NCBI RefSeq assembly: GCF_000277125.1
Contig: NC_016946.1
Span: 2,232,001 to 2,296,000 of the forward strand
Direction: 5' to 3'
DNA from: Mycobacterium intracellulare ATCC 13950
GTDB lineage: Bacteria > Actinomycetota > Actinomycetes > Mycobacteriales > Mycobacteriaceae
Length of the DNA stretch: 64,000 nucleotides
Below the pieces are notes generated by a model. It was not told where the DNA came from, did no database searches, and was given only the letters and a program-made list of their open reading frames with translations. This document shows, one piece after another, positions 1-64,000 of this stretch (its first letter is position 1; the number at the start of each line of letters is the position of its first letter). A program made the translations under genes and the position numbers.

Positions 1-592
1 CCGCCTCGACGGCGGCGAAGCCCGAGCGGATCAACGTGGTGATCGCCACCGGGGGGTCGGCCCATGCATAGGCGTCGGCCGCGGCGTCGCCGACGGCCCG
101 CACGACGGACATGACCAGTCGGGGGTACAGGTCATGCTTCGGGTCGGTGCCGGTGCGTTCGGCGACTACGCTGAGGAACTCGTCGAACAGGTTCTGCGGC
201 ACCGAGTTTCGAACTTGCGGCTGCATGAGCAGCTTTCGCACCTCGACGAGTTCCTGGCGGCTGGGTGCCCGGTTCTCGTCGCCGTAGACGTCGCCGAAGT
301 CGTCCTCCAAGGGCTCCAGCACGGCGTGGGCGATCGCCGTCCAGAGCGGCTCGTCGGCGGGACGCTCCCGGAGCAATGCGACGCTGCGACGCAGGCGTTC
401 GGCTTGCCGGTAGGCCAGCGCCTCGTATTTGCCGCTGAAGTAGTTGTTGAACGTGCGCAGTGAGACGCCCGCCATGTTGGCGACGTCTTCGCGCGTCACG
501 TTGTCCAGCCCGCGCTCGAAAGCAAGGCGCAGCGCGGCATCGCTGAGCGCGCGCCGGGTGTCGGCCTTTTTGCGTTCGCGCAGTCCGGACAT
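1..592 (-). CDS. TetR-family transcriptional regulator (3' part outside window)
   Basis: The reading frame runs from an ATG at 592 off the left edge and encodes about 196 residues of a TetR/AcrR-type repressor. The N-terminus shows the classic helix-turn-helix: RRALSDAALRLAFERG, then NVTREDVANMAGVSLRTFNNYF around residues 25-50, the DNA-recognition part. The ligand-binding half is less conserved, so the effector is unknown. A pair of 13-bp inverted-repeat boxes lies 23 bases upstream of the start (615-644), which suggests autoregulation. Family call is firm; the regulon is unknown. Confidence 0.9.
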   Translation of the reverse strand, partial: MSGLRERKKADTRRALSDAALRLAFERGLDNVTREDVANMAGVSLRTFNNYFSGKYEALAYRQAERLRRSVALLRERPADEPLWTAIAHAVLEPLEDDFGDVYGDENRAPSRQELVEVRKLLMQPQVRNSVPQNLFDEFLSVVAERTGTDPKHDLYPRLVMSVVRAVGDAAADAYAWADPPVAITTLIRSGFAAVEA

Positions 593-614
593 AGCGGCCA
601 CCGTACGCAAAAGA

Positions 615-644
615 TGCCCAGTAGGCAATATTGCCCGGTAGGCA
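615..644. promoter_or_regulatory. tandem operator, two TGCCCRGTAGGCA boxes
   Basis: TGCCCAGTAGGCA (615-627) and TGCCCGGTAGGCA (632-644) are two near-identical copies, 17 bases apart start to start. Each is an inverted repeat (TGCC-N5-GGCA), and their overlap creates a perfect central palindrome GGCAATATTGCC at 624-635. It lies just upstream of the TetR gene start at 592. This is the expected form of a TetR operator binding two dimers; the binding protein is inferred from position only. Confidence 0.6.
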
Positions 645-801
645 GTTTTTCGTCGAGTGTGCACTGAGGGCTTTCGGAGTGAAGCCACGGCGGCGACACG
701 CCGGTGAAGCCCGCCCAGGTTTAACCCGCAACGCCCAGGATTCACACTCGGCGCGAAGACGGGGCGAACGCCGCAGAGAGAGCACGCCAAGCCAAGCGCG
801 C

Positions 802-2004
802 TTAGCGCGCGCCCCAATCCCACCGCGGGGTCGTGATCAGGGTCTGGCCGCCGATGCGCGTTTCACCCCAGTCCTTGTACAGCTCGATCTCGATGGCACC
901 GTCGGAGCCTTCGGCCATCGGCGCCGCGTCCAGAAATTCCAGCAGGACGCGCGAATGCGTGACCACCACAACCTGGGTCTTGGCGGCGGTGGTACGGATC
1001 AGCGACGCCAGCGGCGCCACCAGGTCCGGGTGCAGCGAGGTCTCCGGCTCGTTGAGCACCATCAGCGAGGGCGGTTGCGGGCTCAGCAGCGCGGCGGCCC
1101 ACAGCAGGAAACGCAGTGTGCCATCGGATAACTCGGCGGCGCGCAACGCGCGCAGCATGCCGCGCTGTCGCAGCTGAAGGTCGAACAGCCCGTCGTGGAT
1201 GGCCACCGAGAGGGTGGCGCCGTCGAACGCCTCGGCGACGGCGCGGCCCAGATCGTCGAACCCCGCTTCGAGGATGGTCTGGATCGCGGCCGCGAGGTCG
1301 CTGCCGTCGTCGGAGAGCACCGGGGTGCGGGTGCCGACCTGCGGGTGCCGCGCGGGCGCCCCGCCGTCGACGCGGAAGCCGTCGTAGAACCGCCACCCGC
1401 GCAGCCGTTCTCGCACGGCCGCGAGCTCGGGAAGCGCGTGCGGGTGGGCGTATTCGGCCAGCACGCTGTGATACGACGGCAGCGATCGCGACAGCTCGTC
1501 GAAACCGCCGCCCGAGTCCGCGCGGGCCTCGGCGAACACCCGCGACCGGCGCACCAGCGTCGTACTTGGCCGCAGCACCGGGCCGGCGAACAACACTTCC
1601 CGTTTGATCTCCGGATCGCGGGCGAACACCGACTTTCCGGCGGACTGCGGGATGCCCAGGTCCACCAGATATCCGAAATCGTCCGCGGCGAAGCCCATTT
1701 CGAGCGACACGGGCCGGGTGCGCACCGTGCCCTCGGTCTTGCCGGTGCGTCGGGTCCCGGCCACCTGCTCGGGGCCGGCCCACAGCACCGACTGCAGCCC
1801 GCCCTCTCGGGCGAGCGACCCGATCACCTCGCCGCGCCCGCAGTCGGCCAGCAGCCGCAGCGCGCGATACAGCGACGACTTGCCGGATCCGTTGGCGCCG
1901 GTGATCACCGACAGCCGGCCCAGCGGCAGGATCACCTCGCGCAGCGAGCGATATCCGCGGATCGCGACGGTCTGCAGCATGCGGCCGACTGTACGGTCGG
2001 CCAC
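802..2004 (-). CDS. AAA-family ATPase, RecF/SMC-like
   Basis: A 400-residue predicted ATPase. The N-terminus has the RecF/SMC-type pattern (IRGYRSL, then Walker A GANGSGKSS about residues 37-45). The C-terminal half has Walker B LNEPETSLHPD and the switch motif VVVTHS, so one chain carries a complete ABC-type head without a long coiled coil. Such stand-alone AAA_21-type proteins are often linked to DNA repair or defence, but no partner is adjacent here. It follows the antiporter gene by 9 bases and may be cotranscribed with it. The GTG at 2004 is used; an ATG at 1980 would remove eight residues and is equally possible. Confidence 0.85.
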   Translation of the reverse strand: MADRTVGRMLQTVAIRGYRSLREVILPLGRLSVITGANGSGKSSLYRALRLLADCGRGEVIGSLAREGGLQSVLWAGPEQVAGTRRTGKTEGTVRTRPVSLEMGFAADDFGYLVDLGIPQSAGKSVFARDPEIKREVLFAGPVLRPSTTLVRRSRVFAEARADSGGGFDELSRSLPSYHSVLAEYAHPHALPELAAVRERLRGWRFYDGFRVDGGAPARHPQVGTRTPVLSDDGSDLAAAIQTILEAGFDDLGRAVAEAFDGATLSVAIHDGLFDLQLRQRGMLRALRAAELSDGTLRFLLWAAALLSPQPPSLMVLNEPETSLHPDLVAPLASLIRTTAAKTQVVVVTHSRVLLEFLDAAPMAEGSDGAIEIELYKDWGETRIGGQTLITTPRWDWGAR

Positions 2005-2013
2005 CGACTGGCC

Positions 2014-3618
2014 CTAGTCGCCCTCGTCCTCGTCGGCCGCGGCGGCGAGGAGCTGTACCTCCTCGAGATCCATCTCGTTCTGCAGCTCGCGCAGCACGAT
2101 GTCGTCGATGAGATTTTGGTTGCGCAGCGCGGTGATTTCCCGGCGCTTGTGCTCGAGCACGCCCAGGCGCACCTGGCGGACCTTCTCGCGGCCCTTGAGG
2201 ATGCGGTGGTCGGTCGACCCGTCCTCGGTGGCCAGCACCAGCGCGGCCTTTTCCTCGTATTCGGTTTGCAGCCGCCGGCGCAGGTCGTCGCTGATGCCGA
2301 CCTCGTCGGCGACCGTCGGCAGCGCGGCGAGCGCGGCCTGGGACCCCCGACAACGAGCCAGTTGCAGTTCCTCGGCGTGGGTGGCGTCCTCGGGCATTTT
2401 CGCCCATCGGACCACGGCCGGCAGGGTGCTGCCCTGGACCAGGACGGTCACCAAGATGACGACGGTCACGATGAAGATCAACAGGCTGCGGTCCGGGAAG
2501 GGCGCGCCGCTCAGCGTCGTCATCGGCACGGCGACCGCGGCGGCCAGCGATACGGCCCCACGGAACCCCGCCCAGACGGTGACGAAGCGCTGGCGCCAGT
2601 TGACCCGACGTTCGCGTTGGACCTGACGCCGGTCGATCAGCCGGATCAGCAGCGTGGTGATCTCGCCCCAGAAGATGCGCGACACGATCACGACGGCGGT
2701 GACCACCAGCGCGACGAACAACGCGTGGCGAATTCCGCCGTCGACGCCGGCGATGCCGCGCAGCGCGCCGGGGATCTGGACGCCGACGAACACCCAGAGC
2801 GAGCCGTTGAGCAGGAAGGTCGCGATGTCCCAGAAGGCCGAGGATTGCAGTCGCGAGCGGGCCCGGATGACCACGGGTCCGGCGTAGGCCAGGACGAGCG
2901 CGGAGACCATCACCGCGACCACCCCGCTGCACTCCATCGATTGCGCGAGCAAGAACGCCGCGAACGGCGTCACCAGGCTCAGCGCCCCCTCCTCCTGGGG
3001 CGCGTCGATTCGCTTGCGCAGCAGCGTGACCGCGCCGCCGACGAGCAGTCCGGCGGCGATGCCGCCGAGGTAGGAGCCGATGAACCGGGCCGTCACCTCG
3101 GGTGGGCTGATCGCGGCCCCGCCGATCGCGACGTGGACGCTGACGGCGAACAAGACCAGGGCGGTGCCGTCATTGATAAGACTCTCGGCCTTCAGCACGG
3201 TCAGCGCCCGGCGTGGCAGCTTCTTCGCGAGGCCGGCGACCGCGGCCGCGTCGGTGGGCGAGAGCACCGCGCCCAGGACGCCCGCCGCGTGCGGATTCAT
3301 GCCCAGCGCCCGCGCCGTCCACGACACCGCGACCGCGGTCGCGATCACCAGGGCGACGCTGAGGAACACGATGATGCGCGCGTTGGCCCGGATCTCGCGG
3401 AAGCTGGTGTTCAGGCCCTCCCAGTACAGGATCGCGGGAAGAAACAGCAGCAACACGATTTCGCCGTTGACCCGCACATGACCGAAATGGGGGACCAGAC
3501 CCAGCAGCACGCCCATCAAGATGAGCAGCACCGGGGGACCCACGCGATAGCGCCGCCCGATGACCGTCCCCACGATGACGGTGGACACCAGGGCGACGAT
3601 CAGTTCGAGGCCAAACAC
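2014..3618 (-). CDS. Na+/H+ antiporter, CPA1 family (YjcE/Rv2287-like)
   Basis: Multi-spanning membrane protein of about 534 residues with roughly a dozen hydrophobic segments and a charged cytoplasmic C-terminal tail of about 130 residues ending in an acidic stretch. The CPA1 signature motifs SPTDAAAVAG and ESLINDGTALV carry the ion-binding Asp residues of monovalent cation/proton exchangers. Expected role is sodium or potassium extrusion and pH homeostasis. The GTG at 3618 (LVFGLELIV) is preferred because it has an AGGA-type ribosome site and removes a very arginine-rich 24-residue leader; a longer frame starts at 3690. It is close to M. tuberculosis YjcE. Confidence 0.88.
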   Translation of the reverse strand: MFGLELIVALVSTVIVGTVIGRRYRVGPPVLLILMGVLLGLVPHFGHVRVNGEIVLLLFLPAILYWEGLNTSFREIRANARIIVFLSVALVIATAVAVSWTARALGMNPHAAGVLGAVLSPTDAAAVAGLAKKLPRRALTVLKAESLINDGTALVLFAVSVHVAIGGAAISPPEVTARFIGSYLGGIAAGLLVGGAVTLLRKRIDAPQEEGALSLVTPFAAFLLAQSMECSGVVAVMVSALVLAYAGPVVIRARSRLQSSAFWDIATFLLNGSLWVFVGVQIPGALRGIAGVDGGIRHALFVALVVTAVVIVSRIFWGEITTLLIRLIDRRQVQRERRVNWRQRFVTVWAGFRGAVSLAAAVAVPMTTLSGAPFPDRSLLIFIVTVVILVTVLVQGSTLPAVVRWAKMPEDATHAEELQLARCRGSQAALAALPTVADEVGISDDLRRRLQTEYEEKAALVLATEDGSTDHRILKGREKVRQVRLGVLEHKRREITALRNQNLIDDIVLRELQNEMDLEEVQLLAAAADEDEGD

Positions 3619-3765
3619 CAGCCCATCCTGCCGGATGACACGGTCGGTGGCTGCGCGGGCCGCCCGACGTCTGACGGCCCGCCGGGTCACGCACGATGGC
3701 GTCGGCGCCTATCTTCGGTCTGGATCAGACCGATAGGCTCCGGAGCGGAATTGAAGGGGGATCTG

Positions 3766-4200
3766 GTGAAGGTGAGGCTGCTGGCAACAGTCGCCGTGCT
3801 CATGTTGTCGTCGGTGGTGGGCTGCCACTTCGCGTCCAGGAATCCGCCGTCGACCAAGACCCTCCAGGTCCCGATGACCAAAGTGCTGACCCAGAGCGAG
3901 ATCAACCAGAGCATCACCCTCGACGTCGGCAACACGTTGGTCGTGGAATTGGGTTCGAACTACACCACGCCCTACCGGTGGACGCCCGACACCAAGATCG
4001 GCGACTCGGCGATCATCAGGCAGCTCAGTCACGAGTTCGTGCCGCCGGCCTCCGATGCCTTGGGGGCGCCGGGCACCGAGACGTGGACGTTCGCGGCCAT
4101 GAGGCCGGGGACCACCACCATCGTCGCGACGTACAACAGCTTTGTGGAGAAGGACGCCAAGCCGGGGTGCGTCTATACGCTGACCGTGACCGTGCGATAA
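3766..4200 (+). CDS. lipoprotein with chagasin-like (I42) protease-inhibitor fold
   Basis: A 144-residue exported lipoprotein. The start (VKVRLLATVAVLML) leads into the lipobox LSSVVGC at about residue 19, with a polyG ribosome site at 3755-3760. The mature part resembles the inhibitor I42/chagasin domain: a GNTLVVELGSNYTTPYRW loop, then a TETWTFAAMRPGTTTIVATY strand near the end. Chagasin proteins inhibit papain-like cysteine proteases; whether this one does is inference. It is divergent from the antiporter gene. A GTG at 3772 is an alternative start. Confidence 0.75.
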   Translation: MKVRLLATVAVLMLSSVVGCHFASRNPPSTKTLQVPMTKVLTQSEINQSITLDVGNTLVVELGSNYTTPYRWTPDTKIGDSAIIRQLSHEFVPPASDALGAPGTETWTFAAMRPGTTTIVATYNSFVEKDAKPGCVYTLTVTVR

Positions 4201-4219
4201 GTCCTTGTGGCGTCAGCGG

Positions 4220-5494
4220 TTACGCGACGGCGACCTGGCGCTGTCGGGCGTAGATCTCGGCGAGGAATTGCTCGACGGCCACCGCGGTGTGCGCGGCGCG
4301 CACCGAGCCGAAGATGTCGAAAGCGTGTTGGGTGAAAGGTAATTCGGCGTAGAGCACCGGCTGCGCGCTGGTTTGACGCAGCTTTTCGACGAAGGTGCGC
4401 GCCTGTTCGACGTAGGCCAGCGAGTCGTTGCGGCCGTGCAGGACGAAGAACGGCGGGGCGTCGGCATGGATGTGGTTGACCGGCGACGCGGTTTCGAACG
4501 TCTGTCGGTGGGTCGCGGGCTTTTGTTTGATGATCGACTTGATCAGCAGTCCGGGCATCATCGGGTGCAGCGACTTGTCGAACCGGGTGAAGTCGTAGAT
4601 GCCGTAGAACGGCACGGCCGCCTGCACGCGGGTGTCGACGTCTTCGAAGCCCGGCTGGAATTGCGGGTCGTTTGGGGTGAGCGCGGCCAGCGACGACAAA
4701 TGGCCGCCGGCCGAGCCGCCGGTGATGGCGATGAAGTCGGGGTCGCCGCCGTACTCGGCGATGTGTTGCTTGACCCAGGCGAGGGCGCGCTTGACGTCGA
4801 CGATGTGGTCGGGCCAGGTATTGCGCGGGCTGTGCCGGTAGTTGATCGCCACGCAGATCCAGCCGAGTTCGGCGAGGTGGCTCATCAGCGGATGCGCTTG
4901 TCCGCGTTTGTTTCCCGTCGTCCAGGCGCCGCCGGGGATCTGGAACAGCACCGGGGCCTTGCCGGCCGGATCGAGGTCGGGGCGCCGCCAGATGTCCAGG
5001 CGGTTGGCGCCGCCGAATTCGCCGTAGCTGATGTTGGAGTCGTGGGCGTAGTCGCGGTAGATCCGCAGCATCCGTAGGAGTCCGGGCGTCTTGGCGGTGC
5101 CGCTGCCGCTCGGCCGGCGCCACAGGCTCGCCGACTCGGTGAGCCGGTCGGCTCCCAGCCCGCTGTCCAACGCCTCGGTCAGCGGCACGTTGGCGCGATG
5201 GCCGGCGCGGCTCAGGTTGAGCAGGCCGAGCGCCGAGAGCCCGGCGACCAACCATGCCGTGATGCGCACGGGCCGCGTCAGGCGCCGTGCCGTCAGGGCC
5301 AGCCCGCCGAGCTGGCTGACCAGCGTCTGCAGCGGCAACTCGGTGACGATGAGCCCGACCATCCACGAGTACAGCGACGGGTAGCCGCCGCGCGCCAGGG
5401 GGCGGTAGGCGTTGAGTGTGGACGCCGCGGTCACCACGGTGACCGCTAGCGACCCGACTTGCCGGGTGAGGTGGATGATTCGAGCTGTCCGCAT
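4220..5494 (-). CDS. lipM: membrane-anchored alpha/beta-hydrolase (LipM-type esterase)
   Basis: A 424-residue alpha/beta hydrolase of the hormone-sensitive-lipase-like group. The first 120 residues contain two or three hydrophobic segments (LAVTVVTAASTLNAYRP; WMVGLIVTELPL; ITAWLVAGLSALGLL), so the enzyme is probably membrane-bound. The catalytic part has an oxyanion loop IPGGAWTTGNK, the nucleophile motif GGSAGGH and late Asp/His (HGRNDS; FTQHAFD). The long N-terminal membrane region matches the mycobacterial LipM/LipQ group, and the neighbouring YjcE-type antiporter is near lipM in M. tuberculosis as well. Substrate unknown, presumably short-chain acyl esters. Confidence 0.8.
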   Translation of the reverse strand: MRTARIIHLTRQVGSLAVTVVTAASTLNAYRPLARGGYPSLYSWMVGLIVTELPLQTLVSQLGGLALTARRLTRPVRITAWLVAGLSALGLLNLSRAGHRANVPLTEALDSGLGADRLTESASLWRRPSGSGTAKTPGLLRMLRIYRDYAHDSNISYGEFGGANRLDIWRRPDLDPAGKAPVLFQIPGGAWTTGNKRGQAHPLMSHLAELGWICVAINYRHSPRNTWPDHIVDVKRALAWVKQHIAEYGGDPDFIAITGGSAGGHLSSLAALTPNDPQFQPGFEDVDTRVQAAVPFYGIYDFTRFDKSLHPMMPGLLIKSIIKQKPATHRQTFETASPVNHIHADAPPFFVLHGRNDSLAYVEQARTFVEKLRQTSAQPVLYAELPFTQHAFDIFGSVRAAHTAVAVEQFLAEIYARQRQVAVA

Positions 5495-5538
5495 TGCCTC
5501 ACCTTACGAAACGGGTGGATTCGTCTCGGATTAGCAGG

Positions 5539-5865
5539 CTACGACGCCTCTGCCCTGCTCTCGAGGTTCTTCACCGGGGCGGGGTCGTTCTCGGTCAGCC
5601 CGACCTTCGCGGCTCCGCCGGGCGAGCCGAGCTCGGCGAAGAAGTCGGCGTTGATCTGCAGGTATCCGCTGTGCTCGTCGGGCAGGTCGTCCTCGTAGAA
5701 GATCGACTCGACCGGGCACACCGGCTCGCAGGCGCCGCAGTCCACGCACTCGTCGGGGTGGATGTAGAGCATCCGGGCGCCCTCGTAGATGCAGTCGACG
5801 GGGCATTCCTCGATGCATGCCTTGTCTTTGATGTCGACGCAGGGTTCGGCGATCACGTAGGCCAC
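5539..5865 (-). CDS. 7Fe ferredoxin (FdxC-like)
   Basis: A 108-residue ferredoxin. The N-terminal 60 residues carry two clusters: the first with CVDIKDKACIEECPVDC spacing (3Fe-4S plus one 4Fe-4S ligand) and the second CVDCGACEPVCP. This is the seven-iron type used as a low-potential carrier to P450s and reductases; the window contains three P450s and a ferredoxin-type sulfite reductase that could accept its electrons. The acidic C-terminal extension is typical of mycobacterial FdxA/FdxC. It lies 44 bases upstream of the hydrolase gene on the same strand. Confidence 0.9.
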   Translation of the reverse strand: MAYVIAEPCVDIKDKACIEECPVDCIYEGARMLYIHPDECVDCGACEPVCPVESIFYEDDLPDEHSGYLQINADFFAELGSPGGAAKVGLTENDPAPVKNLESRAEAS

Positions 5866-6014
5866 GAATGTTGTCCTTCCGTCTGGCTAGCGGGGTCAGC
5901 CGGCTGCGGGCCGCAGCAACTCGGTCAGGCTGGCTAATTTAGCGCGGCGGCATCCGCGCGGCTCACCGGCCCTTTCGGGCGGCAATGTTTCCCATGCTTC
6001 CGGCCCGCGCGGGG

Positions 6015-6059
6015 CGTGAGTAGAGGTTTGGCGTTGTGGTGTCACAAGCTATAGTTGTG
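6015..6059. promoter_or_regulatory. 45-bp composite motif upstream of the LysR gene (copy 1)
   Basis: Ends 30 bases before the LysR start. Structure: CGTnAGTAGAGGT, five bases, GTTGTG, four bases, CACAA, six bases, GTTGTG. The TTGTG-N4-CACAA core (6034-6047) is a perfect inverted repeat. The same arrangement with identical spacing recurs at 9693-9737 with 32 of 45 bases identical. Its position upstream of a LysR gene suggests an autoregulatory LysR box. Confidence 0.65.
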
Positions 6060-6089
6060 GTCACACGATTTGATTGTGAGCGCTGCACC

Positions 6090-7031
6090 ATGCCACTCAG
6101 CCCGCGGCTGCCCGAACTGGCCTCGTTCGAGGCGTTTTTGGCGATCGCCGAGACGGGCAGCCTCGGCCGGGCCGCGCGCGAGCTGGGGCTGACCCAGCAG
6201 GCGATCTCCCGGCGCCTGGCCACCATGGAGGCCCAGATCGGCGTCACCCTGGCCGTCCGGACCACGCGCGGCTCGCAACTGACACCCGCGGGCCTGATCG
6301 TCGCGGACTGGGCGACTCGCCTGCTCGACGTCGCCCACGAGGTCGACGCCGGGCTGGGCTCGCTGCGCAAGGAAGGCCGCGAACGCATCCGGGTGTCGGC
6401 CAGCCAGACGATCTCCGAGCAACTCATGCCGCACTGGTTGCTGTCCCTGCAGGCCGATGCGGCGCGGCGCGGCGACACCGCGCCGCAGGTCATCCTGACC
6501 GCCACCAACAGTGACCACGCGATCGCCTCGGTGCGCGACGGCTCCGCCGACCTCGGGTTCGTCGAAAACCCCGGTACACCAAAGGGTTTGGGCAGCTGCG
6601 TGGTGGGGGAGGACGAGCTGGTGATCGTCGTCCCGCCGGACCATAAGTGGGCCCGACGGTCGCGGATCGTGACCGCGCGCGAACTCGCGCAGACGCCGTT
6701 GGTGTCCCGCGAACTCCATTCCGGCATCCGCGATTCGCTGGCGGCGGCGCTGCGCCAGGTGCTCGGGGAGGACATGCAGCAAGCCGCACCCGTGCTGGAG
6801 TTGACCTCGTCGGCGGCGATGCGCGCCGCCGTCCTGGCCGGCGCGGGCCCGGCGGCGATGAGCCGGCTGGCGGTGGCCGACGACCTGGCGGTCGGGCGTC
6901 TGTACGCGGTCCACATCCCAAAGCTGGATCTGCGCCGCAAGTTTCGGGCCATCTGGGTCGGCGGGCGTACTCCGCCGGCCGGGGCGATCCGCGACCTGTT
7001 GAGTCACATCATCAACCGCACGACGGCGTAG
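6090..7031 (+). CDS. LysR-family transcriptional regulator (Rv2282c-like)
   Basis: A 313-residue LysR-type regulator. Residues about 8-67 form the winged helix-turn-helix (LASFEAFLAIAETGSLGRAARELGLTQQAISRRLATME). The rest is the periplasmic-binding-protein-like co-inducer domain (VSASQTISEQLMP ... SADLGFVENP). The ATG at 6090 (MPLSPRLPEL) is preferred over an in-frame start 54 bases upstream because the family begins at this point and the longer form would overlap the promoter motif. The 45-bp motif shared with the sirA/trxB intergenic region suggests it controls those genes; this link is inference. Confidence 0.88.
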   Translation: MPLSPRLPELASFEAFLAIAETGSLGRAARELGLTQQAISRRLATMEAQIGVTLAVRTTRGSQLTPAGLIVADWATRLLDVAHEVDAGLGSLRKEGRERIRVSASQTISEQLMPHWLLSLQADAARRGDTAPQVILTATNSDHAIASVRDGSADLGFVENPGTPKGLGSCVVGEDELVIVVPPDHKWARRSRIVTARELAQTPLVSRELHSGIRDSLAAALRQVLGEDMQQAAPVLELTSSAAMRAAVLAGAGPAAMSRLAVADDLAVGRLYAVHIPKLDLRRKFRAIWVGGRTPPAGAIRDLLSHIINRTTA

Positions 7032-7039
7032 GACGCTTG

Positions 7040-7100
7040 GCCGAGCGTGGAGTTGTTGCGGCGTCTCCGGGCGTTTTGCCGCAACAACTCGACGTTCGGC
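7040..7100. terminator. bidirectional hairpin between convergent genes
   Basis: A 23-bp stem with one mismatch and one G-U pair surrounds a 15-base loop. The inner 13 bp are perfect: GAGTTGTTGCGGC (7050-7062) and GCCGCAACAACTC (7078-7090). It lies between the LysR stop at 7031 and the end of the convergent chelatase gene at 7134, so it can terminate both transcripts. There is no U-tract, as is common for mycobacterial terminators. Confidence 0.7.
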
Positions 7101-7133
7101 GGGAAGGGAAGGGGCGGCGCGGGCGGGAAAAGC

Positions 7134-7850
7134 TCAGGCCGCGGCGTCGGCGGCCAGCGCCTCGTCGTAGCGGTCGAGGACGGTCTCGGCAACCAGCGGG
7201 TGCGCGCCCAGCGGGGAGGCCATCCGAATGCCGTTGTCGCGGGCGAAGGTTGACACGCCGTCGGTGATGAATCCCGGCGCCAAGAACCACGGCGCGATCA
7301 CCAGCCGGCGCGCGCCGCGGCGGCGCAACTGGTCGGCGGCCCGGGCCACCGACGCCTCGGGCCGGGTGGCGAACGCCGTTGCGGCGCCGGCCCATCGGGT
7401 GCCGGCGGCCAGCCGCGACGCCACCTTCGCGGTGCGGGCATTGGCGGCCAGGTTCGACGAGCCGATCGCGACGACCAGCACCCCGAGGTCGTCGTCGAGG
7501 GGCGACACGCCGATCTCGGTCAGACGCTCGCGCAGGACGGTGACCAGTCGGTCGTCCTCGCCGAGCACGTCGGCCTGCCGGATGCCCTGAGCGCCGGCGT
7601 GGGCGATCTGTTCGGGGATGTCCAGGCGCGCGTGATAAGCGCTGGCCAGCAGCAACGGGGCCACGACGGCGCGGCGGCTGTCGGGCAGGCCGGCCAGCAC
7701 GTCGACGAAGTTCGGGGCGTTGAGCTCGAGGAACGCCAGCCGCACGTCGAGGCCCGGCCGCATCCGCCTCAGGCGGTCGGCCACGGCTTCGGCGTTGGCA
7801 CCCGACCGGGGGTCGCGGCTGCCGTGCGCGGTGAGGACGAGCGTGCTCAC
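7134..7850 (-). CDS. che1: sirohydrochlorin ferrochelatase (Che1-type)
   Basis: A 238-residue CbiX/SirB-type chelatase that inserts Fe2+ into sirohydrochlorin to make sirohaem, the cofactor of the upstream sulfite reductase. The N-terminus shows the metal-binding TAHGSRDPRSGANAEAVADRL motif; a second repeat-like half has VVAIGSSNLAANA and APWFLAPGFITD. Its start overlaps the sirA stop by four bases (ATGA), so the two are translationally coupled. In M. tuberculosis a cysH gene separates these two; here it is absent. Confidence 0.88.
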   Translation of the reverse strand: MSTLVLTAHGSRDPRSGANAEAVADRLRRMRPGLDVRLAFLELNAPNFVDVLAGLPDSRRAVVAPLLLASAYHARLDIPEQIAHAGAQGIRQADVLGEDDRLVTVLRERLTEIGVSPLDDDLGVLVVAIGSSNLAANARTAKVASRLAAGTRWAGAATAFATRPEASVARAADQLRRRGARRLVIAPWFLAPGFITDGVSTFARDNGIRMASPLGAHPLVAETVLDRYDEALAADAAA

Positions 7851-9514
7851 CGCAGGTCGTCCTCCTCGGCGCGCAGCGCCCAGGACGCGAAAGCCTCACC
7901 GCTGTCACGCTTTTCGAGGTACTTGCGGGTCACCCGGTCGATGTAGTCGCCCAGCTCGGCGCTGGTGACCTTGTGCTGGCGCAGTTTTCGGCCGAAGCCG
8001 CTCTGCTCACCCAGGCCGCCGCCCAGGTGCACCTGGAAGCCCTCGACCGAATTGCCGTCACCGTCGTCGATCCACTGGCCCTTGAACCCGATGTCGGCGA
8101 CCTGGATTCGGGCGCACGAGTTCGGGCAGCCGTTGAGGTGCACGCTGATCGGCGCGTCCAGCCGCGACTCGACGTCGGCCAGGCGCTGCTCGAGCTCGGG
8201 CACCAAAGTCTGGGTGCGGACCCGGGTTTCGGCGAACGACAGCTTGCAGTACTCAATCCCGGTGCACGCCATGGTGTTCTTGCGCCACGACGACGGCCGC
8301 GACGGCAACCCGAGCGCGTCCAGCCCCGCCACCAGTTCGTCGACCTTGTCGTCGGCGACGTCGAGGATGACCAGCTTTTGGAACGGGGTCCATCGCGCCC
8401 GGTCGGAGCCGGCCTTTTCCATCAGGTCGGCCACGGCCGACAGGGTGCTGCCCGACACGCGTCCGGCGATCGGCGCGACGCCAACGGCGTTGAGGCCGTT
8501 CTTGATTCGCTGCACGCCGACGTGGTCGATGGTGTGCTTGACGGGCGTGGGGGCCGGGCCGTCGATTAGCCGGCGGTTGAGGTATTCCTCTTCGAGGACT
8601 TCGCGGAATTTCTCGACGCCCCAGTCCTTGACCAAGAACTTCAACCGGGCCTTGGCGCGCAGCCGGCGGTAGCCGTAGTCGCGGAACAGCTGGGTGACGG
8701 CCTCCCAGACGTCGGGCACCTCGTTCAGCGGAACCCAGACGCCGAGCCGCTGGGCCAGCATCGGGTTGGTCGACAGGCCGCCGCCCACCCACAGGTCCAG
8801 GCCGGGGCCGTGTTCGGGGTGGTGGACGCCGACGAACGCGATGTCGTGCGTTTCGTGGGAGACGTCCTGCAGACCGGAGACCGCGGTCTTGTACTTGCGC
8901 GGCAGGTTGGCGTACTCGGGGTTGTTCAGCGAGCGGCGGACGATCTCGTCGATCGCGGCCGACGGGTCGAGCACCTCGTCGAGCGAGTCGCCGGCCAGCG
9001 GCGAACCGTGGATGCCGCGCGGGCAGTCGCCGCAGGCCTCGGTGGTCTGCAGCCCGACGGAGTCGAGGCGCCGCCAGATCTCGGGGACGTCCTCGATGCG
9101 GACCCAGTGCAGTTGGAGGTTTTCGCGGTCGCTGATGTCGGCGGTGTCGCGGGCGAATTCGGTCGAAATCTGGCCCAGCGTGCGCATCGTGTGCGCCGTC
9201 ATCGCCTTGCCGTCCGAGCGGACCCGCATCATGAAGTACTTGGCTTCGATCTTGTCGGTGTTCTCGTCGCCGGTCCAGCTGCCGTCGTAGCCCTGCTCGC
9301 GCTGGGTGTAGAGGCCCATCCAGCGGAACCGTCCGCGCAGGTCGGACTTGTCGATGCTGTCGAAGCCCTGCTTGGAGTAGACGTTGATGATGCGGTCGCG
9401 GACGTTCAGCGGACCGTCGTCGTTCTTGATCTTCTCGGTGTCGTTGAGGGGTTCGCGATCCCCCAGCGCCCACTGACCCTCGTTGCGGGTCTTGACGGGA
9501 CGTGCGGTGGTCAT
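7847..9514 (-). CDS. sirA: ferredoxin-dependent sulfite reductase SirA
   Basis: A 555-residue assimilatory sulfite reductase that reduces sulfite to sulfide with six ferredoxin electrons. The sirohaem/4Fe-4S ligands are visible near the C-terminus (CTGIEYC and NGCPNSCAR). Tyr69 and Cys161 (TTEACGDC), which form a covalent cross-link in the M. tuberculosis enzyme, are both conserved. The length matches that enzyme, and the C-terminus RAEEDDLR is intact, so the short overlap with the chelatase gene does not truncate it. The start has a GGAGCAA ribosome site. Its promoter region carries the 45-bp motif about 180 bases upstream. Confidence 0.95.
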   Translation of the reverse strand: MTTARPVKTRNEGQWALGDREPLNDTEKIKNDDGPLNVRDRIINVYSKQGFDSIDKSDLRGRFRWMGLYTQREQGYDGSWTGDENTDKIEAKYFMMRVRSDGKAMTAHTMRTLGQISTEFARDTADISDRENLQLHWVRIEDVPEIWRRLDSVGLQTTEACGDCPRGIHGSPLAGDSLDEVLDPSAAIDEIVRRSLNNPEYANLPRKYKTAVSGLQDVSHETHDIAFVGVHHPEHGPGLDLWVGGGLSTNPMLAQRLGVWVPLNEVPDVWEAVTQLFRDYGYRRLRAKARLKFLVKDWGVEKFREVLEEEYLNRRLIDGPAPTPVKHTIDHVGVQRIKNGLNAVGVAPIAGRVSGSTLSAVADLMEKAGSDRARWTPFQKLVILDVADDKVDELVAGLDALGLPSRPSSWRKNTMACTGIEYCKLSFAETRVRTQTLVPELEQRLADVESRLDAPISVHLNGCPNSCARIQVADIGFKGQWIDDGDGNSVEGFQVHLGGGLGEQSGFGRKLRQHKVTSAELGDYIDRVTRKYLEKRDSGEAFASWALRAEEDDLR

Positions 9515-9805
9515 ATGCGTTGCTCCTTCGCGAACTTCGTCGCGGCGGCTCAGATTGGCGGCGTGCGGCCGGAGGCGGGCTGCGGGCCTTCTCGGCTACC
9601 GGGCATTCGCGATGATGTTGGGTCTGTGGGCACCCGCAGGTTCGTCATTGGACCCACGGGGCGCGATTTCCATAGTGCACGAGTCGCGCCGGCGTCAGTA
9701 GAGGTCACATGTTGTGAGGGCACAACCTCGCGTTGTGTGCGCCGCTTCACGGCGTTGCGTTGACGGCCAGAGGGATTGGCCGGACTCACAGTAGTGTGGC
9801 CGCTT
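9515..9805. promoter_or_regulatory. divergent sirA/trxB promoter region
   Basis: 291 bases between the sirA start (minus strand) and the thioredoxin reductase start (plus strand). It contains the second copy of the 45-bp motif. Reading the sirA leader in all three frames gives only short frames such as MTNLRVPTDP... and a leader with no run of cysteine codons, so the polycysteine attenuator peptide known from other mycobacterial sulfur operons is not visible here. Confidence 0.5.
9693..9737. promoter_or_regulatory. 45-bp composite motif in sirA/trxB promoter (copy 2)
   Basis: Same structure and spacing as the copy at 6015-6059: CGTnAGTAGAGGT, N5, GTTGTG, N4, CACAA, N6, GTTGTG. The core TTGTG-N4-CACAA is at 9712-9725. 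It is 69 bases before the trxB ATG and about 180 bases before the sirA ATG, so it could control either or both. Likely a binding site of the LysR protein encoded at 6090 (inference). Confidence 0.65.
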
Positions 9806-10798
9806 ATGAGCTCCTCCGACATCCATGACGTGATCATTATTGGTTCGGGTCCTGCTGGGTATACCGCGGCGTTGTATGCGGCGCGGGCGCAGTTGGCGCC
9901 GGTGGTGTTTGAGGGGACGTCGTTTGGTGGGGCGTTGATGACGACGACCGAGGTGGAGAACTACCCGGGTTTTCGCGACGGGATCATGGGTCCGGAGTTG
10001 ATGGATCAGATGCGTGAGCAGGCGTTGCGGTTTGGTGCTGATCTGCGGATGGAAGACGTCGAATCGGTGTCGCTGGAGGGTGCGGTGAAGTCGGTGACCA
10101 CCAGCGAGGGGGACACCGTGCGCGGACGGGCGGTGATTTTGGCGATGGGTGCGGCGGCCCGGTATTTGGGGGTGCCCGGGGAGCAGGAGTTGCTGGGGCG
10201 TGGGGTGAGCTCGTGTGCGACCTGTGATGGGTTCTTTTTCAAGGATCAAGACATCGCGGTGATCGGTGGTGGGGATTCGGCGATGGAGGAGGCCACGTTT
10301 TTGACCCGGTTTGCCCGCAGTGTGACGTTGGTGCATCGCCGTGAGGAGTTCCGGGCGTCGCGGATCATGTTGGAGCGGGCCCGGGCCAACGACAAGATCA
10401 CCTTCCTGACCAATAAGGCGGTTGAGGCGGTCGAGGGTGCCGAGACGGTGACGGGGTTGCGGTTGCGTGACACGGTGAGCGGTGCGGAGTCGACGTTGGC
10501 GGTGAGCGGGGTGTTCGTGGCGATCGGGCATGACCCGCGTTCGGAGTTGGTGCGCGAGGTGCTCGAGACCGACGCGGACGGGTATGTGTTGGTGCGTGGC
10601 CGCACCACCAGTACCTCGATCGAGGGGGTGTTCGCCGCCGGGGATCTGGTGGATCGCACCTACCGCCAAGCCGTGACCGCCGCCGGCAGCGGCTGTTCGG
10701 CCGCCATCGACGCCGAACGCTGGCTCGCCGACCACGAGGAAACCGACGTGGACGCGTCCGTGACGCCGGCTATCGGTCGAGAACCGTTGCGTAACTGA
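9806..10798 (+). CDS. thioredoxin reductase (TrxB2-like)
   Basis: A 330-residue FAD/NADPH thioredoxin reductase that regenerates thioredoxin. FAD-binding [16 protein letters not shown] is at residues about 13-28, the redox-active CATC in [10 protein letters not shown], the NADPH-binding [10 protein letters not shown], and the second FAD motif [10 protein letters not shown] near the end. The body closely matches mycobacterial TrxB2, but there is no trxC thioredoxin gene beside it, unlike the oriC-proximal trxB2-trxC pair, so this may be a second copy. Codon third positions are G/T-rich over the first 800 bases and switch to C-rich in the last 180. It ends 3 bases before the convergent P450. 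Confidence 0.92.
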
Positions 10799-10801
10799 GG
10801 T

Positions 10802-12112
10802 TTAGACGGGAAGTTTGGCGGAAGTCGTTCTGCGACCGCCGAGTTGGGCCGGCAGCCTGGTGTATCCGTGCAAGTTGATCAGCCTTCGCGGTTGTGGGGG
10901 AGCCGTCAGGCGCAGATCGGGAAAACTCTCGAATAGTGCGCGCAGGGCGGTCGTTCCCTCGATGCGGGCCAGGGCGGCACCGAGGCAGGCGTGGATGCCG
11001 GACGCGAACGCGAGGTGGTCGCGCGCGTTGGCCCGGGTGATATCGAAAGTCGTTGGATCGATGAACACCTTCGGGTCGCGGTTGGCGCCGCCGAGGAACA
11101 GTCCGACCATGTCGCCCGACGCGATGTGGGCCCCGGCGATTTCGACGTCGCAGTTCGGGGTGCGCGCGGTCATCTGAACCGGACTGGCGAACCGCAGGAT
11201 CTCCTCGACCGCGGAGGGCCAAAGGTCCGGATTGTCGTGCAGCAGCGCCAACTGCTCGGGGTGCTGCAGCAACAGCACGATGCCGTTGCCGATCAGGTTC
11301 ACCGTCGTCTCGAAGCCCGCGCCGACGATCAGCGCGGCGTTGGCGGTGAGTTCGCGATCGGTCAGCGAGCCGTCGGCGGCCATGCGGCCGAACGGATTGT
11401 CGCTCTTCTGGCCGGCGCGCAGTCTGTGGAGGTGCTCGAGCAGGTAATCGTCGGCGCCGCGCAGCCCGTCGATGGCGTCGCGGTAGGTCTTCCAGTCGAT
11501 CCCGATATCCAGCAACGGGGAACCGCTGCGGCCCCACCCCAGCATGCGCGGATACGAATCAGGCGGCAGGTCAAGGATTTCGGCGATAATAGCGACCGGC
11601 AGTTGCATCGCGAAGTCGGCGATCAAATCGGGCGGCGGTGTGGCGGCGATGCGCTCGATCAACTCCATCGTCACTTCGGCGACCCGGGTGTCCAGTGAGT
11701 CGATCGCGCGCGGGGTGAAGCTTTGTGCCACCAGTTGCCGGTAGCGGGTGTGATCGGGCGGATTCACGATCACCATCGCGGGTGGTTCGACCGGGTTGGC
11801 CACGCCGGGGTCGGTTTTGGCGATGAGCGCCTTCAGCGGGCGGGGCAATTCCATCTCGCTGGGCGCGGTGACACCAAAGCGCTTGTCCCGCAGAATTTGT
11901 CGACACACGGCATGGTCGACACTGGCCCACACGTACGGGGAGCGCACCACGGGTCCGCGCGCCCGGATCTGCTCCATCAGGGCATAGCGGTCATCGGCCG
12001 TTCCGCTGCGCAGCAGCCGCGCCAGGGGGTCGCCGCGGCGGGCCTGAACGGCGAAGTACGCCCGCGGCACGCCGTGCATGGCCGCCCACCGGGCCCTGAG
12101 TCCGACACGCAT
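10802..12112 (-). CDS. cytochrome P450 (CYP140-like)
   Basis: A 436-residue soluble bacterial P450. The I-helix oxygen-binding region is IVGAGFETTVNL, the K-helix ExxR is EEILR, and the haem thiolate loop is FASGIHACLGAALAR. The N-terminus (WAAMHGVPRAYF...RRGDPLARL) and the run GFETTVNLIGNGI resemble M. tuberculosis CYP140A1 (Rv1880c); assignment to that family is tentative. Electrons would come from a ferredoxin such as the one at 5539-5865. It is divergent from the TetR gene at 12233 and probably controlled by it. Substrate unknown. Confidence 0.88.
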   Translation of the reverse strand: MRVGLRARWAAMHGVPRAYFAVQARRGDPLARLLRSGTADDRYALMEQIRARGPVVRSPYVWASVDHAVCRQILRDKRFGVTAPSEMELPRPLKALIAKTDPGVANPVEPPAMVIVNPPDHTRYRQLVAQSFTPRAIDSLDTRVAEVTMELIERIAATPPPDLIADFAMQLPVAIIAEILDLPPDSYPRMLGWGRSGSPLLDIGIDWKTYRDAIDGLRGADDYLLEHLHRLRAGQKSDNPFGRMAADGSLTDRELTANAALIVGAGFETTVNLIGNGIVLLLQHPEQLALLHDNPDLWPSAVEEILRFASPVQMTARTPNCDVEIAGAHIASGDMVGLFLGGANRDPKVFIDPTTFDITRANARDHLAFASGIHACLGAALARIEGTTALRALFESFPDLRLTAPPQPRRLINLHGYTRLPAQLGGRRTTSAKLPV

Positions 12113-12160
12113 ACGGATCCCTCCCGGAACCTCAACTCCGCTTGCACCCTGCGATACAAT

Positions 12161-12177
12161 GAGACCCTAAATGTCTC
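12161..12177. promoter_or_regulatory. inverted repeat GAGAC-N7-GTCTC in P450/TetR intergenic region
   Basis: GAGAC (12161-12165) and GTCTC (12173-12177) flank CCTAAAT in the 120-base gap between the divergent P450 and TetR genes. It is the only clear dyad there and is a plausible TetR operator that controls both. Confidence 0.45.
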
Positions 12178-12232
12178 GCCTGTTCCGATCGCTACGATAC
12201 GACGACCGCGACGAGCGGGCAAGGAGGGATGC

Positions 12233-12898
12233 GTGACCTCGACGCGAACGGCGGAGTTCGTGCGGCGACTCACCGAGCCCGATCCCGTCGTGCTTGCGCA
12301 GGTCGACAACCCCGACGAGATCACCGCCCGCATCCTGGCCGCCACCGCCGAACAGGCCGAGCTGGTGGGGATGCGCCGGACCACCATGGAAGATGTCGCG
12401 CGGCGCAGCGGCGTCGGGCGCGCCACCCTGTATCGGCGGTTCCCGACCAAGGCGGCGCTCGTCGATGCCGTCGTGCTGGCCGAGGCGCGCCGCTTCCTCG
12501 AGGGCGACGCGCAGGCCTGGGCGCGTGGCACGACACTCGAAGAGCGCATGGTCTACAGCACGCTGTTCTCGGTGACGTTCATGCGCGAACACGCCTTGCT
12601 CAAGAAGCTGCTCCGCACCGAGCCCGAAACGATTCTGCCCAGCCTGACCATCGACGCGGGCGCCATTCTCGACTTCGCCACCGCGCACGCCATGGGGCTG
12701 CTGCGCGCCGCGCTCTACGGCACGTCGAAAACCACGGCGGCTCAGGAGCGCCACCTGCGCACCGTCGCCGAACTGCACACCCGGCTGACGCTGTCATTCA
12801 TCGTCACCCCGCACACCGGCATCAACCTGGCCACCATCGACGACACCCGCACCTACGTGCGCAACTACCTGATGCCGATGGTCACCGGGCCGAGCTAG
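12233..12898 (+). CDS. TetR-family transcriptional regulator
   Basis: A 221-residue regulator with HTH at about residues 30-65 (TARILAATAEQAELVGMRR ... EDVARRSGVGRATLYRRFPTKAALV). The GTG at 12233 is chosen because AAGGAGG lies five bases upstream (12221-12227). It is divergent from the CYP140-like gene, a common arrangement for a local repressor. Effector unknown. Confidence 0.88.
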   Translation: MTSTRTAEFVRRLTEPDPVVLAQVDNPDEITARILAATAEQAELVGMRRTTMEDVARRSGVGRATLYRRFPTKAALVDAVVLAEARRFLEGDAQAWARGTTLEERMVYSTLFSVTFMREHALLKKLLRTEPETILPSLTIDAGAILDFATAHAMGLLRAALYGTSKTTAAQERHLRTVAELHTRLTLSFIVTPHTGINLATIDDTRTYVRNYLMPMVTGPS

Positions 12899-12963
12899 TC
12901 GGCTGTCGGTGGCCTGGGGAGTCACATGGCCACTTTCGTCTCTCCGAGAGACGGCATATCTTT

Positions 12964-13023
12964 TGCCCACCTCCGAGCGACAAACGCGATGCGCGGCAGT
13001 GTGTTGTCGCTCGGAGGTGGGCA
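12964..13023. terminator. 20-bp perfect inverted repeat between convergent TetR genes
   Basis: TGCCCACCTCCGAGCGACAA (12964-12983) is repeated inverted at 13004-13023 with a 20-base loop. The stem is strong enough to terminate transcription of the TetR genes ending at 12898 (plus) and 13158 (minus). A role as a repeat-element remnant cannot be excluded. Confidence 0.6.
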
Positions 13024-13050
13024 CTTCGTATGGGCGTCCGGACCGCGGTG

Positions 13051-13119
13051 GCACCGGAATACCGCCCGGCGTCGCACCGGAATACCGCCCGGCGTCGCAC
13101 CGGAATACCGCCCCGCGTC
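13051..13119. repeat. three tandem copies of a 23-bp repeat
   Basis: Units at 13051-13073, 13074-13096 and 13097-13119, each beginning GCACCGGAATACCGCCC. The first two are identical and the third differs at one base. No gene crosses the array with support, so it looks like a minisatellite (VNTR/MIRU-type) locus. Confidence 0.85.
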
Positions 13120-13157
13120 GGCCCCGGATCACCGGCCCCCGACGCCCCGAGCGCCGT

Positions 13158-13742
13158 CTAACCCCGCGGCGTGAGATGGGCGGTGACGATCGGGGTGACC
13201 CGCGCGATGAGTTCGTCCACCGGAGCGGACGCGATCGGTTCGACCTGCAGGACGTGGCGCAAGTAGGCGATGCCCAGGAGTTGGCCCATGGCCAGATCGA
13301 CACGCAGTTGCGCATCCGATCCCGTCAGCAGTTTGGCCATCTGCGGATACAGCTGGCCCTGAATGAACTGACGCACCAGGGCGGCCGACTCGTCGTGGGT
13401 CGCGGCGCCCCGCAGGATCCCCAGTAGGGAAGCGCGCGAGTCCGGCTGCTCCCATGCTTCGAAGAACACCCGCGTCAGGCGCGCGCCGATTTCCTCGCGA
13501 TCGCCGCCGGCGATGCGCGCGTTGACCTCGGCCGGGTCGAACGGCCACCCCATAGTGGACCGGAACAGCTCGGCCTTGCTGCCGAAATAGTGCCGGATCA
13601 GCGCCGGGTCGACGCCGGCGCCGGCGGCGATATCGCGGACCGAGGTCTTGTCGTATCCCGACTCGGCGAACAGCCGTCGAGCGGTCGCCACGATGTCGTT
13701 CCGGGTGTCGGGGTTGCCCGGGCGTCGTCCAATGGGGGGCAC
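13158..13742 (-). CDS. TetR-family transcriptional regulator
   Basis: A 194-residue regulator. HTH is at residues about 12-55 (RNDIVATARRLFAESGYDKTSVRDIAAGAGVDPALIRHYFGSKAELF); the C-terminal domain begins with the W-F-D pattern often seen in the TetR_C_17-type group. It is divergent from the FDOR-type gene at 13828, with about 85 bases between them, and may control it. Confidence 0.88.
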   Translation of the reverse strand: MPPIGRRPGNPDTRNDIVATARRLFAESGYDKTSVRDIAAGAGVDPALIRHYFGSKAELFRSTMGWPFDPAEVNARIAGGDREEIGARLTRVFFEAWEQPDSRASLLGILRGAATHDESAALVRQFIQGQLYPQMAKLLTGSDAQLRVDLAMGQLLGIAYLRHVLQVEPIASAPVDELIARVTPIVTAHLTPRG

Positions 13743-13827
13743 AATCCAGAAATTCTACAGCCGTTGACTTCCGGATGCTGCAGCGTTAGCCTGGATCCAT
13801 AAATTCCCCAAGTGAGGAGTTAAGGAG

Positions 13828-14229
13828 ATGCCAGCACCGCGATGGGTTGCCCGGGCCAACAAGATCGGCCTCAATCGGTTCACCAAGTACATCGCCCCGT
13901 GGGCGCCGGGATGGGCAATCGTCGTCCATCGCGGACGTAAATCGGGGCGCACCTTCCGCACCCCGCTGTGGGCTTTCCGCCGCCGCAACGGATTTGTGAT
14001 CGCGCTGACTTACGGTCCCGAAACCGATTGGGTGCGCAACGTTCTCGCCGCGGGGGGCTGCGAACTGCAGACCCGGCGCCGGCGGTATCAGCTCGGCGCC
14101 CCGGTCGTGTTCCGCGACGAGGACGCGACCGACATGCCGGCGTTCATCCGGTTCATGCTGCGCAAGGTGATCAAGGCGCCGGAGTTCCTCCGCCTCGACA
14201 TCGTGAGCCAATTAGCAACGGCGCGTTGA
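13828..14229 (+). CDS. F420/flavin-dependent nitroreductase-fold protein (FDOR family)
   Basis: A 133-residue protein of the mycobacterial deazaflavin-dependent (Ddn/FDOR) group: hydrophobic N-terminus (NRFTKYIAPWAPGWAIVVHRGRKSGR), the conserved GRKSGRTFRTPL turn, and ETDWVRNVLAAGGCELQTR near the middle. These split-barrel proteins bind F420 or flavin and reduce varied substrates; the substrate here is unknown. A GAGGAG ribosome site lies eight bases upstream. The start of the CMD-like gene follows closely at 14232, suggesting an operon. Confidence 0.78.
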   Translation: MPAPRWVARANKIGLNRFTKYIAPWAPGWAIVVHRGRKSGRTFRTPLWAFRRRNGFVIALTYGPETDWVRNVLAAGGCELQTRRRRYQLGAPVVFRDEDATDMPAFIRFMLRKVIKAPEFLRLDIVSQLATAR

Positions 14230-14231
14230 CG

Positions 14232-14885
14232 ATGGACCTGCCGAGCAGCCCGCTGGGGGAGCTGGATCCGCAATTCGAGAAGCTCGGACTCGAGGTGGCC
14301 GCGTTCACGTTCGGGCTGCCGGGGACGAGCGTTCGCGAAAAGCTGCTGCAGACCGTGACGCTCGACATCTGCCGCGCCCATCTGGGACTGGCCTTCCGGA
14401 TGCACGTCACGGCGGCCACGATGCACGGTGTTACCTACGCCGAATTGTTGGCCGCGATCCGGTTCGTCGCCCCGTACTCGGGTTATCCCGCGGCGGCGGA
14501 CGCGCTGGCCCGTCTCACCGAGATCGCGGCCGAGATCGGATTGGACACAAGCGATCTCGGCGAACAGCCGGAGCCCGGCGCGGTGAACGACGCCGCGGGG
14601 CGCCTCGATATCGCCGACGAATGGACCGCCGAATTCGTCGACTGGCAGCTGTCCCGGGCGTGGTCGGAGGACCTGTTGAGCGGGCGCGAGCGCGTCATCA
14701 TGGCGCTGACCTCCGATGTCGGCCAGCAGGATATCGACGAGTCGATGCGCCGCCACGTCGAACTCGCGCTCGACGCCGGTCTCAGCGCCGACGACGTCCG
14801 TGACGTGATTCGCTTCTGCGCCGAGTACGGCATCGGGCGCGCCGCGGCCGCCCTGCGGGCGCTTGACGACGTGCTAGTCGGCTAG
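14232..14885 (+). CDS. carboxymuconolactone decarboxylase-like protein
   Basis: A 217-residue protein with an AhpD/CMD-like helical region (LLQTVTLDICRAHLGLAFRMHVTAATMHGVTYAELLAAI) and a second, more divergent repeat (LLSGRERVIMALTSDVGQQ). The CXXC thiol pair of AhpD is not present, so a peroxidase role is unlikely. It starts two bases after the FDOR-type gene and is presumably cotranscribed and translationally coupled. Precise function unknown. Confidence 0.75.
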   Translation: MDLPSSPLGELDPQFEKLGLEVAAFTFGLPGTSVREKLLQTVTLDICRAHLGLAFRMHVTAATMHGVTYAELLAAIRFVAPYSGYPAAADALARLTEIAAEIGLDTSDLGEQPEPGAVNDAAGRLDIADEWTAEFVDWQLSRAWSEDLLSGRERVIMALTSDVGQQDIDESMRRHVELALDAGLSADDVRDVIRFCAEYGIGRAAAALRALDDVLVG

Positions 14886-14898
14886 GGCGTCTGGCGGA

Positions 14899-16284
14899 TT
14901 ACGCGTCGCCCGAAGCGAACACGACGTCGGGGTTGAGGATCCCGGCCGGGTCGAAGCCGGCCTTGATGCGGCGCATCAGGTCCACCTTCACGGGATCCTC
15001 GAGTTCGACGAAATACGGGGCCTTGGCGCGGCCGAGTCCGTGCTCGCCGGAGATCGCTCCACCCAATTCCATTGCCAGCGCGAAGATGTCGGTCAACAGC
15101 TTCTTCCGCGTCGCGGGGTCCGGGCAGAAGATGGCCAGGTGCACGTTGCCGTCGCCGGCGTGCCCGCAGCCCGCCGCGGCGCCGCCGGCCCCCGTCGCCA
15201 ATTCGCGCGCGGCGGACAGGAACTTCGGCATCGCGCCGCGCGGCACGACGGCGTCGATGAGGTCGTCGGCGTTGAGCGCCTTGAGCGTCCAAAACGCCTT
15301 CTCGCGGGCCTCGATCAGCTTGCGCGCCGCGCCGCCGTCGAGCACATAGGCGTCGACGGCACCCAGCTCGGCGAGCAGCTCACCTGTCGTCTCGACATCC
15401 TCGTCCAGCCGATCCACGGTCCGGTTCTCAAGCGCCACAACGAGATAGGCCTGGCAGCTGTCGCGGACGTCGTCGGGAACACCGAGCTCCAGGTTCTGGG
15501 TATGGACCAGCGCGGCCATCGTCACGTTGTCGATGTATTCCAGGATGTAGGGCGCCAGGCCGCTGGCGAGGATCTTCGGCACCGCCTGCATGACCTGGTC
15601 GAAGTCGGCGAACGGCGCGAGCACGGTGGCGCTGTGGTCCAGGCGCGGATGCAGCTTGACGATCACCTCGGTGGCCAGCGCCAGGGTGCCCTCGGAGCCG
15701 ACGATGAGCTGGGTCAGGTCGTAGCCGGTGGAGACCTTGGCGATCTTGCCGCCGGTGCGGATGATCTCCCCGGTGGGCAGCGCCGCCTGCAAGCCGAGCA
15801 CGTTGTGGCGGGCGATGCCGTACTTGACCGCGCGCATGCCGCCGGCGTTGGTGCCGACGTTGCCGCCGACGCTGGAGGACAGCTCGCCGGGGTGGACCAT
15901 GTACCGCAGCCCCGTGCCGGCGGTCGCGGCGTCCAGTGCGGTGAGCGTCACGCCGGGCTGGACGACGGCGACCTGGTTGGTGACGTCGACCTCGAGCACG
16001 GCGTTCATGCGCTCGAACGAGATCAGCAGGCCGTCGGCGCGGGGGATCGCCGCGCCCGACAGGCCGGTTCCCGAGCCGCGGGCCGTCACCGGCACGTGGT
16101 TTTCCGTGGCGGCCTTGAGCAGTTGTGCCACCTCGTCGGCGGTCGCGGGCTTGGCCAGGTACGCGGGTCGTTGCGGGCGCTTGGTCAGCACCTCGTCGTG
16201 TGCGTAGTCGTCGGAGATGGCGTCGCCCGTTAGGATGTGGTGCGCGCCGACGATCGTCGCGAACCGCGTTGTCATGTCGGTCAT
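14899..16284 (-). CDS. FAD-linked D-2-hydroxyacid dehydrogenase (GlcD/Rv2280-like)
   Basis: A 461-residue flavoprotein of the VAO/GlcD family (D-lactate or glycolate dehydrogenase type). The FAD-binding PCMH domain occupies residues about 35-210 (PVTARGSGTGLSGAAIP, then GGNVGTNAGGMRAVKYG). The C-terminal FAD-oxidase domain has CGHAGDGNVHLAIFC, the metal-ligand His region, and the closing GEHGLGRAKAPYF and FDPAGILNPD. The ATG at 16284 (MTDMTTRF) has a GGTGGG ribosome site; the frame extends upstream to 16350. Natural substrate is inferred, not shown. Confidence 0.88.
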   Translation of the reverse strand: MTDMTTRFATIVGAHHILTGDAISDDYAHDEVLTKRPQRPAYLAKPATADEVAQLLKAATENHVPVTARGSGTGLSGAAIPRADGLLISFERMNAVLEVDVTNQVAVVQPGVTLTALDAATAGTGLRYMVHPGELSSSVGGNVGTNAGGMRAVKYGIARHNVLGLQAALPTGEIIRTGGKIAKVSTGYDLTQLIVGSEGTLALATEVIVKLHPRLDHSATVLAPFADFDQVMQAVPKILASGLAPYILEYIDNVTMAALVHTQNLELGVPDDVRDSCQAYLVVALENRTVDRLDEDVETTGELLAELGAVDAYVLDGGAARKLIEAREKAFWTLKALNADDLIDAVVPRGAMPKFLSAARELATGAGGAAAGCGHAGDGNVHLAIFCPDPATRKKLLTDIFALAMELGGAISGEHGLGRAKAPYFVELEDPVKVDLMRRIKAGFDPAGILNPDVVFASGDA

Positions 16285-16471
16285 CGAAGGCCCACCTTCT
16301 CCCGTCGGACAGCCACTCACTGTATCGGGGTGTGGGGGACGGCGGCGCACCGTAGTTGCGGGCGGCGCTGCTGTGCGGTTGCGACACGCGTGAGCCTGCG
16401 CACGTTATGTCGACGCCCGATTCGGGAACACGCGGGCTGGACTGTCTTCGACGTTGCGAAAGGATTGCACA

Positions 16472-17953
16472 GTGGCCTCCTCGTCCCGCGGTTCGCGGCT
16501 CGGTACCCGGTTCGGGCCGTACGAGCTGCGATCACTGATCGGCGCCGGGGGACTGGGCGAGGTCTATCGGGCCTACGACACGGTTAAGGACCGGATGGTC
16601 GCGCTCAAGCTATTACGTGGCGAGACGGCAGCGGACCCTGGCTTCCAGCAACGACTTTGGCGCGAATGCCGCAAGGTGACGCGCCTGCAGGAGCCCCACG
16701 TCCTGCCGCTGCATGACTTCGGCGAGATTGACGGGGTGCCGTTCATCGATATGCACCTGGTTGACGACGGGGGCAGCCTCAAGGACCTGCTGCGCGAGCA
16801 GGGCGCGCTGGAGCCCTCGCGCGCGGCATCGATCACTGCCCAGGTGGCGCGCGCGTTGGACGCCGCCCACGCCGCCGGGCTGGTGCACCTCGACGTCAAA
16901 CCCGAAAACATCCTGCTCACCCACGACCACTTCACCTACCTGGCCGACTTCGGCATCGCCGAAGCCGCCGGGGACGAGTCCCTTTCGCGGACCTACATGG
17001 CGCCCGAGCGATTCACCACCGGACGCATCGGGTCGCAGACCGACGTCTACTCCTTGGCATGTGTGCTCTACGAGTGCCTCACCGGGCAGCCGCCCTTCGA
17101 GACCGAGGACGCCGGGGAGCTGAAGAGCGCGCACCTGCTGTCGCCGGCGCCGAGGCCCAGCATCATGCGCCGCGGCGTCGGCCGGGACTACGACGACATC
17201 ATCACCCGCGGCATGGCCAAACAGCGCACGGCGCGATTTGACTCGGCCGGTTCACTGGCCCGGGCCGCCAGCGAAGCGGTGTTCGCGGCGTACGAGCCGG
17301 TTTCCGTTGGGGCCGGCCAGCTCCCGCTTCCGCGCACCCGTCCGTTCCCGGCGGTCGCGCTTCCGGATACCGGCCCGGGCGACGACGCACCCGAGCCGCC
17401 CCCTGCGTCGCCGCGGCCGGCGCGCCGGCTGATGGTAGGCCACGCGCCGCTCGTGGTGACCGCGGTGGCAACGGTCCTGCTGATCGTCGGCCTGGTGTTG
17501 TCGGTGAAATCCGTTGTCGGCACGCATCACAACAATTCGGCCTCCCCGGGGCCGTCGTCAGCGCGAGCGGCTGCACCTCCCGCGCCGTCGAGCTCACCGC
17601 CGCCGCTGACGCCGACGTTGTCGCGTCCGGTGAAGGGCGCCGACGGGCTGGGGTTCGTCGGCGAGACGGCCCGCTGCGACCCCGGCAACCCGCCGGCCGC
17701 CGTGGTGCGCACGGCCAAGTCGCTGGCGGTGGTGTGTCAAAACCTCAGCGGGACTTACTATTATCGCGGCGAGCGGATCCGCGATGGCGCCCACATCGAG
17801 CTTTCCAACGCCAAGCCCGTCGAGGACGGATTCGACGTCACCAATCCGGTCGACGGCGTCGTCTACGAGGTCCGCCCGCACCGGCTGCGGATCATTAGCT
17901 ACGGGCACGTCGATTCGTCGGAACCCGTCCTGCAGTACGCGACGGCGTCGTAA
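16472..17953 (+). CDS. membrane Ser/Thr protein kinase with non-RD catalytic loop
   Basis: A 493-residue Pkn-type kinase. Residues 17-270 form the kinase domain: glycine-rich loop GAGGLGEVY (24-32), catalytic Lys46 (VALK), catalytic loop HLDVKPEN with Asp141, and DFG with Asp159. Most bacterial Pkn kinases have HRD here; the Arg is replaced by Leu (L140), so activation-loop control may differ. A proline-rich linker and one membrane segment (VVTAVATVLLIVGLVLSV, about 325-345) lead to an external domain of about 140 residues with two Cys. GTG 16472 is chosen because of the GAAAGGA site upstream. Confidence 0.88.
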   Translation: MASSSRGSRLGTRFGPYELRSLIGAGGLGEVYRAYDTVKDRMVALKLLRGETAADPGFQQRLWRECRKVTRLQEPHVLPLHDFGEIDGVPFIDMHLVDDGGSLKDLLREQGALEPSRAASITAQVARALDAAHAAGLVHLDVKPENILLTHDHFTYLADFGIAEAAGDESLSRTYMAPERFTTGRIGSQTDVYSLACVLYECLTGQPPFETEDAGELKSAHLLSPAPRPSIMRRGVGRDYDDIITRGMAKQRTARFDSAGSLARAASEAVFAAYEPVSVGAGQLPLPRTRPFPAVALPDTGPGDDAPEPPPASPRPARRLMVGHAPLVVTAVATVLLIVGLVLSVKSVVGTHHNNSASPGPSSARAAAPPAPSSSPPPLTPTLSRPVKGADGLGFVGETARCDPGNPPAAVVRTAKSLAVVCQNLSGTYYYRGERIRDGAHIELSNAKPVEDGFDVTNPVDGVVYEVRPHRLRIISYGHVDSSEPVLQYATAS

Positions 17954-18026
17954 TCACTGGGAAGGCAACGTCTTCGGCATACCCGGCCATGCCAACGCGG
18001 CGGAAGCCACATGTCTTTCGAACGCG

Positions 18027-18518
18027 CTAGCGGATGTGATAGCGGATTGCGCACGATCCAGGTGCAAGCACGGCCGAAAGCATTGGTTGCCAACGGCTTT
18101 GCTTGAGCCGCGGTATCGACACGGCGTGGCTGGCGAGTCCGATGCCCGCACCCAGGATGGGCCAGATCGGCCAGAAGTAGGTGGCGTCGGTCGTCAGTGC
18201 GACGGCCGTCCAGACGCTGAGCACGACGACGACCATGGCGAGGTACGCGGCGAGGTGGGCGCGCACGCCGCGACGGGCCGCGGCGACGCGAGCGGCGCGC
18301 CGGCGGGGATCGTGGCGCCGGATGCGATCGACCGGCAGGTCGGCGAGCAGTTCGCGGCGTTCGTGGTCGGTCTGCGTCTGGAAAGCGGCTTGTAGCCGTC
18401 GGTCGTACTCGTCGATCTGCAGGTAGCCCTGGGCGAGGGCCTGACCGAGCAGGTCGGCCGTCTTTTCCCGGTCGCGTGTGCCGGCGAGCGTGGATGTGGT
18501 GTCAAGCAGATTCGTCAT
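18027..18518 (-). CDS. DUF1707 plus two-helix membrane protein
   Basis: A 163-residue protein. Residues about 12-65 form the DUF1707 (SHOCT-like) domain (TRDREKTADLLGQALAQGYLQIDEYDRRLQAAFQTQT), followed by two membrane helices (LAAYLAMVVVVLSVWTAVAL and YFWPIWPILGAGIGLASHAV). Start ATG 18518 has AAGGAG five bases upstream. It is divergent from the TetR gene at 18582 with palindromes between them, so it is probably that repressor's target. Role unknown; such proteins are small inner-membrane proteins of unclear function. Confidence 0.75.
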   Translation of the reverse strand: MTNLLDTTSTLAGTRDREKTADLLGQALAQGYLQIDEYDRRLQAAFQTQTDHERRELLADLPVDRIRRHDPRRRAARVAAARRGVRAHLAAYLAMVVVVLSVWTAVALTTDATYFWPIWPILGAGIGLASHAVSIPRLKQSRWQPMLSAVLAPGSCAIRYHIR

Positions 18519-18549
18519 GTCGTCTCCTTGGTCGCCGATGTGAATGCCA

Positions 18550-18583
18550 TTAACATAGTCCTCAATGTTAATGTCGTCAACAT
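18550..18583. promoter_or_regulatory. overlapping AACAT/ATGTT inverted repeats (TetR operator)
   Basis: TTAACAT (18550-18556) and ATGTTAA (18565-18571) are inverted copies eight bases apart. A third half-site AACAT at 18579-18583 pairs with ATGTT 18565-18569. The boxes fill the gap between divergent genes at 18518 and 18582. The pattern fits cooperative binding of TetR dimers and shared autorepression. Confidence 0.6.
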
Positions 18584-19184
18584 GGCTGTGAAGCGGTCGA
18601 CCGTGCGCCGGCGGGAGAGCTATCACCACGGTGATCTCAAGCGTGCGCTGACCAGCGCGGCGCTGTCGCTGGTGGCCGAGAAGGGGCCGAAAGGGTTCAC
18701 CCTCACGGAGGCGGCGCGCCGCGCCGGGGTCAGCGCCGCGGCGCCATACCGGCACTTCGCCGACAAGGCCGAGTTGCTGGCCTCCGTCGCCGAACAGGGA
18801 TTCCGCGAATTGCACGCCGAGTTGGCCGCGGCAGCCGATCGCGTGTCGGATCCGAAGGAACGGGTGACGGAGCTCGGCCGCGCCTACGTGCGGTGGGCCA
18901 TCGCCCATCCCGATCACTATCAGGTGATGTTCGGGGCGTCGCTGAAGGCCGAGCAGGGCGTTGCGGTGGCCGGCGAGCAGGCGTTCGGGGACCTGCTCGA
19001 CGCGATCACCCGGTGCCAGGAGGCCGGGATGGTCGCGACTCAGGATCCCCGCGAGGTGGCCGGGCCGCTCTGGTCGCTGGTGCATGGCATCGCGTCGCTG
19101 GCGATCGGCGGCCACCTGCGCGCTGTGGGCATTGCCCAGGCTCCCGAGGAACTGGTGGACGGTGTTGTCGCTCAAGCGCTTTGA
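18582..19184 (+). CDS. TetR-family transcriptional regulator
   Basis: A 200-residue regulator with HTH at residues about 15-60 (SYHHGDLKRALTSAALSLVAEKGPKGFTLTEAARRAGVSAAAPYRHFADKAELL) and a WHG-type C-terminal domain (YQVMFGASLK ... WSLVHGIASLAIGGHL). The ATG at 18582 (MAVKRST) is preferred over the upstream in-frame ATG at 18528, because the longer version would run through the operator palindromes. Divergent from the DUF1707 membrane protein. Confidence 0.88.
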   Translation: MAVKRSTVRRRESYHHGDLKRALTSAALSLVAEKGPKGFTLTEAARRAGVSAAAPYRHFADKAELLASVAEQGFRELHAELAAAADRVSDPKERVTELGRAYVRWAIAHPDHYQVMFGASLKAEQGVAVAGEQAFGDLLDAITRCQEAGMVATQDPREVAGPLWSLVHGIASLAIGGHLRAVGIAQAPEELVDGVVAQAL

Positions 19185-19188
19185 GCTG

Positions 19189-20457
19189 TCACCACGGGCG
19201 TGACGTGTCCCGGCTGGGTCCCGGGGTGAAGGTGACCGGGAGCTTGCCCAGCCCGGTCATGCTCGGGTTGCCCAGGTATTGGTGGACGTTTTCGACGTCG
19301 ACCTCATAGTCGGGGATGCGGTCGAGGACGGCCTTGACCATCACTGCCGACATCAGCCGGGCGAGATGCGATCCGATGCAGCGGTGCGGGCCCAGCCCGA
19401 ACGCGACGTGGCAGTTGGGTGCGCGGTCGAGGATGATCTCGTCGGGCCGGTCGAACTCGGTTTCGTCGTGGTTGGCCGAGAGCCAGCTGAGGACGACCCG
19501 GTCGTTCTTTCTCAGGCATTGGCCGCCGAGGACGACGTCGTGAGTGACTGTGCGGCTGAGGGTTTGGTTGACCGAGAAGTAGCGCAGGAATTCGTCGGTG
19601 GCGGTGCGGTAGAGCTCGGGATGGTCGATGAGTTGCTGTCTGAGGTCGGGGTGGGTGCCCAGGTGCCTTAAGGTCAGTGCGGTTTGTGAGGTGGTGGTGT
19701 CGACGCCGCCGCCGATGAGGTTCCACAGGATGTTGAGCAGCTGCTCGTCGGTGAGGCGATGGCCGTCGAATTCGAATTGCAGCAGGAAGCTGGTCAGGTC
19801 GTCTTCGGGGTTGCTGCGTCTGGCCGTGGCGAATTCGATGACTTCTTGCATCATGGCGGGGACTTTGGCGATCGCGTCGGCGTACTCGTCGCTGTCTTGG
19901 GGGACGGCCATGACGGAGTGAAAGAGGTTGGCGTACAAGTGCCAATTGTCGTAGGGCAGGCCCATCAGCTTCATGGTCAGGATGGCCGGGACCGGGCTGG
20001 CGTAGTCGAGCACCAGGTCCATCTGTCCAGTTGTGATGTGTTGGTCGAGGAACCAGTGCGCGGACTGCTCCATGAACGGCTTGAGTTTCTCGACGGCGCC
20101 GGGGGAGAAGAACGGGGCCAGCGCGTGGCGGAGGGCTTGGTGGTAGGGGCCGTCGACCTCGCCGATGCCCAGGGCCGGTTGGCCGTCGGGGCGCGGGACG
20201 CCCATCTCGCCCTGGTAGTCGACGCCGTCGGGGGCGTTGGGTTCGTATTTGTGGGCGAAGGTGTCGCCGTCGCGGGCGGTGTGGCTGACGGCGTCGTAGC
20301 TGCTGAGGTACCAGAAGCCGTCGTAGTTCTCGTTCCACGCGACCGGACAGCGTTGCCGCAGTTCGGCATTGACGGCCAGCTCGTTGAGGTTGAACGCGTC
20401 GGAGTGATGGTCGAAGTCGACGGTGGCGTCGGGCCGGACCTTCGGGCGTGTGACCAT
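19189..20457 (-). CDS. cytochrome P450
   Basis: A 422-residue P450. Recognised by the I-helix GGGVDTTTSQT, EFLRYF (ExxR-like region), and the haem loop FGLGPHRCIGSHLAR with the cysteine thiolate. N-terminal FDHHSDAFNLNE and substrate-region features do not match a P450 family I can name with confidence. An AG-rich ribosome site (GGGAGAG) precedes the ATG. Its end is four bases from the convergent TetR. Third-position G/T bias is strong in the middle of the gene, like trxB and the cutinase gene. Confidence 0.88.
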   Translation of the reverse strand: MVTRPKVRPDATVDFDHHSDAFNLNELAVNAELRQRCPVAWNENYDGFWYLSSYDAVSHTARDGDTFAHKYEPNAPDGVDYQGEMGVPRPDGQPALGIGEVDGPYHQALRHALAPFFSPGAVEKLKPFMEQSAHWFLDQHITTGQMDLVLDYASPVPAILTMKLMGLPYDNWHLYANLFHSVMAVPQDSDEYADAIAKVPAMMQEVIEFATARRSNPEDDLTSFLLQFEFDGHRLTDEQLLNILWNLIGGGVDTTTSQTALTLRHLGTHPDLRQQLIDHPELYRTATDEFLRYFSVNQTLSRTVTHDVVLGGQCLRKNDRVVLSWLSANHDETEFDRPDEIILDRAPNCHVAFGLGPHRCIGSHLARLMSAVMVKAVLDRIPDYEVDVENVHQYLGNPSMTGLGKLPVTFTPGPSRDTSRPW

Positions 20458-20614
20458 CGAAGCTCTCCCACGGAAGCGGTCTGCTTAGTTGGCGGTGACG
20501 GGCGCTTATTGGTTTATCTTTGCATTATTACGCTTTAGAGCCCCGTGGAGAAGCTTGGTTAAAGGCCGGTAGCGATTGCATTCGTCAGGGGTCTGACTTG
20601 CTGCGGAGGTTGGG

Positions 20615-21067
20615 TTGAGTAGTCATCGAACGGTTTTCAATCACGTTGGGTTGTGCGTCACGGATCGCGAGCGGTCACGCCGCTTCTACGAGGGACTGCT
20701 GGGATTTCAGTTCTGGTGGGAGCTCGACCCGCCCGACGAGGCAACATCCCAGCTGGTGGGGCTGCCCGAGCCGCTTGGCGTGCACGCGACCTATCTGGTG
20801 CGGGACGGGTTCGTGCTCGAGCTCATGGACTACTCGAAGCGTCAGGTTCATGCGGGCTCGGAGCGGGTGATGGACCAGATCGGCCTGACGCACATCTCGT
20901 TCTCGGTGTCCGATCTTCCGGGTGTGTTGGCTCGGGTGGCCGAGTTCGGGGGAGCGGTGGTCGATTCGTCAGTGTCGGCCGGGGCGGCGATGATTCGGGA
21001 TCCGGATGGGCAGTTGTTGGAGTTGCTTTCGGACGGGTGGTTGAAGGCGTTGCCAGCGCGGCCGTAA
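20615..21067 (+). CDS. VOC-family (glyoxalase/dioxygenase) protein
   Basis: A 150-residue two-module VOC protein. The first module is FNHVGLCVTDRERSRRFYEGLLGFQF with its metal ligand His; the second is LTHISFSVSDLPGVLARVAEFGGAVV, followed by RDPDGQLLELL with the conserved Glu. Metal ligands fit a glyoxalase-type or ring-cleavage metalloprotein. The TTG at 20615 is chosen: GGAGG lies eight bases upstream and the family starts here. Substrate unknown. Divergent from the P450. Confidence 0.82.
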   Translation: MSSHRTVFNHVGLCVTDRERSRRFYEGLLGFQFWWELDPPDEATSQLVGLPEPLGVHATYLVRDGFVLELMDYSKRQVHAGSERVMDQIGLTHISFSVSDLPGVLARVAEFGGAVVDSSVSAGAAMIRDPDGQLLELLSDGWLKALPARP

Positions 21068-21130
21068 TTGCGGTTTGGCTGCGGGTGGCGACAGGGCGAT
21101 GTTGTCAGTGCCGGATGAGATGGTGTCGCC

Positions 21131-21387
21131 ATGAAGACGATCGCAGTGAAACTGTTTGGTGCCATGGTGTTAGCTGGTGCCGCGATGGGTCTCCTGGCAG
21201 CGGCCCCGGCACAGGCCGATCCGCCATGCGCGCGGATCAACACCTGCCAGTACATGCCAAACCCATACGACGATGGTCCGCTGATGCCCACCTGGATGCC
21301 CCCGGCGCCTATGGAGGCTGGACGAACCTTCCGGTGATGTGCAACCCGGCTACGTACCGGTGCGAACAATACGTTCCAGCGCCATGA
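21131..21387 (+). pseudogene. small secreted Cys-containing protein, frameshifted
   Basis: The first frame (21131-21337, 68 residues) has a signal peptide (MKTIAVKLFGAMVLAGAAMGLLAAAPAQA), then DPPCARINTCQYMPNPYDDGPLMPTW, and then collapses. From about 21293 the +1 frame continues with a sequence that fits well (APGAYGGWTNLPVMC-NPATYRCEQYVPAP) to a stop at 21387. One missing G near 21293 (CTGGATGCC, where CTGGGATGCC would keep the frame) explains it. The repaired product would be an 85-residue secreted protein with four Cys, a family common in mycobacteria. A sequencing error is possible. Confidence 0.7.
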
Positions 21388-21495
21388 CCGCTTGGGGCCC
21401 GCTGTGGCTGTGTGGTCGCAAGTCATCAAACTCGCTCTCCCGGAAGGACCCTTTGCTGCGCCAACCTAGCTACTCCGCCAACGGCTACGATTGTG

Positions 21496-21507
21496 CTACA
21501 TTTGTAG
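21496..21507. promoter_or_regulatory. CTACA-TT-TGTAG palindrome at vapB promoter
   Basis: A perfect 5-2-5 inverted repeat three bases upstream of the vapB ATG. Toxin-antitoxin operators overlap their own promoters, so this is the likely VapBC autoregulatory site. Confidence 0.5.
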
Positions 21508-21509
21508 GC

Positions 21510-21770
21510 ATGTCTGAAGTGGCATCTCGTGAGCTGCGCAACGATACGGCTGGGGTGCTGCGGCGGGTTCGGGATGGAGAGGACGTCACCATCACTGTCA
21601 GTGGCCGACCGGTCGCAGTTCTTACCGCAGTTGTCCCTCAGCGCAGGCGTTGGCTGAGCAAGACGGAGTTGCTGTCGCGCTTGCCCCGCGTTCAAGCGGA
21701 TCCGGGATTACGCGAGGACCTTCACGCACTCGCCGGCGACACTACCGAGGAGCTGGGCCCGATCCGATGA
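21510..21770 (+). CDS. VapB-type antitoxin (Phd/YefM fold)
   Basis: An 86-residue antitoxin. The N-terminal half (ASRELRNDTAGVLRRVRDGEDVTITVSGRPVAVL) is the Phd/YefM DNA-binding dimer domain; the C-terminal half is expected to neutralise the toxin. It overlaps the vapC ATG by four bases (ATGA), the usual antitoxin-first, coupled arrangement. The palindrome just upstream suits autorepression. Lower GC than the flanking core genes. Confidence 0.88.
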   Translation: MSEVASRELRNDTAGVLRRVRDGEDVTITVSGRPVAVLTAVVPQRRRWLSKTELLSRLPRVQADPGLREDLHALAGDTTEELGPIR

Positions 21771-22174
21771 GCAACCCGCAGGTGGCCGGAGTGCTCGACA
21801 CTTCGGTGTTCATCGCGACCGAAAGTGGTCGGCCTCTCGACGCGGCGCTGATCCCTGATCAAGTTGGCACGACGGTTGTTACCCTCGCGGAACTGCACGT
21901 TGGTGTGTTGGCCGCGTCGACTTCCGATATTAGAGCGCAGCGCCTCGCGACATTGGAATCCATTGCGGATATCGAAGCGCTGCCGATCGATGACGATGCG
22001 GCCCGGATGTGGGCCCGGCTGCGGATCCATCTCGCCGAGACCGGTCAACGCGTCCGGATCAACGATCTGTGGATCGCGGCCATCGCGGCGTCCCGAGGGC
22101 TACCCGTTGTCACGCAGGACGATGACTTTGCCGTCTTGGATGGTGCGGCCAATTTGACCGTTATCCGCGTCTGA
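21767..22174 (+). CDS. VapC-type PIN-domain toxin ribonuclease
   Basis: A 135-residue PIN-domain toxin. The acidic active-site residues are visible: VLDTSVFIATE (first Asp), the Glu in VTLAELHVGVL, RINDLWIAAIAA (second Asp), and the third-acid region VTQDDDFAVLDG. VapC toxins are Mg-dependent endoribonucleases that cleave tRNA or rRNA. Partner antitoxin immediately upstream, start overlapping by four bases. Target of this one unknown. Confidence 0.88.
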   Translation: MSNPQVAGVLDTSVFIATESGRPLDAALIPDQVGTTVVTLAELHVGVLAASTSDIRAQRLATLESIADIEALPIDDDAARMWARLRIHLAETGQRVRINDLWIAAIAASRGLPVVTQDDDFAVLDGAANLTVIRV

Positions 22175-22351
22175 ATTCGTATTGAACCGCACCAATGAGC
22201 TGAATGCGAACTCGGAACCGGCCGACCAGGGTCCGTGCGTCACGGTTATGGATGTGATTGCTGCGTAAGGGAAGTGGGTTTCGAGCCATTTCTTCGCCGC
22301 GCTCGCCCGTTTTCACCTTTCCTGTCGGACCGGTCGGCTACGCTGCCGGGC

Positions 22352-25300
22352 GTGTGGCAGGGACTCTACGAATCGCTGTTAACTGAACGGTTGTACCAGG
22401 CGCTGGCTGAAAGCACGGACTTGCGCCCCAGGATCGAGCTGGTCGATGAGGGCGAACAGCCGCTGGTGCTCGCGCGTCACCTCACGCCGCTAATCGAGCG
22501 CTCGCTTCGCGCGGCGTCGACATCGCAAGAACGTATCGACCTGGTGCGCCGAATCCTAGCCGTGCTGCCCCATCCCGATGCCCTAGCCGAGGCTTTGCAT
22601 GAACGCGAGCCGGGAAAAGTCGAGCAGCTCGACGAGGTCATGGAGGCAGATCGGCTCGGTATTACCCGTTTGCCTCGCCCCGCTACGCCGCTGTCGGACG
22701 CGGCGCTCATGACCAATGCGCACAACGAGCCGACATTGGCTGCCGAATTGCGCGCCGAGCTCGCTAGCGCGGACCAAGTGGATTTGCTGTGCGCATTCGT
22801 CAAGTGGCAGGGTTTGCGGTTGCTAGAAGACCAACTCCGGGAACTGCGACAACGCAACGTGCCGCTGCGAGTCATTACGACGACCTATCTCGGTGCCACC
22901 GATGCGCGCGCGCTTGACGCATTAGTTGATGAGTTCGGCGCGCAGGTGCGGGTCAACTACGAAACCAACCGCACACGCTTGCACGCCAAAGCATGGTTAT
23001 TGCGGCGCAACACCGGCTTTCACACCGCATATGTGGGATCGAGCAATCTTTCGCACGCTGCCCTCGTCGACGGGCTGGAATGGAACGTGCGGCTCTCCGC
23101 AGTGTCGACGCCGCATCTGCTAGAGAAATTCCGCGCAACCTTCGAGTCATACTGGGAAAACCGCGAATTCGAGCCCTATTTGCCATCGACCGACGGAAAC
23201 CGGCTACGGGCGGCGTTGGACGTGGCCGCTGGTGGACGTCGTCGGGACGGCGTGACGATCACGCTGTCAGGTCTAGAGGTGCATCCCAAACCGTTCCAAG
23301 AGGAGATGCTTGAGGAGCTCGACGCAGAGCGCGTGCTGCACGACCGGCATCGCAACCTGATTGTTGCGGCTACCGGCACCGGGAAGACAGTGGTCGCCGC
23401 GCTTGATTATCGCCGCTTGGTGCGCGAAAGACATGGACGTGACCTGAAGTTGCTGTTCGTGGCGCACCGCAAGGAAATTCTGATGCAGGCACGACGCATG
23501 TATCAGGAAGTGCTGACCGAGCCGACGTTCGGGGAGTTACTCATCGGTGGCGACCAGCCGACCAAATGGCGGCACGTCTTCGCGAGCATTCAGTCGCTCT
23601 CCGCGGGACGTCTCGCCACGATCGAAGCCGACTATTTCGATGTGGTAGTGATCGACGAGTTTCACCACGCCGAGGCTGCGTCGTATCGGCGGCTGCTGCA
23701 GCATGTGCGGCCCATGGAACTCCTGGGCCTAACCGCGACGCCTGAGCGTGGCGACGGCGTAGATGTCCGGGAATTCTTCGATGGAAGGGTAGCCGCCGAG
23801 CTGCGACTGTGGGAAGCGCTCGAGCAGCACCTGTTGTGCCCGTTCCACTACTTCGGGGTCCACGACGCAGTCGATCTCGGTGACTTGCAATGGAAGCGCG
23901 GCGGATACGATTCGTCGGCACTAAGCGCCCTATACACCGGCAACGACGCGCGCACGCGGATTGTGCTCAAGGAACTGCGCGACAAGGTTGCTGACGTAGC
24001 CGCAATGCGCGGCCTGGGGTTTTGCGTGAGCATCGAGCACGCCCGCTACATGGCGGATCGTTTCAACAGCGGAGGCGTTCCCGCGCGTGCGGTGTCGGCG
24101 GATACTCTTGTTGCCGAGCGCGCGGCAGCCCTTAAAGCGCTGCGCGACAGGGAAATCAACATCTTGTTTGCGGTCGACCTTTTCAACGAAGGACTCGATA
24201 TTCCTGAGGTCGACACCGTGTTGTTCCTGCGGCCGACCGAGAGCGCCACTGTTTTCTTGCAGCAGCTCGGGCGCGGTCTGCGGCTAACGGCCGGTAAGAC
24301 AGTGCTCACCGCCTTGGATTTCGTTGGGCACCAACGCCGCGAGTTCCGCTTCGATCAACGCTTCCGTGCGCTGACGGGGCTCAGCCGCAAGCAGCTGATG
24401 CGACAGCTCGATCGGGGCTTCCCGTTCCTTCCGTCCGGAAGCCAGATCGTGCTGGACTCGGTCTCACGCAAACTCATACTGGAAAACATCCGTCAGCAGC
24501 TGACGCCGCGGTGGGCGGCATTGGTCTCCGAAGTTCGCGCGCACCCCAACGACAGTCTCAGCTCCTACCTCGATGATTATGGCCGCGGCCTGGAAGACGT
24601 TCTACGCACCGGCCGGTCGTGGACAACGTTGTGCCGTGACGCCGGGAAGGCTGCTGGATCTCCTGGTCCACGAGAGGACGCTCTTGTCAAACGCGTTCGC
24701 ACTCTCGCGCATGTTGATGACCAACGACGCCGTGCTGCTTACCTCGGCATCCTGAACGGGACGGCTCGTCCTGCAACTGCTAGCGACGAGCGGCTGGCCC
24801 AAATGCTTTTCTTCTCGCTGTTTCCCGATGGAGGTGGATTCGATAGCACCGCAGCAGGACTCGCGGCAATAAAAGGCGAACCGGTGGCCGACGAGATGCG
24901 TCAGGTCATCGACATCGCCTTCGACAGCGCGCGGCGCAGTACCTACCCCTTGGGCGAGCGCATCCTCGAGCTGAGCGATGTGCCGCTGGCGGTACATGCC
25001 AGTTACTCGCGCGAGGAGATCCTGACTGCTCTCGGATTCGCGTCGCTCCAACGCACCCCGAGCACCATGCGAGAAGGCGTTGCTTGGTGCGAATCAGCCA
25101 ATTCCGATGCCTTTCTGATCACTCTGAAGAAGACTGAGACGGACTATTCGCCGACTACGATGTACCGCGACTTTGCACTGAGCCCAACGCTGTTCCACTG
25201 GGAATCGCAATCGACGACATCCTCGACATCGCCAACCGGTCAGCGTTATATCCACCATCGCCAACGCGGTTCGCACATCCTGTTATTCGTTCGCGAGTCA

Positions 25301-25453
25301 AAGACCAACGCGTTAGGGACGTCGCCCTATGTGTTTCTCGGTCCAGCCGATTATGTCTCGCATGAGGGTGACCGGCCCATGGCGATCACTTGGCGGTTGC
25401 GACAGGCGATGCCCACTGAAGTATTCATGGCATCCCGGGCAGCGGTGGCATAA
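22352..25453 (+). CDS. phospholipase D-helicase-DUF3427 fusion protein
   Basis: A 1033-residue chain with three parts. Residues about 100-300: a PLD-type nuclease module with HAKAWLL (His211) and GSSNLS. Residues about 330-650: an SF2 helicase with Walker A AATGTGKT (Lys345), DEFH (435-438), TATPERGD and QQLGRGLR (637-644). Residues about 830-1010: the DUF3427 C-terminal domain (DYSPTTMYRDFALSPTLFHWESQS, RPMAITWRL). The GTG at 22352 is preferred: TACGCT (22339-22344) lies seven bases upstream as a -10, a leaderless start; a longer frame reaches 22235. This architecture occurs in mobile or defence-associated genes; function here untested. Confidence 0.85.
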   Translation: MWQGLYESLLTERLYQALAESTDLRPRIELVDEGEQPLVLARHLTPLIERSLRAASTSQERIDLVRRILAVLPHPDALAEALHEREPGKVEQLDEVMEADRLGITRLPRPATPLSDAALMTNAHNEPTLAAELRAELASADQVDLLCAFVKWQGLRLLEDQLRELRQRNVPLRVITTTYLGATDARALDALVDEFGAQVRVNYETNRTRLHAKAWLLRRNTGFHTAYVGSSNLSHAALVDGLEWNVRLSAVSTPHLLEKFRATFESYWENREFEPYLPSTDGNRLRAALDVAAGGRRRDGVTITLSGLEVHPKPFQEEMLEELDAERVLHDRHRNLIVAATGTGKTVVAALDYRRLVRERHGRDLKLLFVAHRKEILMQARRMYQEVLTEPTFGELLIGGDQPTKWRHVFASIQSLSAGRLATIEADYFDVVVIDEFHHAEAASYRRLLQHVRPMELLGLTATPERGDGVDVREFFDGRVAAELRLWEALEQHLLCPFHYFGVHDAVDLGDLQWKRGGYDSSALSALYTGNDARTRIVLKELRDKVADVAAMRGLGFCVSIEHARYMADRFNSGGVPARAVSADTLVAERAAALKALRDREINILFAVDLFNEGLDIPEVDTVLFLRPTESATVFLQQLGRGLRLTAGKTVLTALDFVGHQRREFRFDQRFRALTGLSRKQLMRQLDRGFPFLPSGSQIVLDSVSRKLILENIRQQLTPRWAALVSEVRAHPNDSLSSYLDDYGRGLEDVLRTGRSWTTLCRDAGKAAGSPGPREDALVKRVRTLAHVDDQRRRAAYLGILNGTARPATASDERLAQMLFFSLFPDGGGFDSTAAGLAAIKGEPVADEMRQVIDIAFDSARRSTYPLGERILELSDVPLAVHASYSREEILTALGFASLQRTPSTMREGVAWCESANSDAFLITLKKTETDYSPTTMYRDFALSPTLFHWESQSTTSSTSPTGQRYIHHRQRGSHILLFVRESKTNALGTSPYVFLGPADYVSHEGDRPMAITWRLRQAMPTEVFMASRAAVA

Positions 25454-25513
25454 TCACCTCTGGATCGCCTGGTTCGGTCGGACGTTCCGGGATTCCTTCG
25501 GCGATTCAACTAT

Positions 25514-27079
25514 TCAGTTGTATGCCGTACTTCCCGGTTCGGGATGCGTCGTGCTGATGAGCTTGGCTGCGCAGTGGTCTCGGTCAAACCCTTGGGACCG
25601 GCACCAGGCGAGCGGGCCGGCGGGGTCGGCGAAGGTTATGCCCGCGACGGTAACCCAAAAGTCCGGTCCGGAGAACGTGGACCAATCACCTGACCAAAGC
25701 AATCTCACGTTGGGATAGCTCTGTCTCAGCTGCAGATGTTCTCGTAGCGTCATTGCGTTGTCCCACACAGCGCCGTTGTCGAAGACGCCGGGACGCTTGG
25801 AGCTGAGCTGCGGGACCCAGTGGTCGGCGAGTTGCGTGCTCACGTACGCCCGATCGTCGTTTGCAATTTGGCGTAGCCGTTGCACGGGGTCTAGCGGTGC
25901 AGATGGCGATGCGTTGGGCGCTCGAACCGACTGGGTAGCGGAGGACGGTAACTCCGTCTGAGGCGTCGTAACAGGATTGGTGTAAGTGACAGGGGGTGCC
26001 GCGGAGGGCTCCGAGTCGTTTGAATTGTCGTGGCCGAGAAGGCCGACGGCAAGCGCTGCACCGCCCACAAACAGCGCCACAATGATGCCTACAACGGTCA
26101 GGATCAACAACTTTTTCGAAGTGCCTCGTTCGGCGCCGACGGGTCCTGCCGAACCTGTTGCGGGATAAGGATATTGGGCATTGAACGGCGGATAGCTGGG
26201 GGGCGCACTGATGTATTGCGGCGCAAGCAGAGTGTCTGTGCTGAGCGAGTCAGCCTGATCGGGTGCGAGTGCACGGATTGCCGCGCGCCCCAGTGCTCCG
26301 GCGCTGCCGTAGCGGTCATCAGGATGTTTTGCCATGCCGCGGGCAATGACGTCGTCAAAGGACCGCGGAACGCGCGCATTCACGGCGCTTGGCCGCGGAG
26401 GCGGCGACGACACGTGAGCGCGGATGGCCTGCTCTGCGCTGTGAACCGGAAACGGCTTGGCGCCCGTGAGCGCCTCGTAAAGGACGCATGCTAGCGAGTA
26501 GACATCCACAGCTGACGTTGCTTCGTCGTCTCCGAATCGTTCGGGAGCCATATAGTCGAAGCTGCCCACCGTATATCCCGCCATAGTCAGGTGGGTGTCA
26601 CCTCTGGCTTCGGCGATGCCAAAGTCGACCAGATATGCGAAATCGTCTGGCGTGACAATGATGTTCTGCGGCTTTACGTCACGGTGAATCAGTCCTGCAG
26701 CATGGGCAGCGTCTAACGCGGATGCGATCTGTCGGATGATGTCACTTGCGCGTTGCGCCTCGAGGGCACCCCCCTTGAGGATTTCGTGCAATGTCTGGCC
26801 CTGGACCAGCCGCATATCGATGTACAGAACGTCGTTGATCTCGCCCCAGTCGTGGATGGGGATAACATGCGGCTCCTGCAAAATTGCAGCGGCGCGAGAC
26901 TCTCGCAGAAACCGTGTACGGAACGTTTCATCATCGGAATACCTATCGGTGAGCACCTTCAGGGCAACGATTCTGCCTTTGTTGGTGTCGTACGCCTCGT
27001 ACACCTCACCCATGCCACCCGTGCCGATCAGCCGCCTGATCTCATAATGGCCGAACGCCGTACCGACCAGCGACTTCAT
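25514..27079 (-). CDS. membrane Ser/Thr protein kinase (PknF/PknE-like)
   Basis: A 521-residue receptor-type kinase. Kinase domain at residues 12-270: GTGGMGEVY (19-27), Lys41, HRDVKPQN, DFGIAEA, then APERFGDDEA. A linker with PPSYPPFNAQYPYP, a single membrane span (KLLILTVVGIIVALFVGGAALAVGLL) and an external part of about 150 residues with VSTQLADHWVPQLSSKRPG and two late Cys. Unlike the kinase at 16472 it keeps the Arg of HRD. The two share the LQEPHV motif region, so they look like relatives. It lies convergent to the PLD-helicase gene. Ligand unknown. Confidence 0.9.
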   Translation of the reverse strand: MKSLVGTAFGHYEIRRLIGTGGMGEVYEAYDTNKGRIVALKVLTDRYSDDETFRTRFLRESRAAAILQEPHVIPIHDWGEINDVLYIDMRLVQGQTLHEILKGGALEAQRASDIIRQIASALDAAHAAGLIHRDVKPQNIIVTPDDFAYLVDFGIAEARGDTHLTMAGYTVGSFDYMAPERFGDDEATSAVDVYSLACVLYEALTGAKPFPVHSAEQAIRAHVSSPPPRPSAVNARVPRSFDDVIARGMAKHPDDRYGSAGALGRAAIRALAPDQADSLSTDTLLAPQYISAPPSYPPFNAQYPYPATGSAGPVGAERGTSKKLLILTVVGIIVALFVGGAALAVGLLGHDNSNDSEPSAAPPVTYTNPVTTPQTELPSSATQSVRAPNASPSAPLDPVQRLRQIANDDRAYVSTQLADHWVPQLSSKRPGVFDNGAVWDNAMTLREHLQLRQSYPNVRLLWSGDWSTFSGPDFWVTVAGITFADPAGPLAWCRSQGFDRDHCAAKLISTTHPEPGSTAYN

Positions 27080-27571
27080 CGCGCCCCTCCTTTGTTCTCC
27101 GGCCAGTATCCGGCGAGCGGATAGCTCGCGCAGGAGTATTCCCAGGAACGTTTGAATTTATGGGATGCGCGCCGGGATGGTCCTTGTGGCGACCCGCCGC
27201 TTTCGCGACTGAATTCAATCGACCACACACAATTTGCGCCCGCGTGGGTGGGTCGAACCTGCGGCCTAACGCTTGGTGGTTCGCCGTTCAATTGAAAGGC
27301 AGCGAGTTCGTTAGAGCCGTGCCGCAGGCATATTCCGGATGCGATAGAACTTGAGCTACAGATTTCGCGAACCGACCGTAGCGCCTGACGGGACAGCAAG
27401 GCCGCTGCGCGGCAACAAAGCTCACGCTCGATGGGTGAGTCACGGTCTCCATCGATGCCGGATAACACGCGATCCGCCGCGGAAGCCGGTGATGCGTCCC
27501 GAGAATGCGGTGTCCAGCTGACTGGCCGGACTGGTAACTAAGCTCGAGATACGCCCGCCAAAGGAGAACGC
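27080..27571. other. gene-free stretch, 492 bases
   Basis: No frame is supported. Just upstream of the kinase start there are two overlapping dyads: TATCCG-N5-CGGATA (27107-27123) and GCGAGC-N5-GCTCGC (27113-27129), probably in the kinase promoter. The rest has no obvious repeat, and the last 12 bases carry the AAGGAG site for the CMD gene. It probably marks the right edge of the accessory island. Confidence 0.5.
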
Positions 27572-28093
27572 GTGACCCGAATGCCGCTCGCCAACGCAGA
27601 CGAGCAACCCGAACACATCCGCCAGCTCCTCGAACGCCCCGGCACCCTCGACGTCCTACGCCTGATCGCCAACGCCCCCAACGTATTCGAAGAATGGGCG
27701 CAGATGGCCGGGCAGCTCTTCGACAGCCCGACGTTCACCCCGCGGATGCGCGAAGTGATCATCCTGCGGGTGGGCCACCTGCAGGAGTCGCCCTACGAGC
27801 TCGCCCAGCACGTAGTCTTCGCCCGAAAGGCAGGCCTCACCGACCAACAGATCGACGCCCTCCAGAACCAAGCGGACCTCGACGACGCCGGATTCAGCGC
27901 CGACGAACGCCTCGTCATCGACACCGTCACCGAGCTGTCTACCACCCGCCGCCTGTCCGACGGCTCTTTCACCAAGGCCCACGCCCTGCTCGGCGACGAG
28001 GCGCTCACCGAACTGCTGATGATCGTCAGCTGCTACTACGGCCTGGCGCTGGTGCTCAACGCCGTCGACCTCGACATCGACGCCCCCGCATGA
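27572..28093 (+). CDS. carboxymuconolactone decarboxylase-family protein
   Basis: A 173-residue protein with two CMD-like segments: LRLIANAPNVFEEWAQMAGQLFDSPTFTPRMREVIILRVGHLQESPYELAQHV and a tail LTELLMIVSCYYGLALVLNAVD. No CXXC thiol pair is present, so it is not an AhpD-type reductase; it may be a lactonase/isomerase-like or redox accessory protein. GTG start with AAGGAG five bases upstream. Overlaps the next gene by four bases. Confidence 0.78.
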   Translation: MTRMPLANADEQPEHIRQLLERPGTLDVLRLIANAPNVFEEWAQMAGQLFDSPTFTPRMREVIILRVGHLQESPYELAQHVVFARKAGLTDQQIDALQNQADLDDAGFSADERLVIDTVTELSTTRRLSDGSFTKAHALLGDEALTELLMIVSCYYGLALVLNAVDLDIDAPA

Positions 28094-28635
28094 CCCGCAT
28101 CCCGTACCGCGAACCCGAGGACATGCCCGAGCTTGCCCGCGAATTGACCGCGCAGCGCGGCAATCTCAACGTCTACCGCGCGCTGGCCAACGCCGAGAGG
28201 GTGTTCACCAGCTGGATGGTGGCCGGCGACGCCGCCCTGACCAGCCCGGTGCTGCCGAGAAGGCTGCGCGAACTCATCGTCCTGCGCACCGCCTATCTCA
28301 TGGACTGCACCTACGAACTCGGCCAACACAAAGACGTCGCACAAACGGTCGGGATCGACAGCGATACCATCGCCGCGCTGACCTCCGAATCCGATTGGCA
28401 AAAAGGCGATTTCGACCCCACCGAGCTGGCCGTGCTGCACCTGACCACCGACCTGGTCACCACCCGCCGCGTCGCGCCCGAGCTTTTCGCCCAGGTCCAC
28501 CAAGCCCTCGGCTCGGAGGCCACCATGGAGGCGTTGATGGTCATCAACCGATACGCGGGCCTGGCCCTGATGCTCAACGCGCTCGAGGTGGATCTCGACG
28601 AGACCGCCCGGCTTCCCGTGCCGCCGACGCGATGA
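28090..28635 (+). CDS. carboxymuconolactone decarboxylase-family protein
   Basis: A 181-residue relative of the preceding gene (TSPVLPRRLRELIVLRTAYLMDCTYELGQHKDVA, then LMVINRYAGLALMLNALEVDLD). The two overlap by four bases (ATGA) and are about the same length and fold, so they arose by tandem duplication and may form a hetero-oligomer. The following TetR gene is on the same strand, 60 bases downstream. Confidence 0.78.
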   Translation: MTRIPYREPEDMPELARELTAQRGNLNVYRALANAERVFTSWMVAGDAALTSPVLPRRLRELIVLRTAYLMDCTYELGQHKDVAQTVGIDSDTIAALTSESDWQKGDFDPTELAVLHLTTDLVTTRRVAPELFAQVHQALGSEATMEALMVINRYAGLALMLNALEVDLDETARLPVPPTR

Positions 28636-28694
28636 GGCGACGGTAACCCGCGGTTCCCCCACCGGCCAATCGGCCTTCCCGTAATCTCCACGAT

Positions 28695-29291
28695 GTGGTG
28701 GTGCGCAAGCAGCCGTCGACCCGCCTGTCGGCCGAGGACTGGCTCGAGGTGGGCTACACCGTGCTCGCCGAAGAGGGTGTGCGCGCACTCAAAGTCGAAC
28801 GCCTCTGCCAGCAGGCCGGCGTCACCCGCGGCAGCTTCTACTGGCACTTCGAGGACATCGACCACTACCGGGCCGCGCTCGTCGAATCCTGGAACAAATT
28901 CCTCGAACGCGACCGCCAGGCGCTGTCCAAGCTCGACGAGCTGCCACCCCGGGAGCGCCTGTTGGCCCTGACGCGCACGCTGGTCAGCCCCCAGTACTGG
29001 ATGCTCGAGCGGGCGATGCGCGAATGGGCCCGCCTGGACCCGGTCGCGGCCGAAAACATCCGCGCGGCCGACCGGCTCCTGCTGCGCACCGTGGTGAAGG
29101 CCTACTGCGACTACGGGTTCAGCTTCGAGGACGCCAAACTGCGCGCGGAGTTGACCTTCGCCGCGGGAATCGGACTGCTGCACCTCACCAGCTCGGCCGA
29201 GCAGGCCCAATCGCTGTCCCAGCGAGAACGATTCCTGGCCGTGATGCTGGGCGAGGCGGGAACCGCCGGCTCAGATCATGGCGATGGGTGA
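28695..29291 (+). CDS. TetR-family transcriptional regulator
   Basis: A 198-residue regulator with HTH (residues about 10-55: LSAEDWLEVGYTVLAEEGVRALKVERLCQQAGVTRGSFYWHFEDIDHYRAAL). The F-Y-W-H-F pattern is typical of a TetR subgroup near CMD genes. The GTG at 28695 is used. Its 3' end overlaps the convergent flavoprotein gene by 21 bases (29271-29291). Confidence 0.88.
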   Translation: MVVRKQPSTRLSAEDWLEVGYTVLAEEGVRALKVERLCQQAGVTRGSFYWHFEDIDHYRAALVESWNKFLERDRQALSKLDELPPRERLLALTRTLVSPQYWMLERAMREWARLDPVAAENIRAADRLLLRTVVKAYCDYGFSFEDAKLRAELTFAAGIGLLHLTSSAEQAQSLSQRERFLAVMLGEAGTAGSDHGDG

Positions 29292-30440
29292 GATCATTGC
29301 GCCAATCGCCAACGCCCCGGCAAACTCTCGGCTCGTGTCGTAGTCGAACACCACATGCCCCGCGGCGATGTCCACATCACGCTTGGCGCGCTGCAACGGG
29401 CTCGACAGGAAATGAGCGCTGGCGCCGGCCGCCTCCAACAGATCGGCGATGATCGCCCGGCACTCGTGCACCGTGCGCGCGGCCGCCAGCCGGGCATCGG
29501 CGCGCACCGACCGGCTCACCCGCCCGCCGCTCACCACGACCGCCTCGATCTCGTCGGCGGTCGCCGCGATCAACGCCCGCAGCGCGCTCAGCCGCACCCG
29601 CGCCTCGCCGAGCCGGATCTGCGCGGCGGGCTGATCCTTTTGCGCCACCCCGCTGTATGCCAGCACCCGCCCGCCGAGGCGCTCGGCGAACAGCTCGGTC
29701 ACCCGTTCGGCCGCCCCGAGCACGGGCATCGACGCCGTCAGCGCCAGCGCGGGCACCATCGGCCACCGGTACGTCGGCACCCCGTGCGCCAGCGCGCCGG
29801 GTGCGGTGCCGCCGTAGATGTCGGCCACCGCGACCAACCGATGCTCGGGGACGAACACGTCGTCGACGACCAGATCATGCGAACCGGTGCCGCGCATGCC
29901 GGCCGTGTGCCAGGTGTCGACGACCTCGACCCGGTCGGCGGGCAGCACGACGAGCACCGGGTCGATCCCGTCCGCGCGCTCGATCAGCGCGCCGACGATC
30001 ATCCAATCGGCGTCCATCGCCCCCGTCGCCCACGCCCACCTGCCGGTCACCCGCACCCCGCCGTCGGCCGGGACGCCGCGGCCGGTCGGGGCCAGGGGCG
30101 CCGGCGCCAGCACCGGTCCGGACGCGAACACCTCCTCCTGCGCCCGCGGATCGAACAACGACAGCATCCAGTTGTGCAGCGCGTAGAAACCCAGCGTCCA
30201 GGCGCTCGAGGCGCAGCCGTGCGCCATCCGCCGAATCGGTTGCAGCAGTTCAGGAAACGAGGCCTGCCGGCCGCCGAACCGCGCCGGCAGCAACAGGCGG
30301 AACAGCTCGGTCTGCCGGAAATCGCTCACCGTCGCCGCGGGGAGGCGCCGCAACCGCTCGGCCTCCTCGGCGCGATCGGCCAGCCGCGCCACGAATTCGT
30401 CGGTGATGCCGTGCAGGGGACGGCTGTCGACCACGGACAT
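29271..30440 (-). CDS. HsaA/NcnH-like acyl-CoA-dehydrogenase-fold flavoprotein
   Basis: A 389-residue protein of the acyl-CoA dehydrogenase fold, in the flavin-dependent monooxygenase branch (HsaA, naphthocyclinone hydroxylase): N-terminal helices, the RFGGRQASFPELL segment, the central beta domain (VTGRWAWATGAMDADWMIVGA; WHTAGMRGTGSHDLVVDDVFVP) and a helical C-terminus ending in the catalytic-type region. It would hydroxylate an aromatic or acyl substrate using reduced flavin supplied by a separate reductase; none is adjacent. The IR at 30454-30471 lies in its promoter. Confidence 0.8.
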   Translation of the reverse strand: MSVVDSRPLHGITDEFVARLADRAEEAERLRRLPAATVSDFRQTELFRLLLPARFGGRQASFPELLQPIRRMAHGCASSAWTLGFYALHNWMLSLFDPRAQEEVFASGPVLAPAPLAPTGRGVPADGGVRVTGRWAWATGAMDADWMIVGALIERADGIDPVLVVLPADRVEVVDTWHTAGMRGTGSHDLVVDDVFVPEHRLVAVADIYGGTAPGALAHGVPTYRWPMVPALALTASMPVLGAAERVTELFAERLGGRVLAYSGVAQKDQPAAQIRLGEARVRLSALRALIAATADEIEAVVVSGGRVSRSVRADARLAAARTVHECRAIIADLLEAAGASAHFLSSPLQRAKRDVDIAAGHVVFDYDTSREFAGALAIGAMISPIAMI

Positions 30441-30453
30441 GCCGACGACCGTA

Positions 30454-30471
30454 ACATACTTTTTAGTATGT
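30454..30471. promoter_or_regulatory. inverted repeat ACATACT-TTTT-AGTATGT
   Basis: A perfect 7-4-7 dyad between the divergent flavoprotein gene (start 30440) and amidase gene (start 30499). Its form (ACATACTnnnnAGTATGT) fits a TetR-type operator. A candidate protein is the TetR at 28695, whose gene adjoins the flavoprotein; this is inference. Confidence 0.5.
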
Positions 30472-30498
30472 AGCGGCGCCGGTTGTTACCATCGCCCG

Positions 30499-31266
30499 GT
30501 GAGCGATCGCCCGGGAGGGATGCGATCACGCCGCGACGTCCTGAAGATCGCCGGTGTCCTGCCGGCGATCCTCGGCGCCGCCGCCGTCCTGCCCGCCCCG
30601 CGCGCGGCCGCCGGCGTCGCCGGGATGTCGGTCTTCCTCGATCCCGGCCACAACGCCGTCAACGACGCCTCGATCAACCAGCAGGTGCCCAACGGTCGCG
30701 GCGGCACCAAGCCGTGCCAGACCTCGGGCGCCGCGGCCGGCGACGGCTATCCCGAGCACGCGTTCACCTGGGCGGTGGTGGGGCTGATCGCCGACCAGTT
30801 GAACCAGATGGGCGTTCGCACCCAGCTCTCGCGCGACGGAGACGCCGGCGTCGGCCCGTGCATCGACCAACGCGCGGCCGCGGCCAACGCCATGCGCCCG
30901 GACGCGATCGTGAGCATCCACGCCGACGGGGGACCGCCGTCGGGCAGCGGATTCCACGTCAACTACTCCAGCCCGCCACTGGGCGATGTTCAGGCCGGGC
31001 CCGCCGTGCAGCTGGCCCACGCGATGCGGGATGCCTTGGCCCAGTCGGGGTTACAGCCGGCGAACTACATCGGCTCCGACGGCCTGTACGGCCGCGACGA
31101 CCTCGCCGGGCTGAACCTGGCCCAATACCCGGCGGTGCTGGTCGAACTCGGCAACATGAAAAACGCGGGCGACGCCGCGCGGATGGAAAGCGCGGACGGC
31201 CGGGCGGCCTACGCCGCCGCGGTCACCCGGGGGATCGTCGCCTTCCTCAGCGCCAAGGCCGGCTGA
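30499..31266 (+). CDS. N-acetylmuramoyl-L-alanine amidase, Ami1-like, with Tat signal
   Basis: A 255-residue amidase related to mycobacterial Ami1 (Rv3717). The N-terminus has a twin-arginine signal (RSRRDVLKIAGVLPAILGAAAVLPAPRAAA), so export is by the Tat system. The catalytic domain begins at MSVFLDPGHNAVND. Zinc ligands are His in DPGHN, the Glu in YPEH and the His in SIHADGG; the catalytic Glu is in LVELGNMKN. It cleaves the bond between muramic acid and the first L-alanine of the stem peptide. A GTG at 30499 (VSDRPGG) is used; an ATG at 30520 is the alternative. Confidence 0.88.
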   Translation: MSDRPGGMRSRRDVLKIAGVLPAILGAAAVLPAPRAAAGVAGMSVFLDPGHNAVNDASINQQVPNGRGGTKPCQTSGAAAGDGYPEHAFTWAVVGLIADQLNQMGVRTQLSRDGDAGVGPCIDQRAAAANAMRPDAIVSIHADGGPPSGSGFHVNYSSPPLGDVQAGPAVQLAHAMRDALAQSGLQPANYIGSDGLYGRDDLAGLNLAQYPAVLVELGNMKNAGDAARMESADGRAAYAAAVTRGIVAFLSAKAG

Positions 31267-31267
31267 C

Positions 31268-32026
31268 TCAGCTGCCGAAGCCTCCGCTCGCGGGTGGCGG
31301 CGCCGGGGCGGGGCCACCGAGGCCGAGGTGGCTGGAGGCGAAGGCGACGCCTTTGTCGATGATGGAGCCGTCGTCGGCGTAGGTGTTGTGGGCGGCGAAG
31401 TTCATGCCGTCGGAGCAGACGGGGTCTTCGGTGGCGCAGACTTTGAGGGTTTTGTCTTGGTAGGCGGGTCCGATGACGACGGGGGGTTCGCCGAGGAAGT
31501 TCATGGCGCGCACGTTGGGCATGCCGAAGAGCACGACTGAGGAGACGTGGTTGGCGACGTCGGGGGACAGGGGTTTGGGGACGGTGGCGGGGTCGATGCC
31601 TTCGGGGACGGCGGCGGAGGTGACAAAGCCCATGACGGCGGCGCCTTGGGAGTAGCCGCCGAGGACCATTTTGGTGTTGGGGCAGTCATGGGCCATGGAT
31701 ACGACGTGGGCGCCGGCGTCGCGGATGCCGTCGATGCCGGTGTCCCATTGGTCGGTGGCGGGGTAGTTGACGGGGTAGACGTCGAAGGAGCGGTCGCCGA
31801 CGCGTTGGTGCAGGGCGTCGACGAAGGCTTGGCCGGTGGGGCCGACGCCGGGTTCTTCGCCGGTGCCGCGGGCGAAGACCACTTGCACGTCGGGACATTG
31901 GGCGGCGGCGGTGGGGATGAGGGAACCGGAGACGGCCGAGGCGGCCATGCCCGATGCGGCGATAACTACTGCTGGACCAAAAGAACGAACAATGCGACGC
32001 ACGATCATGCCGTCCAACGTGCCCAT
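31268..32026 (-). CDS. cutinase-family serine esterase (Culp-type)
   Basis: A 252-residue secreted cutinase. Signal sequence (about residues 1-42, ...SGSLIPTAAA), then QCPDVQVVFARGTGEEPGVG, the nucleophile motif GYSQGAAVMGF with catalytic Ser, and the distal Asp/His (CATEDPVCSDGM ... AAHNTYADDGS). A Gly/Pro-rich tail ends the chain. The ATG at 32026 (MGTLDGM) has a GGGAGGGG ribosome site; a longer frame reaches 32230. Mycobacterial Culps hydrolyse lipid esters at the cell surface. The convergent amidase gene ends one base away. Confidence 0.88.
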   Translation of the reverse strand: MGTLDGMIVRRIVRSFGPAVVIAASGMAASAVSGSLIPTAAAQCPDVQVVFARGTGEEPGVGPTGQAFVDALHQRVGDRSFDVYPVNYPATDQWDTGIDGIRDAGAHVVSMAHDCPNTKMVLGGYSQGAAVMGFVTSAAVPEGIDPATVPKPLSPDVANHVSSVVLFGMPNVRAMNFLGEPPVVIGPAYQDKTLKVCATEDPVCSDGMNFAAHNTYADDGSIIDKGVAFASSHLGLGGPAPAPPPASGGFGS

Positions 32027-32579
32027 GCGAGCCCCTCCCAAACTGTCAACTTGCCGACCATTTCGTGATGTTTTCCTGTATACCGGCGCGCGCCGGCTTG
32101 CGGTGGATAGCGGCTCCGTCGCCTCCATCGGACCGACGCGGCCAGTGCGCATCTGGTTACCAAAAAACACTTTAAGCCGTCGTTTGATTTCGTCTGTCGA
32201 GGGTAGCCGCAGATCGCGGGACTCTGCCAATCAGAGGGGCGGCGACATGGCAACGGGCGAAACGGGTTTCGGCGGTGTAACCTTCGATCTCTTTTCCGTT
32301 CAACACCACTCGGTGATATCGGGCCGCGACGACGACCCGCGCGCGCGACGCAACCCGCGCGGGACCGAATGGGATTGCCTCCGGCCCCGCGATGAGGACG
32401 CCGGTGCGGCGAATTGGTTTCCGCGTGAGCCGAAAATGCTGAGCGGGCGCACAGGTGTCGGCATGGTCACATACGGGCAACGCTCAGGTGCGCTCGGCGT
32501 GGCGCCCTATTAGAGTGACGTATCTTAGGGAAAGCTTATGATTCGTTAAGTATGGAAACAGGTAGCACGGAGCAAGGCT
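32027..32579. other. gene-poor stretch, 553 bases
   Basis: Contains the promoters of the cutinase and of the monooxygenase. Small frames (for example 32247-32513, MATGETGFGGVTFDLF) can be read but have no ribosome site or recognisable family and are not called. Nothing repetitive is obvious. Confidence 0.5.
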
Positions 32580-34067
32580 GTGAAAACGGACCGTTTCGAC
32601 GCGATCATCATAGGCGCAGGTTTCGGCGGCATCGGCGCCGCAATTCAGCTCAAGCGCCTCGGTTTTGAGAACTTCGTCATCCTCGACCGAGAGGATGACC
32701 TGGGTGGCACCTGGCATGTCAATCACTACCCGGGCATCGCCGTCGACATCCCCTCCACCACGTACTCGTACTGGTTCGAGCCCAATCCCGGGTGGTCACG
32801 GTTGTTTGCGCCGGGCGCCGAGGTCAAGGCCTATGCGGCCGACGTCGCCGACAAGTACGACGTGCGCCGCCACATGCGGTTCAACACCACCGTCGAAGGC
32901 GCCGAGTGGGACGAGGACGCCGCGGTCTGGCGGGTGACGCTGGCCGGCGGCGAAAACCTGACCACCCGCTTCCTGATCACCGCGACCGGCTTCCTGTCCC
33001 AGCCGCGCCTGCCGGACATCCCCGGCATCACCGGCTTCGAGGGCAAGATCGTCCACACCACGGCCTGGGACCACGACTACGACTACACGGGCCGCCGCAT
33101 CGCGGTCATCGGGACCGGCGCCTCGGCGGTTCAGCTCATTCCCGAGCTTGCCAAGCAGGCCGGCGAGCTGACCGTCTACCAGCGCACCGCGACCCACATC
33201 ATGCCCAAGCCCGACTTCGAGTTCCCGCAGGCGGTGCGACGCCTGTTCGCCCGGCTGCCGGCCTCGCAGCGCGCGCTGCGGTGGGTCACCGACATCATCC
33301 TGGAAATCATCATGGTCGTCGGGGCGCTGCACTATCGGGAATCGCGGGGGCGCGGCAACATCTCGGCCGCCGACCTGGCCAAGATCAACCGATTCCGGTG
33401 GATCCGGGACAAGGATCTGCGGGCCAAGTTCACCCCGGACTACGACTGCGGCTGCAAACGGCCCACCCTGTCCAACAGCTTTTATCCCGCGTTCGCCAAG
33501 CCGCACGTGCGCCTGGAGACCAACTCGATCGAGCGGATCGAGCCGGACGGCATCGTCACCACCGACGGGCGCAAGACCGTCATCGACACCCTGGTCCTGG
33601 CGACCGGTTTCGACCTGTGGGAGGCCAACTTCCCGGCCATCGAGGTGATCGGCCGCAAGGGCCGCAATCTCGGTAAGTGGTGGCGCGAGACCAGGTTCCA
33701 GGCCTACCAGGGCGTCTCCGTGCCGTACTTCCCGAACTATCTGGGCCTGGCGAGCCCGTTCGCCTTCTCCGGACTGTCCTTCTTCCACACCATCGAATAC
33801 CAGATGCGGCACATGGACCGGCTGCTCGGCGAGGTCAAGCGCCGGGGCGCGACGACGTTCGAGGTGACCGAGGAAGCCAACGACCGGTTCATGGAGCGCA
33901 TGACCAAACTGCTGGACAGTTCGGTGTTCTACAGCGGCGACTGCGCCACGTCGCGGTCGTACTACTTCAGCCCCAGCGGTGAGGCGTCGCTGCTGCGGCC
34001 CACGTCGACGCTCAATTCGGTGCGCGAAGCGCAGACCTTCCCGCTCAGCGACTACGTGATCGCCTAG
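32580..34067 (+). CDS. flavin-containing monooxygenase (Baeyer-Villiger type)
   Basis: A 495-residue two-dinucleotide-domain monooxygenase. FAD motif GAGFGGIGAAIQLKRLG at residues about 12-28, the NAD(P) motif VIGTGASAVQLIPELA in the middle, and the BVMO fingerprint FEGKIVHTTAWDHD between them (FxGxxxHxxxW). It would use NADPH and O2 to oxygenate ketones, sulfides or amines; EthA-type enzymes belong here. The GTG at 32580 is chosen; the family starts with KTDRFDAIIIGAGFGG. Substrate not predictable from sequence. Confidence 0.9.
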   Translation: MKTDRFDAIIIGAGFGGIGAAIQLKRLGFENFVILDREDDLGGTWHVNHYPGIAVDIPSTTYSYWFEPNPGWSRLFAPGAEVKAYAADVADKYDVRRHMRFNTTVEGAEWDEDAAVWRVTLAGGENLTTRFLITATGFLSQPRLPDIPGITGFEGKIVHTTAWDHDYDYTGRRIAVIGTGASAVQLIPELAKQAGELTVYQRTATHIMPKPDFEFPQAVRRLFARLPASQRALRWVTDIILEIIMVVGALHYRESRGRGNISAADLAKINRFRWIRDKDLRAKFTPDYDCGCKRPTLSNSFYPAFAKPHVRLETNSIERIEPDGIVTTDGRKTVIDTLVLATGFDLWEANFPAIEVIGRKGRNLGKWWRETRFQAYQGVSVPYFPNYLGLASPFAFSGLSFFHTIEYQMRHMDRLLGEVKRRGATTFEVTEEANDRFMERMTKLLDSSVFYSGDCATSRSYYFSPSGEASLLRPTSTLNSVREAQTFPLSDYVIA

Positions 34068-34071
34068 CGCC

Positions 34072-34524
34072 TCAGCGGCGCGCGGATCCGGTCAACGGTT
34101 GCCCGTTGGCGGACTGCAGCAAGCAGATGACGGTGCTCGGGGTGGGGTTGGCGCCGGTGCGGTCCTGGTTCGAGTCGATCAGATAGGTGATCGAAAACCG
34201 GCCGGCGTCAACGGATTGCCCGGTGTAGGGGGCGAGTCCGGCGGCGCAGTCCTTGGTGGCGACGGCGGCGATGGCGGTGTCGACTGCCATCGGGGCACGC
34301 AGATACACCTCGGCCAAATGCGCTGTCGCGCAGTCGACGACGGTGACGTCGACGCGGCTGCCGTCGGCCGGCGGCAGGTCGGCCACGCACTCACCGGCCC
34401 GCAGGTCGATCCATTTCTCGGTGTGCGAGCCGGGCGGCAGCGGAGCGGCGATGGCGGCGGCGCAGGGGCCCAACATGGCCGCGACGACGAGGACGCCCAC
34501 CGGGTGAAGGGGTGAAGTGCGCAT
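34072..34524 (-). CDS. secreted septum-formation-like protein
   Basis: A 150-residue exported protein: signal peptide of about 26 residues ([19 protein letters not shown]), then [22 protein letters not shown] and [16 protein letters not shown], the Cys-Val/His pattern of the septum-formation (PF13845-like) domain, and a third Cys region (STVICLLQ). Such proteins act at the division site or cell envelope in actinobacteria; the role here is not shown. Ends five bases from the convergent monooxygenase. Confidence 0.65.
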
Positions 34525-34554
34525 CGCAGCCTCCGTTGCTCTTAGCGGTGGAGT

Positions 34555-35097
34555 TTAGGAGGTGTTGGTCAGCGCCGGGTCCGGTTTTGCCGACGACATC
34601 GATAGGAACCCGCGCACGCAGCGCGCGGCCAGCCACCAGTTCACCGGTTTCCTCATGTCCAGCCCGCCCAGGAGCTGTTTGACCATGGTCAGGCTGTCGA
34701 AGTAAATGCGTTCGCAGACAAGGGTTTCGGTGTCGTCGAAGACGAAGTAGGCGGTCATGCGGACACGGAATCGGCTGCCGGTCGGCGGGACCTTGCCCAG
34801 GTAGCCGCGGTGGGTGCCCATCAGCCAGAATTCGACGATCACCGCGTCGGCGCTGTGCCGCAGCGCGATGATTTCGTGATCCTGGTCGGGAAACGCCGTG
34901 CGGGTCTCGGCGTAGTAGCCGCGCACCGCCGCATCGCCGTCGTGCACGAGCATCTGGGGGATCAACTCGTAGCGCGGATGCGGGAACGTCGCCAAGACGT
35001 CGTCCCACGCCTGGCGGACCTCGTCATGAAAGTGGTCGAGCACGAGCTTCTGGCGCGCGGCCAGCACCTCGGGCGGCGGGAACGCGGGGATGGTCAC
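34555..35097 (-). CDS. SnoaL-like ester-cyclase-fold protein
   Basis: A 180-residue NTF2-fold protein with the SnoaL pattern: conserved AWDDVLATFPHPRYELIP near the start, and VIVEFWLMGTHRGYLGKVPPTGSRFRVRMTAYFVFD followed by ICYFD-like ...ERIYFDSLTMVKQLL. The family includes polyketide cyclases and small isomerase-like enzymes that act on hydrophobic substrates. It lies next to cyp124 on the same strand, 40 bases downstream of the P450 stop, and may act on the same substrate class. Confidence 0.75.
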   Translation of the reverse strand: MTIPAFPPPEVLAARQKLVLDHFHDEVRQAWDDVLATFPHPRYELIPQMLVHDGDAAVRGYYAETRTAFPDQDHEIIALRHSADAVIVEFWLMGTHRGYLGKVPPTGSRFRVRMTAYFVFDDTETLVCERIYFDSLTMVKQLLGGLDMRKPVNWWLAARCVRGFLSMSSAKPDPALTNTS

Positions 35098-35137
35098 GTG
35101 GTCAGCGTAAGCCCACGACCTCGCGATTAGAGGCGAC

Positions 35138-36445
35138 CTACCGCGGGGGAGTCCAGGCGACCGGCAGGGTCTTGATGCCGTGAATGAACTGCGACAGCAG
35201 CCGCGCGGGCTCGTCCGTCGCGACGATGTCGGGGATCTCGCGGCGCAATTCGTCGAAGACCACCCGGATTTCGCGACGAGCCAGGTTGGCGCCCAGGCAG
35301 AAATGCGCGCCCCCGCCGCCGAAGCCGAAATGGGGATTGGGGGTGCGCGCGACGTCGAAAAGCCAGGGATTGTCGAACGTCGACTCGTCGCGATTGGCCG
35401 AGTTGTACCACAGCGTGACCTTGTCGCCGGCCTTCATCTTGGTGCCGGACAGCTTGAAGTCCCGGGTCAGCGTGCGGCGCATGTAGATCACCGGGGACGC
35501 CCAGCGCACGATCTCCTCGACGGCGGTGGGCGTCAGGCGGTCGAAGTTGGACCACCACTTGTCCCGCTCGGCGGGGTAGCGCGACAGCGCCAGCACGCCG
35601 TGGCTGATCGCATTGCGCGTCGTCTCGTTGCCGGCCACCACCAACAGGATGAAGAACGACGCGATCTCGGCCGACGTGAGCCGTTCCCCGTCGACCTCGG
35701 CCTCCACCAGGCTGGTGGTCAGGTCGTCGTGGTGATTCGAACGCCGGTCCTCGGCGAGCGCGCTGGCGTAGGCGCCGATGTCCATCGACACCTGAAGGAA
35801 CTCCCCGAAGTCCGTGGCCAGGTCGGGGTCGCCGAACCCGAGAATCACGTTGGTCCAGTGGAAGATTCGCTGATGGTCCTCCTCCGGGATGCCCATCATG
35901 TCGCAGATGACCTGCAGCGGCAGCGGACCGGCGAGCTCGCCGACCAGCTCGGCCTCCCCGTCGGGATGGTTCGCGATCAGCGAGGCGACCAGCCGCCGGG
36001 CCCGCTCGCGGACCGACGCCTCGATGCGCGCCACCACTTTCGGGGTGAACGCGCGACTGACGATCGAGCGCAGCCGCTGGTGCCGCGGATCGTCGAGCAC
36101 GATCATCGAGCCGAAGTACTCGCTGATCTCCGGGGTGTTGTCGTTGATCGTGATGTTGGGGCTGGAGCTGAAGATGTCCGGATGACGGCTCGCGAAATAC
36201 ACATCGTCATGCTTGGTCAGCGCCCAGTGCCCGTTGCCCGGCTCGAACCCCTCGTACTCGACCGCGGGCCAGAACGAGATCGGCGCCTCGCGGCGCAGGG
36301 TGGCGAAGGTGCCGTCGCGGACGTCGTCGTCGAGCGCCCAGAAGTCCAGCGACTCGAGGTGGATGTCGGCCAGCGGGATCTCGGGCGGCGGCGCCCCGTT
36401 CGTCTGCGCCGCCAGGCCCTTTTTGGGACCCGTCTTGAGGCTCAC
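35138..36445 (-). CDS. cyp124: cytochrome P450 CYP124
   Basis: A 435-residue P450 closely resembling M. tuberculosis CYP124A1: N-terminal PPPEIPLADIHLESLDFWALDDDVRDGTFATLRREAPISFWP, the substrate-access region, the I-helix VAGNETTRNAIS, ExxR in EEIVRW, and the haem loop FGGGGAHFCLGANLARRE. CYP124 omega-hydroxylates methyl-branched lipids, including phytanic acid and cholesterol derivatives. Electrons come from ferredoxin. The name follows the close match of long segments recalled from the M. tuberculosis enzyme, so confidence in the orthology is high. Confidence 0.93.
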   Translation of the reverse strand: MSLKTGPKKGLAAQTNGAPPPEIPLADIHLESLDFWALDDDVRDGTFATLRREAPISFWPAVEYEGFEPGNGHWALTKHDDVYFASRHPDIFSSSPNITINDNTPEISEYFGSMIVLDDPRHQRLRSIVSRAFTPKVVARIEASVRERARRLVASLIANHPDGEAELVGELAGPLPLQVICDMMGIPEEDHQRIFHWTNVILGFGDPDLATDFGEFLQVSMDIGAYASALAEDRRSNHHDDLTTSLVEAEVDGERLTSAEIASFFILLVVAGNETTRNAISHGVLALSRYPAERDKWWSNFDRLTPTAVEEIVRWASPVIYMRRTLTRDFKLSGTKMKAGDKVTLWYNSANRDESTFDNPWLFDVARTPNPHFGFGGGGAHFCLGANLARREIRVVFDELRREIPDIVATDEPARLLSQFIHGIKTLPVAWTPPR

Positions 36446-36479
36446 CTAGACCTCCTCGTGTCGTGCGGGGGCGGCACGG

Positions 36480-36836
36480 TCAGTGGGTGCAGACCGTTCG
36501 GGCGGGCGTGCCGACCGTGGCCGTCGCCGCGCTGACCACGTTGCCGTCGACCAAGATCTTGCAGGAGATGGGGCCGGGCCCCTGCGCGCTGATCGTGAAC
36601 ACCTCGCCACCGAACCCGGTGAACTCCGTCGACCACGGCAGCGGCGCATTCACCTGATGCAGCTGCCCGGTGTCGGTTTGGTAGTAGATGAATTCGGCGA
36701 CCGCGGGCCCGTTGACCTCGTAGCGGATCTGCGGCATCTGGGGCAGCGCGTGGGCCACGCCGCCGGCATTCGCGAACCCTAAACCGACGGCCAACACGAT
36801 CGCAGGTCCGGTGAGGTGCTTCGTCATGAATTGCAT
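36480..36836 (-). CDS. MmpS-like secreted protein
   Basis: A 118-residue protein with an N-terminal signal (MQFMTKHLTGPAIVLAVGLGFANAGGVAHA). The mature part (IRYEVNGPAVAEFIYYQTDTG ... GEVFTISAQGPGPISCKILVDGNVVS) matches the soluble beta-rich domain of the MmpS family. True MmpS proteins have a membrane anchor and pair with an MmpL exporter; this one lacks an MmpL gene nearby. Two cysteines (CKILVDG, and the C-terminal CTH) could form a disulfide. Function inferred only by fold. Confidence 0.7.
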   Translation of the reverse strand: MQFMTKHLTGPAIVLAVGLGFANAGGVAHALPQMPQIRYEVNGPAVAEFIYYQTDTGQLHQVNAPLPWSTEFTGFGGEVFTISAQGPGPISCKILVDGNVVSAATATVGTPARTVCTH

Positions 36837-36917
36837 CGTGTCACCACGGGCGACGGTAGGGAAGCTTAATGTGAAGTTCCAAGCGGGGGCTGGTGAGTGG
36901 AAAGGTGGCGTAAAGGC

Positions 36918-38003
36918 ATGGCGGGACACGGCTCAAAGCGCGTGGTGGTGTTCGGCACCGGCTTCGTCGGCAAGATGGTGATCCCCGAGATCGTCAAACA
37001 CGCCTCGTTCGAGTTGGTGGGCGTCGGCGTCAGCAACCCGAACAAGGTCGGCCGCGACGTCGGCGAGATCTGCGGAATGGGCGAGAAGGTGGGCATTCTC
37101 GCGACCGACGACATCGACGCCCTGATCGCCCTGAAGCCCGATGCGCTGGTGCATTACGGCCCGACGGCCATGCACGCCAAAGAGAACATCGGGCTGATCA
37201 CCCGGTTCCTGCGGGCCGGCATCGACGTGTGCTCGACGGCGATGACCCCGTGGGTGTGGCCGACGATGCACCTGAACCCGCCGAACTGGATCGAGCCGAT
37301 CACCGAGGCCTGCGAACTGGGTGAGTCGTCCTGCTTCACCACCGGCATCGACCCCGGATTCGCCAACGACCTCTTCCCGATGACGTTGATGGGCCTGACG
37401 TCGGAGGTGCGGCGGGTGCGCGCGTCCGAACTGCTGGACTACACCAACTACGAGGGTGACTACGAATTCGAGATGGGCATCGGTCGCGAGCCCGAATTCA
37501 CGCCGATGCTGCAGGACCGCGACATGCTGATCTTCGCGTGGGGCGCCACCGTCCCGATGATCGCCCACGCCGCCGGCATCATGCTCGACGAGATCACCAC
37601 CACCTGGGACAAGTGGGTGACACCGACGGAGCGCAACTCGGCCCGCGGCGTCATCAAGCCCGGCCACGTCGCCGCCGTCCGGTTCACCATCAACGGCGTC
37701 TACCAGGGCGAGACCCGCATCCAGCTCGAACACGTCAACCGCATCGGACTCGACGCCGCCCCGGACTGGCCGCGGGGCCACGACAACGACGTCTACCGCG
37801 TGGACATCGAGGGGACCCCGAGCATCTTCCAGGAGACCGCGTTCCGGTTCACCGACGGCTCCGGCCGCGACGCCGCCGCGGCCGGCTGCCTGGCCACCGG
37901 GTTGCGGGCCCTCAACGCCGTGCCGGCGGTCAACGACCTGCGGCCGGGCTGGGTCACCCCGCTCGACCTGCCACTCATCGCCGGGGCCGGCAACATTCGC
38001 TGA
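36918..38003 (+). CDS. DapB-like NAD(P)-dependent dehydrogenase
   Basis: A 361-residue protein. The N-terminal Rossmann motif VVVFGTGFVGKMVIPEIVKHA is clear, followed by DALVHYGPTAMHAKENI and a long C-terminal domain with GHVAAVRFTINGVYQGETRIQLEHVNRIG. The family includes dihydrodipicolinate-reductase-like and 2,4-diaminopentanoate dehydrogenases; mycobacteria carry several of unknown role. Start at 36918 (MAGHGSKR) is preferred over an upstream GTG at 36897. It is divergent from the MmpS-like gene. Substrate unknown. Confidence 0.78.
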   Translation: MAGHGSKRVVVFGTGFVGKMVIPEIVKHASFELVGVGVSNPNKVGRDVGEICGMGEKVGILATDDIDALIALKPDALVHYGPTAMHAKENIGLITRFLRAGIDVCSTAMTPWVWPTMHLNPPNWIEPITEACELGESSCFTTGIDPGFANDLFPMTLMGLTSEVRRVRASELLDYTNYEGDYEFEMGIGREPEFTPMLQDRDMLIFAWGATVPMIAHAAGIMLDEITTTWDKWVTPTERNSARGVIKPGHVAAVRFTINGVYQGETRIQLEHVNRIGLDAAPDWPRGHDNDVYRVDIEGTPSIFQETAFRFTDGSGRDAAAAGCLATGLRALNAVPAVNDLRPGWVTPLDLPLIAGAGNIR

Positions 38004-38112
38004 CCGGCGCACAGCCGTCACATAGCCGCCACCGACACGCGATACAGGATTTGGCGGCACAATAGCGGCTAGCCGGATGCGAATTGGTGCTGCGAACAAC
38101 GGGGATGGAACT

Positions 38113-39825
38113 ATGGCCAATGGAGCTGGGACCGCACTGGGCCTATCGATCGGTGTCACCAACCTGGCGGCCGCGACCTCCGATAACGCCATCACCCGCA
38201 AACCCGTCCTGACCCTGTATCCGGACCGGCCCGCCGAGATCGGCATCCCCGCCGAAAACCCCCGCCTGCAGGGGCCGGGCGTGGTGCTCACCGGCTTCGT
38301 GAACCGCGTCGGCGACCCGCGCGGCGTCGTGGCCCCCGACGGCTCGGTGCACCGCGGCGAGGTGTTGCTCGCCGACGGGTTGCGGGCGCTGGCCTACGCC
38401 GCGACCGGCGGACGCCCGCTGCCCGACGACGTCGCGGTCACCTACCCGGCCCATTGGGAGTCGCCGGCGGTGGAGGCCCTGGGCGCCGCCCTGGGCGAAA
38501 TCCCCGAATGGTCGGGGCGCGCGCGCCCGATCCTGTTGATTCCCGACGCGGCCGCGACGCTGCTCGCCGTGCGGACCAACCCGGGCATACCGGCGCGCGG
38601 GACCGTCGCGGTGTGCGATTTCGGCGGCAGCGGCACCAGCATCACGTTGATGGACGCCGACGGTGACTACCGGGCGGTGGCGCCGACCGTGCGGCACCGC
38701 GACTTCTCCGGCGACCTGATCGACCAGGCGCTGCTGGGCGTCGTGGTGGCCAACATGCCGACCACCGGCGCGTTCCCGACGGGCACGGCGGCGATCGGCT
38801 CGCTGAGCCGGCTGCGCACCGGGTGCCGGATCGCCAAGGAACAGCTGTCCTCGAGCGCCGCGACGACGCTGACCAATGGGCTGACCGGGGCGCAAGGTGA
38901 AATCCGGCTCGCCCGACACGAACTCGACGACGCGATCCGACCGGCGCTGACCGGCTTCCTCGCGCGGCTGGATGAAACGTTGGCGCGCAACGGAATCCGC
39001 GACCTCGTCGCGGTGGTGTCGTCGGGGGGCGGGGCGAACCTCCCGGCCATCACGACCACGCTGGCGCGGCATCTCCGTGTCCCGGTCGCCACCACGCCGC
39101 GGCCCCAACTCACCGCGGCGGTCGGCGCCGCGCTGCGGGTGGCGCGCGGCGCCGGCGATGCGACGTCCGCGGCGCCCGCCGTGCCCGCCGCCCCCGCGAC
39201 CGCGACGGCTCGGGCGGCGAGGCCCGACCGCACCGCGACAACCCAACTGCCGCCCGCGGGCCCAACGCCGATGCCGATCCGGGCCTGGTCGGCCACGGCC
39301 CACCAGTCGCGCGTCATGCCGGCCGGTGACGCGGAGGCACCGACCACCCGGATCGCCGCCCCGGCCGCGCGGCGCAAGGGGCTGTTCGCCCGGTGGCGCC
39401 TGCTGCCGGCGGCCGCCGTCCTGGTCACCGCCGCGGCGGTGCTGCTGGTGGGGGCCGCGCTGGCGGTCGGGCTGAACCCGCCGGACAAATCGGCGACGAC
39501 ACCCGCCCCGGCGGTGACAAGCACGCCGCCGGCGCCCGCGAGCGCGACCGCGCAACCCGGGCCCGTGGACGTCCCGGTGCCGTCGACCTCCGACACCAAC
39601 CCGCCGGCCGAGACCGAGACGCCGATGACCACGACGCCGCGGGCGACTCCCCAGGCGGCCCCGCCCCCGCGCCCGGCAGCTCCGCGCCGCGTGGCCGTCC
39701 CGCCCATTCCACCGATTCCCGGGCTCAACGAGCCCATCCCCGGGCTCGACCGGGTCAACCAGATCCTTCAGGAGATCCAGGGCGGCCTGGGCGTCAACGC
39801 ACTCGGGCCGTTACCCGCCCGCTGA
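38113..39825 (+). CDS. actin-fold N-terminal, proline-rich membrane protein (Rv2264c-like)
   Basis: A 570-residue protein resembling M. tuberculosis Rv2264c. Residues about 1-350 have an Hsp70/actin-type ATPase fold: LGLSIGVTNLAAATSD at the start, AVCDFGGSGTSITLMDADG (phosphate-2-like) and VAVVSSGGGANLPAI (adenosine-like). Then an Ala/Pro-rich linker, one membrane helix (LPAAAVLVTAAAVLLVGAALAVGL, about residues 430-455) and a Pro/Thr-rich external tail. ATPase activity is inferred from fold. The ATG at 38113 (MANGAGTALG) is chosen over one 36 bases upstream. Function unknown. Confidence 0.75.
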   Translation: MANGAGTALGLSIGVTNLAAATSDNAITRKPVLTLYPDRPAEIGIPAENPRLQGPGVVLTGFVNRVGDPRGVVAPDGSVHRGEVLLADGLRALAYAATGGRPLPDDVAVTYPAHWESPAVEALGAALGEIPEWSGRARPILLIPDAAATLLAVRTNPGIPARGTVAVCDFGGSGTSITLMDADGDYRAVAPTVRHRDFSGDLIDQALLGVVVANMPTTGAFPTGTAAIGSLSRLRTGCRIAKEQLSSSAATTLTNGLTGAQGEIRLARHELDDAIRPALTGFLARLDETLARNGIRDLVAVVSSGGGANLPAITTTLARHLRVPVATTPRPQLTAAVGAALRVARGAGDATSAAPAVPAAPATATARAARPDRTATTQLPPAGPTPMPIRAWSATAHQSRVMPAGDAEAPTTRIAAPAARRKGLFARWRLLPAAAVLVTAAAVLLVGAALAVGLNPPDKSATTPAPAVTSTPPAPASATAQPGPVDVPVPSTSDTNPPAETETPMTTTPRATPQAAPPPRPAAPRRVAVPPIPPIPGLNEPIPGLDRVNQILQEIQGGLGVNALGPLPAR

Positions 39826-39861
39826 ACGACCCTTACCCGCCACCGGGGGCCGGTACACGAA

Positions 39862-40230
39862 TTACCTTTCGGTGATACGTTTTTCGCCTTTGTTCTCCGC
39901 GGTGGCGGCTTCCCTCAGCACCTCGTTGAGGGCCTTGTCCTTCTCGATCTGGTCCTGCAGATCCTTCTGCTCGCGGCCGTCGTCGTCCTTGGCCTGGGAG
40001 TCCGTGCCCTCGGCGACTTCATGCTTCGGGTTACCGTCCTCGTCCAACCATTCGTTGACGGCGGTGCCGGACACGCTCCCGCCGGTGCCGGGCAGCACGA
40101 TCGTGGGCTTGTCCTTGTAGGCCTCCATCATCTTGGCGGCCTCTTCTTTGTCGTCCTCGTCCGGCTCCGGCTTCTCGGTCAGTCGTTGCTCGTCGTCCTG
40201 ACCGGACGATTTGTCGTCCTGCACGCTCAT
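39862..40230 (-). CDS. acidic low-complexity protein of unknown function
   Basis: A 122-residue, strongly acidic protein (MSVQDDKSSGQDDEQRLTEKPEPDEDDKEEAAKMMEAYKDKPTIVLPGTGG, ending KGEKRITER). No membrane segment or known domain. Its charge suggests a disordered N-terminus followed by a helical C-terminus. Start 40230 has a GGGGGT ribosome site at seven bases. Not recognised. Confidence 0.6.
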   Translation of the reverse strand: MSVQDDKSSGQDDEQRLTEKPEPDEDDKEEAAKMMEAYKDKPTIVLPGTGGSVSGTAVNEWLDEDGNPKHEVAEGTDSQAKDDDGREQKDLQDQIEKDKALNEVLREAATAENKGEKRITER

Positions 40231-40304
40231 GCATCTACCCCCTTGCATCGCAGATTCGACGATGGCGGGGGATTACCCGTTGCGCGGCTGTGCCGAAACT
40301 CTCC

Positions 40305-41399
40305 TCAGCGCGCCCCGTCGCCCTTGACCAGCACAACCAGGGCCTGCGGGATCCGCATCGGCTCGGGTGCGCTGGACAGCCGCTCGGCGACCGCGGCCTG
40401 CAGCTGCTCGACGAACTGCCCGGCCCGTGGGTCGTGGATGCCGCCGTCGAGCGCGCGCACCAGGGCGGGGAACAGCGCGGACCGCGCGAAGGCGGCCCAC
40501 TGGGCGCCGAAGGCGTGGGCGTCGTGGTCGGACTGGAAGCGGGCCCAGAATCGATCCTCGGCGTTGAAGATCTCGAGGTGCTCGATCATCAGCCCTTCGA
40601 ACCGCCCCTTGGGCGCGAACGGCGCGCGAAAATCCTTCTCGGTGCGGGCAAAGGTGGGAATTGTCATGCGCCGCAGCTCATCTGGGCTCAGCAGGCCGTC
40701 GCGTCGCTGCTCGTCCAGCGCGCCGACGATCGCGTCGAGCAGCGGCGCGAAGCCCGCCGTCTCGTCCTCGTCGGCCGCCAGCGTCAGCGCCACCAGCCGG
40801 CCCTCGGGCGCCAATTCGCGCCCGCGGAACGCCACGAAGTTGTGCCAGTCCAGGGCGGCCTGGTCGGAATAGGCGGATCGCACCGCGTCGTCGGCGGTGC
40901 ACGAGACGTGCACGTGATCGGGCACCTCGCAGGGCGTTCGGCTCAGCCACTGCGTCGCCCAGGACGTCCAGCCCAGGTTGACGGTCTTGGACGGGACGAT
41001 CTGGTTGTAGAAGGACCGGCCGATCGCCGAGGTGAACGTGGCCCCGTCGAGGTGCAGGTAGCTTTCGGGGTCGTCGGCCACCGTGCCGAACAGCGCCGTG
41101 AAGTCGTTGCGCGGTACGTCGGTGTGCGCCACCAGGATTGCGTGGTCGTGGCTGGTGCGCCGGCGCAACACCGCGATGGCCGCCGACAGCGGCCGCAGCG
41201 AATTGTGGCCGTTGGCGGCGCCGTAGTCGGCGAGGACCATCGGCTGTGGAGACCGGGGCAGCGCAACCTGTTCGGCGGCCCGCTCGAACACCGCGATCGC
41301 CTTCGCCAACCCGGCCGCCCGCAGCCGCGACGCCTCGCTGAAGGTCGGCTCGGGGCGGACCACAATGCTCGATTCGGGCATCGGCGGTTCAGGCTGCAT
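40305..41399 (-). CDS. SABATH-family carboxyl methyltransferase
   Basis: A 364-residue SAM-dependent methyltransferase of the SABATH type: the SAM-binding segment MVLADYGAANGHNSLRPL, then RSFYNQIVPSKTVNLGWTSWATQWLSR, the aromatic-rich substrate-pocket segment typical of the family. SABATH enzymes methylate carboxyl or ring-N groups of salicylate, benzoate, jasmonate or farnesoate in plants and actinobacteria. Substrate not predictable here. Not a core mycobacterial gene in M. tuberculosis at this locus. Confidence 0.75.
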   Translation of the reverse strand: MQPEPPMPESSIVVRPEPTFSEASRLRAAGLAKAIAVFERAAEQVALPRSPQPMVLADYGAANGHNSLRPLSAAIAVLRRRTSHDHAILVAHTDVPRNDFTALFGTVADDPESYLHLDGATFTSAIGRSFYNQIVPSKTVNLGWTSWATQWLSRTPCEVPDHVHVSCTADDAVRSAYSDQAALDWHNFVAFRGRELAPEGRLVALTLAADEDETAGFAPLLDAIVGALDEQRRDGLLSPDELRRMTIPTFARTEKDFRAPFAPKGRFEGLMIEHLEIFNAEDRFWARFQSDHDAHAFGAQWAAFARSALFPALVRALDGGIHDPRAGQFVEQLQAAVAERLSSAPEPMRIPQALVVLVKGDGAR

Positions 41400-41459
41400 A
41401 GGGCAACGATAGTGGTTGGGCTGGTGGTCAGTTCGGCGTGGCGAGCGGGCCGGGCGATG

Positions 41460-42083
41460 TCAGTGGCCGCGCGCCACCCATTCCTCGTAGTGCACGATCT
41501 CGTCACCGATGGTGGTGCTGTCGCCGTGGCCGGTGTGCACCACGGTATCGCCGGGCAGGGTGCCCAGCCGCCCGGAGATCGACTGCAGGATGGTCGGGAA
41601 ATCCGAATAGGAACGCCCCGTGGCGCCCGGCCCGCCGGAGAACAGGGTGTCCCCGCTGAACACCACACCGAGCTCGGGGGCGAACCAGCACACCGAGCCG
41701 GGGGAGTGCCCCGGCGTGTGCAGAGCCAGCAGCTCGGTGCCGGCGATGTCGATCGTGTCGCCGTCGGCGATCGTGCGGAAGTCCTTGTCCGGGTGGGTCA
41801 TTCGCCACAACACGTCGTCGCCGGGGTGCAGCAGGACCGGCGCGTCCAGGGCCGCGCCGAGTTCGGGGGCCACCGTGACGTGGTCGTTGTGCCCGTGGGT
41901 GCAGACCACCGCGACGACGTTGCGCTGACCGACCGCGGCCAGGATGGGCTCGGCGGCGTGCGCGGCGTCGAACACCACGACGTCGGAGTCGTCGCCGACG
42001 ATCCAGATGTTGTTGTCGACTTCCCAACTGCCGCCGTCGAGTTCGAACGTTCCGTGGGTGACCAGGCGTTCGATCGCCGCCAT
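41460..42083 (-). CDS. MBL-fold hydrolase (Rv2260-like)
   Basis: A 207-residue metallo-beta-lactamase-fold protein. Metal ligands: THGHNDHV (HxHxDH), HTPGHSPGSV, FSGDTLF and a closing HTGHGDST. It lies next to mscR, with start and stop overlapping by one base (the stop of mscR and ATG of this gene share a base), as Rv2259-Rv2260 in M. tuberculosis. A likely role is hydrolysis of the S-formylmycothiol-type thioester made by MscR; this is inference from context. Confidence 0.85.
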   Translation of the reverse strand: MAAIERLVTHGTFELDGGSWEVDNNIWIVGDDSDVVVFDAAHAAEPILAAVGQRNVVAVVCTHGHNDHVTVAPELGAALDAPVLLHPGDDVLWRMTHPDKDFRTIADGDTIDIAGTELLALHTPGHSPGSVCWFAPELGVVFSGDTLFSGGPGATGRSYSDFPTILQSISGRLGTLPGDTVVHTGHGDSTTIGDEIVHYEEWVARGH

Positions 42084-43168
42084 CAGAGCACCACCACCGA
42101 GCGCAGCACTTCGCCGCGGTGCATCTTGTGGAACGCCTCCTCGATGTCGCCGAGCCCGATGCGTTCGGAGACGAACTGCTCGAGCGGGAGCCGGCCCTGC
42201 AGGTACAGGTCGATCAGCGTGGGGAAGTCGCGTTCGGGCAGGCAGTCGCCGTACCACGACGACTTCAGCGAGCCGCCGTGGCTGAAGAAGTCCACCAAGG
42301 GCATTTCCAGCGTCATGTCGGGGGTCGGAACACCCACCAGCACAACGGTTCCGGCGAGATCGCGCGCGTAGAAGGCCTGCTTGTAGGTTTCGGGGCGGCC
42401 CACCGCGTCGATCACCACGTTCGCGCCGAACCCGTCGGTGAGGTCGGCGATGGTGGTGACCACATCGAGTTCGCGGGCGTTGACGGTGTGCGTGGCGCCG
42501 AACTTGCGGGCCCAGTCCAGCTTGGTGTTGTCGGTGTCCACGGCGATGATGCGCCGCGCGCCCACCAGCGCCGCCCCGGCGATCGCGGCATCGCCCACCC
42601 CGCCGCAGCCGATCACCGCGACGGTGTCGTCCCGGGTGACGGCGCCGGTGTTGATCGCCGCGCCCAGTCCGGCCATCACGCCGCAGCCCAGCAGACCCGC
42701 GACCGCGGGGTCGGCCTCGGGATTGACCTTGGTGCACTGGCCGGCGGCCACCAGCGTCTTGTCGGCGAACGCCCCGATGCCCAGCGCGGGCGTCAGCTCG
42801 GTGCCGTCGGTCAGCGTCATCTTCTGGGTGGCGTTGAAGGTGTCGAAGCACAGGTGCGGTCGCCCGCGCTTGCAGGCCCGGCACTGCCCGCACACCGCGC
42901 GCCAATTCAGGATCACGAAGTCGCCCGGCGCCACGGCGGTCACGTCCGGCCCGACGGCCTCGACCCGGCCGGCGGCCTCGTGGCCGAGCAAAAACGGGTA
43001 CTCGTCGTTGATGCCGCCCTCGCGGTAGGTCAGGTCGGTGTGGCACACCCCGCAGGCGATCACGTCGACGAGAGCCTCACCCGGCCCGGGGTCCGGGACG
43101 ACGATGTCGACCAACTCGACGGGCTCGCCCTTCTCGCGTGAAATCACGCCGCGCACTGTCTGACTCAT
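42083..43168 (-). CDS. mscR: mycothiol-dependent formaldehyde dehydrogenase / S-nitrosomycothiol reductase MscR
   Basis: A 361-residue zinc alcohol dehydrogenase almost identical in layout to M. tuberculosis Rv2259 (MscR/AdhE2). Catalytic zinc residues: CGVCHTDL and GHEAAGR; structural zinc: [18 protein letters not shown]-binding [14 protein letters not shown]. It oxidises S-hydroxymethylmycothiol (formaldehyde adduct) and reduces S-nitrosomycothiol, so it handles formaldehyde and nitric oxide stress. Start ATG at 43168 gives the same length as the M. tuberculosis protein. Divergent from the Rv2258c-type gene. Confidence 0.95.
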
Positions 43169-43246
43169 GGGCTCCAACCTACTGATCGCCGCCATACATC
43201 TCGCGGCGGGCCGTCCGCCCATCGGGCCGGTGTAGCGTCGCAGGGC

Positions 43247-44305
43247 GTGACGGCCAGGGAGACCACCGAAGAATTCACCGAACGCATCGCCGCGACCCTC
43301 GACGGTGCCAGCCTCACAATCCTGTTGAGCATCGGGCACCAGACCGGCCTGCTCGACACCATGGCCGGCCTGCCGCCGTCGACCAGCGCGCAGATCGCCG
43401 ACGCCGCCGGGCTCGACGAGCGCTACGTCCGCGAGTGGCTGGGCGGCATGACCACCGGGCGCGTGGTGGAGTACGACGCCGACACCGCCACCTACTCGCT
43501 GCCCGCGCACCGCGCCGGCGTGCTGACCCGCGCCGCCGGGCCCCAAAACCTCGCCGTGGTGGCCCAATTCCTGCCGCTGCTCGGCGAGGTCGAGCAGAAG
43601 ATCATCGGCTGCTTCCGCGCGGGCGGCGGCCTGCCCTACAGCGAATTCCCGCGCTTCCACCAGCTGATGGCCGAGGAGAGCGGCGCGATGTACGACGCCT
43701 CGCTCGTCGACGTCGTGCTGCCGTTGGTGGACGGCCTCGTCGAGCGGCTGCGCGCCGGCGCCGACGTGGCCGACTTCGGCTGCGGCAGCGGCCACGCCGT
43801 CAACGTGATGGCACAGGCGTTTCCGGCGAGCCGCTTCACCGGGATCGACTTCTCCGAGCAGGCCATCGCCACCGGCATCCGCGAGGCCGCCGACCGTGGC
43901 CTGACGAATGCCACGTTCGAAAGCCACGATCTGTCCGAGTTGGACAAGCCCGAAGCCTACGACGTCATCACCGTGTTCGACGCCATTCACGATCAGGCCC
44001 GGCCGGCGCGGGTGCTCGAGAACATCTACCGGGCGCTGCGGCCCGGGGGCGTCCTGCTGATGGCCGACATCAAGGCGTCGAGCCGGCTGGAGGAGAACGT
44101 CGGCGTGCCGATGAGCACCTACCTGTACACGACGTCGCTGATGCACTGCATGACGGTGTCGCTCGCGCTCGACGGCGCCGGGCTGGGCACCGCGTGGGGA
44201 ACGCAGCTGGCCGTCGCGATGCTCGGCGACGCCGGGTTCGACGATGTGCGGGTCGCCGGGATCGAGGCGGACCCGATCAACAACTACTACATCGCCCGAA
44301 AGTGA
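43247..44305 (+). CDS. winged-helix plus methyltransferase protein (Rv2258c-like)
   Basis: A 352-residue class I SAM-dependent methyltransferase with an N-terminal winged-helix-like domain (residues about 25-95, [31 protein letters not shown]). The SAM-binding motif is [19 protein letters not shown], and [15 protein letters not shown] is the post-II segment. Architecture and length match M. tuberculosis Rv2258c. GTG start at 43247. Its stop overlaps the next start by one base, so it is in operon with the beta-lactamase-fold gene. Substrate unknown. Confidence 0.88.
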
Positions 44306-45123
44306 TGGCGCCCCTCGATGTGCTGGCCGACTGGCCGGTCGGGGCCGCGGCCGCCGCCGTCGTCGGGCCGGGCGGCGTGCTGGCCGGCCACGGCGACCCC
44401 GGGCGGGTGTTCGAGCTGGCCTCGGTGACCAAGCCGCTGGCGGCCCGGGCCGTGCACGTCGCCCTCGAGGAGGGCGCCGTCGACCTCGACACGCCCGCCG
44501 GGCCGCCCGGTTCCACCGTCCGCCACCTGCTGGCGCACACCTCGGGCCTGTCGATGCACTCCGAGAAGGTGCTGGCCGCGCCCGGCGCCCGCCGCATTTA
44601 CTCCAACCAGGGCTTCACCGTGCTGGGCCAGACCGTCGAACGCGAGACCGGCATCGACTTCGCCCGCTACCTGGCCGAGGCGGTGTGCGAGCCGCTGGGC
44701 ATGGCGGCGACCCGCCTCGAGGCGGGCGCGGTGGCCGCCGGGTTCGGCGCGACGTCGACCGTGGCGGACCTGGCCGCGTTCGCCGGGGACCTGCTGCGCC
44801 CGGTGACGGTCTCGGCAGGCCTGCACGCCGAGGCCACGACCGTGCAGTTCCCCGGCCTGGACGGCGTGCTGCCCGGATATGGGGTGCAGCGGCCCAATGA
44901 CTGGGGGCTCGGATTCGAGCTTCGGGACGCGAAATCGCCGCACTGGACCGGCGCGCGGAACTCGGCGCGAACGTACGGCCATTTCGGCCAGGCGGGCGGG
45001 TTTATCTGGGCAGATCCGGAAATCGAGCTCGCGCTGGTGGTGCTGACCGACCGCGAATTCGGGGAGTGGGCGCTGCGGCCGTGGCCGGAGATTTCCGACG
45101 CGGTGATAGCCGAGTACAGCTAA
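44305..45123 (+). CDS. serine beta-lactamase-family hydrolase (Rv2257c-like)
   Basis: A 272-residue serine hydrolase, the same length as Rv2257c. The active-site motif is [12 protein letters not shown] (SxxK: Ser-Val-Thr-Lys) early in the chain and IYSNQGF (Y-x-N) near the middle. The H-x-G-like third motif is [12 protein letters not shown] near the end. It lacks a signal peptide. Family members are class C beta-lactamase/DD-peptidase or esterase-like; the substrate is not known. Overlaps the preceding methyltransferase by one base. Confidence 0.85.
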
Positions 45124-45275
45124 TTCGGACTGCACACTAGCGCAACACGGGTATCACAAGGCACAATAGACACGCACGACACACAAATAATCGAAGATTT
45201 CGCGCAAGCTGCCCTGCTTGCCGGGTCCACAGGTCGTTGGGGAAGACGTCCCTGGTGGAACCGAAGGAGCAGGAA

Positions 45276-45788
45276 ATGCGAGCGTCGAATCAATTCGCCG
45301 ACGTGACGACTGGCGTGGTGTACGTGCACGCTTCGCCGGCGGCGGTGTGCCCGCATGTCGAGTGGGCGTTGTCGTCGACCCTGGGCGCCAAGGCGAACCT
45401 GAACTGGACGCCCCAGCCGGCGATGCCCGGTCAACTGCGCGCGGTCACCAACTGGGTCGGTCCCGTCGGCACCGGCGCCAAGTTGGCCAACGCGCTGCGC
45501 TCCTGGTCCGTGCTGCGGTTCGAGGTCACCGAGGACCCCAGCCCCGGAGTCGACGGCCATCGGTTCAGCCACACCCCGCAACTCGGCCTGTGGAGCGGGG
45601 CGATGAGCGCCAACGGCGACGTCATGGTCGGGGAGATGCGGCTGCGGGCGATGATGGCCCAGGGCGCCGACACCCTGGCCGCCGAACTGGATTCCGTGCT
45701 GGGAACGGCCTGGGACGAGGCGCTCGAGGCGTATCGCGACGGCGGCGACGGCGGCGAGGTGAGCTGGCTGAGCCGGGGGGTCGGTTAG
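45276..45788 (+). CDS. DUF3145 protein (Rv2256c-like)
   Basis: A 170-residue actinobacterial DUF3145 protein: MRASNQFADVTTGVVYVHASPAAVCPHVEWALSSTLG at the start and a Trp/Leu-rich middle (LRAVTNWVGPVGTGAKLANAL), then GDVMVGEMRLRAMMAQGADTLAAEL. The ATG at 45276 has AAGGAG seven bases upstream, which rules out the longer frame starting at 45237. No function known; conserved in mycobacteria and next to the Rv2257c/2258c pair. Confidence 0.82.
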   Translation: MRASNQFADVTTGVVYVHASPAAVCPHVEWALSSTLGAKANLNWTPQPAMPGQLRAVTNWVGPVGTGAKLANALRSWSVLRFEVTEDPSPGVDGHRFSHTPQLGLWSGAMSANGDVMVGEMRLRAMMAQGADTLAAELDSVLGTAWDEALEAYRDGGDGGEVSWLSRGVG

Positions 45789-45884
45789 TTTTCCCGGCGG
45801 TGGGACGCAAGAGCCTTCGCGCCGAGTGAACGGCGCTGACCGGTCTAGCGAAAAGGCCGGGCCGACTACGGAACCCGCGGACGG

Positions 45885-46370
45885 CTAGGTCGGTTCGCAG
45901 ATCACCACCGGAATCACCCGGTCGGTCCAGGATTGGTATCTGGCCCACCGCGGGTTGTGCGCGGTGAGTCGCGGCCACAGTTGTGTGCGTTCCGTCTCGT
46001 CGGCGACGCGGGCACGCATGCTGCGAGTCTGCGCTCGGATCTGGACGCGCACATCGGGGTTGGCGCGGAGGTTCAGAAACCACATTGGGTGTGTGGGCAG
46101 ACCGCCCTGTGACGCCACCAGGACCAGTCGCGCGTCGTCGGCCATGAATATCAGTGGAGTGGTGCGGGATAACCCGCTCTTGCGGCCGGTCGTGGTCAAC
46201 AGGCACAGTGCGAGTCCCAACTCGTGGCCGGCAAGGCGGCCGTCGGTGGCGCGATAAATAGCCACGTTCGCCTTGGAAACCCATTTCAGGAGTCGCGGAG
46301 CCAGAACCGAAATGAGGACGGGGGGCCGCTTGGCGTCGACCCTGCGGGTGTTAGCCGGCCAACGCCACAT
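45885..46370 (-). CDS. F420/flavin-dependent nitroreductase-fold protein (FDOR family)
   Basis: A 161-residue protein of the mycobacterial deazaflavin-dependent oxidoreductase group: ALCLLTTTGRKSGLSRTTPLIF (GRKSG turn) and PMWFLNLRANPDVRVQI, the same signature elements as the FDOR protein at 13828. Start 46370 has an AAGGAA ribosome site; the frame runs further to 46472, but that part crosses the AT-rich promoter palindrome and is not supported. Substrate unknown. Its promoter contains the palindrome at 46413-46437. Confidence 0.78.
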   Translation of the reverse strand: MWRWPANTRRVDAKRPPVLISVLAPRLLKWVSKANVAIYRATDGRLAGHELGLALCLLTTTGRKSGLSRTTPLIFMADDARLVLVASQGGLPTHPMWFLNLRANPDVRVQIRAQTRSMRARVADETERTQLWPRLTAHNPRWARYQSWTDRVIPVVICEPT

Positions 46371-46412
46371 TGTTTCTGTTCCTTGTTCGGGTCGCGCGCT
46401 CGGCAGGTCTTC

Positions 46413-46437
46413 TTTTAAAGGATTATAATCGTTAAAA
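46413..46437. promoter_or_regulatory. AT-rich 25-bp near-palindrome
   Basis: TTTTAAAG, then the perfect 10-bp palindrome GATTATAATC (46421-46430), then GTTAAAA. The whole forms a symmetric dyad with one extra base. It stands out in this GC-rich genome and lies between divergent genes at 46370 and 46538. Operator or overlapping divergent promoter. Confidence 0.6.
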
Positions 46438-46537
46438 TAGACTTTGTGCAGGTGCACACATCGGGACGGCAACGCTACGGGTCAGTCAGCCATGGCGGAA
46501 AACAGGCGACGAGCCATCCGGGAAGTAAGAAGCGGCC

Positions 46538-46831
46538 ATGAAAGATATCGAAACCCCCGTAATCGAAGCGCTCGGTGATCACGATTACCTCGTGCGTGTC
46601 GGCCAGGACGAGGAACGTGTGACCATCCGGGTGCGGGCTACGCCCGAGGTCGTCGCGCGCATTGCCGGACCCGAGGCCGACGAAGCGCGCGTCATCGCCG
46701 CGACCATGGCCTATCTGACGGTGCGTCAGCGCCCCGACGATCTACCACCGCAACTGGACCTCGACGACGTCATCGCCGCTTACGACGATTACCTCGATGA
46801 CGTCCGTAACGAAATCGGCAACCTGCGGTGA
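46538..46831 (+). CDS. 97-residue protein of unknown function
   Basis: A small acidic protein (MKDIETPVIEALGDHDYLVRVGQDEERVTIRVRATPEVVARIAGPEADEARVIAATMAYLTVRQRPDDLPP ... ). One beta-rich region, then an Asp-rich C-terminus (LDLDDVIAAYDDYLDDVRNEI). No known domain recognised. It is divergent from the FDOR-type gene and ends 14 bases before the convergent DAG kinase end. Could belong to the stress-related small-protein class, but this is unproven. Confidence 0.6.
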   Translation: MKDIETPVIEALGDHDYLVRVGQDEERVTIRVRATPEVVARIAGPEADEARVIAATMAYLTVRQRPDDLPPQLDLDDVIAAYDDYLDDVRNEIGNLR

Positions 46832-46844
46832 ACGGTGCGCATGG

Positions 46845-47765
46845 CTACCGGGCCGGGCGCAAAATCTGCAGAGCGCCTGGCACCACGGAGATCTCGGCCG
46901 GCAACGCGCACGCGAAGTCGCCGTCGGCGTAGACGTTGATGCCGGGGCACTCGACGTGGATCGATCGGGCGCGCGCGGTGCTCACCTCGTCGAGGTCGAC
47001 GTGCGTGCCCTTCATCACGGTGGGGAACAGGCGGACCAGCTTGGTGCGGGATGCCGAGTGCACCATGGTGATGTCGAGCAGGCCGTCGGTGTAATCGGCG
47101 GCGGGACAGATCCGCATGCCGCCGCCGTAGCTGCGGGTGTTGCCGAAGGCGGCCAGCGTGATGTCGGCGTCGATCTCCGTGGTGCCGTCGAGCACCAAGC
47201 GAAAGGGTAAGAGCCGCAACTGCGACAGCTCGGCGAGCATCGCGAGGTAGTAGCGCAGCCGACCGTGCGGCCAGCGCATCCGGTTGGCGCGATCGGTGAC
47301 CAGCGAATCGAAGCCCGTGGCCGCCACGGTGCCGAACCACTTGCTCACCCCTTCGCTGTCCGTAATCCGGCCCAGGTCAATGGTTTCGGTCCAGCCGTCG
47401 ACGACGAGGTCCGCGGCCGCCTCGGGGTCCTGGGTGGGGATGCCGAATGCGCGGGCATGGTCGTTGCCGGTTCCCGCGGGAACGATGCCGACGGGAATGT
47501 CGGTGCCCGCCAACACCTGCAGCGCGTTGGAGACGACGCCGTCGCCGCCGGTCACCATGACCGCGTCGGCGCCCTTGTCCAGCGCCGCGCCGACCAGGTG
47601 CCGCGCGTCGTCGGCGTCGTCGCCGATGATCTCGACGACCTCCACCCCCCGCTTGTGCAGCCTGGCGATCGCGACCTGCGCGGCGCGCACGGCGGTGCCG
47701 TGCCCCGAGATCGGGTTGGTCAGCGCGATCACCTTGCCGACCTCGCGCCGGCGCAGCGGAGTCAC
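46845..47765 (-). CDS. diacylglycerol kinase (Rv2252-like)
   Basis: A 306-residue DgkB-type lipid kinase. The catalytic domain has ALTNPISGHGTAVR and the ATP-binding VMVTGGDGVVSNALQVLAG, then PAGTGNDHARAFGIP. It phosphorylates diacylglycerol to phosphatidic acid; in M. tuberculosis the orthologue also supplies phosphatidylinositol-mannoside synthesis. The GTG at 47765 overlaps the stop of the AGPS-like gene by four bases (GTGA), so the two are coupled. Length matches the 309-residue M. tuberculosis protein. Confidence 0.9.
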   Translation of the reverse strand: MTPLRRREVGKVIALTNPISGHGTAVRAAQVAIARLHKRGVEVVEIIGDDADDARHLVGAALDKGADAVMVTGGDGVVSNALQVLAGTDIPVGIVPAGTGNDHARAFGIPTQDPEAAADLVVDGWTETIDLGRITDSEGVSKWFGTVAATGFDSLVTDRANRMRWPHGRLRYYLAMLAELSQLRLLPFRLVLDGTTEIDADITLAAFGNTRSYGGGMRICPAADYTDGLLDITMVHSASRTKLVRLFPTVMKGTHVDLDEVSTARARSIHVECPGINVYADGDFACALPAEISVVPGALQILRPAR

Positions 47766-49342
47766 GGAATCAGCTTGCCGGGATTGAGGATTCCGGCCGG
47801 ATCCAGGGTCGCCTTGACCGCGCGCAACACCTGCACTCCCAACTCGCCGATCTCGTCGCGCATCCACGGCCGGTGATCGGCGCCGACCGCGTGGTGGTGG
47901 GTGATGGTCCCGCCGGTGGCCATGATCGCATCCGACGCCGCCCTTTTCGCGGTCTTCCATTGTTCGATCGGGTTGCCGCGCTGGCCCGCGACGACGGTGA
48001 AGTACAACGAGGCGCCGCATGCGTAGACGTGCGAAATGTGACACATCACCAGCGCCGGGGTGCCGGTTTCGGCGAGGGAGTCGGTGAGTGCCTGGGTGAC
48101 AGCGGTTTTCAGCGCGGTGATGTTCGACCAGTCGGTGGCGGTCTCCAGCGTCTCGCACAGCGCACCGGCCGCGAGCAGCGAGTCGCGCAGGTAGGGCGCG
48201 CCGAACCGGCCACGCTCCCACGCCCGCGCGGGCCCCTCGCCCAGCGAGGTGCCGCCGCGGGCCGCGAGCAGCGCGCTGGTTTCCGCGTGCCGGCTCTCGA
48301 CGTGCTCCTCGGTGCCCTCGAACATGGTGATGGCCAGGCATCCGCCGGTGATCTGGGATTCGCCGATCGCCTCGGTGGTGGCCAGGTTGACCCCCGTCTC
48401 GGCCTCGTCGGAAAGCCGAACGACGGTGGGGCCGGTGGCATTTTGGGTGACGGCCCGCAGGGCAGCGGCGCCGGTCTCGAAATCGGGGAACGACCAGGCC
48501 TCGTAGCGCACGGCCGCCGGGGCACGGTGGACCCGCAGCCGCACCCGGGTGATGACGCCCAGGGTTCCTTCCGAGCCGATCAGCAGCTGACGCAGATCGG
48601 GGCCCGCGGCCGATTCCGGTGCGCGGCCCAGGTCCAGGGTGCCCACCGGGGTGATCACCCGCAGCCCGCGGACCATGTCGTTGAACCGGCCGTAGCCCGC
48701 CGAGTCCTGCCCGGACGAGCGGGTCGCGGCGAAGCCGCCGATGGTGGCGTACTCGAAGCTCTGCGGGAAATGGCCGAGCGAAAAGCCGTGTGCGCCAAGG
48801 AGTCTTTCGGCGCCGGGCCCGGTGACGCCCGCCTCCAAGACGGCCTGGCCGGACACCTCGTCGAGCGAGATCAGCCGATCGAGGCGACGGAGGTCGAGCG
48901 AGACGACGGCGCCGAACTGGGCGCGTTGCGGGTCCAGCCCGCCGACCACGCTGGTGCCCCCGCCGAAGGGCACGACGGCGATGCGGTGCTCGCTGCAGTG
49001 GCGCAGGATCGCGGCGACGGCGTCCTCGTCGGCCGGCAGCAAGACGGCGTCGGGCGCGTCCTGCGGCCCGCGTTGTTTGCGGTTGAGCAGGTCGACGGTG
49101 GACTTGCCGCCCGCGTGCAGCAACCGGTCGGAGTCCGCCGTGCGGCAGTAGTCGGCGCCGACGATGGCGGCCAGCGCCTCCCGATCGGTCGGCGACAACG
49201 CCGACGGCCGCAGCTCCACCTGGTCGGGTTGCAGTTCGGCCGCGGGGGACCCCTCGACCCCCACGGCCTGCTGCAGCAACGACCGGATCCCTTCCGAGAG
49301 GGGCTTGGCCGCGGCGGGATCTCCCCACGCGTTCCATTTCAT
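47762..49342 (-). CDS. alkyl-dihydroxyacetone-phosphate-synthase-like FAD oxidase (Rv2251-like)
   Basis: A 526-residue VAO-type flavoprotein: FAD-binding VVPFGGGTSVVGGLDPQRAQFG, IGGFAATRSSGQDSAGYGRFNDMVRG, and the C-terminal FAD-oxidase part with HHHAVGADHRPWM and LDPAGILNPGKLIP. The middle (LSLDEVSGQAVLEAGVTGPGAERLLG) matches AGPS-like proteins. AGPS makes ether lipids by exchanging a fatty alcohol for an acyl group on DHAP; the role in mycobacteria is not proven. Start at 49342 (MKWNAWGDP) is the family start; a longer frame reaches 49372. Confidence 0.87.
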   Translation of the reverse strand: MKWNAWGDPAAAKPLSEGIRSLLQQAVGVEGSPAAELQPDQVELRPSALSPTDREALAAIVGADYCRTADSDRLLHAGGKSTVDLLNRKQRGPQDAPDAVLLPADEDAVAAILRHCSEHRIAVVPFGGGTSVVGGLDPQRAQFGAVVSLDLRRLDRLISLDEVSGQAVLEAGVTGPGAERLLGAHGFSLGHFPQSFEYATIGGFAATRSSGQDSAGYGRFNDMVRGLRVITPVGTLDLGRAPESAAGPDLRQLLIGSEGTLGVITRVRLRVHRAPAAVRYEAWSFPDFETGAAALRAVTQNATGPTVVRLSDEAETGVNLATTEAIGESQITGGCLAITMFEGTEEHVESRHAETSALLAARGGTSLGEGPARAWERGRFGAPYLRDSLLAAGALCETLETATDWSNITALKTAVTQALTDSLAETGTPALVMCHISHVYACGASLYFTVVAGQRGNPIEQWKTAKRAASDAIMATGGTITHHHAVGADHRPWMRDEIGELGVQVLRAVKATLDPAGILNPGKLIP

Positions 49343-49389
49343 GGGCGGCAGGAGCCCCTCGGGATGCGTCATGCGTTACAGTATTACAT

Positions 49390-49956
49390 ATGTTGTCAAT
49401 CCGTAACGAGCTGGATGTCGGGGAGCGGATCCTCGCGGCGGCCGCCAGTTGTGTGGTCGACTTCGGCGTGGACCGGGTGACCCTCGCCGAGATTGCCCGA
49501 CGCGCGGGAGTCAGCAGGCCGACGGTCTACCGGCGCTGGCCGGACACCCACTCGGTCGTCGCGGCGCTCTTGACCCGGCACGTCACCGAGGTGATGAGCG
49601 ACGCGCCGCTGCTCGGCGACGACCGGGAATCGCTTGTGCGACAGATCGTTACAGTGGCCGACCTGCTGCGCCAGGACCCGCTGGTGATGTCGGTCCTGCA
49701 CTCGGAGCTCGCGACCACCTACATCACCGAGCGCCTCGGGACCAGCCAGCGCATGTTGATCGACGCCCTGGCCGCCCGCCTGCGAGTCGCCCAGCGCCAC
49801 GGCAGCGTCCGCAGCGGCGACCCGGTCCAGATGGCCACCATGGTGTTGCTGATCGCGCAGTCGACCATCCAGTCGGCGCGCATCGTCGCACCGATGCTCG
49901 ACGCCGACGCGCTGGCCGCCGAGCTGGCCCACTCGCTGAACGGATACCTGTCGTGA
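49390..49956 (+). CDS. TetR-family transcriptional regulator (Rv2250c-like)
   Basis: A 188-residue TetR regulator: HTH at residues about 10-60 (GERILAAAASCVVDFGVDRVTLAEIARRAGVSRPTVYRRWPDTHSVV). Length and position match Rv2250c. Its stop overlaps the glpD GTG by four bases (GTGA), so it is cotranscribed with glpD1, and it is divergent from the AGPS-like gene. It may control both sides. Effector unknown. Confidence 0.87.
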   Translation: MLSIRNELDVGERILAAAASCVVDFGVDRVTLAEIARRAGVSRPTVYRRWPDTHSVVAALLTRHVTEVMSDAPLLGDDRESLVRQIVTVADLLRQDPLVMSVLHSELATTYITERLGTSQRMLIDALAARLRVAQRHGSVRSGDPVQMATMVLLIAQSTIQSARIVAPMLDADALAAELAHSLNGYLS

Positions 49957-51494
49957 TTCCTGACCCCACCGCCTTGAACGCCGCGCGGCGCGCCGCCGAC
50001 CTGACCGCGCTCGCCGAGGGCGAGCCGCTGGACGTCGTGGTGATCGGCGGCGGCATCACCGGCGCAGGGATCGCGCTGGACGCCGCGGCGCGCGGGCTGC
50101 GCGTCGCGCTGGTGGAAAAGCACGACCTGGCGTTCGGCACCAGCCGCTGGAGTTCCAAACTCGTCCACGGCGGCCTGCGCTACCTGGCGACCGGCAACGT
50201 GGGCATCGCCCGCCGCAGCGCCATCGAGCGCGGAATCTTGATAACCCGCAACGCGCCCCACCTCGTTCGGGCGATGCCGCAGCTGGTGCCGCTGTTGCCG
50301 TCGATGAGCCCGGGCAAGCGGGCGCTGGTGCGGGGTGGGTTCCTGGCCGGTGACCTTTTGCGGGCGCTGGCGGGCACGCCGGCCTCGACTTTGCCTCGGT
50401 CGCGCCGGATTTCGGCGCGCCGCGTCGTGGAAATGGCTCCCACCGTGCGGCGCGACGGCCTCGACGGTGGGTTGTTGGCCTACGACGGGCAATTGATCGA
50501 CGACGCCCGGCTGGTCACCGCCGTCGCGCGCACCGCGGCGCAGCACGGCGCCCGGATCCTCACCCATGTGTCGGCGTCACGGGCCACCGGCACCTCGGTG
50601 CGGTTGACCGATGCGCGCACGGGCGAGTCCTTCGACGTCTCGGCTCGCGCCGTCGTCAACGCGGCCGGGGTGTGGGCGGGCGAGATCGACGGCTCGTTGA
50701 AGTTGCGACCCAGCCGCGGGACGCACCTGGTGTTCGACGCCGCCATGTTCGGCAATCCGACTGCGGCGCTGACGATTCCGATTCCGGGCGAGCTCAACCG
50801 CTTCGTCTTCGCCATGCCCGAGCAGCTGGGCCGGGTCTACCTGGGCCTGACCGACGAGGCGGCGCCCGGCCCGATCCCGGATGTGCCCGAGCCATCGGTC
50901 GACGAGATCACGTTCCTGCTCGACACGGTGAACACCGCGTTGGGGACGGGCCTCACCGCCACCGACGTGATCGGTGCCTACGCCGGGCTGCGGCCGCTGA
51001 TCGACACCGGCGAGGGCCGCACCGCCGACGTCTCCCGCGAGCACGCCGTCGTCGAGTCGGCGTCCGGGGTGATCAGCGTGATCGGCGGCAAGCTGACCGA
51101 ATACCGTTACATGGCAGAAGACGTGCTGGATCGCGCCGTCCGGGCGCGGCGACTGCGCGCCGCGAAATGCCAGACCCGCAACTTGCCGCTGATCGGGGCG
51201 CCGGCCAACCCGGGGATCATCGCGGCGCCGGACGCCGGGCTGCCCGAGTCGCTGGTGTCGCGCTACGGCGCCGAGGCTGCCAAGGTCGTCGCCGGCGCCG
51301 CCTGCGAGCGGCCGAGCGAGCCAGCCGTCGAGGGAATCGACGTGACCCGAGCCGAATTCGAGTACGCGATCACCCACGAGGGCGCGCTGGACGTCTCCGA
51401 CCTGCTCGACCGGCGGACGAGGATCGGCCTGGTGTCGCGCGATCGGGAGCGGGCCGTCGCGGTGGCCGAGGAGTTTCTGGCGCGGTTCGGTTAG
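49953..51494 (+). CDS. glpD1: glycerol-3-phosphate dehydrogenase GlpD1
   Basis: A 513-residue FAD-dependent glycerol-3-phosphate dehydrogenase that oxidises G3P to DHAP and passes electrons to the quinone pool at the membrane. The FAD motif VVIGGGITGAGIALDAAARG is at residues about 30-48, followed by the GTSRWSSKLVHGGLRYL G3P-site region, and GVISVIGGKLTEYRYMAE near the C-terminus. M. tuberculosis glpD1 (Rv2249c) has 516 residues. Operon with the upstream TetR. Confidence 0.93.
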   Translation: MIPDPTALNAARRAADLTALAEGEPLDVVVIGGGITGAGIALDAAARGLRVALVEKHDLAFGTSRWSSKLVHGGLRYLATGNVGIARRSAIERGILITRNAPHLVRAMPQLVPLLPSMSPGKRALVRGGFLAGDLLRALAGTPASTLPRSRRISARRVVEMAPTVRRDGLDGGLLAYDGQLIDDARLVTAVARTAAQHGARILTHVSASRATGTSVRLTDARTGESFDVSARAVVNAAGVWAGEIDGSLKLRPSRGTHLVFDAAMFGNPTAALTIPIPGELNRFVFAMPEQLGRVYLGLTDEAAPGPIPDVPEPSVDEITFLLDTVNTALGTGLTATDVIGAYAGLRPLIDTGEGRTADVSREHAVVESASGVISVIGGKLTEYRYMAEDVLDRAVRARRLRAAKCQTRNLPLIGAPANPGIIAAPDAGLPESLVSRYGAEAAKVVAGAACERPSEPAVEGIDVTRAEFEYAITHEGALDVSDLLDRRTRIGLVSRDRERAVAVAEEFLARFG

Positions 51495-51943
51495 GGCGCC
51501 CGCCCGATGTCCTCGTGCCACAGCTCGGGGTGCTCGGCGACGAAGGCGGACATCATTTGTGTGCAGCGCGGGTCATCGACCACGGTGACCGTCACGCCGT
51601 GCTGCGCCAGCCATTCGTGCCCGCCGGTGAACGTGCGGGATTCGCCCACCACCAGCGCGCCGATGTTGAACTGGCGCACCAGGCCGCTGCAATACCAGCA
51701 CGGCGACAGCGTCGTCACCATCACCGTGGAGCGGTAGTCGCGCTGTCTGCCGGCGGCGCGAAACGCGTCGACCTCGGCGTGCAACGACGGATCACCTTGT
51801 TGCACACGGCGATTGCGGCCGCGCCCGAGCAGGACGCCGTCGGCGGTGAACAGGGCGGCGCCGATGGGGATGCCGCCCTCGGCCAGCCCGGACCGCGCTT
51901 CCTCGAACGCGACGTCCAGCATTGCCGGTGCTGAGAGGCTCAC
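51491..51943 (-). CDS. cytidine/deoxycytidylate-deaminase-fold nucleoside deaminase
   Basis: A 150-residue zinc deaminase. Zinc site: SLHAEVDAF (HAE, with Glu as proton shuttle) and SPCWYCSGL (PCxxC). The length and HAE/PCxxC spacing fit the guanine/cytosine/tRNA-adenosine deaminase group; the exact substrate cannot be told from sequence. The GTG at 51943 (VSLSAPAM) has a GGAGG site eight bases upstream. It is divergent from the truncated monooxygenase and overlaps the glpD1 end by four bases, convergently. Confidence 0.83.
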   Translation of the reverse strand: MSLSAPAMLDVAFEEARSGLAEGGIPIGAALFTADGVLLGRGRNRRVQQGDPSLHAEVDAFRAAGRQRDYRSTVMVTTLSPCWYCSGLVRQFNIGALVVGESRTFTGGHEWLAQHGVTVTVVDDPRCTQMMSAFVAEHPELWHEDIGRAP

Positions 51944-52022
51944 GCGTTCATCCTCCACTACGCTGCAGCGCAGGGATAGGCGATCTCGATACATGGGATC
52001 CGTCGCATCGGAAGGGGGCGAG

Positions 52023-52442
52023 ATGGCGTCGCGGGTTCCCGTGCTCATCGTCGGTGCCGGCGCGGCCGGGCTCGCCACCTCCGCGCTGCTGGCCAAGTAT
52101 GGGGTCCGGTCGATGCTGATCGAGAAGCGTCGCGAAGTCTTCATCTATCCGAAAGCCCGCAACCTGAGCTTTCGCAGCCTGGAGATTCTGCGCGGTCTGG
52201 GGTTGAGCGATCAGGTGCACGCGGTCGCCGATGGGGTTTCCGGCATGGTGGTCAAGCCGACGCTGAACAGCGTGGACCAAGCGCCCGCCATGGACATCGA
52301 CGCCATCTTCGCGCCGTTCGTGGGACTCAGCCCGGAACCTCCCGCGCAGTATTGTCCGCAGAGCAAGCTGGAGCCGATGCTGCTGGCCGACACCCGCCGG
52401 CGAGGAAGCGAGGTCCGCTACGGAACGGAGCCGCGGGCGTAA
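52023..52442 (+). pseudogene. truncated FAD-dependent monooxygenase fragment
   Basis: A 139-residue fragment with only the FAD-binding N-terminus of a PheA/TfdB-type aromatic monooxygenase (VPVLIVGAGAAGLATSALLAKYGVRSMLIEKR, RNLSFRSLEILRGLGL, ...AQYCPQSKLEPMLLADTRRRG). Full-length proteins have about 500-600 residues. The frame ends in a stop, and the hairpin to accD6 follows at once, so the C-terminal two-thirds is missing. ATG has a GAAGGGGG site. Confidence 0.8.
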
Positions 52443-52491
52443 CGTGGCGGCGACTTCTGTCGCGATTTTCGCCGTGGCGTTACGTCCGCGG
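52431..52491. terminator. hairpin between truncated gene and accD6
   Basis: CCGCGGGCGTAACG (52431-52444) pairs with CGTTACGTCCGCGG (52478-52491), 13 of 14 bases, with a second small stem inside the loop. It ends the FAS-II operon transcript (accD6 stop at 52504) and the fragment on the other strand. Confidence 0.7.
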
Positions 52492-52503
52492 TAAGTAGGT
52501 GAC

Positions 52504-53925
52504 TTACAGCGGGATGTTCTTGTGGCGGCCGCGGCGCGCGGGCGCCTGCGCCAGCGCCTCGGTGAGCTTGCTGCGGGTGTGCGACGGGTCGATCTTCTCG
52601 TCGACCACGCCGATCTCGATGGCGCTGTCCACGCCGCCCGCGATCCGCTCGTGCTCGGCGGCCAGCTCGTCGTGCAGCGCCTCGCGCTCGTGCTCGGGCG
52701 CGGCGGCCAGCTTCTTCTTGTGCAGAATGCCCACGGCGGCCTTGGCGCCCATCACCGCGACCTCGGCGTCCGGCCAGGCGTACACCTTGGTCGCGTTGAG
52801 CGAGCGGGAGTTCATCGCAATGTAGGCCCCGCCGTAGGTCTTTCGGGTGACCAGCGTGACGCGCGGAACCGTGCACTCGCCGAACGCGTGCAGCAGCTTG
52901 GCGCCGCGGCGCACCACGCCGCCCCACTCCTGGTCGACACCGGGCAGATAACCCGGCACGTCGACGACCACCACCAGCGGAATGCCGAACGCGTCACACA
53001 GACGCACGAAACGCGCTGCCTTCTCGGCGCTTTCGGAGTTCAGGCAGCCGCCGAGGCGCAGTGGGTTGTTGGCCAGCACGCCGACCGTGCGGCCCGACAG
53101 CCGGCCCAGCCCGATCACCATCGACGGCGCCCAGTTGGCCTGGAACTCGTCGAACGGCGTCTCGTCGTCGAGGATCGCGGTCACGATCGGGCGCACGTCG
53201 TAGGCCCGCCGCGCCGACTCGGGCAGCAGCGCGTGGATGTCGGTGTCGCCGGCCTCGGCCTTGGTGCGGTCGAAATGGCCCTGCTGGCAGAACAATCCGA
53301 CCAGCCGGCGGCCGCGCTCGTAGGCGTCGAGCTCGTCGTCGGCGACGATGTGGCACACCCCGGACTTCTTGTGGTGGGTCTCGGGGCCACCGAGCGAGGC
53401 CATGTCGACGTCCTCGCCGGTGACGCTGCGCACCACGTCCGGGCCCGTGACGAACACCCGGCTCTCCGGCGCCATCACGACGACGTCGGTCAGCGCCGGC
53501 CCGTAGGCGGCGCCGCCGGCCGCGAAGCCGACGACCACCGAGATCTGCGGGACATAGCCCGAGGCGCGGATCATCGCCTCGAACACCAGGCCCACCGCGT
53601 GCAGCGCCTTCACACCCTCGGCCAGCCGGGCGCCACCGGAGTGCCAGATGCCCACGATCGGGCTCTGCTCCTCGATGGCGGTGTCGTAGGCGTCGACGAT
53701 GTGCGTGCAGCCCTCGATGCCCATGGCGCCGCCCATCACGGTGCCGTCGGTGCAGAACGCGATGGTGCGCACACCGTTCACGGTCCCGGCGGCCGCAAGC
53801 ACGCCGGAGCGGTCACGCTCGTGCAGGAGTTCGACGCTGTCGTCGTCGAAGAAATTGCTCAAGCGCAACAGCGGGTCGCGGGGGTCGAGCGACTCGCCGA
53901 CCGCCTCGGGGGCCGTGATAGTCAT
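52504..53925 (-). CDS. accD6: acyl-CoA carboxylase beta subunit AccD6
   Basis: A 473-residue carboxyltransferase (beta subunit) that, with the alpha subunit AccA3, makes malonyl-CoA for fatty acid and mycolate synthesis. Two crotonase-like halves: N-terminal GIEGCTHIVDAYDTAIEEQSPIVGIWHSGGARLAEG with the SGGARxxEG oxyanion site, then GPALTDVVVMAPESRVFVTGP. C-terminal half VVVDVPGYLPGVDQEWGGVVRRGAKLLHAFGE and KTYGGAYIAM. Length matches M. tuberculosis AccD6. Last gene of the fabD-acpM-kasA-kasB-accD6 operon. Confidence 0.95.
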   Translation of the reverse strand: MTITAPEAVGESLDPRDPLLRLSNFFDDDSVELLHERDRSGVLAAAGTVNGVRTIAFCTDGTVMGGAMGIEGCTHIVDAYDTAIEEQSPIVGIWHSGGARLAEGVKALHAVGLVFEAMIRASGYVPQISVVVGFAAGGAAYGPALTDVVVMAPESRVFVTGPDVVRSVTGEDVDMASLGGPETHHKKSGVCHIVADDELDAYERGRRLVGLFCQQGHFDRTKAEAGDTDIHALLPESARRAYDVRPIVTAILDDETPFDEFQANWAPSMVIGLGRLSGRTVGVLANNPLRLGGCLNSESAEKAARFVRLCDAFGIPLVVVVDVPGYLPGVDQEWGGVVRRGAKLLHAFGECTVPRVTLVTRKTYGGAYIAMNSRSLNATKVYAWPDAEVAVMGAKAAVGILHKKKLAAAPEHEREALHDELAAEHERIAGGVDSAIEIGVVDEKIDPSHTRSKLTEALAQAPARRGRHKNIPL

Positions 53926-53957
53926 CGCAGTCTCCTGATATTCCGGTGTTGCTCGGT

Positions 53958-55217
53958 TTAGTACCGCCCGAAGGCGATGGCCACGTTGTGTCCGCCGAAG
54001 CCGAACGAGTTGTTGATCGCGTACTCGTAGTTGCCGGGGCGGGGTTTGCCGGCCACCACGTCCAGGTCGATCTCGGGGTCGAGGTTTTCCAGGTTCAGCG
54101 TGGGCGGCACGACTTGGTCGCGCAGCGCGAGCACGGTCAGGATCGATTCGACGGCGCCCACGGCGCCCACGGAGTGGCCCAGGGCGGCCTTGGGGGCGTA
54201 GACGGCGGCGTTGCCGCCGTGGGGGCCCAGGGCGTTGTTGATGGCCCTGCCCTCGGCGACGTCGCCGACCGAGGTGCCGGTGGCGTGGGCGTTGACGTGG
54301 TGGATGTCGCTGGGGGAGAGCCCGGCGAGCTGGATGGCGCGGCTCATGGCGTGCCCGGCGCGTTCGCCGTTGGGGTCGGGGGCCACCATGTGGTAGCCGT
54401 CGGAGGTGATGCTCGCCCCCATGATGCGGGCCAAGATGTTGGCCCCGCGGGCCTTGGCGTGCTCCTCGGTCTCGATCACCATGAGCGCGCCGGCCTCGCC
54501 GAACACGAAGCCGGTCCGGTCGCGGTCGAACGGGCGGCACGCGCCGACGGGGTCGTCGTTCTTGGTCGACATCACGATCCGCATCTGGGCGAACGCCGCA
54601 ATCGGCACCGCTTCGATCTTCGTTTCGACGCCACCGCAGATCGCGATGTCGGCTTCGCCGAAGACGATGTTGCGCCACGCCTGGGCGATGCCCTCGGAGC
54701 CCGACGCGCACGCCGATATGGGCGTGAGGACCCCGGCCTTGGCGTGCCGTTCCAGACCCACCGCCGCCGACGCGCCGTTGGGCATGTACTTCTGCACACC
54801 GAGGGGGGAGACCGCCTTCATGCCACGGGCGCGCATGTCGTCGTAGCTGAAGACCATCTCTTCCGACGAGCCCAAACCGGTACCGATCGACACCAGCAAG
54901 CGGTCGCTGTCGACCTCGGGCGAGCCGGCGTTCTCCCAGACCCGCCGGCCCAAGATCGTCGACATCCGTTGCAGGTAGCCCGACCGGCGCAGCTCGACGC
55001 GGGTCAGCTGGCTGTCGAATTCCTCTAACAGATGACCGCCGATGCGTACCGGCAGGTCAAACTCCTCGACGAACGGGTCCTCGAGTTTGCGGATACCACT
55101 TTGGCTGTCCAGCAACAGCTTCCAGGTGGTCTCGGCGTCAGTCGCCAGTGCGGTCGTCATGGCAACGCCAGTGACGACCACGTTCGGGAGGGTCTTCCCG
55201 GTAACCAGCTCTGTCAT
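53958..55217 (-). CDS. kasB: beta-ketoacyl-ACP synthase KasB
   Basis: A 419-residue FAS-II condensing enzyme (elongation of meromycolate to full length). Catalytic Cys in [10 protein letters not shown], His in [12 protein letters not shown] and His in [14 protein letters not shown]-terminal [16 protein letters not shown]. KasB and KasA are about 65-70 percent alike. The ATG at 55217 (MTELVTGK) is chosen over an upstream frame to 55289; some annotations of the M. tuberculosis gene use an extended start. Confidence 0.95.
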
Positions 55218-55352
55218 GGGTCTTGCGAACGTTCCTTTCCTGCTAAGTGGTGACCGCGAACCCGGCGGGGCTGGGACGCGGGTCGCCACCTTCCGTGGTG
55301 TCCGGCTCCTCCTCGGGCCGTTTGCGGCCCGCGTCGTCGCCGGACGCCAGCT

Positions 55353-56603
55353 CTAGTAACGCCCGAAGGCGAGTGCCACGTTGTGGCCACCGAAGCCGAA
55401 CGAGTTGTTGATCGCGTAACGGAAATCGCCGTAGCGAGGTTCGCCCGCAACAACATCCAGGTCGATCTCGGGGTCGGGGGTTTCGTAATTGAGGGTGGGT
55501 GGAATGACGCCGTCGCGCAGGCTCAGCACCGTGAGCACCGACTCCAGCGCCCCGACCGCACCGATCGAGTGGCCCAGCGCCGACTTCGGCGCGTAGACCG
55601 CGGCCTGCTGGCAACCGGCGACGCGGATGGCGTTGGCCTCCGCGGTGTCACCGATCGGCGTGGCGGTCCCGTGCGCGTTGACGTGGTCAACGTCCTTGGG
55701 GGACAACCCCGCCAGCTCGAGCGACCGCGTCATCGCCCGACCCGCACGCACACCGTCGGCCGCCGGGGCCACCATGTGGAACGCGTCCGAGGTGATGCCG
55801 GCACCCATCAACCGGGCCAGCGGCTTGGCGCCGCGGGCCTTGGCGTGCTCCTCGGTCTCGATGAGCATCAGCGCACCGGCCTCGCCGAACACGAAGCCGT
55901 CGCGGTCCTTGTCGAACGGCCGCGATGCGCGCTCGGGCTCATCGTTGCGAGTCGACATGGCCCGCATCATCGAAAACGCCGCGATCGGCAGCGCCTCGAT
56001 GGGGCCCTCGACGCCACCGCACACGGCGACGTCCGCGTCACCCATGACGATCTGACGCCAGGCGTGGGCGATCGCTTCGGAGCCCGACGAACACGCCGAC
56101 ACCGGGGTGATCACCCCGGCGCGGGCGCCGAGCTGCAGGCCCACCACGGCGGCGGCGCCGTTGGGCATGATCATCTGGACGGCCAGCGGCGACACCTTGC
56201 GGGGGCCGCCCTCGTTCATCAGGTCGTAGCTCTCCACGATCCTTTCGGCGCCACCGAGGCCGGTGCCGACCACGACCGAGAACCGGTCGGGATCGAGCTC
56301 CGGGTTGCCGGCGCTCTCCCACAGCTGGGTGCTGAGCAGCTTGGCCAGCCGTTGGACGTACGACATACGTCGCATGTCGAGCCTGCTCATCTGCTCGTCG
56401 ATGGGCTCCTTGAGGTGTCCACCGATCCGGACGGGCAGGTCCCACTTGGTGATGTAGTCGTCTTCGAGGACGTGGATGCCGCTTTCGCCGGCCAACAAAC
56501 CCTTCCACGTGCTCTCGACGTCCGGCGCGATCGACGTCGTCGCCGTGACGGCGGTTACCACAACGCTGGGGTAACCGCCGTTAGCAGTGGAAGGCTTACT
56601 CAC
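55353..56603 (-). CDS. kasA: beta-ketoacyl-ACP synthase KasA
   Basis: A 416-residue FAS-II condensing enzyme, target of thiolactomycin-type inhibitors. Catalytic triad Cys171 (SACSSGSEA), His311 ([11 protein letters not shown]), His345 (LGHSIGAVG), as in the M. tuberculosis enzyme. The N-terminus [24 protein letters not shown] is very like the M. tuberculosis form. GTG start at 56603 overlaps the acpM stop (GTGA), so the two are translationally coupled. Confidence 0.96.
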
Positions 56604-56947
56604 TTGGTGTCCGCTTCCAGCCTTGCCTTGACGTTGGCGACCGCGTCGGGGTTCTCGGTCTCCAGCTTGGCGCGCAGCGCCTCGGCAGCCTCGGGGTTCT
56701 CTTCCTCGAGCTTCTGGATGTAGGAGACGACGTCACCGACGGTACGCAGACCGGCGAGGTCCTCGTCCGGGATCTTGACGCCGTACTTGTCCTCGGTCTG
56801 CACGGCGATCTCGACCATCGACAGCGAGTCGATGTCCAGGTCGTCGACGAAGGACTTCTCCGGGGTGACCTCGGAGGGCTCGATACCGGTGACCTCTTCG
56901 ATGATCTCGGCGATACCGGCGATGATTTCTTCCTGGCTGACAGCCAC
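56600..56947 (-). CDS. acpM: meromycolate acyl carrier protein AcpM
   Basis: A 115-residue ACP that carries the growing meromycolate chain. The phosphopantetheine attachment Ser41 is in [13 protein letters not shown]. The acidic C-terminal tail (after about residue 85, [30 protein letters not shown]) is the mycobacterial extension that usual ACPs lack. It sits between fabD and kasA on the same strand. Confidence 0.96.
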
Positions 56948-57022
56948 AGCGTGCTTCCCTTCGTAATGTGTTGTGAGATAGTCGAACTGACGTGCTATGT
57001 GGTTGTACTGGATGCGGCCGAC

Positions 57023-57931
57023 TTAGAGCTCGGCCAAAGCGTCCAGGTCTGCGGGCGACTTGACGGCGCGAGCCGTAACTCCCCGAAGTTCTCGTTTGGC
57101 GATACCGGTGAGCGTGCCCGCGGGCGGGAACTCCACGGCCGCACCGACTTCCAGCTCGCGCAGCGTCGCGGTGCACAGGTCCCAGCGCACCGGCCGGGTC
57201 AGCTGGGCGACCAACGCCTCCATCGCCGCGGGGGCCGAGGCGACGGGCTTGCCGTCACGGTTCGACAGCAGCGTCGCGGTGGGCTCGGACGTCTGGACGG
57301 CGGCGGCCGCGGCGGCATAACCGTCGAGCGCCGACGCCATGTACTTGGTGTGGAACGCACCGGCCACCCCCAGCGCGCGCACGCGGGCCTTGGCCGGCGG
57401 GTCTTCGGCGAGCTTCTCCAACGCGTCCAGCGAGCCGGCGGCGACGATCTGCCCGGCGGCGTTGCGGTTGGCGGGGAACAGGTCGAGCTGCTCGAGGCGG
57501 GCGAGGACCTCGGCCTCGTCACCGCCGAGCACCGCGGACATGCCGGTGGGCTCGACGGCGCACGCCTTGGCCATCTCGGCGCCCCGGGTGGCGGCCAGGG
57601 CGACGGCGTCGTCCGCGGCCATCACGCCGGCGATCGCGTAGGCGGCGATCTCACCGACGGAGTGACCGGCCACGACCAGGTCTTCACCGGCGAGCAGGCC
57701 GCGCTTGGTCAGCTCCTGGTGTGCGAGCAGCGTGGCCGCGACGACCAGCGGCTGGGTGACCGCGGTGTCGGTGATCTCGTCGGTCGATGCGGTGGTGCCC
57801 AGGCGCACGAGGTCGAGGCCGCTGGCCTTGGACCACAGCGCCAACTGGTCGGCGGCGCCGGCGAGCTCCAGCCACGGCGAGAGCATCCCCTCGGTCTGCG
57901 AACCCTGTCCGGGCGCAAGCAATGCAATCAC
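57023..57931 (-). CDS. fabD: malonyl-CoA:ACP transacylase FabD
   Basis: A 302-residue malonyl-CoA-ACP transacylase. The GQGSQTEGM motif is near the N-terminus; nucleophile Ser91 is in VAGHSVGEIAAYA, and the second catalytic part is in GAFHTKYM with the His. It loads malonyl groups onto AcpM. GTG start at 57931. The MabR operator-like inverted repeat lies 67 bases upstream (57998-58018). Confidence 0.95.
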   Translation of the reverse strand: MIALLAPGQGSQTEGMLSPWLELAGAADQLALWSKASGLDLVRLGTTASTDEITDTAVTQPLVVAATLLAHQELTKRGLLAGEDLVVAGHSVGEIAAYAIAGVMAADDAVALAATRGAEMAKACAVEPTGMSAVLGGDEAEVLARLEQLDLFPANRNAAGQIVAAGSLDALEKLAEDPPAKARVRALGVAGAFHTKYMASALDGYAAAAAAVQTSEPTATLLSNRDGKPVASAPAAMEALVAQLTRPVRWDLCTATLRELEVGAAVEFPPAGTLTGIAKRELRGVTARAVKSPADLDALAEL

Positions 57932-57997
57932 GTGTTTAAGAGAACACTGTGGAAACGGTTTTGGCGGGTGTAACAGATTATGAACCTCGTCTTAGGT

Positions 57998-58018
57998 TTT
58001 TGTGTACACCCTACAAAA
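57998..58018. promoter_or_regulatory. MabR-type operator TTTTGT-N9-ACAAAA
   Basis: A perfect 6-9-6 inverted repeat in the 143-base gap between the mabR stop (58075) and fabD start (57931). The spacing agrees with the inverted repeat I recall for M. tuberculosis MabR on the fasII promoter. Direct binding would need experiment. Confidence 0.7.
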
Positions 58019-58074
58019 CGGCTCCGTAAGCTACGGGTTTGATATCGTCCCGCGACCTGTCGTCTGGGTCACTA

Positions 58075-59397
58075 TCACCCGATCTGGCCCACCGCAGCCC
58101 CTTTGACCGGCAGCGGAACGACGGGCATGGCGTTCTTGGCGGCGCTGCCGGGATGCGTCGGATAGTTGAGCTGGCCCACCGTCGCCGCCACTCGCAGGAC
58201 ATATGCGTCACGCGGCTGCATGGGATCGCGCCCGGTGAAGTCGGTGATCCGCTTGAGTCGGTAGCGCACCGTGTTTGGATGAACGAACAACTTTCTGGCA
58301 CAGGCTTCAATCGCGCCGCCACAATCTAAGTAAGCGTCAAGAGTTTCGATGAGCGTCGGGCCGGCGTCTGCCAACGGCCCCATCACGTCGGTGTGCAGCG
58401 CCACGATCGCCGACGCGTCGCCCATCAGGGCCCGTTCCGGCAGGAGCTCGCGCGCCAGCACGGGGCGCGGCGCCCCGCGCCAGCCACCGACGGCGTTCAT
58501 CCCGGATATCGCCTCGCTGGCGCTGTGGTAGGCCGCGGTCAGCATGGGCGCCGTCGGCCCGACGACCACGGGGCCGTCGGCGAACGCGGCCAGCAGCTCC
58601 CCGAGGAACTTGTCGGTCGGCGACAACTGCCCGGACACGATGGCGACCAGCCAGGTGCCGTGCACGTCGGTGAGGGCCGCACGGCCGTGCTGCGCGGCGA
58701 TGTCGCGGACGTGCTGACTCGCGCGCTCACTGTCGCCGGGGCCGGTCGACCCGTCGCGCCCGGGCGCCGGGGTTCCGACCACCACCGTCGCGGGCTCGGT
58801 GGTGTCCCAGTTCAGGGCGGCCGCGCGGGACAGCAGTTCCGGGCCGGTGTCGCCGCGGACCACCGCGTCGACCACGCTGGCCTCCATCCGGCTGTCCCAG
58901 GTGCCGCGCGCCTCGGCCGCGTCGGCGTACGCCCCCGCCGCGGTGAACGCCAGGTCGCGGGTGTACTTCAGGATGCCCACGGTCAGCGCGGTCAGCTGCT
59001 CCTCGGAGCGGGCCAGCAGCGGGACGACCTCCTCGAAGATGTCCATGGTGACGCGGACCATGTCGACGCTGTGACGCAACGCGATCCGGCGCTGCAGCTC
59101 CTGGGGCACCAGCTCGAAGGCCTGCGCGGTGTAGCTGACGTTGCTGTGTGGGTCTTGCATCCATTCGACGAAGTTCACGACGGCCGTCTGCACCACCAGC
59201 GCGACGCTGGCCCGTTGGGACGCCTCCAGCTCGGCGAAGAACGGCAACCGGTCCTGCATGGCGTTGACCGCCTCGGTGGCCAGCCGCCCGGAGTGCTGCT
59301 TGAGCCGGCGCAGCACGGATTCGGGGACCGAATCCAGCGTTTCCAGCGGCGACCGGGGATGCTTGGCGAACGGGCCGGCGAAGGGATTGTCACTCAC
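58075..59397 (-). CDS. mabR: FAS-II transcriptional regulator MabR (PucR-like)
   Basis: A 440-residue PucR/CdaR-type regulator that controls the fasII operon by binding an operator in its promoter. The GTG start VSDNPFAGPFAKHPRSPLETLDSVP matches Rv2242. The C-terminal PucR helix-turn-helix is at about residues 375-400 (AIEACARKLFVHPNTVRYRLKRITDFTGRD). The middle is the regulatory domain; the acyl-CoA ligand-binding site is inferred for this family. Same strand, immediately upstream of fabD. Confidence 0.92.
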   Translation of the reverse strand: MSDNPFAGPFAKHPRSPLETLDSVPESVLRRLKQHSGRLATEAVNAMQDRLPFFAELEASQRASVALVVQTAVVNFVEWMQDPHSNVSYTAQAFELVPQELQRRIALRHSVDMVRVTMDIFEEVVPLLARSEEQLTALTVGILKYTRDLAFTAAGAYADAAEARGTWDSRMEASVVDAVVRGDTGPELLSRAAALNWDTTEPATVVVGTPAPGRDGSTGPGDSERASQHVRDIAAQHGRAALTDVHGTWLVAIVSGQLSPTDKFLGELLAAFADGPVVVGPTAPMLTAAYHSASEAISGMNAVGGWRGAPRPVLARELLPERALMGDASAIVALHTDVMGPLADAGPTLIETLDAYLDCGGAIEACARKLFVHPNTVRYRLKRITDFTGRDPMQPRDAYVLRVAATVGQLNYPTHPGSAAKNAMPVVPLPVKGAAVGQIG

Positions 59398-59507
59398 GCC
59401 TAAAACGTACGCGACTTTTCTAGAAGTTTCCGCCAAAGAGGCGCGTGGCGCCGTGCTCGAACGTGCGGCTGGGCGCACGCTCGGCGAGCGGCGGCCGGTG
59501 GAGGGCT

Positions 59508-59533
59508 GGAGCGCCCGGCTCGCCGGGCGCTCC
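59508..59533. repeat. GC-rich perfect hairpin, 12-bp stem
   Basis: GGAGCGCCCGGC and its exact complement GCCGGGCGCTCC enclose a two-base TC loop. It lies in the 217-base gap between aceE and mabR, and the arm core GCCGGGCGCTC occurs a second time just downstream (about 59549-59560). It may act as a terminator for aceE transcripts. Confidence 0.55.
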
Positions 59534-59584
59534 ATGCCCAGCCCCCGGCTGGCCGGGCGCTCGGCGAGCCGGGGAGTCACGCGC

Positions 59585-59614
59585 CAGCCCTTATGCCAGC
59601 CGTTATGCCAGCCC

Positions 59615-59620
<6 letters not shown>
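59585..59620. repeat. three tandem 12-bp repeats across the aceE stop
   Basis: CAGCCCTTATGC, CAGCCGTTATGC and CAGCCCTTAGGC follow directly (59585-59596, 59597-59608, 59609-59620). The aceE stop codon (59615-59617) lies in the third unit, so expansion or contraction of the array could alter where translation ends. Confidence 0.7.
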
Positions 59621-62404
<2,784 letters not shown>

Positions 62405-62587
62405 CCCACTACTCCTGTAATTGGCGGGATGTGTGACGTGAGGGCGGGTCGCGCCCTCTCCACCATCGTGCCGCACGGGTGTTTCAGGCGGGCAGCCGCC
62501 ATCTGGTAGCCGTCAAAGGCTCACCCGGTGCGCGTCAACTCGGCGTGTATGGGGCGGGTGCACAAGCCACCCGGTAACGTCAGGCCT

Positions 62588-63175
62588 GTGCTCATCCGGT
62601 GGCGTGCCGTCCCCCCGAGGCAGGTGGGGGCTTTCCCCCGGCGTGGCGCGCTGGCCCTGGGCTGTGTCGCGGCCGCGCTGATGGGCATCGTGGGATGTAC
62701 CTCCGTCACCAACGGAACGGCGACCCCGGACACCAAAGTCGCCCCCGCCTACCGCCAGTCGGTGTCCGCGTCGGTGTCGGCCTCGTCGGCGACGTCGAGC
62801 GTCCGGGAGTCCCAGCGCCAGCAGTCGCTGACCACCAAGGCGGTGCGCACCGCCTGCGCCTCGCTGATCACCACCAGCAAGAACGCGATCGACAAGACCA
62901 ACGAATTCGTCCAGGCGTTCAATTCGGGCCGCGGCACCGGCCCCACCGAGGGCCCGGCGATCGACGCCCTCAACGACAGCGCCACCACGGTGGCCAACAG
63001 CTTCAATGACGCGATGTCGCAGCAGATCAAGGACGCGTTCAACGCGTACATCGACGCCGCGCACTCGGTGGCCAACGCCATTGGCACACACGCGGGGACG
63101 TCGGAATTCAACAAACGCGTCGATCAGCTCAACGACACGAAAAAGAAGGCGATCAAACTCTGCTTGGCAACGTAA
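62588..63175 (+). CDS. lipoprotein (Rv2240c-like)
   Basis: A 195-residue protein with an N-terminal signal and the lipobox LMGIVGC at about residue 37, then a Ser/Thr-rich segment and a helical region ([13 protein letters not shown] ... [40 protein letters not shown]). The GTG at 62588 is the most likely start, giving a signal peptide with two positive charges. Matches the position of Rv2240c between aceE and the Rv2239c-type gene. Function unknown. Confidence 0.75.
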
Positions 63176-63259
63176 TGAGGCGGAAGTGTGAACGGGATCC
63201 GCGCTGTGCGACGATAATCCCGAAGCGCACATCGCGAGGGAATTGAAGGAGGCTCCACG

Positions 63260-63682
63260 GTGGTCGCGGCGGATCACGCCCCGAGCTACGCTCGCAAACT
63301 GGGCATCCAACCCGACCATGTTGTCCAGGAGTGGGGCTGGGACGAAGACACCGACGATGAGATCCGCGCGGCGGTCGAGGAAGCCTGCGGCAGCGAGCTG
63401 CTCGACGAGGACACCGACGAGGTAGTCGACGTCGTGCTGCTCTGGTGGCGCGACGGCGACGGCGACCTGGTGGACACGCTGATGGACGCGATCGGCCCGC
63501 TCGCCGAGGACGGCGTGATCTGGGTGCTGACCCCCAAGACCGGAAAACCGGGACACGTGCTGCCGGCCGAGATCGCCGAGGCGGCCCCCACCGCCGGTCT
63601 GATGCCGACCTCGTCGGTCAACCTGGGGGATTGGGCCGCCAGCCGTCTGGTGCAGCCCAAGTCCCGGGCCGGGAAGCGTTGA
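63260..63682 (+). CDS. DUF3052 protein (Rv2239c-like)
   Basis: A 140-residue acidic protein of the DUF3052 family: VVAADHAPSYARKLGIQPDHVVQEWGWDEDTDDEIRAAVEEACG, and a C-terminal TPKTGKPGHVLPAEIAEAAPTAGLMPTSSVNLGDWAASRLV. GTG start at 63260 with GAAGGAGG seven bases upstream. Its stop overlaps the ahpE ATG by one base (TGATG), so it is coupled to ahpE. Function unknown. Confidence 0.82.
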   Translation: MVAADHAPSYARKLGIQPDHVVQEWGWDEDTDDEIRAAVEEACGSELLDEDTDEVVDVVLLWWRDGDGDLVDTLMDAIGPLAEDGVIWVLTPKTGKPGHVLPAEIAEAAPTAGLMPTSSVNLGDWAASRLVQPKSRAGKR

Positions 63683-64000
63683 TGCTGTCGGTCGGCACCG
63701 CCGCCCCGGACTTCACTCTGCGCGACCAGAATCAACAACGCGTCACGTTGAGCTCCTACCGCGGCGCCAAGAACGTTCTGCTGGTGTTCTTCCCGCTGGC
63801 GTTCACCGGGATCTGCCAGGGCGAGCTGGACCAGCTGCGGGATCATCTGCCCGACTTCGAGAACGACGACAGCGCGGTGCTGGCCATCTCGGTGGGCCCG
63901 CCGCCCACGCACCGGGTCTGGGCGTTGGACAGCGGCTTCACCTTCCCGGTGCTGTCGGATTTCTGGCCGCACGGCGCGGTCAGCCAGAGCTACGGCGTGT
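63682..64000 (+). CDS. ahpE: peroxiredoxin AhpE (runs off the right edge)
   Basis: The first 106 residues of a 1-Cys peroxiredoxin. The peroxidatic Cys45 lies in PLAFTGICQGEL, with Thr42 three positions before as in the family (T-x-x-C). Residues 1-40 form the thioredoxin-fold strand-helix start (LSVGTAAPDFTLRDQNQQRVTLSSYRG). It reduces hydroperoxides and peroxynitrite, with mycoredoxin and mycothiol as partners. Overlaps the preceding gene stop by one base. Confidence 0.95.
   Translation, partial: MLSVGTAAPDFTLRDQNQQRVTLSSYRGAKNVLLVFFPLAFTGICQGELDQLRDHLPDFENDDSAVLAISVGPPPTHRVWALDSGFTFPVLSDFWPHGAVSQSYGV

Follow-up and report, generated by a model that had tools for sequence, protein, structure and literature searches.

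A LysR-type regulator encoded in the 64,000-nucleotide stretch of the Mycobacterium intracellulare ATCC 13950 genome analysed here (the window) quite probably controls, through one conserved operator, its own gene, the divergent ferredoxin gene fdxC, the sulfite reductase-chelatase pair sirA-sirB and the remote pntA. Together these genes would constitute a second, sulfite-triggered reduction chain. The features of the locus are listed in Table 1.

Table 1. Features of the lysR-sirA locus, numbered from the first nucleotide of the window
Feature	Position	Strand	Remarks
fdxC, 7Fe ferredoxin	5539..5865	-	putative target of operator 1, on its divergent side; FdxA_Actino (NCBIfam) at 178 bits against a cutoff of 125
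Predicted -10 (AAGCAT) of fdxC promoter	5994..5999	-	fixed 19 nt spacing to box
Promoter-proximal box ACCTCTACT (minus-strand reading), fdxC side	6019..6027	-	
Operator 1, TTGTG-N4-CACAA-N7-TTGTG	6034..6059	none	between fdxC and lysR
Predicted -10 (TATAGT) of lysR	6050..6055	+	within operator 1; TATNGT in 31/35 tabulated loci
Extra repeat TCACA-N9-TGTGA	6061..6079	none	between operator 1 and lysR; kept in upstream sequences of close relatives
lysR, LysR-type regulator, 313 aa	6090..7031	+	PF00126 and PF03466
sirB, CbiX-type sirohydrochlorin chelatase	7134..7850	-	PF01903
sirA, ferredoxin-dependent sulfite reductase, LysR-linked paralogue	7847..9514	-	PDB 1zj8 (NirA)
Predicted -10 (CACTAT) of sirA promoter	9672..9677	-	A2 and T6 in 34/35 loci
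Promoter-proximal box, sirA promoter	9697..9705	-	
Operator 2, TTGTG-N4-CACAA-N7-TTGTG	9712..9737	none	upstream of sirA

The initial annotation had described two copies of a 45-bp composite motif, and both are present with the elements and spacing claimed: 6015-6059 and 9693-9737 agree at 32/45 bases, the runner-up 45-mer in the window matches copy 1 at 27, and the motif ends 30 bases 5' of the lysR ATG (6090). A scan of the whole genome (5,402,402 bases, up to three mismatches) with the 20-base pattern AGTAGAGGT-N5-GTTGTG-N4-CACAA returned exactly these two matches, both with 0 mismatches. The reversed pattern gave no match in the same genome at the same threshold, and the expectation for an exact match from base composition alone is ~1e-6. 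The third TTGTG is a constant part of the unit, a point that the initial annotation did not make, and is found at 35/35 tabulated sites on each side. Exact copies of the resulting 26-bp operator core, TTGTG-N4-CACAA-N7-TTGTG, are confined in this genome to the two in the window (expectation 0.0012), and the TTGTG-N4-CACAA dyad is exact in 34/35 loci tabulated for operator 1 and in 35/35 for operator 2. The lysR-side table leaves aside L061, where the operator sits further upstream, and the sirA-side table L058, which is close to the edge of the scanned region and has an exact core. When two mismatches are allowed, 6 operator matches in the genome compare with 24 for the reversed control; such loose matches carry no meaning on their own.

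Both sites have the same promoter layout on the minus strand, with a hexamer containing A2 and T6 placed 19 nt from a promoter-proximal box. This box of the minus-strand genes, which had been overlooked, is AGTAGAGGT read on the minus strand. The hexamer is found in 31/35 loci on the fdxC/lysR side and in 34/35 on the sirA side, against a background of 2.4%. The box has at least two mismatches in 8/35 lysR-side loci, seven of which nonetheless contain a divergent fdxC or fprA. A start codon follows 6-8 nt past the hexamer in 26/35 lysR-side loci, and the frames from these starts encode FdxC in 6, FprA in 7 and only short frames in 13. On the plus strand, operator 1 spans the predicted -10 of lysR while facing fdxC, which corresponds at the sequence level to the own-promoter and divergent-target arrangement of YeiE/FinR-type sensors. 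Since operator 1 covers the likely lysR -10, autorepression of lysR is probable, in line with the earlier proposal that the regulator controls its own gene.

The distribution of the operator argues for its assignment to LysR. Among 297 congeneric genomes, in which the LysR gene was called at E 1e-60 or better, the exact 26-bp operator is present in 87/113 genomes with the gene and in 1/184 without it (26/113 LysR genomes have no exact operator), whereas the reversed operator occurs in 4/113 and 4/184, respectively; Fisher values on these genome counts take no account of kinship. The operator very likely belongs to LysR because of this distribution, which also favours the LysR-linked control site suggested initially. 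The longer 20-base pattern (up to three mismatches) has a match in 24/297 genomes including the present one: 15 contain a pair 3.5-3.7 kb apart with 0-1 mismatch, two a single copy with 0 mismatches, and seven one match with 2-3 mismatches. LysR proteins of at least 74% identity define a sirA group of 49/297 genomes, and at least two SirA proteins are encoded in 46/49 of these vs 2/248 of the others. After removal of duplicate LysR sequences, the exact dyad lies upstream of SirA in 37/37 distinct loci, FprA in 12/13, FdxC in 26/39, TDT transporters in 17/24, sulfite oxidase-like proteins in 10/13 and a flavoprotein in 5/21 (18/21 at up to one mismatch), with a background of 3.8% in 2,340 windows drawn at random from these loci.

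The target list differs in part from the initial one: sirA and lysR are retained as probable targets, trxB is not, and fdxC (fprA in some relatives) and pntA are added. The minus-strand fdxC beside copy 1 had been overlooked; it adjoins the LysR gene in most sirA-linked relatives and is absent in L058. By its position, copy 1 would be common to lysR and the divergent fdxC, or fprA-fdxC in some relatives. Copy 2, judged by layout and conservation, would serve sirA-sirB, which probably form one operon because the sirB start overlaps the sirA end. The window SirA matches 1zj8 with 1013 bits over residues 2-554 and belongs to the mycobacterial SirA/NirA proteins. A second SirA, 76% identical, is encoded elsewhere in the genome beside cysH, and no operator dyad was found in the 4.7-kb stretch around it. 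Sulfur auxotrophy, considered as cysH is missing from the window operon, was rejected: the genome encodes two PF01507 proteins, and cysH lies beside the other sirA. A scan of positions 5000-11000 for known RNA elements yielded nothing beyond two Ms_IGR-8 matches, both sub-threshold and lying within 7029-7110.

A third operator site, with one mismatch in the third half-site, lies upstream of pntA, ~3 Mb from lysR. As loose matches alone mean nothing, this site rests on its conservation: with up to two mismatches, it is found in 21/28 sirA-group genomes (7/28 are without it), in 0/12 genomes with the other LysR type and in 0/20 without LysR. The 28 genomes were drawn from the 49 of the sirA group; the other 21, which stand outside the 21/28 count, comprise 13 (the present one included) fetched earlier for showing a site, seven with an exact pntA site, and G047, which has no close pntA. 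On these grounds, pntA is a likely third target, and the site before pntAa-pntAb very likely adds NADPH supply to the regulon. The proposal of a small regulon, here centred on sulfite reduction, gains support.

LysR itself is a member of the LysR-type family (PF00126, N-terminal HTH_1, 69.6 bits; PF03466, substrate-binding, 120.1 bits). It scores 138.1 bits with the YeiE equivalog model NF040889, whose cutoff is 480, and reaches a higher score (151.9 bits) with NF040786, the model for selenium-associated LysR proteins, again short of the cutoff (250). The best solved matches of the effector domain alone are YeiE, those of the full-length protein 8sbf and OxyR chains, not YeiE. In an alignment of 29 LysR sequences (stop-containing, short and identical rows removed), residues A104, S105, T107 and E159 do not vary; they align with YeiE, whose glutamate differs between entries 7erp and 7fdf. 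This is no more than suggestive of sulfite binding in the effector domain. The best reading is that LysR is a YeiE/FinR-like activator, probably sulfite-sensing, that is YeiE-like but not YeiE.

The genes next to relatives of LysR, placed behind the same operator, encode sulfite oxidase, transporters of the SLAC1/TDT type or an unknown flavoprotein. The sulfite oxidase neighbours contain PF00174 (Mo domain) and PF03404 (dimerisation) in 4/4 proteins scanned, and one matches PDB 2a9d at E 5.5e-82, as expected of a bacterial sulfite oxidase; their best NCBIfam model is SorA at 226 bits, below the cutoff of 600. The SLAC1 family domain PF03595 is present in 3/3 TDT neighbours scanned, and a PDB sequence search with the TDT protein gave no match; these proteins are putative Ssu1-type exporters, presumably of sulfite. 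In 20 loci fetched from outside the genus, SLAC1/TDT genes adjoin the LysR relative in 16, and the exact operator is present in only one. The palindrome is a different one in those LysR relatives whose neighbour is AdhE-like (L076). It is conceivable, with somewhat less than an even chance, that a sulfite-sensing LysR lineage of mycobacteria kept one operator-promoter cassette (operator, box, ~19-nt spacer, -10 and often a leaderless start) while the enzyme behind it was swapped in evolution between four sulfite-handling routes: reduction by the second PntAB-FprA-FdxC-SirA chain, oxidation, export and an undescribed flavoprotein.

We infer that LysR binds the operator that serves the three window promoters of lysR, fdxC and sirA-sirB. 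On minus-strand targets, it would sit on TTGTG-N4-CACAA and the third half-site, some 55 bases 5' of the transcription start, and would activate transcription by contacting the ACCTCTACT box beside the -35. The effector would most likely be sulfite, and the chain raised would run from NADPH (PntAB) via FprA, where present, and FdxC to SirA, with siroheme supplied via SirB. Published RNA-seq data of M. intracellulare, as far as the accessible tables extend, report co-induction by acid and peroxide of fdxC_1 (2.93/4.78 fold), OCU_21490 (9.86/4.60) and nirA_1 (13.48/5.64), unlike the cysH-sirA locus in peroxide (cysH 2.27/-1.05; OCU_18660 2.45/-1.03) (PMC11022373). OCU tags were assigned through gene order and names rather than through sequence; on this basis nirA_1 is taken as the window sirA, and OCU_21490 corresponds to sirB by position. 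The accessible table of genes changed by both stresses contains neither the presumed lysR tag nor pntA nor trxB (PMC11022373).

The induction by peroxide and acid also fits a FinR-like redox-stress switch with the same regulator, operator and targets, in which the signal would be an oxidant, a cysteine precursor or another sulfur species, and FinR of P. aeruginosa is described as responsive to paraquat and hypochlorite. This version is unlikely, though to be taken seriously: sulfite, not peroxide, is common to the sulfite oxidase and SLAC1/TDT neighbours, if the presumed transporter substrate is correct, and the cysH-linked genes are flat in peroxide in the published values, which disfavours a general cysteine-demand signal. 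The duplication of one intergenic segment in recent times, devoid of regulatory meaning, would account for two copies 3.7 kb apart with 32/45 bases alike; it is hardly credible, as in 35 tabulated loci the flanking signature peculiar to each copy is preserved and the remaining sequence has diverged, and more copies precede unrelated genes in other lineages.

The TTGTG/CACAA half-sites, which bear a loose resemblance to CRP sites, could instead be bound by a different regulator such as a CRP-like protein, with LysR merely a neighbour. The co-occurrence of operator and LysR gene (87/113 vs 1/184) and the restriction of the remote pntA site to sirA-group genomes among those tested make this very improbable. 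Scarcely more probable is the initial suggestion that the site in the sirA-trxB gap governs trxB besides sirA. Divergent trxB is found beside sirA in the window and in 4/22 informative relatives (contigs reaching at least 1.3 kb past sirA; 13 more end sooner), but in the remaining 18/22 trxB is absent and the operator is kept. The promoter layout, looked for on the sirA side only, points towards sirA, the genome has a further trxB elsewhere, of which the one in the window is a 97% copy, and trxB is missing from the two-stress table as far as accessible.

The preferred reading, a sulfite-responsive LysR regulon, sets sulfite handling apart from cysteine supply and offers a reason for these species to have a further sulfite reductase served by a ferredoxin of its own. 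The initial annotation knew of no description of such a regulon. This stands for mycobacteria in the open-access literature searched, where none was found, and according to the accessible text of a review from 2011, no comparable transcriptional regulators for the assimilation of sulfur were then known from mycobacteria (PMC3141025). It does not hold elsewhere, as sulfite-linked LysR regulators are known (YeiE, FinR, CysL). The analysis defines the operator precisely, gives the promoter layout and narrows the targets to a short list open to direct testing. If the cassette reading is true, the uncharacterised flavoprotein, a candidate sulfite enzyme, would be a new sulfite-handling enzyme.

CysL of Bacillus subtilis, also of LysR type, activates an operon for sulfite reductase and in this resembles the present regulator by description; its target is the NADPH-type cysJI, whereas SirA is ferredoxin-dependent. 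The mycobacterial cysH-sirA locus, retained in this genome, encodes the same enzyme family but has no operator dyad in a 4.7-kb region about its sirA, and its genes are unchanged in peroxide in the published values. In Pseudomonas, the genes of FinR and of a ferredoxin-NADP reductase are divergent, and one box inside the finR promoter serves to activate the reductase gene (PMC5302815), and sulfite is said to alter the choice of DNA bound (PMC12880088). A divergent fprA likewise lies beside lysR in 14 loci of the sirA group, of which one was fetched twice, but the window locus has only fdxC and no fprA, the FinR box as published differs from the mycobacterial operator, and the accessible text mentions no linked sulfite reductase for FinR (PMC5302815). 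YeiE of Cronobacter and Salmonella, according to the accessible text, binds sulfite, activates sulfite reduction genes, represses its own gene and controls the divergent yeiH (PMC12880088). The window protein is likewise of LysR type, and YeiE is the top solved match of its effector domain alone; it differs in falling below the NCBIfam YeiE cutoff (138 vs 480) and in its predicted targets, the ferredoxin-dependent SirA, FdxC/FprA and PntA.

In the window, both 45-bp motif copies described by the initial annotation were recovered with the claimed spacing and with 32 of 45 bases identical. A genome scan with the 20-base pattern AGTAGAGGT-N5-GTTGTG-N4-CACAA (up to three mismatches) returned only these two copies in the 5,402,402-base genome. 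Comparison of relatives defines a 26-bp operator, TTGTG-N4-CACAA-N7-TTGTG, within each copy. A search with the LysR protein yielded 58 named loci, 35 of them with LysR beside sirA; together with the window they provide 36 sites on each side, and 35 of these on each side entered the table. In these, the TTGTG-N4-CACAA dyad is exact in 34/35 loci on the lysR side and 35/35 on the sirA side, the third TTGTG is in position in 35/35 on both sides, and 5 or 6 bases separate the dyad from a promoter-proximal box. The box carries at least two mismatches in 8 of 35 lysR-side rows; the divergent fdxC or fprA is still there in seven of these eight, with gene loss in L058 only. In M. lepraemurium, fdxC is just 63% identical and the box is degenerate, which could be explained by decay.

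Locations of the features in the window, in the own genome (C1 is one of its contigs) and in loci of relatives (L-numbers)
Feature	Location	Strand
45-bp motif, copy 1 (between fdxC and lysR)	6015-6059	
45-bp motif, copy 2 (sirA-trxB gap)	9693-9737	
Operator 1	6034-6059	
Operator 2	9712-9737	
TATAGT, likely lysR -10	6050-6055	plus
lysR-sirB gap	7029-7110	
sirA leader	9515-9665	
trxB, window copy	9806-10798	
trxB, other copy	C1:5392643-5393590	
Operator match upstream of pntAa-pntAb	5,203,628-5,203,653	
Second sirA	1,937,709-1,939,370	
Start codon after hexamer begins FdxC	L046, L050-L052, L054, L081	
Start codon after hexamer begins FprA	L053, L055-L057, L059, L060, L062	
Start codon after hexamer opens short frame	L034-L036, L038, L039, L043, L044, L047-L049, L063, L064, L074	
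fdxC, M. lepraemurium	L045 6477-6800	
Flavoprotein gene	L117:5138-6232	
Operator before cytochrome oxidase-like gene	L196 3034	

On the minus strand of both copies, the operator is followed by the box ACCTCTACT, 19 bases and a hexamer, whose second base is A and sixth base is T in 31/35 loci on the fdxC side and 34/35 on the sirA side (background 2.4%). A start codon lies 6-8 bases past the hexamer in 26/35 lysR-side loci, beginning FdxC in six and FprA in seven (L057 FprA matches the solved FprA 1lqt with 744 bits), and opening a frame of merely 6 to 29 codons in 13. Leaderless mycobacterial promoters are laid out with a start codon so near the -10, here the predicted one; for this reason the lysR-side operator was assigned to fdxC or fprA-fdxC, and the other operator, by the same layout, to sirA. 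The window has no such close start codon, and fdxC starts about 120 bases further along. The short frames, which start 7 nt after the fdxC-side -10 directly upstream of lysR, are possibly a remnant of fprA loss. On the plus strand, operator 1 overlaps TATAGT (TATNGT in 31/35 loci), and since the operator covers this likely lysR -10, the arrangement suggests autorepression of lysR.

trxB is the gene past sirA in 4 of the 22 loci that extend far enough; the contigs of the other 13/35 relatives stop earlier, within 1.3 kb beyond sirA, and an assembly repeat might account for this. The window trxB is a second copy, its protein being 97% identical to that of the other copy. The sirA leader of roughly 150 nt contains inverted GGACCCACGG-like repeats common to close relatives (by eye), a possible second control layer. 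In the lysR-sirB gap there are two sub-threshold matches to the Mycobacterium sRNA Ms_IGR-8, one per strand (best 28.3 bits, gathering threshold 44).

Among 297 congeneric genomes, the exact operator occurs in 88: 87/113 with LysR (E 1e-60 or better) versus 1/184 without, the latter being G294, which is 74% complete. Twenty-six of the 113 LysR genomes lack it, and a reversed control pattern is found in 4/113 and 4/184, respectively. Many LysR relatives at 56-70% identity adjoin an SLAC1/TDT transporter, a sulfite oxidase (PF00174 and PF03404; one matches 2a9d at E 5.5e-82) or an uncharacterised flavoprotein. The exact dyad lies upstream of TDT in 17/24 and of sulfite oxidase-like genes in 10/13 cases (exact in 3.8% of random windows), and upstream of the flavoprotein in 5/21, rising to 18/21 with up to one mismatch; by eye, the upstream sequences viewed keep the order operator, box, spacer and -10. 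On a tree, 113 distinct LysR sequences were labelled by linked gene as sirA/fprA/fdxC (40), TDT (22), flavoprotein (21), sulfite oxidase (10) or none of these (20); the labels need 9 changes versus 63.6 in shuffles. Outside the genus, TDT adjoins LysR in 16 of the 20 best-scoring loci from the rest of the order, one also with sulfite oxidase, and the exact operator occurs in just one of the 20. Judged from these gene neighbourhoods, sulfite appears to be the theme common to reductase, oxidase and exporter, the TDT substrate being putative.

The flavoprotein of L117 and its relatives, encoded behind the LysR operator, are uncharacterised FAD/NAD(P) oxidoreductases; the sole NCBIfam match reaches 24.5 bits (cutoff 343). 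In one genome (G224), an exact operator precedes a gene resembling, by eye, cytochrome oxidase subunit I. LysR relatives of 58-60% identity in L075-L077 have a different palindrome, GATACAAG-N5-CTTGTATC, before lysR; an AdhE-like gene follows in L076.

An operator with one mismatch lies upstream of the candidate third target, pntAa-pntAb (NAD(P) transhydrogenase), together with a box, a 19-nt spacer and a -10 that match as well. Taken alone, the operator match is weak, because at up to two mismatches the own genome contains 6 operator matches versus 24 for the reversed control. At this threshold the operator is present upstream of pntA in 21 of the 28 fetched genomes with LysR at at least 74% identity and lacking in 7, versus 0/12 genomes with just the other LysR type and 0/20 without LysR (Fisher 1.5e-10, uncorrected for kinship); for the remaining 39 regions, the best matches show 5-6 mismatches. 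NADPH for FprA, FdxC and SirA would come from PntAB.

The window SirA probably serves as a dedicated sulfite reductase. Elsewhere, the own genome encodes a second, 76% identical SirA adjoining cysH, and the operator dyad is absent from the 4.7-kb stretch around it. LysR at at least 74% identity occurs in 49/297 congeners, and 46/49 of these have at least two SirA versus 2/248 of the others. In its most complete form, seen in 11 loci (one fetched twice), the locus carries fdxC-fprA and sirB-cysH-sirA on opposite sides of lysR; the window lysR-sirA locus contains neither fprA nor cysH. FdxC has paralogues of 84, 73 and 71% identity in the own genome.

In a published study of M. intracellulare, 48 genes changed under both acid and peroxide, 46 of them upwards (PMC11022373). 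Its two-stress table includes fdxC_1 (OCU_21470; 2.93 and 4.78 fold, respectively), a 'secreted protein' (OCU_21490; 9.86 and 4.60 fold) and nirA_1 (OCU_21500; 13.48 and 5.64 fold), equated with the window order fdxC, lysR, sirB, sirA through names and numbers rather than sequence; OCU_21480, lysR by this order, is absent from that table. Acid raised cysH (OCU_18650) and the adjacent OCU_18660 (2.27 and 2.45 fold), peroxide left both unchanged (-1.05 and -1.03), and the main text makes no mention of pntA or transhydrogenase (PMC11022373). This induction under acid and peroxide fits co-control of fdxC and sirA-sirB, with sulfite a candidate signal.

Among the matches listed from the open-access literature, no title or opening of an abstract describes this regulon, and a 2011 review states that no comparable regulators were then known from mycobacteria (PMC3141025). 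Regulators of this kind are already known in other phyla. If transcription begins about 7 bases past the hexamer, a position suggested by the leaderless loci, the dyad would be centred near -55, with the box spanning -41 to -33 and the third half-site around -73. The usual arrangement for LysR activators pairs an upstream recognition site with an activation site beside the -35, and the predicted positions come close to it. The best solved matches of the effector domain alone are to YeiE (8sbh, 7erp, 7fdf), those of the whole protein to 8sbf and OxyR chains, YeiE ranking sixth. No variation is seen at A104, S105, T107, E159, R207 and G212 across 29 aligned sequences; E159 aligns with a YeiE residue that is not the same in entries 7erp and 7fdf. 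YeiE reportedly binds sulfite and autoregulates (PMC12880088), and the FinR gene is divergent from fprA, which FinR controls from a single box that also lies inside its own promoter (PMC5302815). The window LysR is predicted to work like these two proteins, and because it scores below the NCBIfam YeiE cutoff, it is termed YeiE/FinR-like rather than YeiE.
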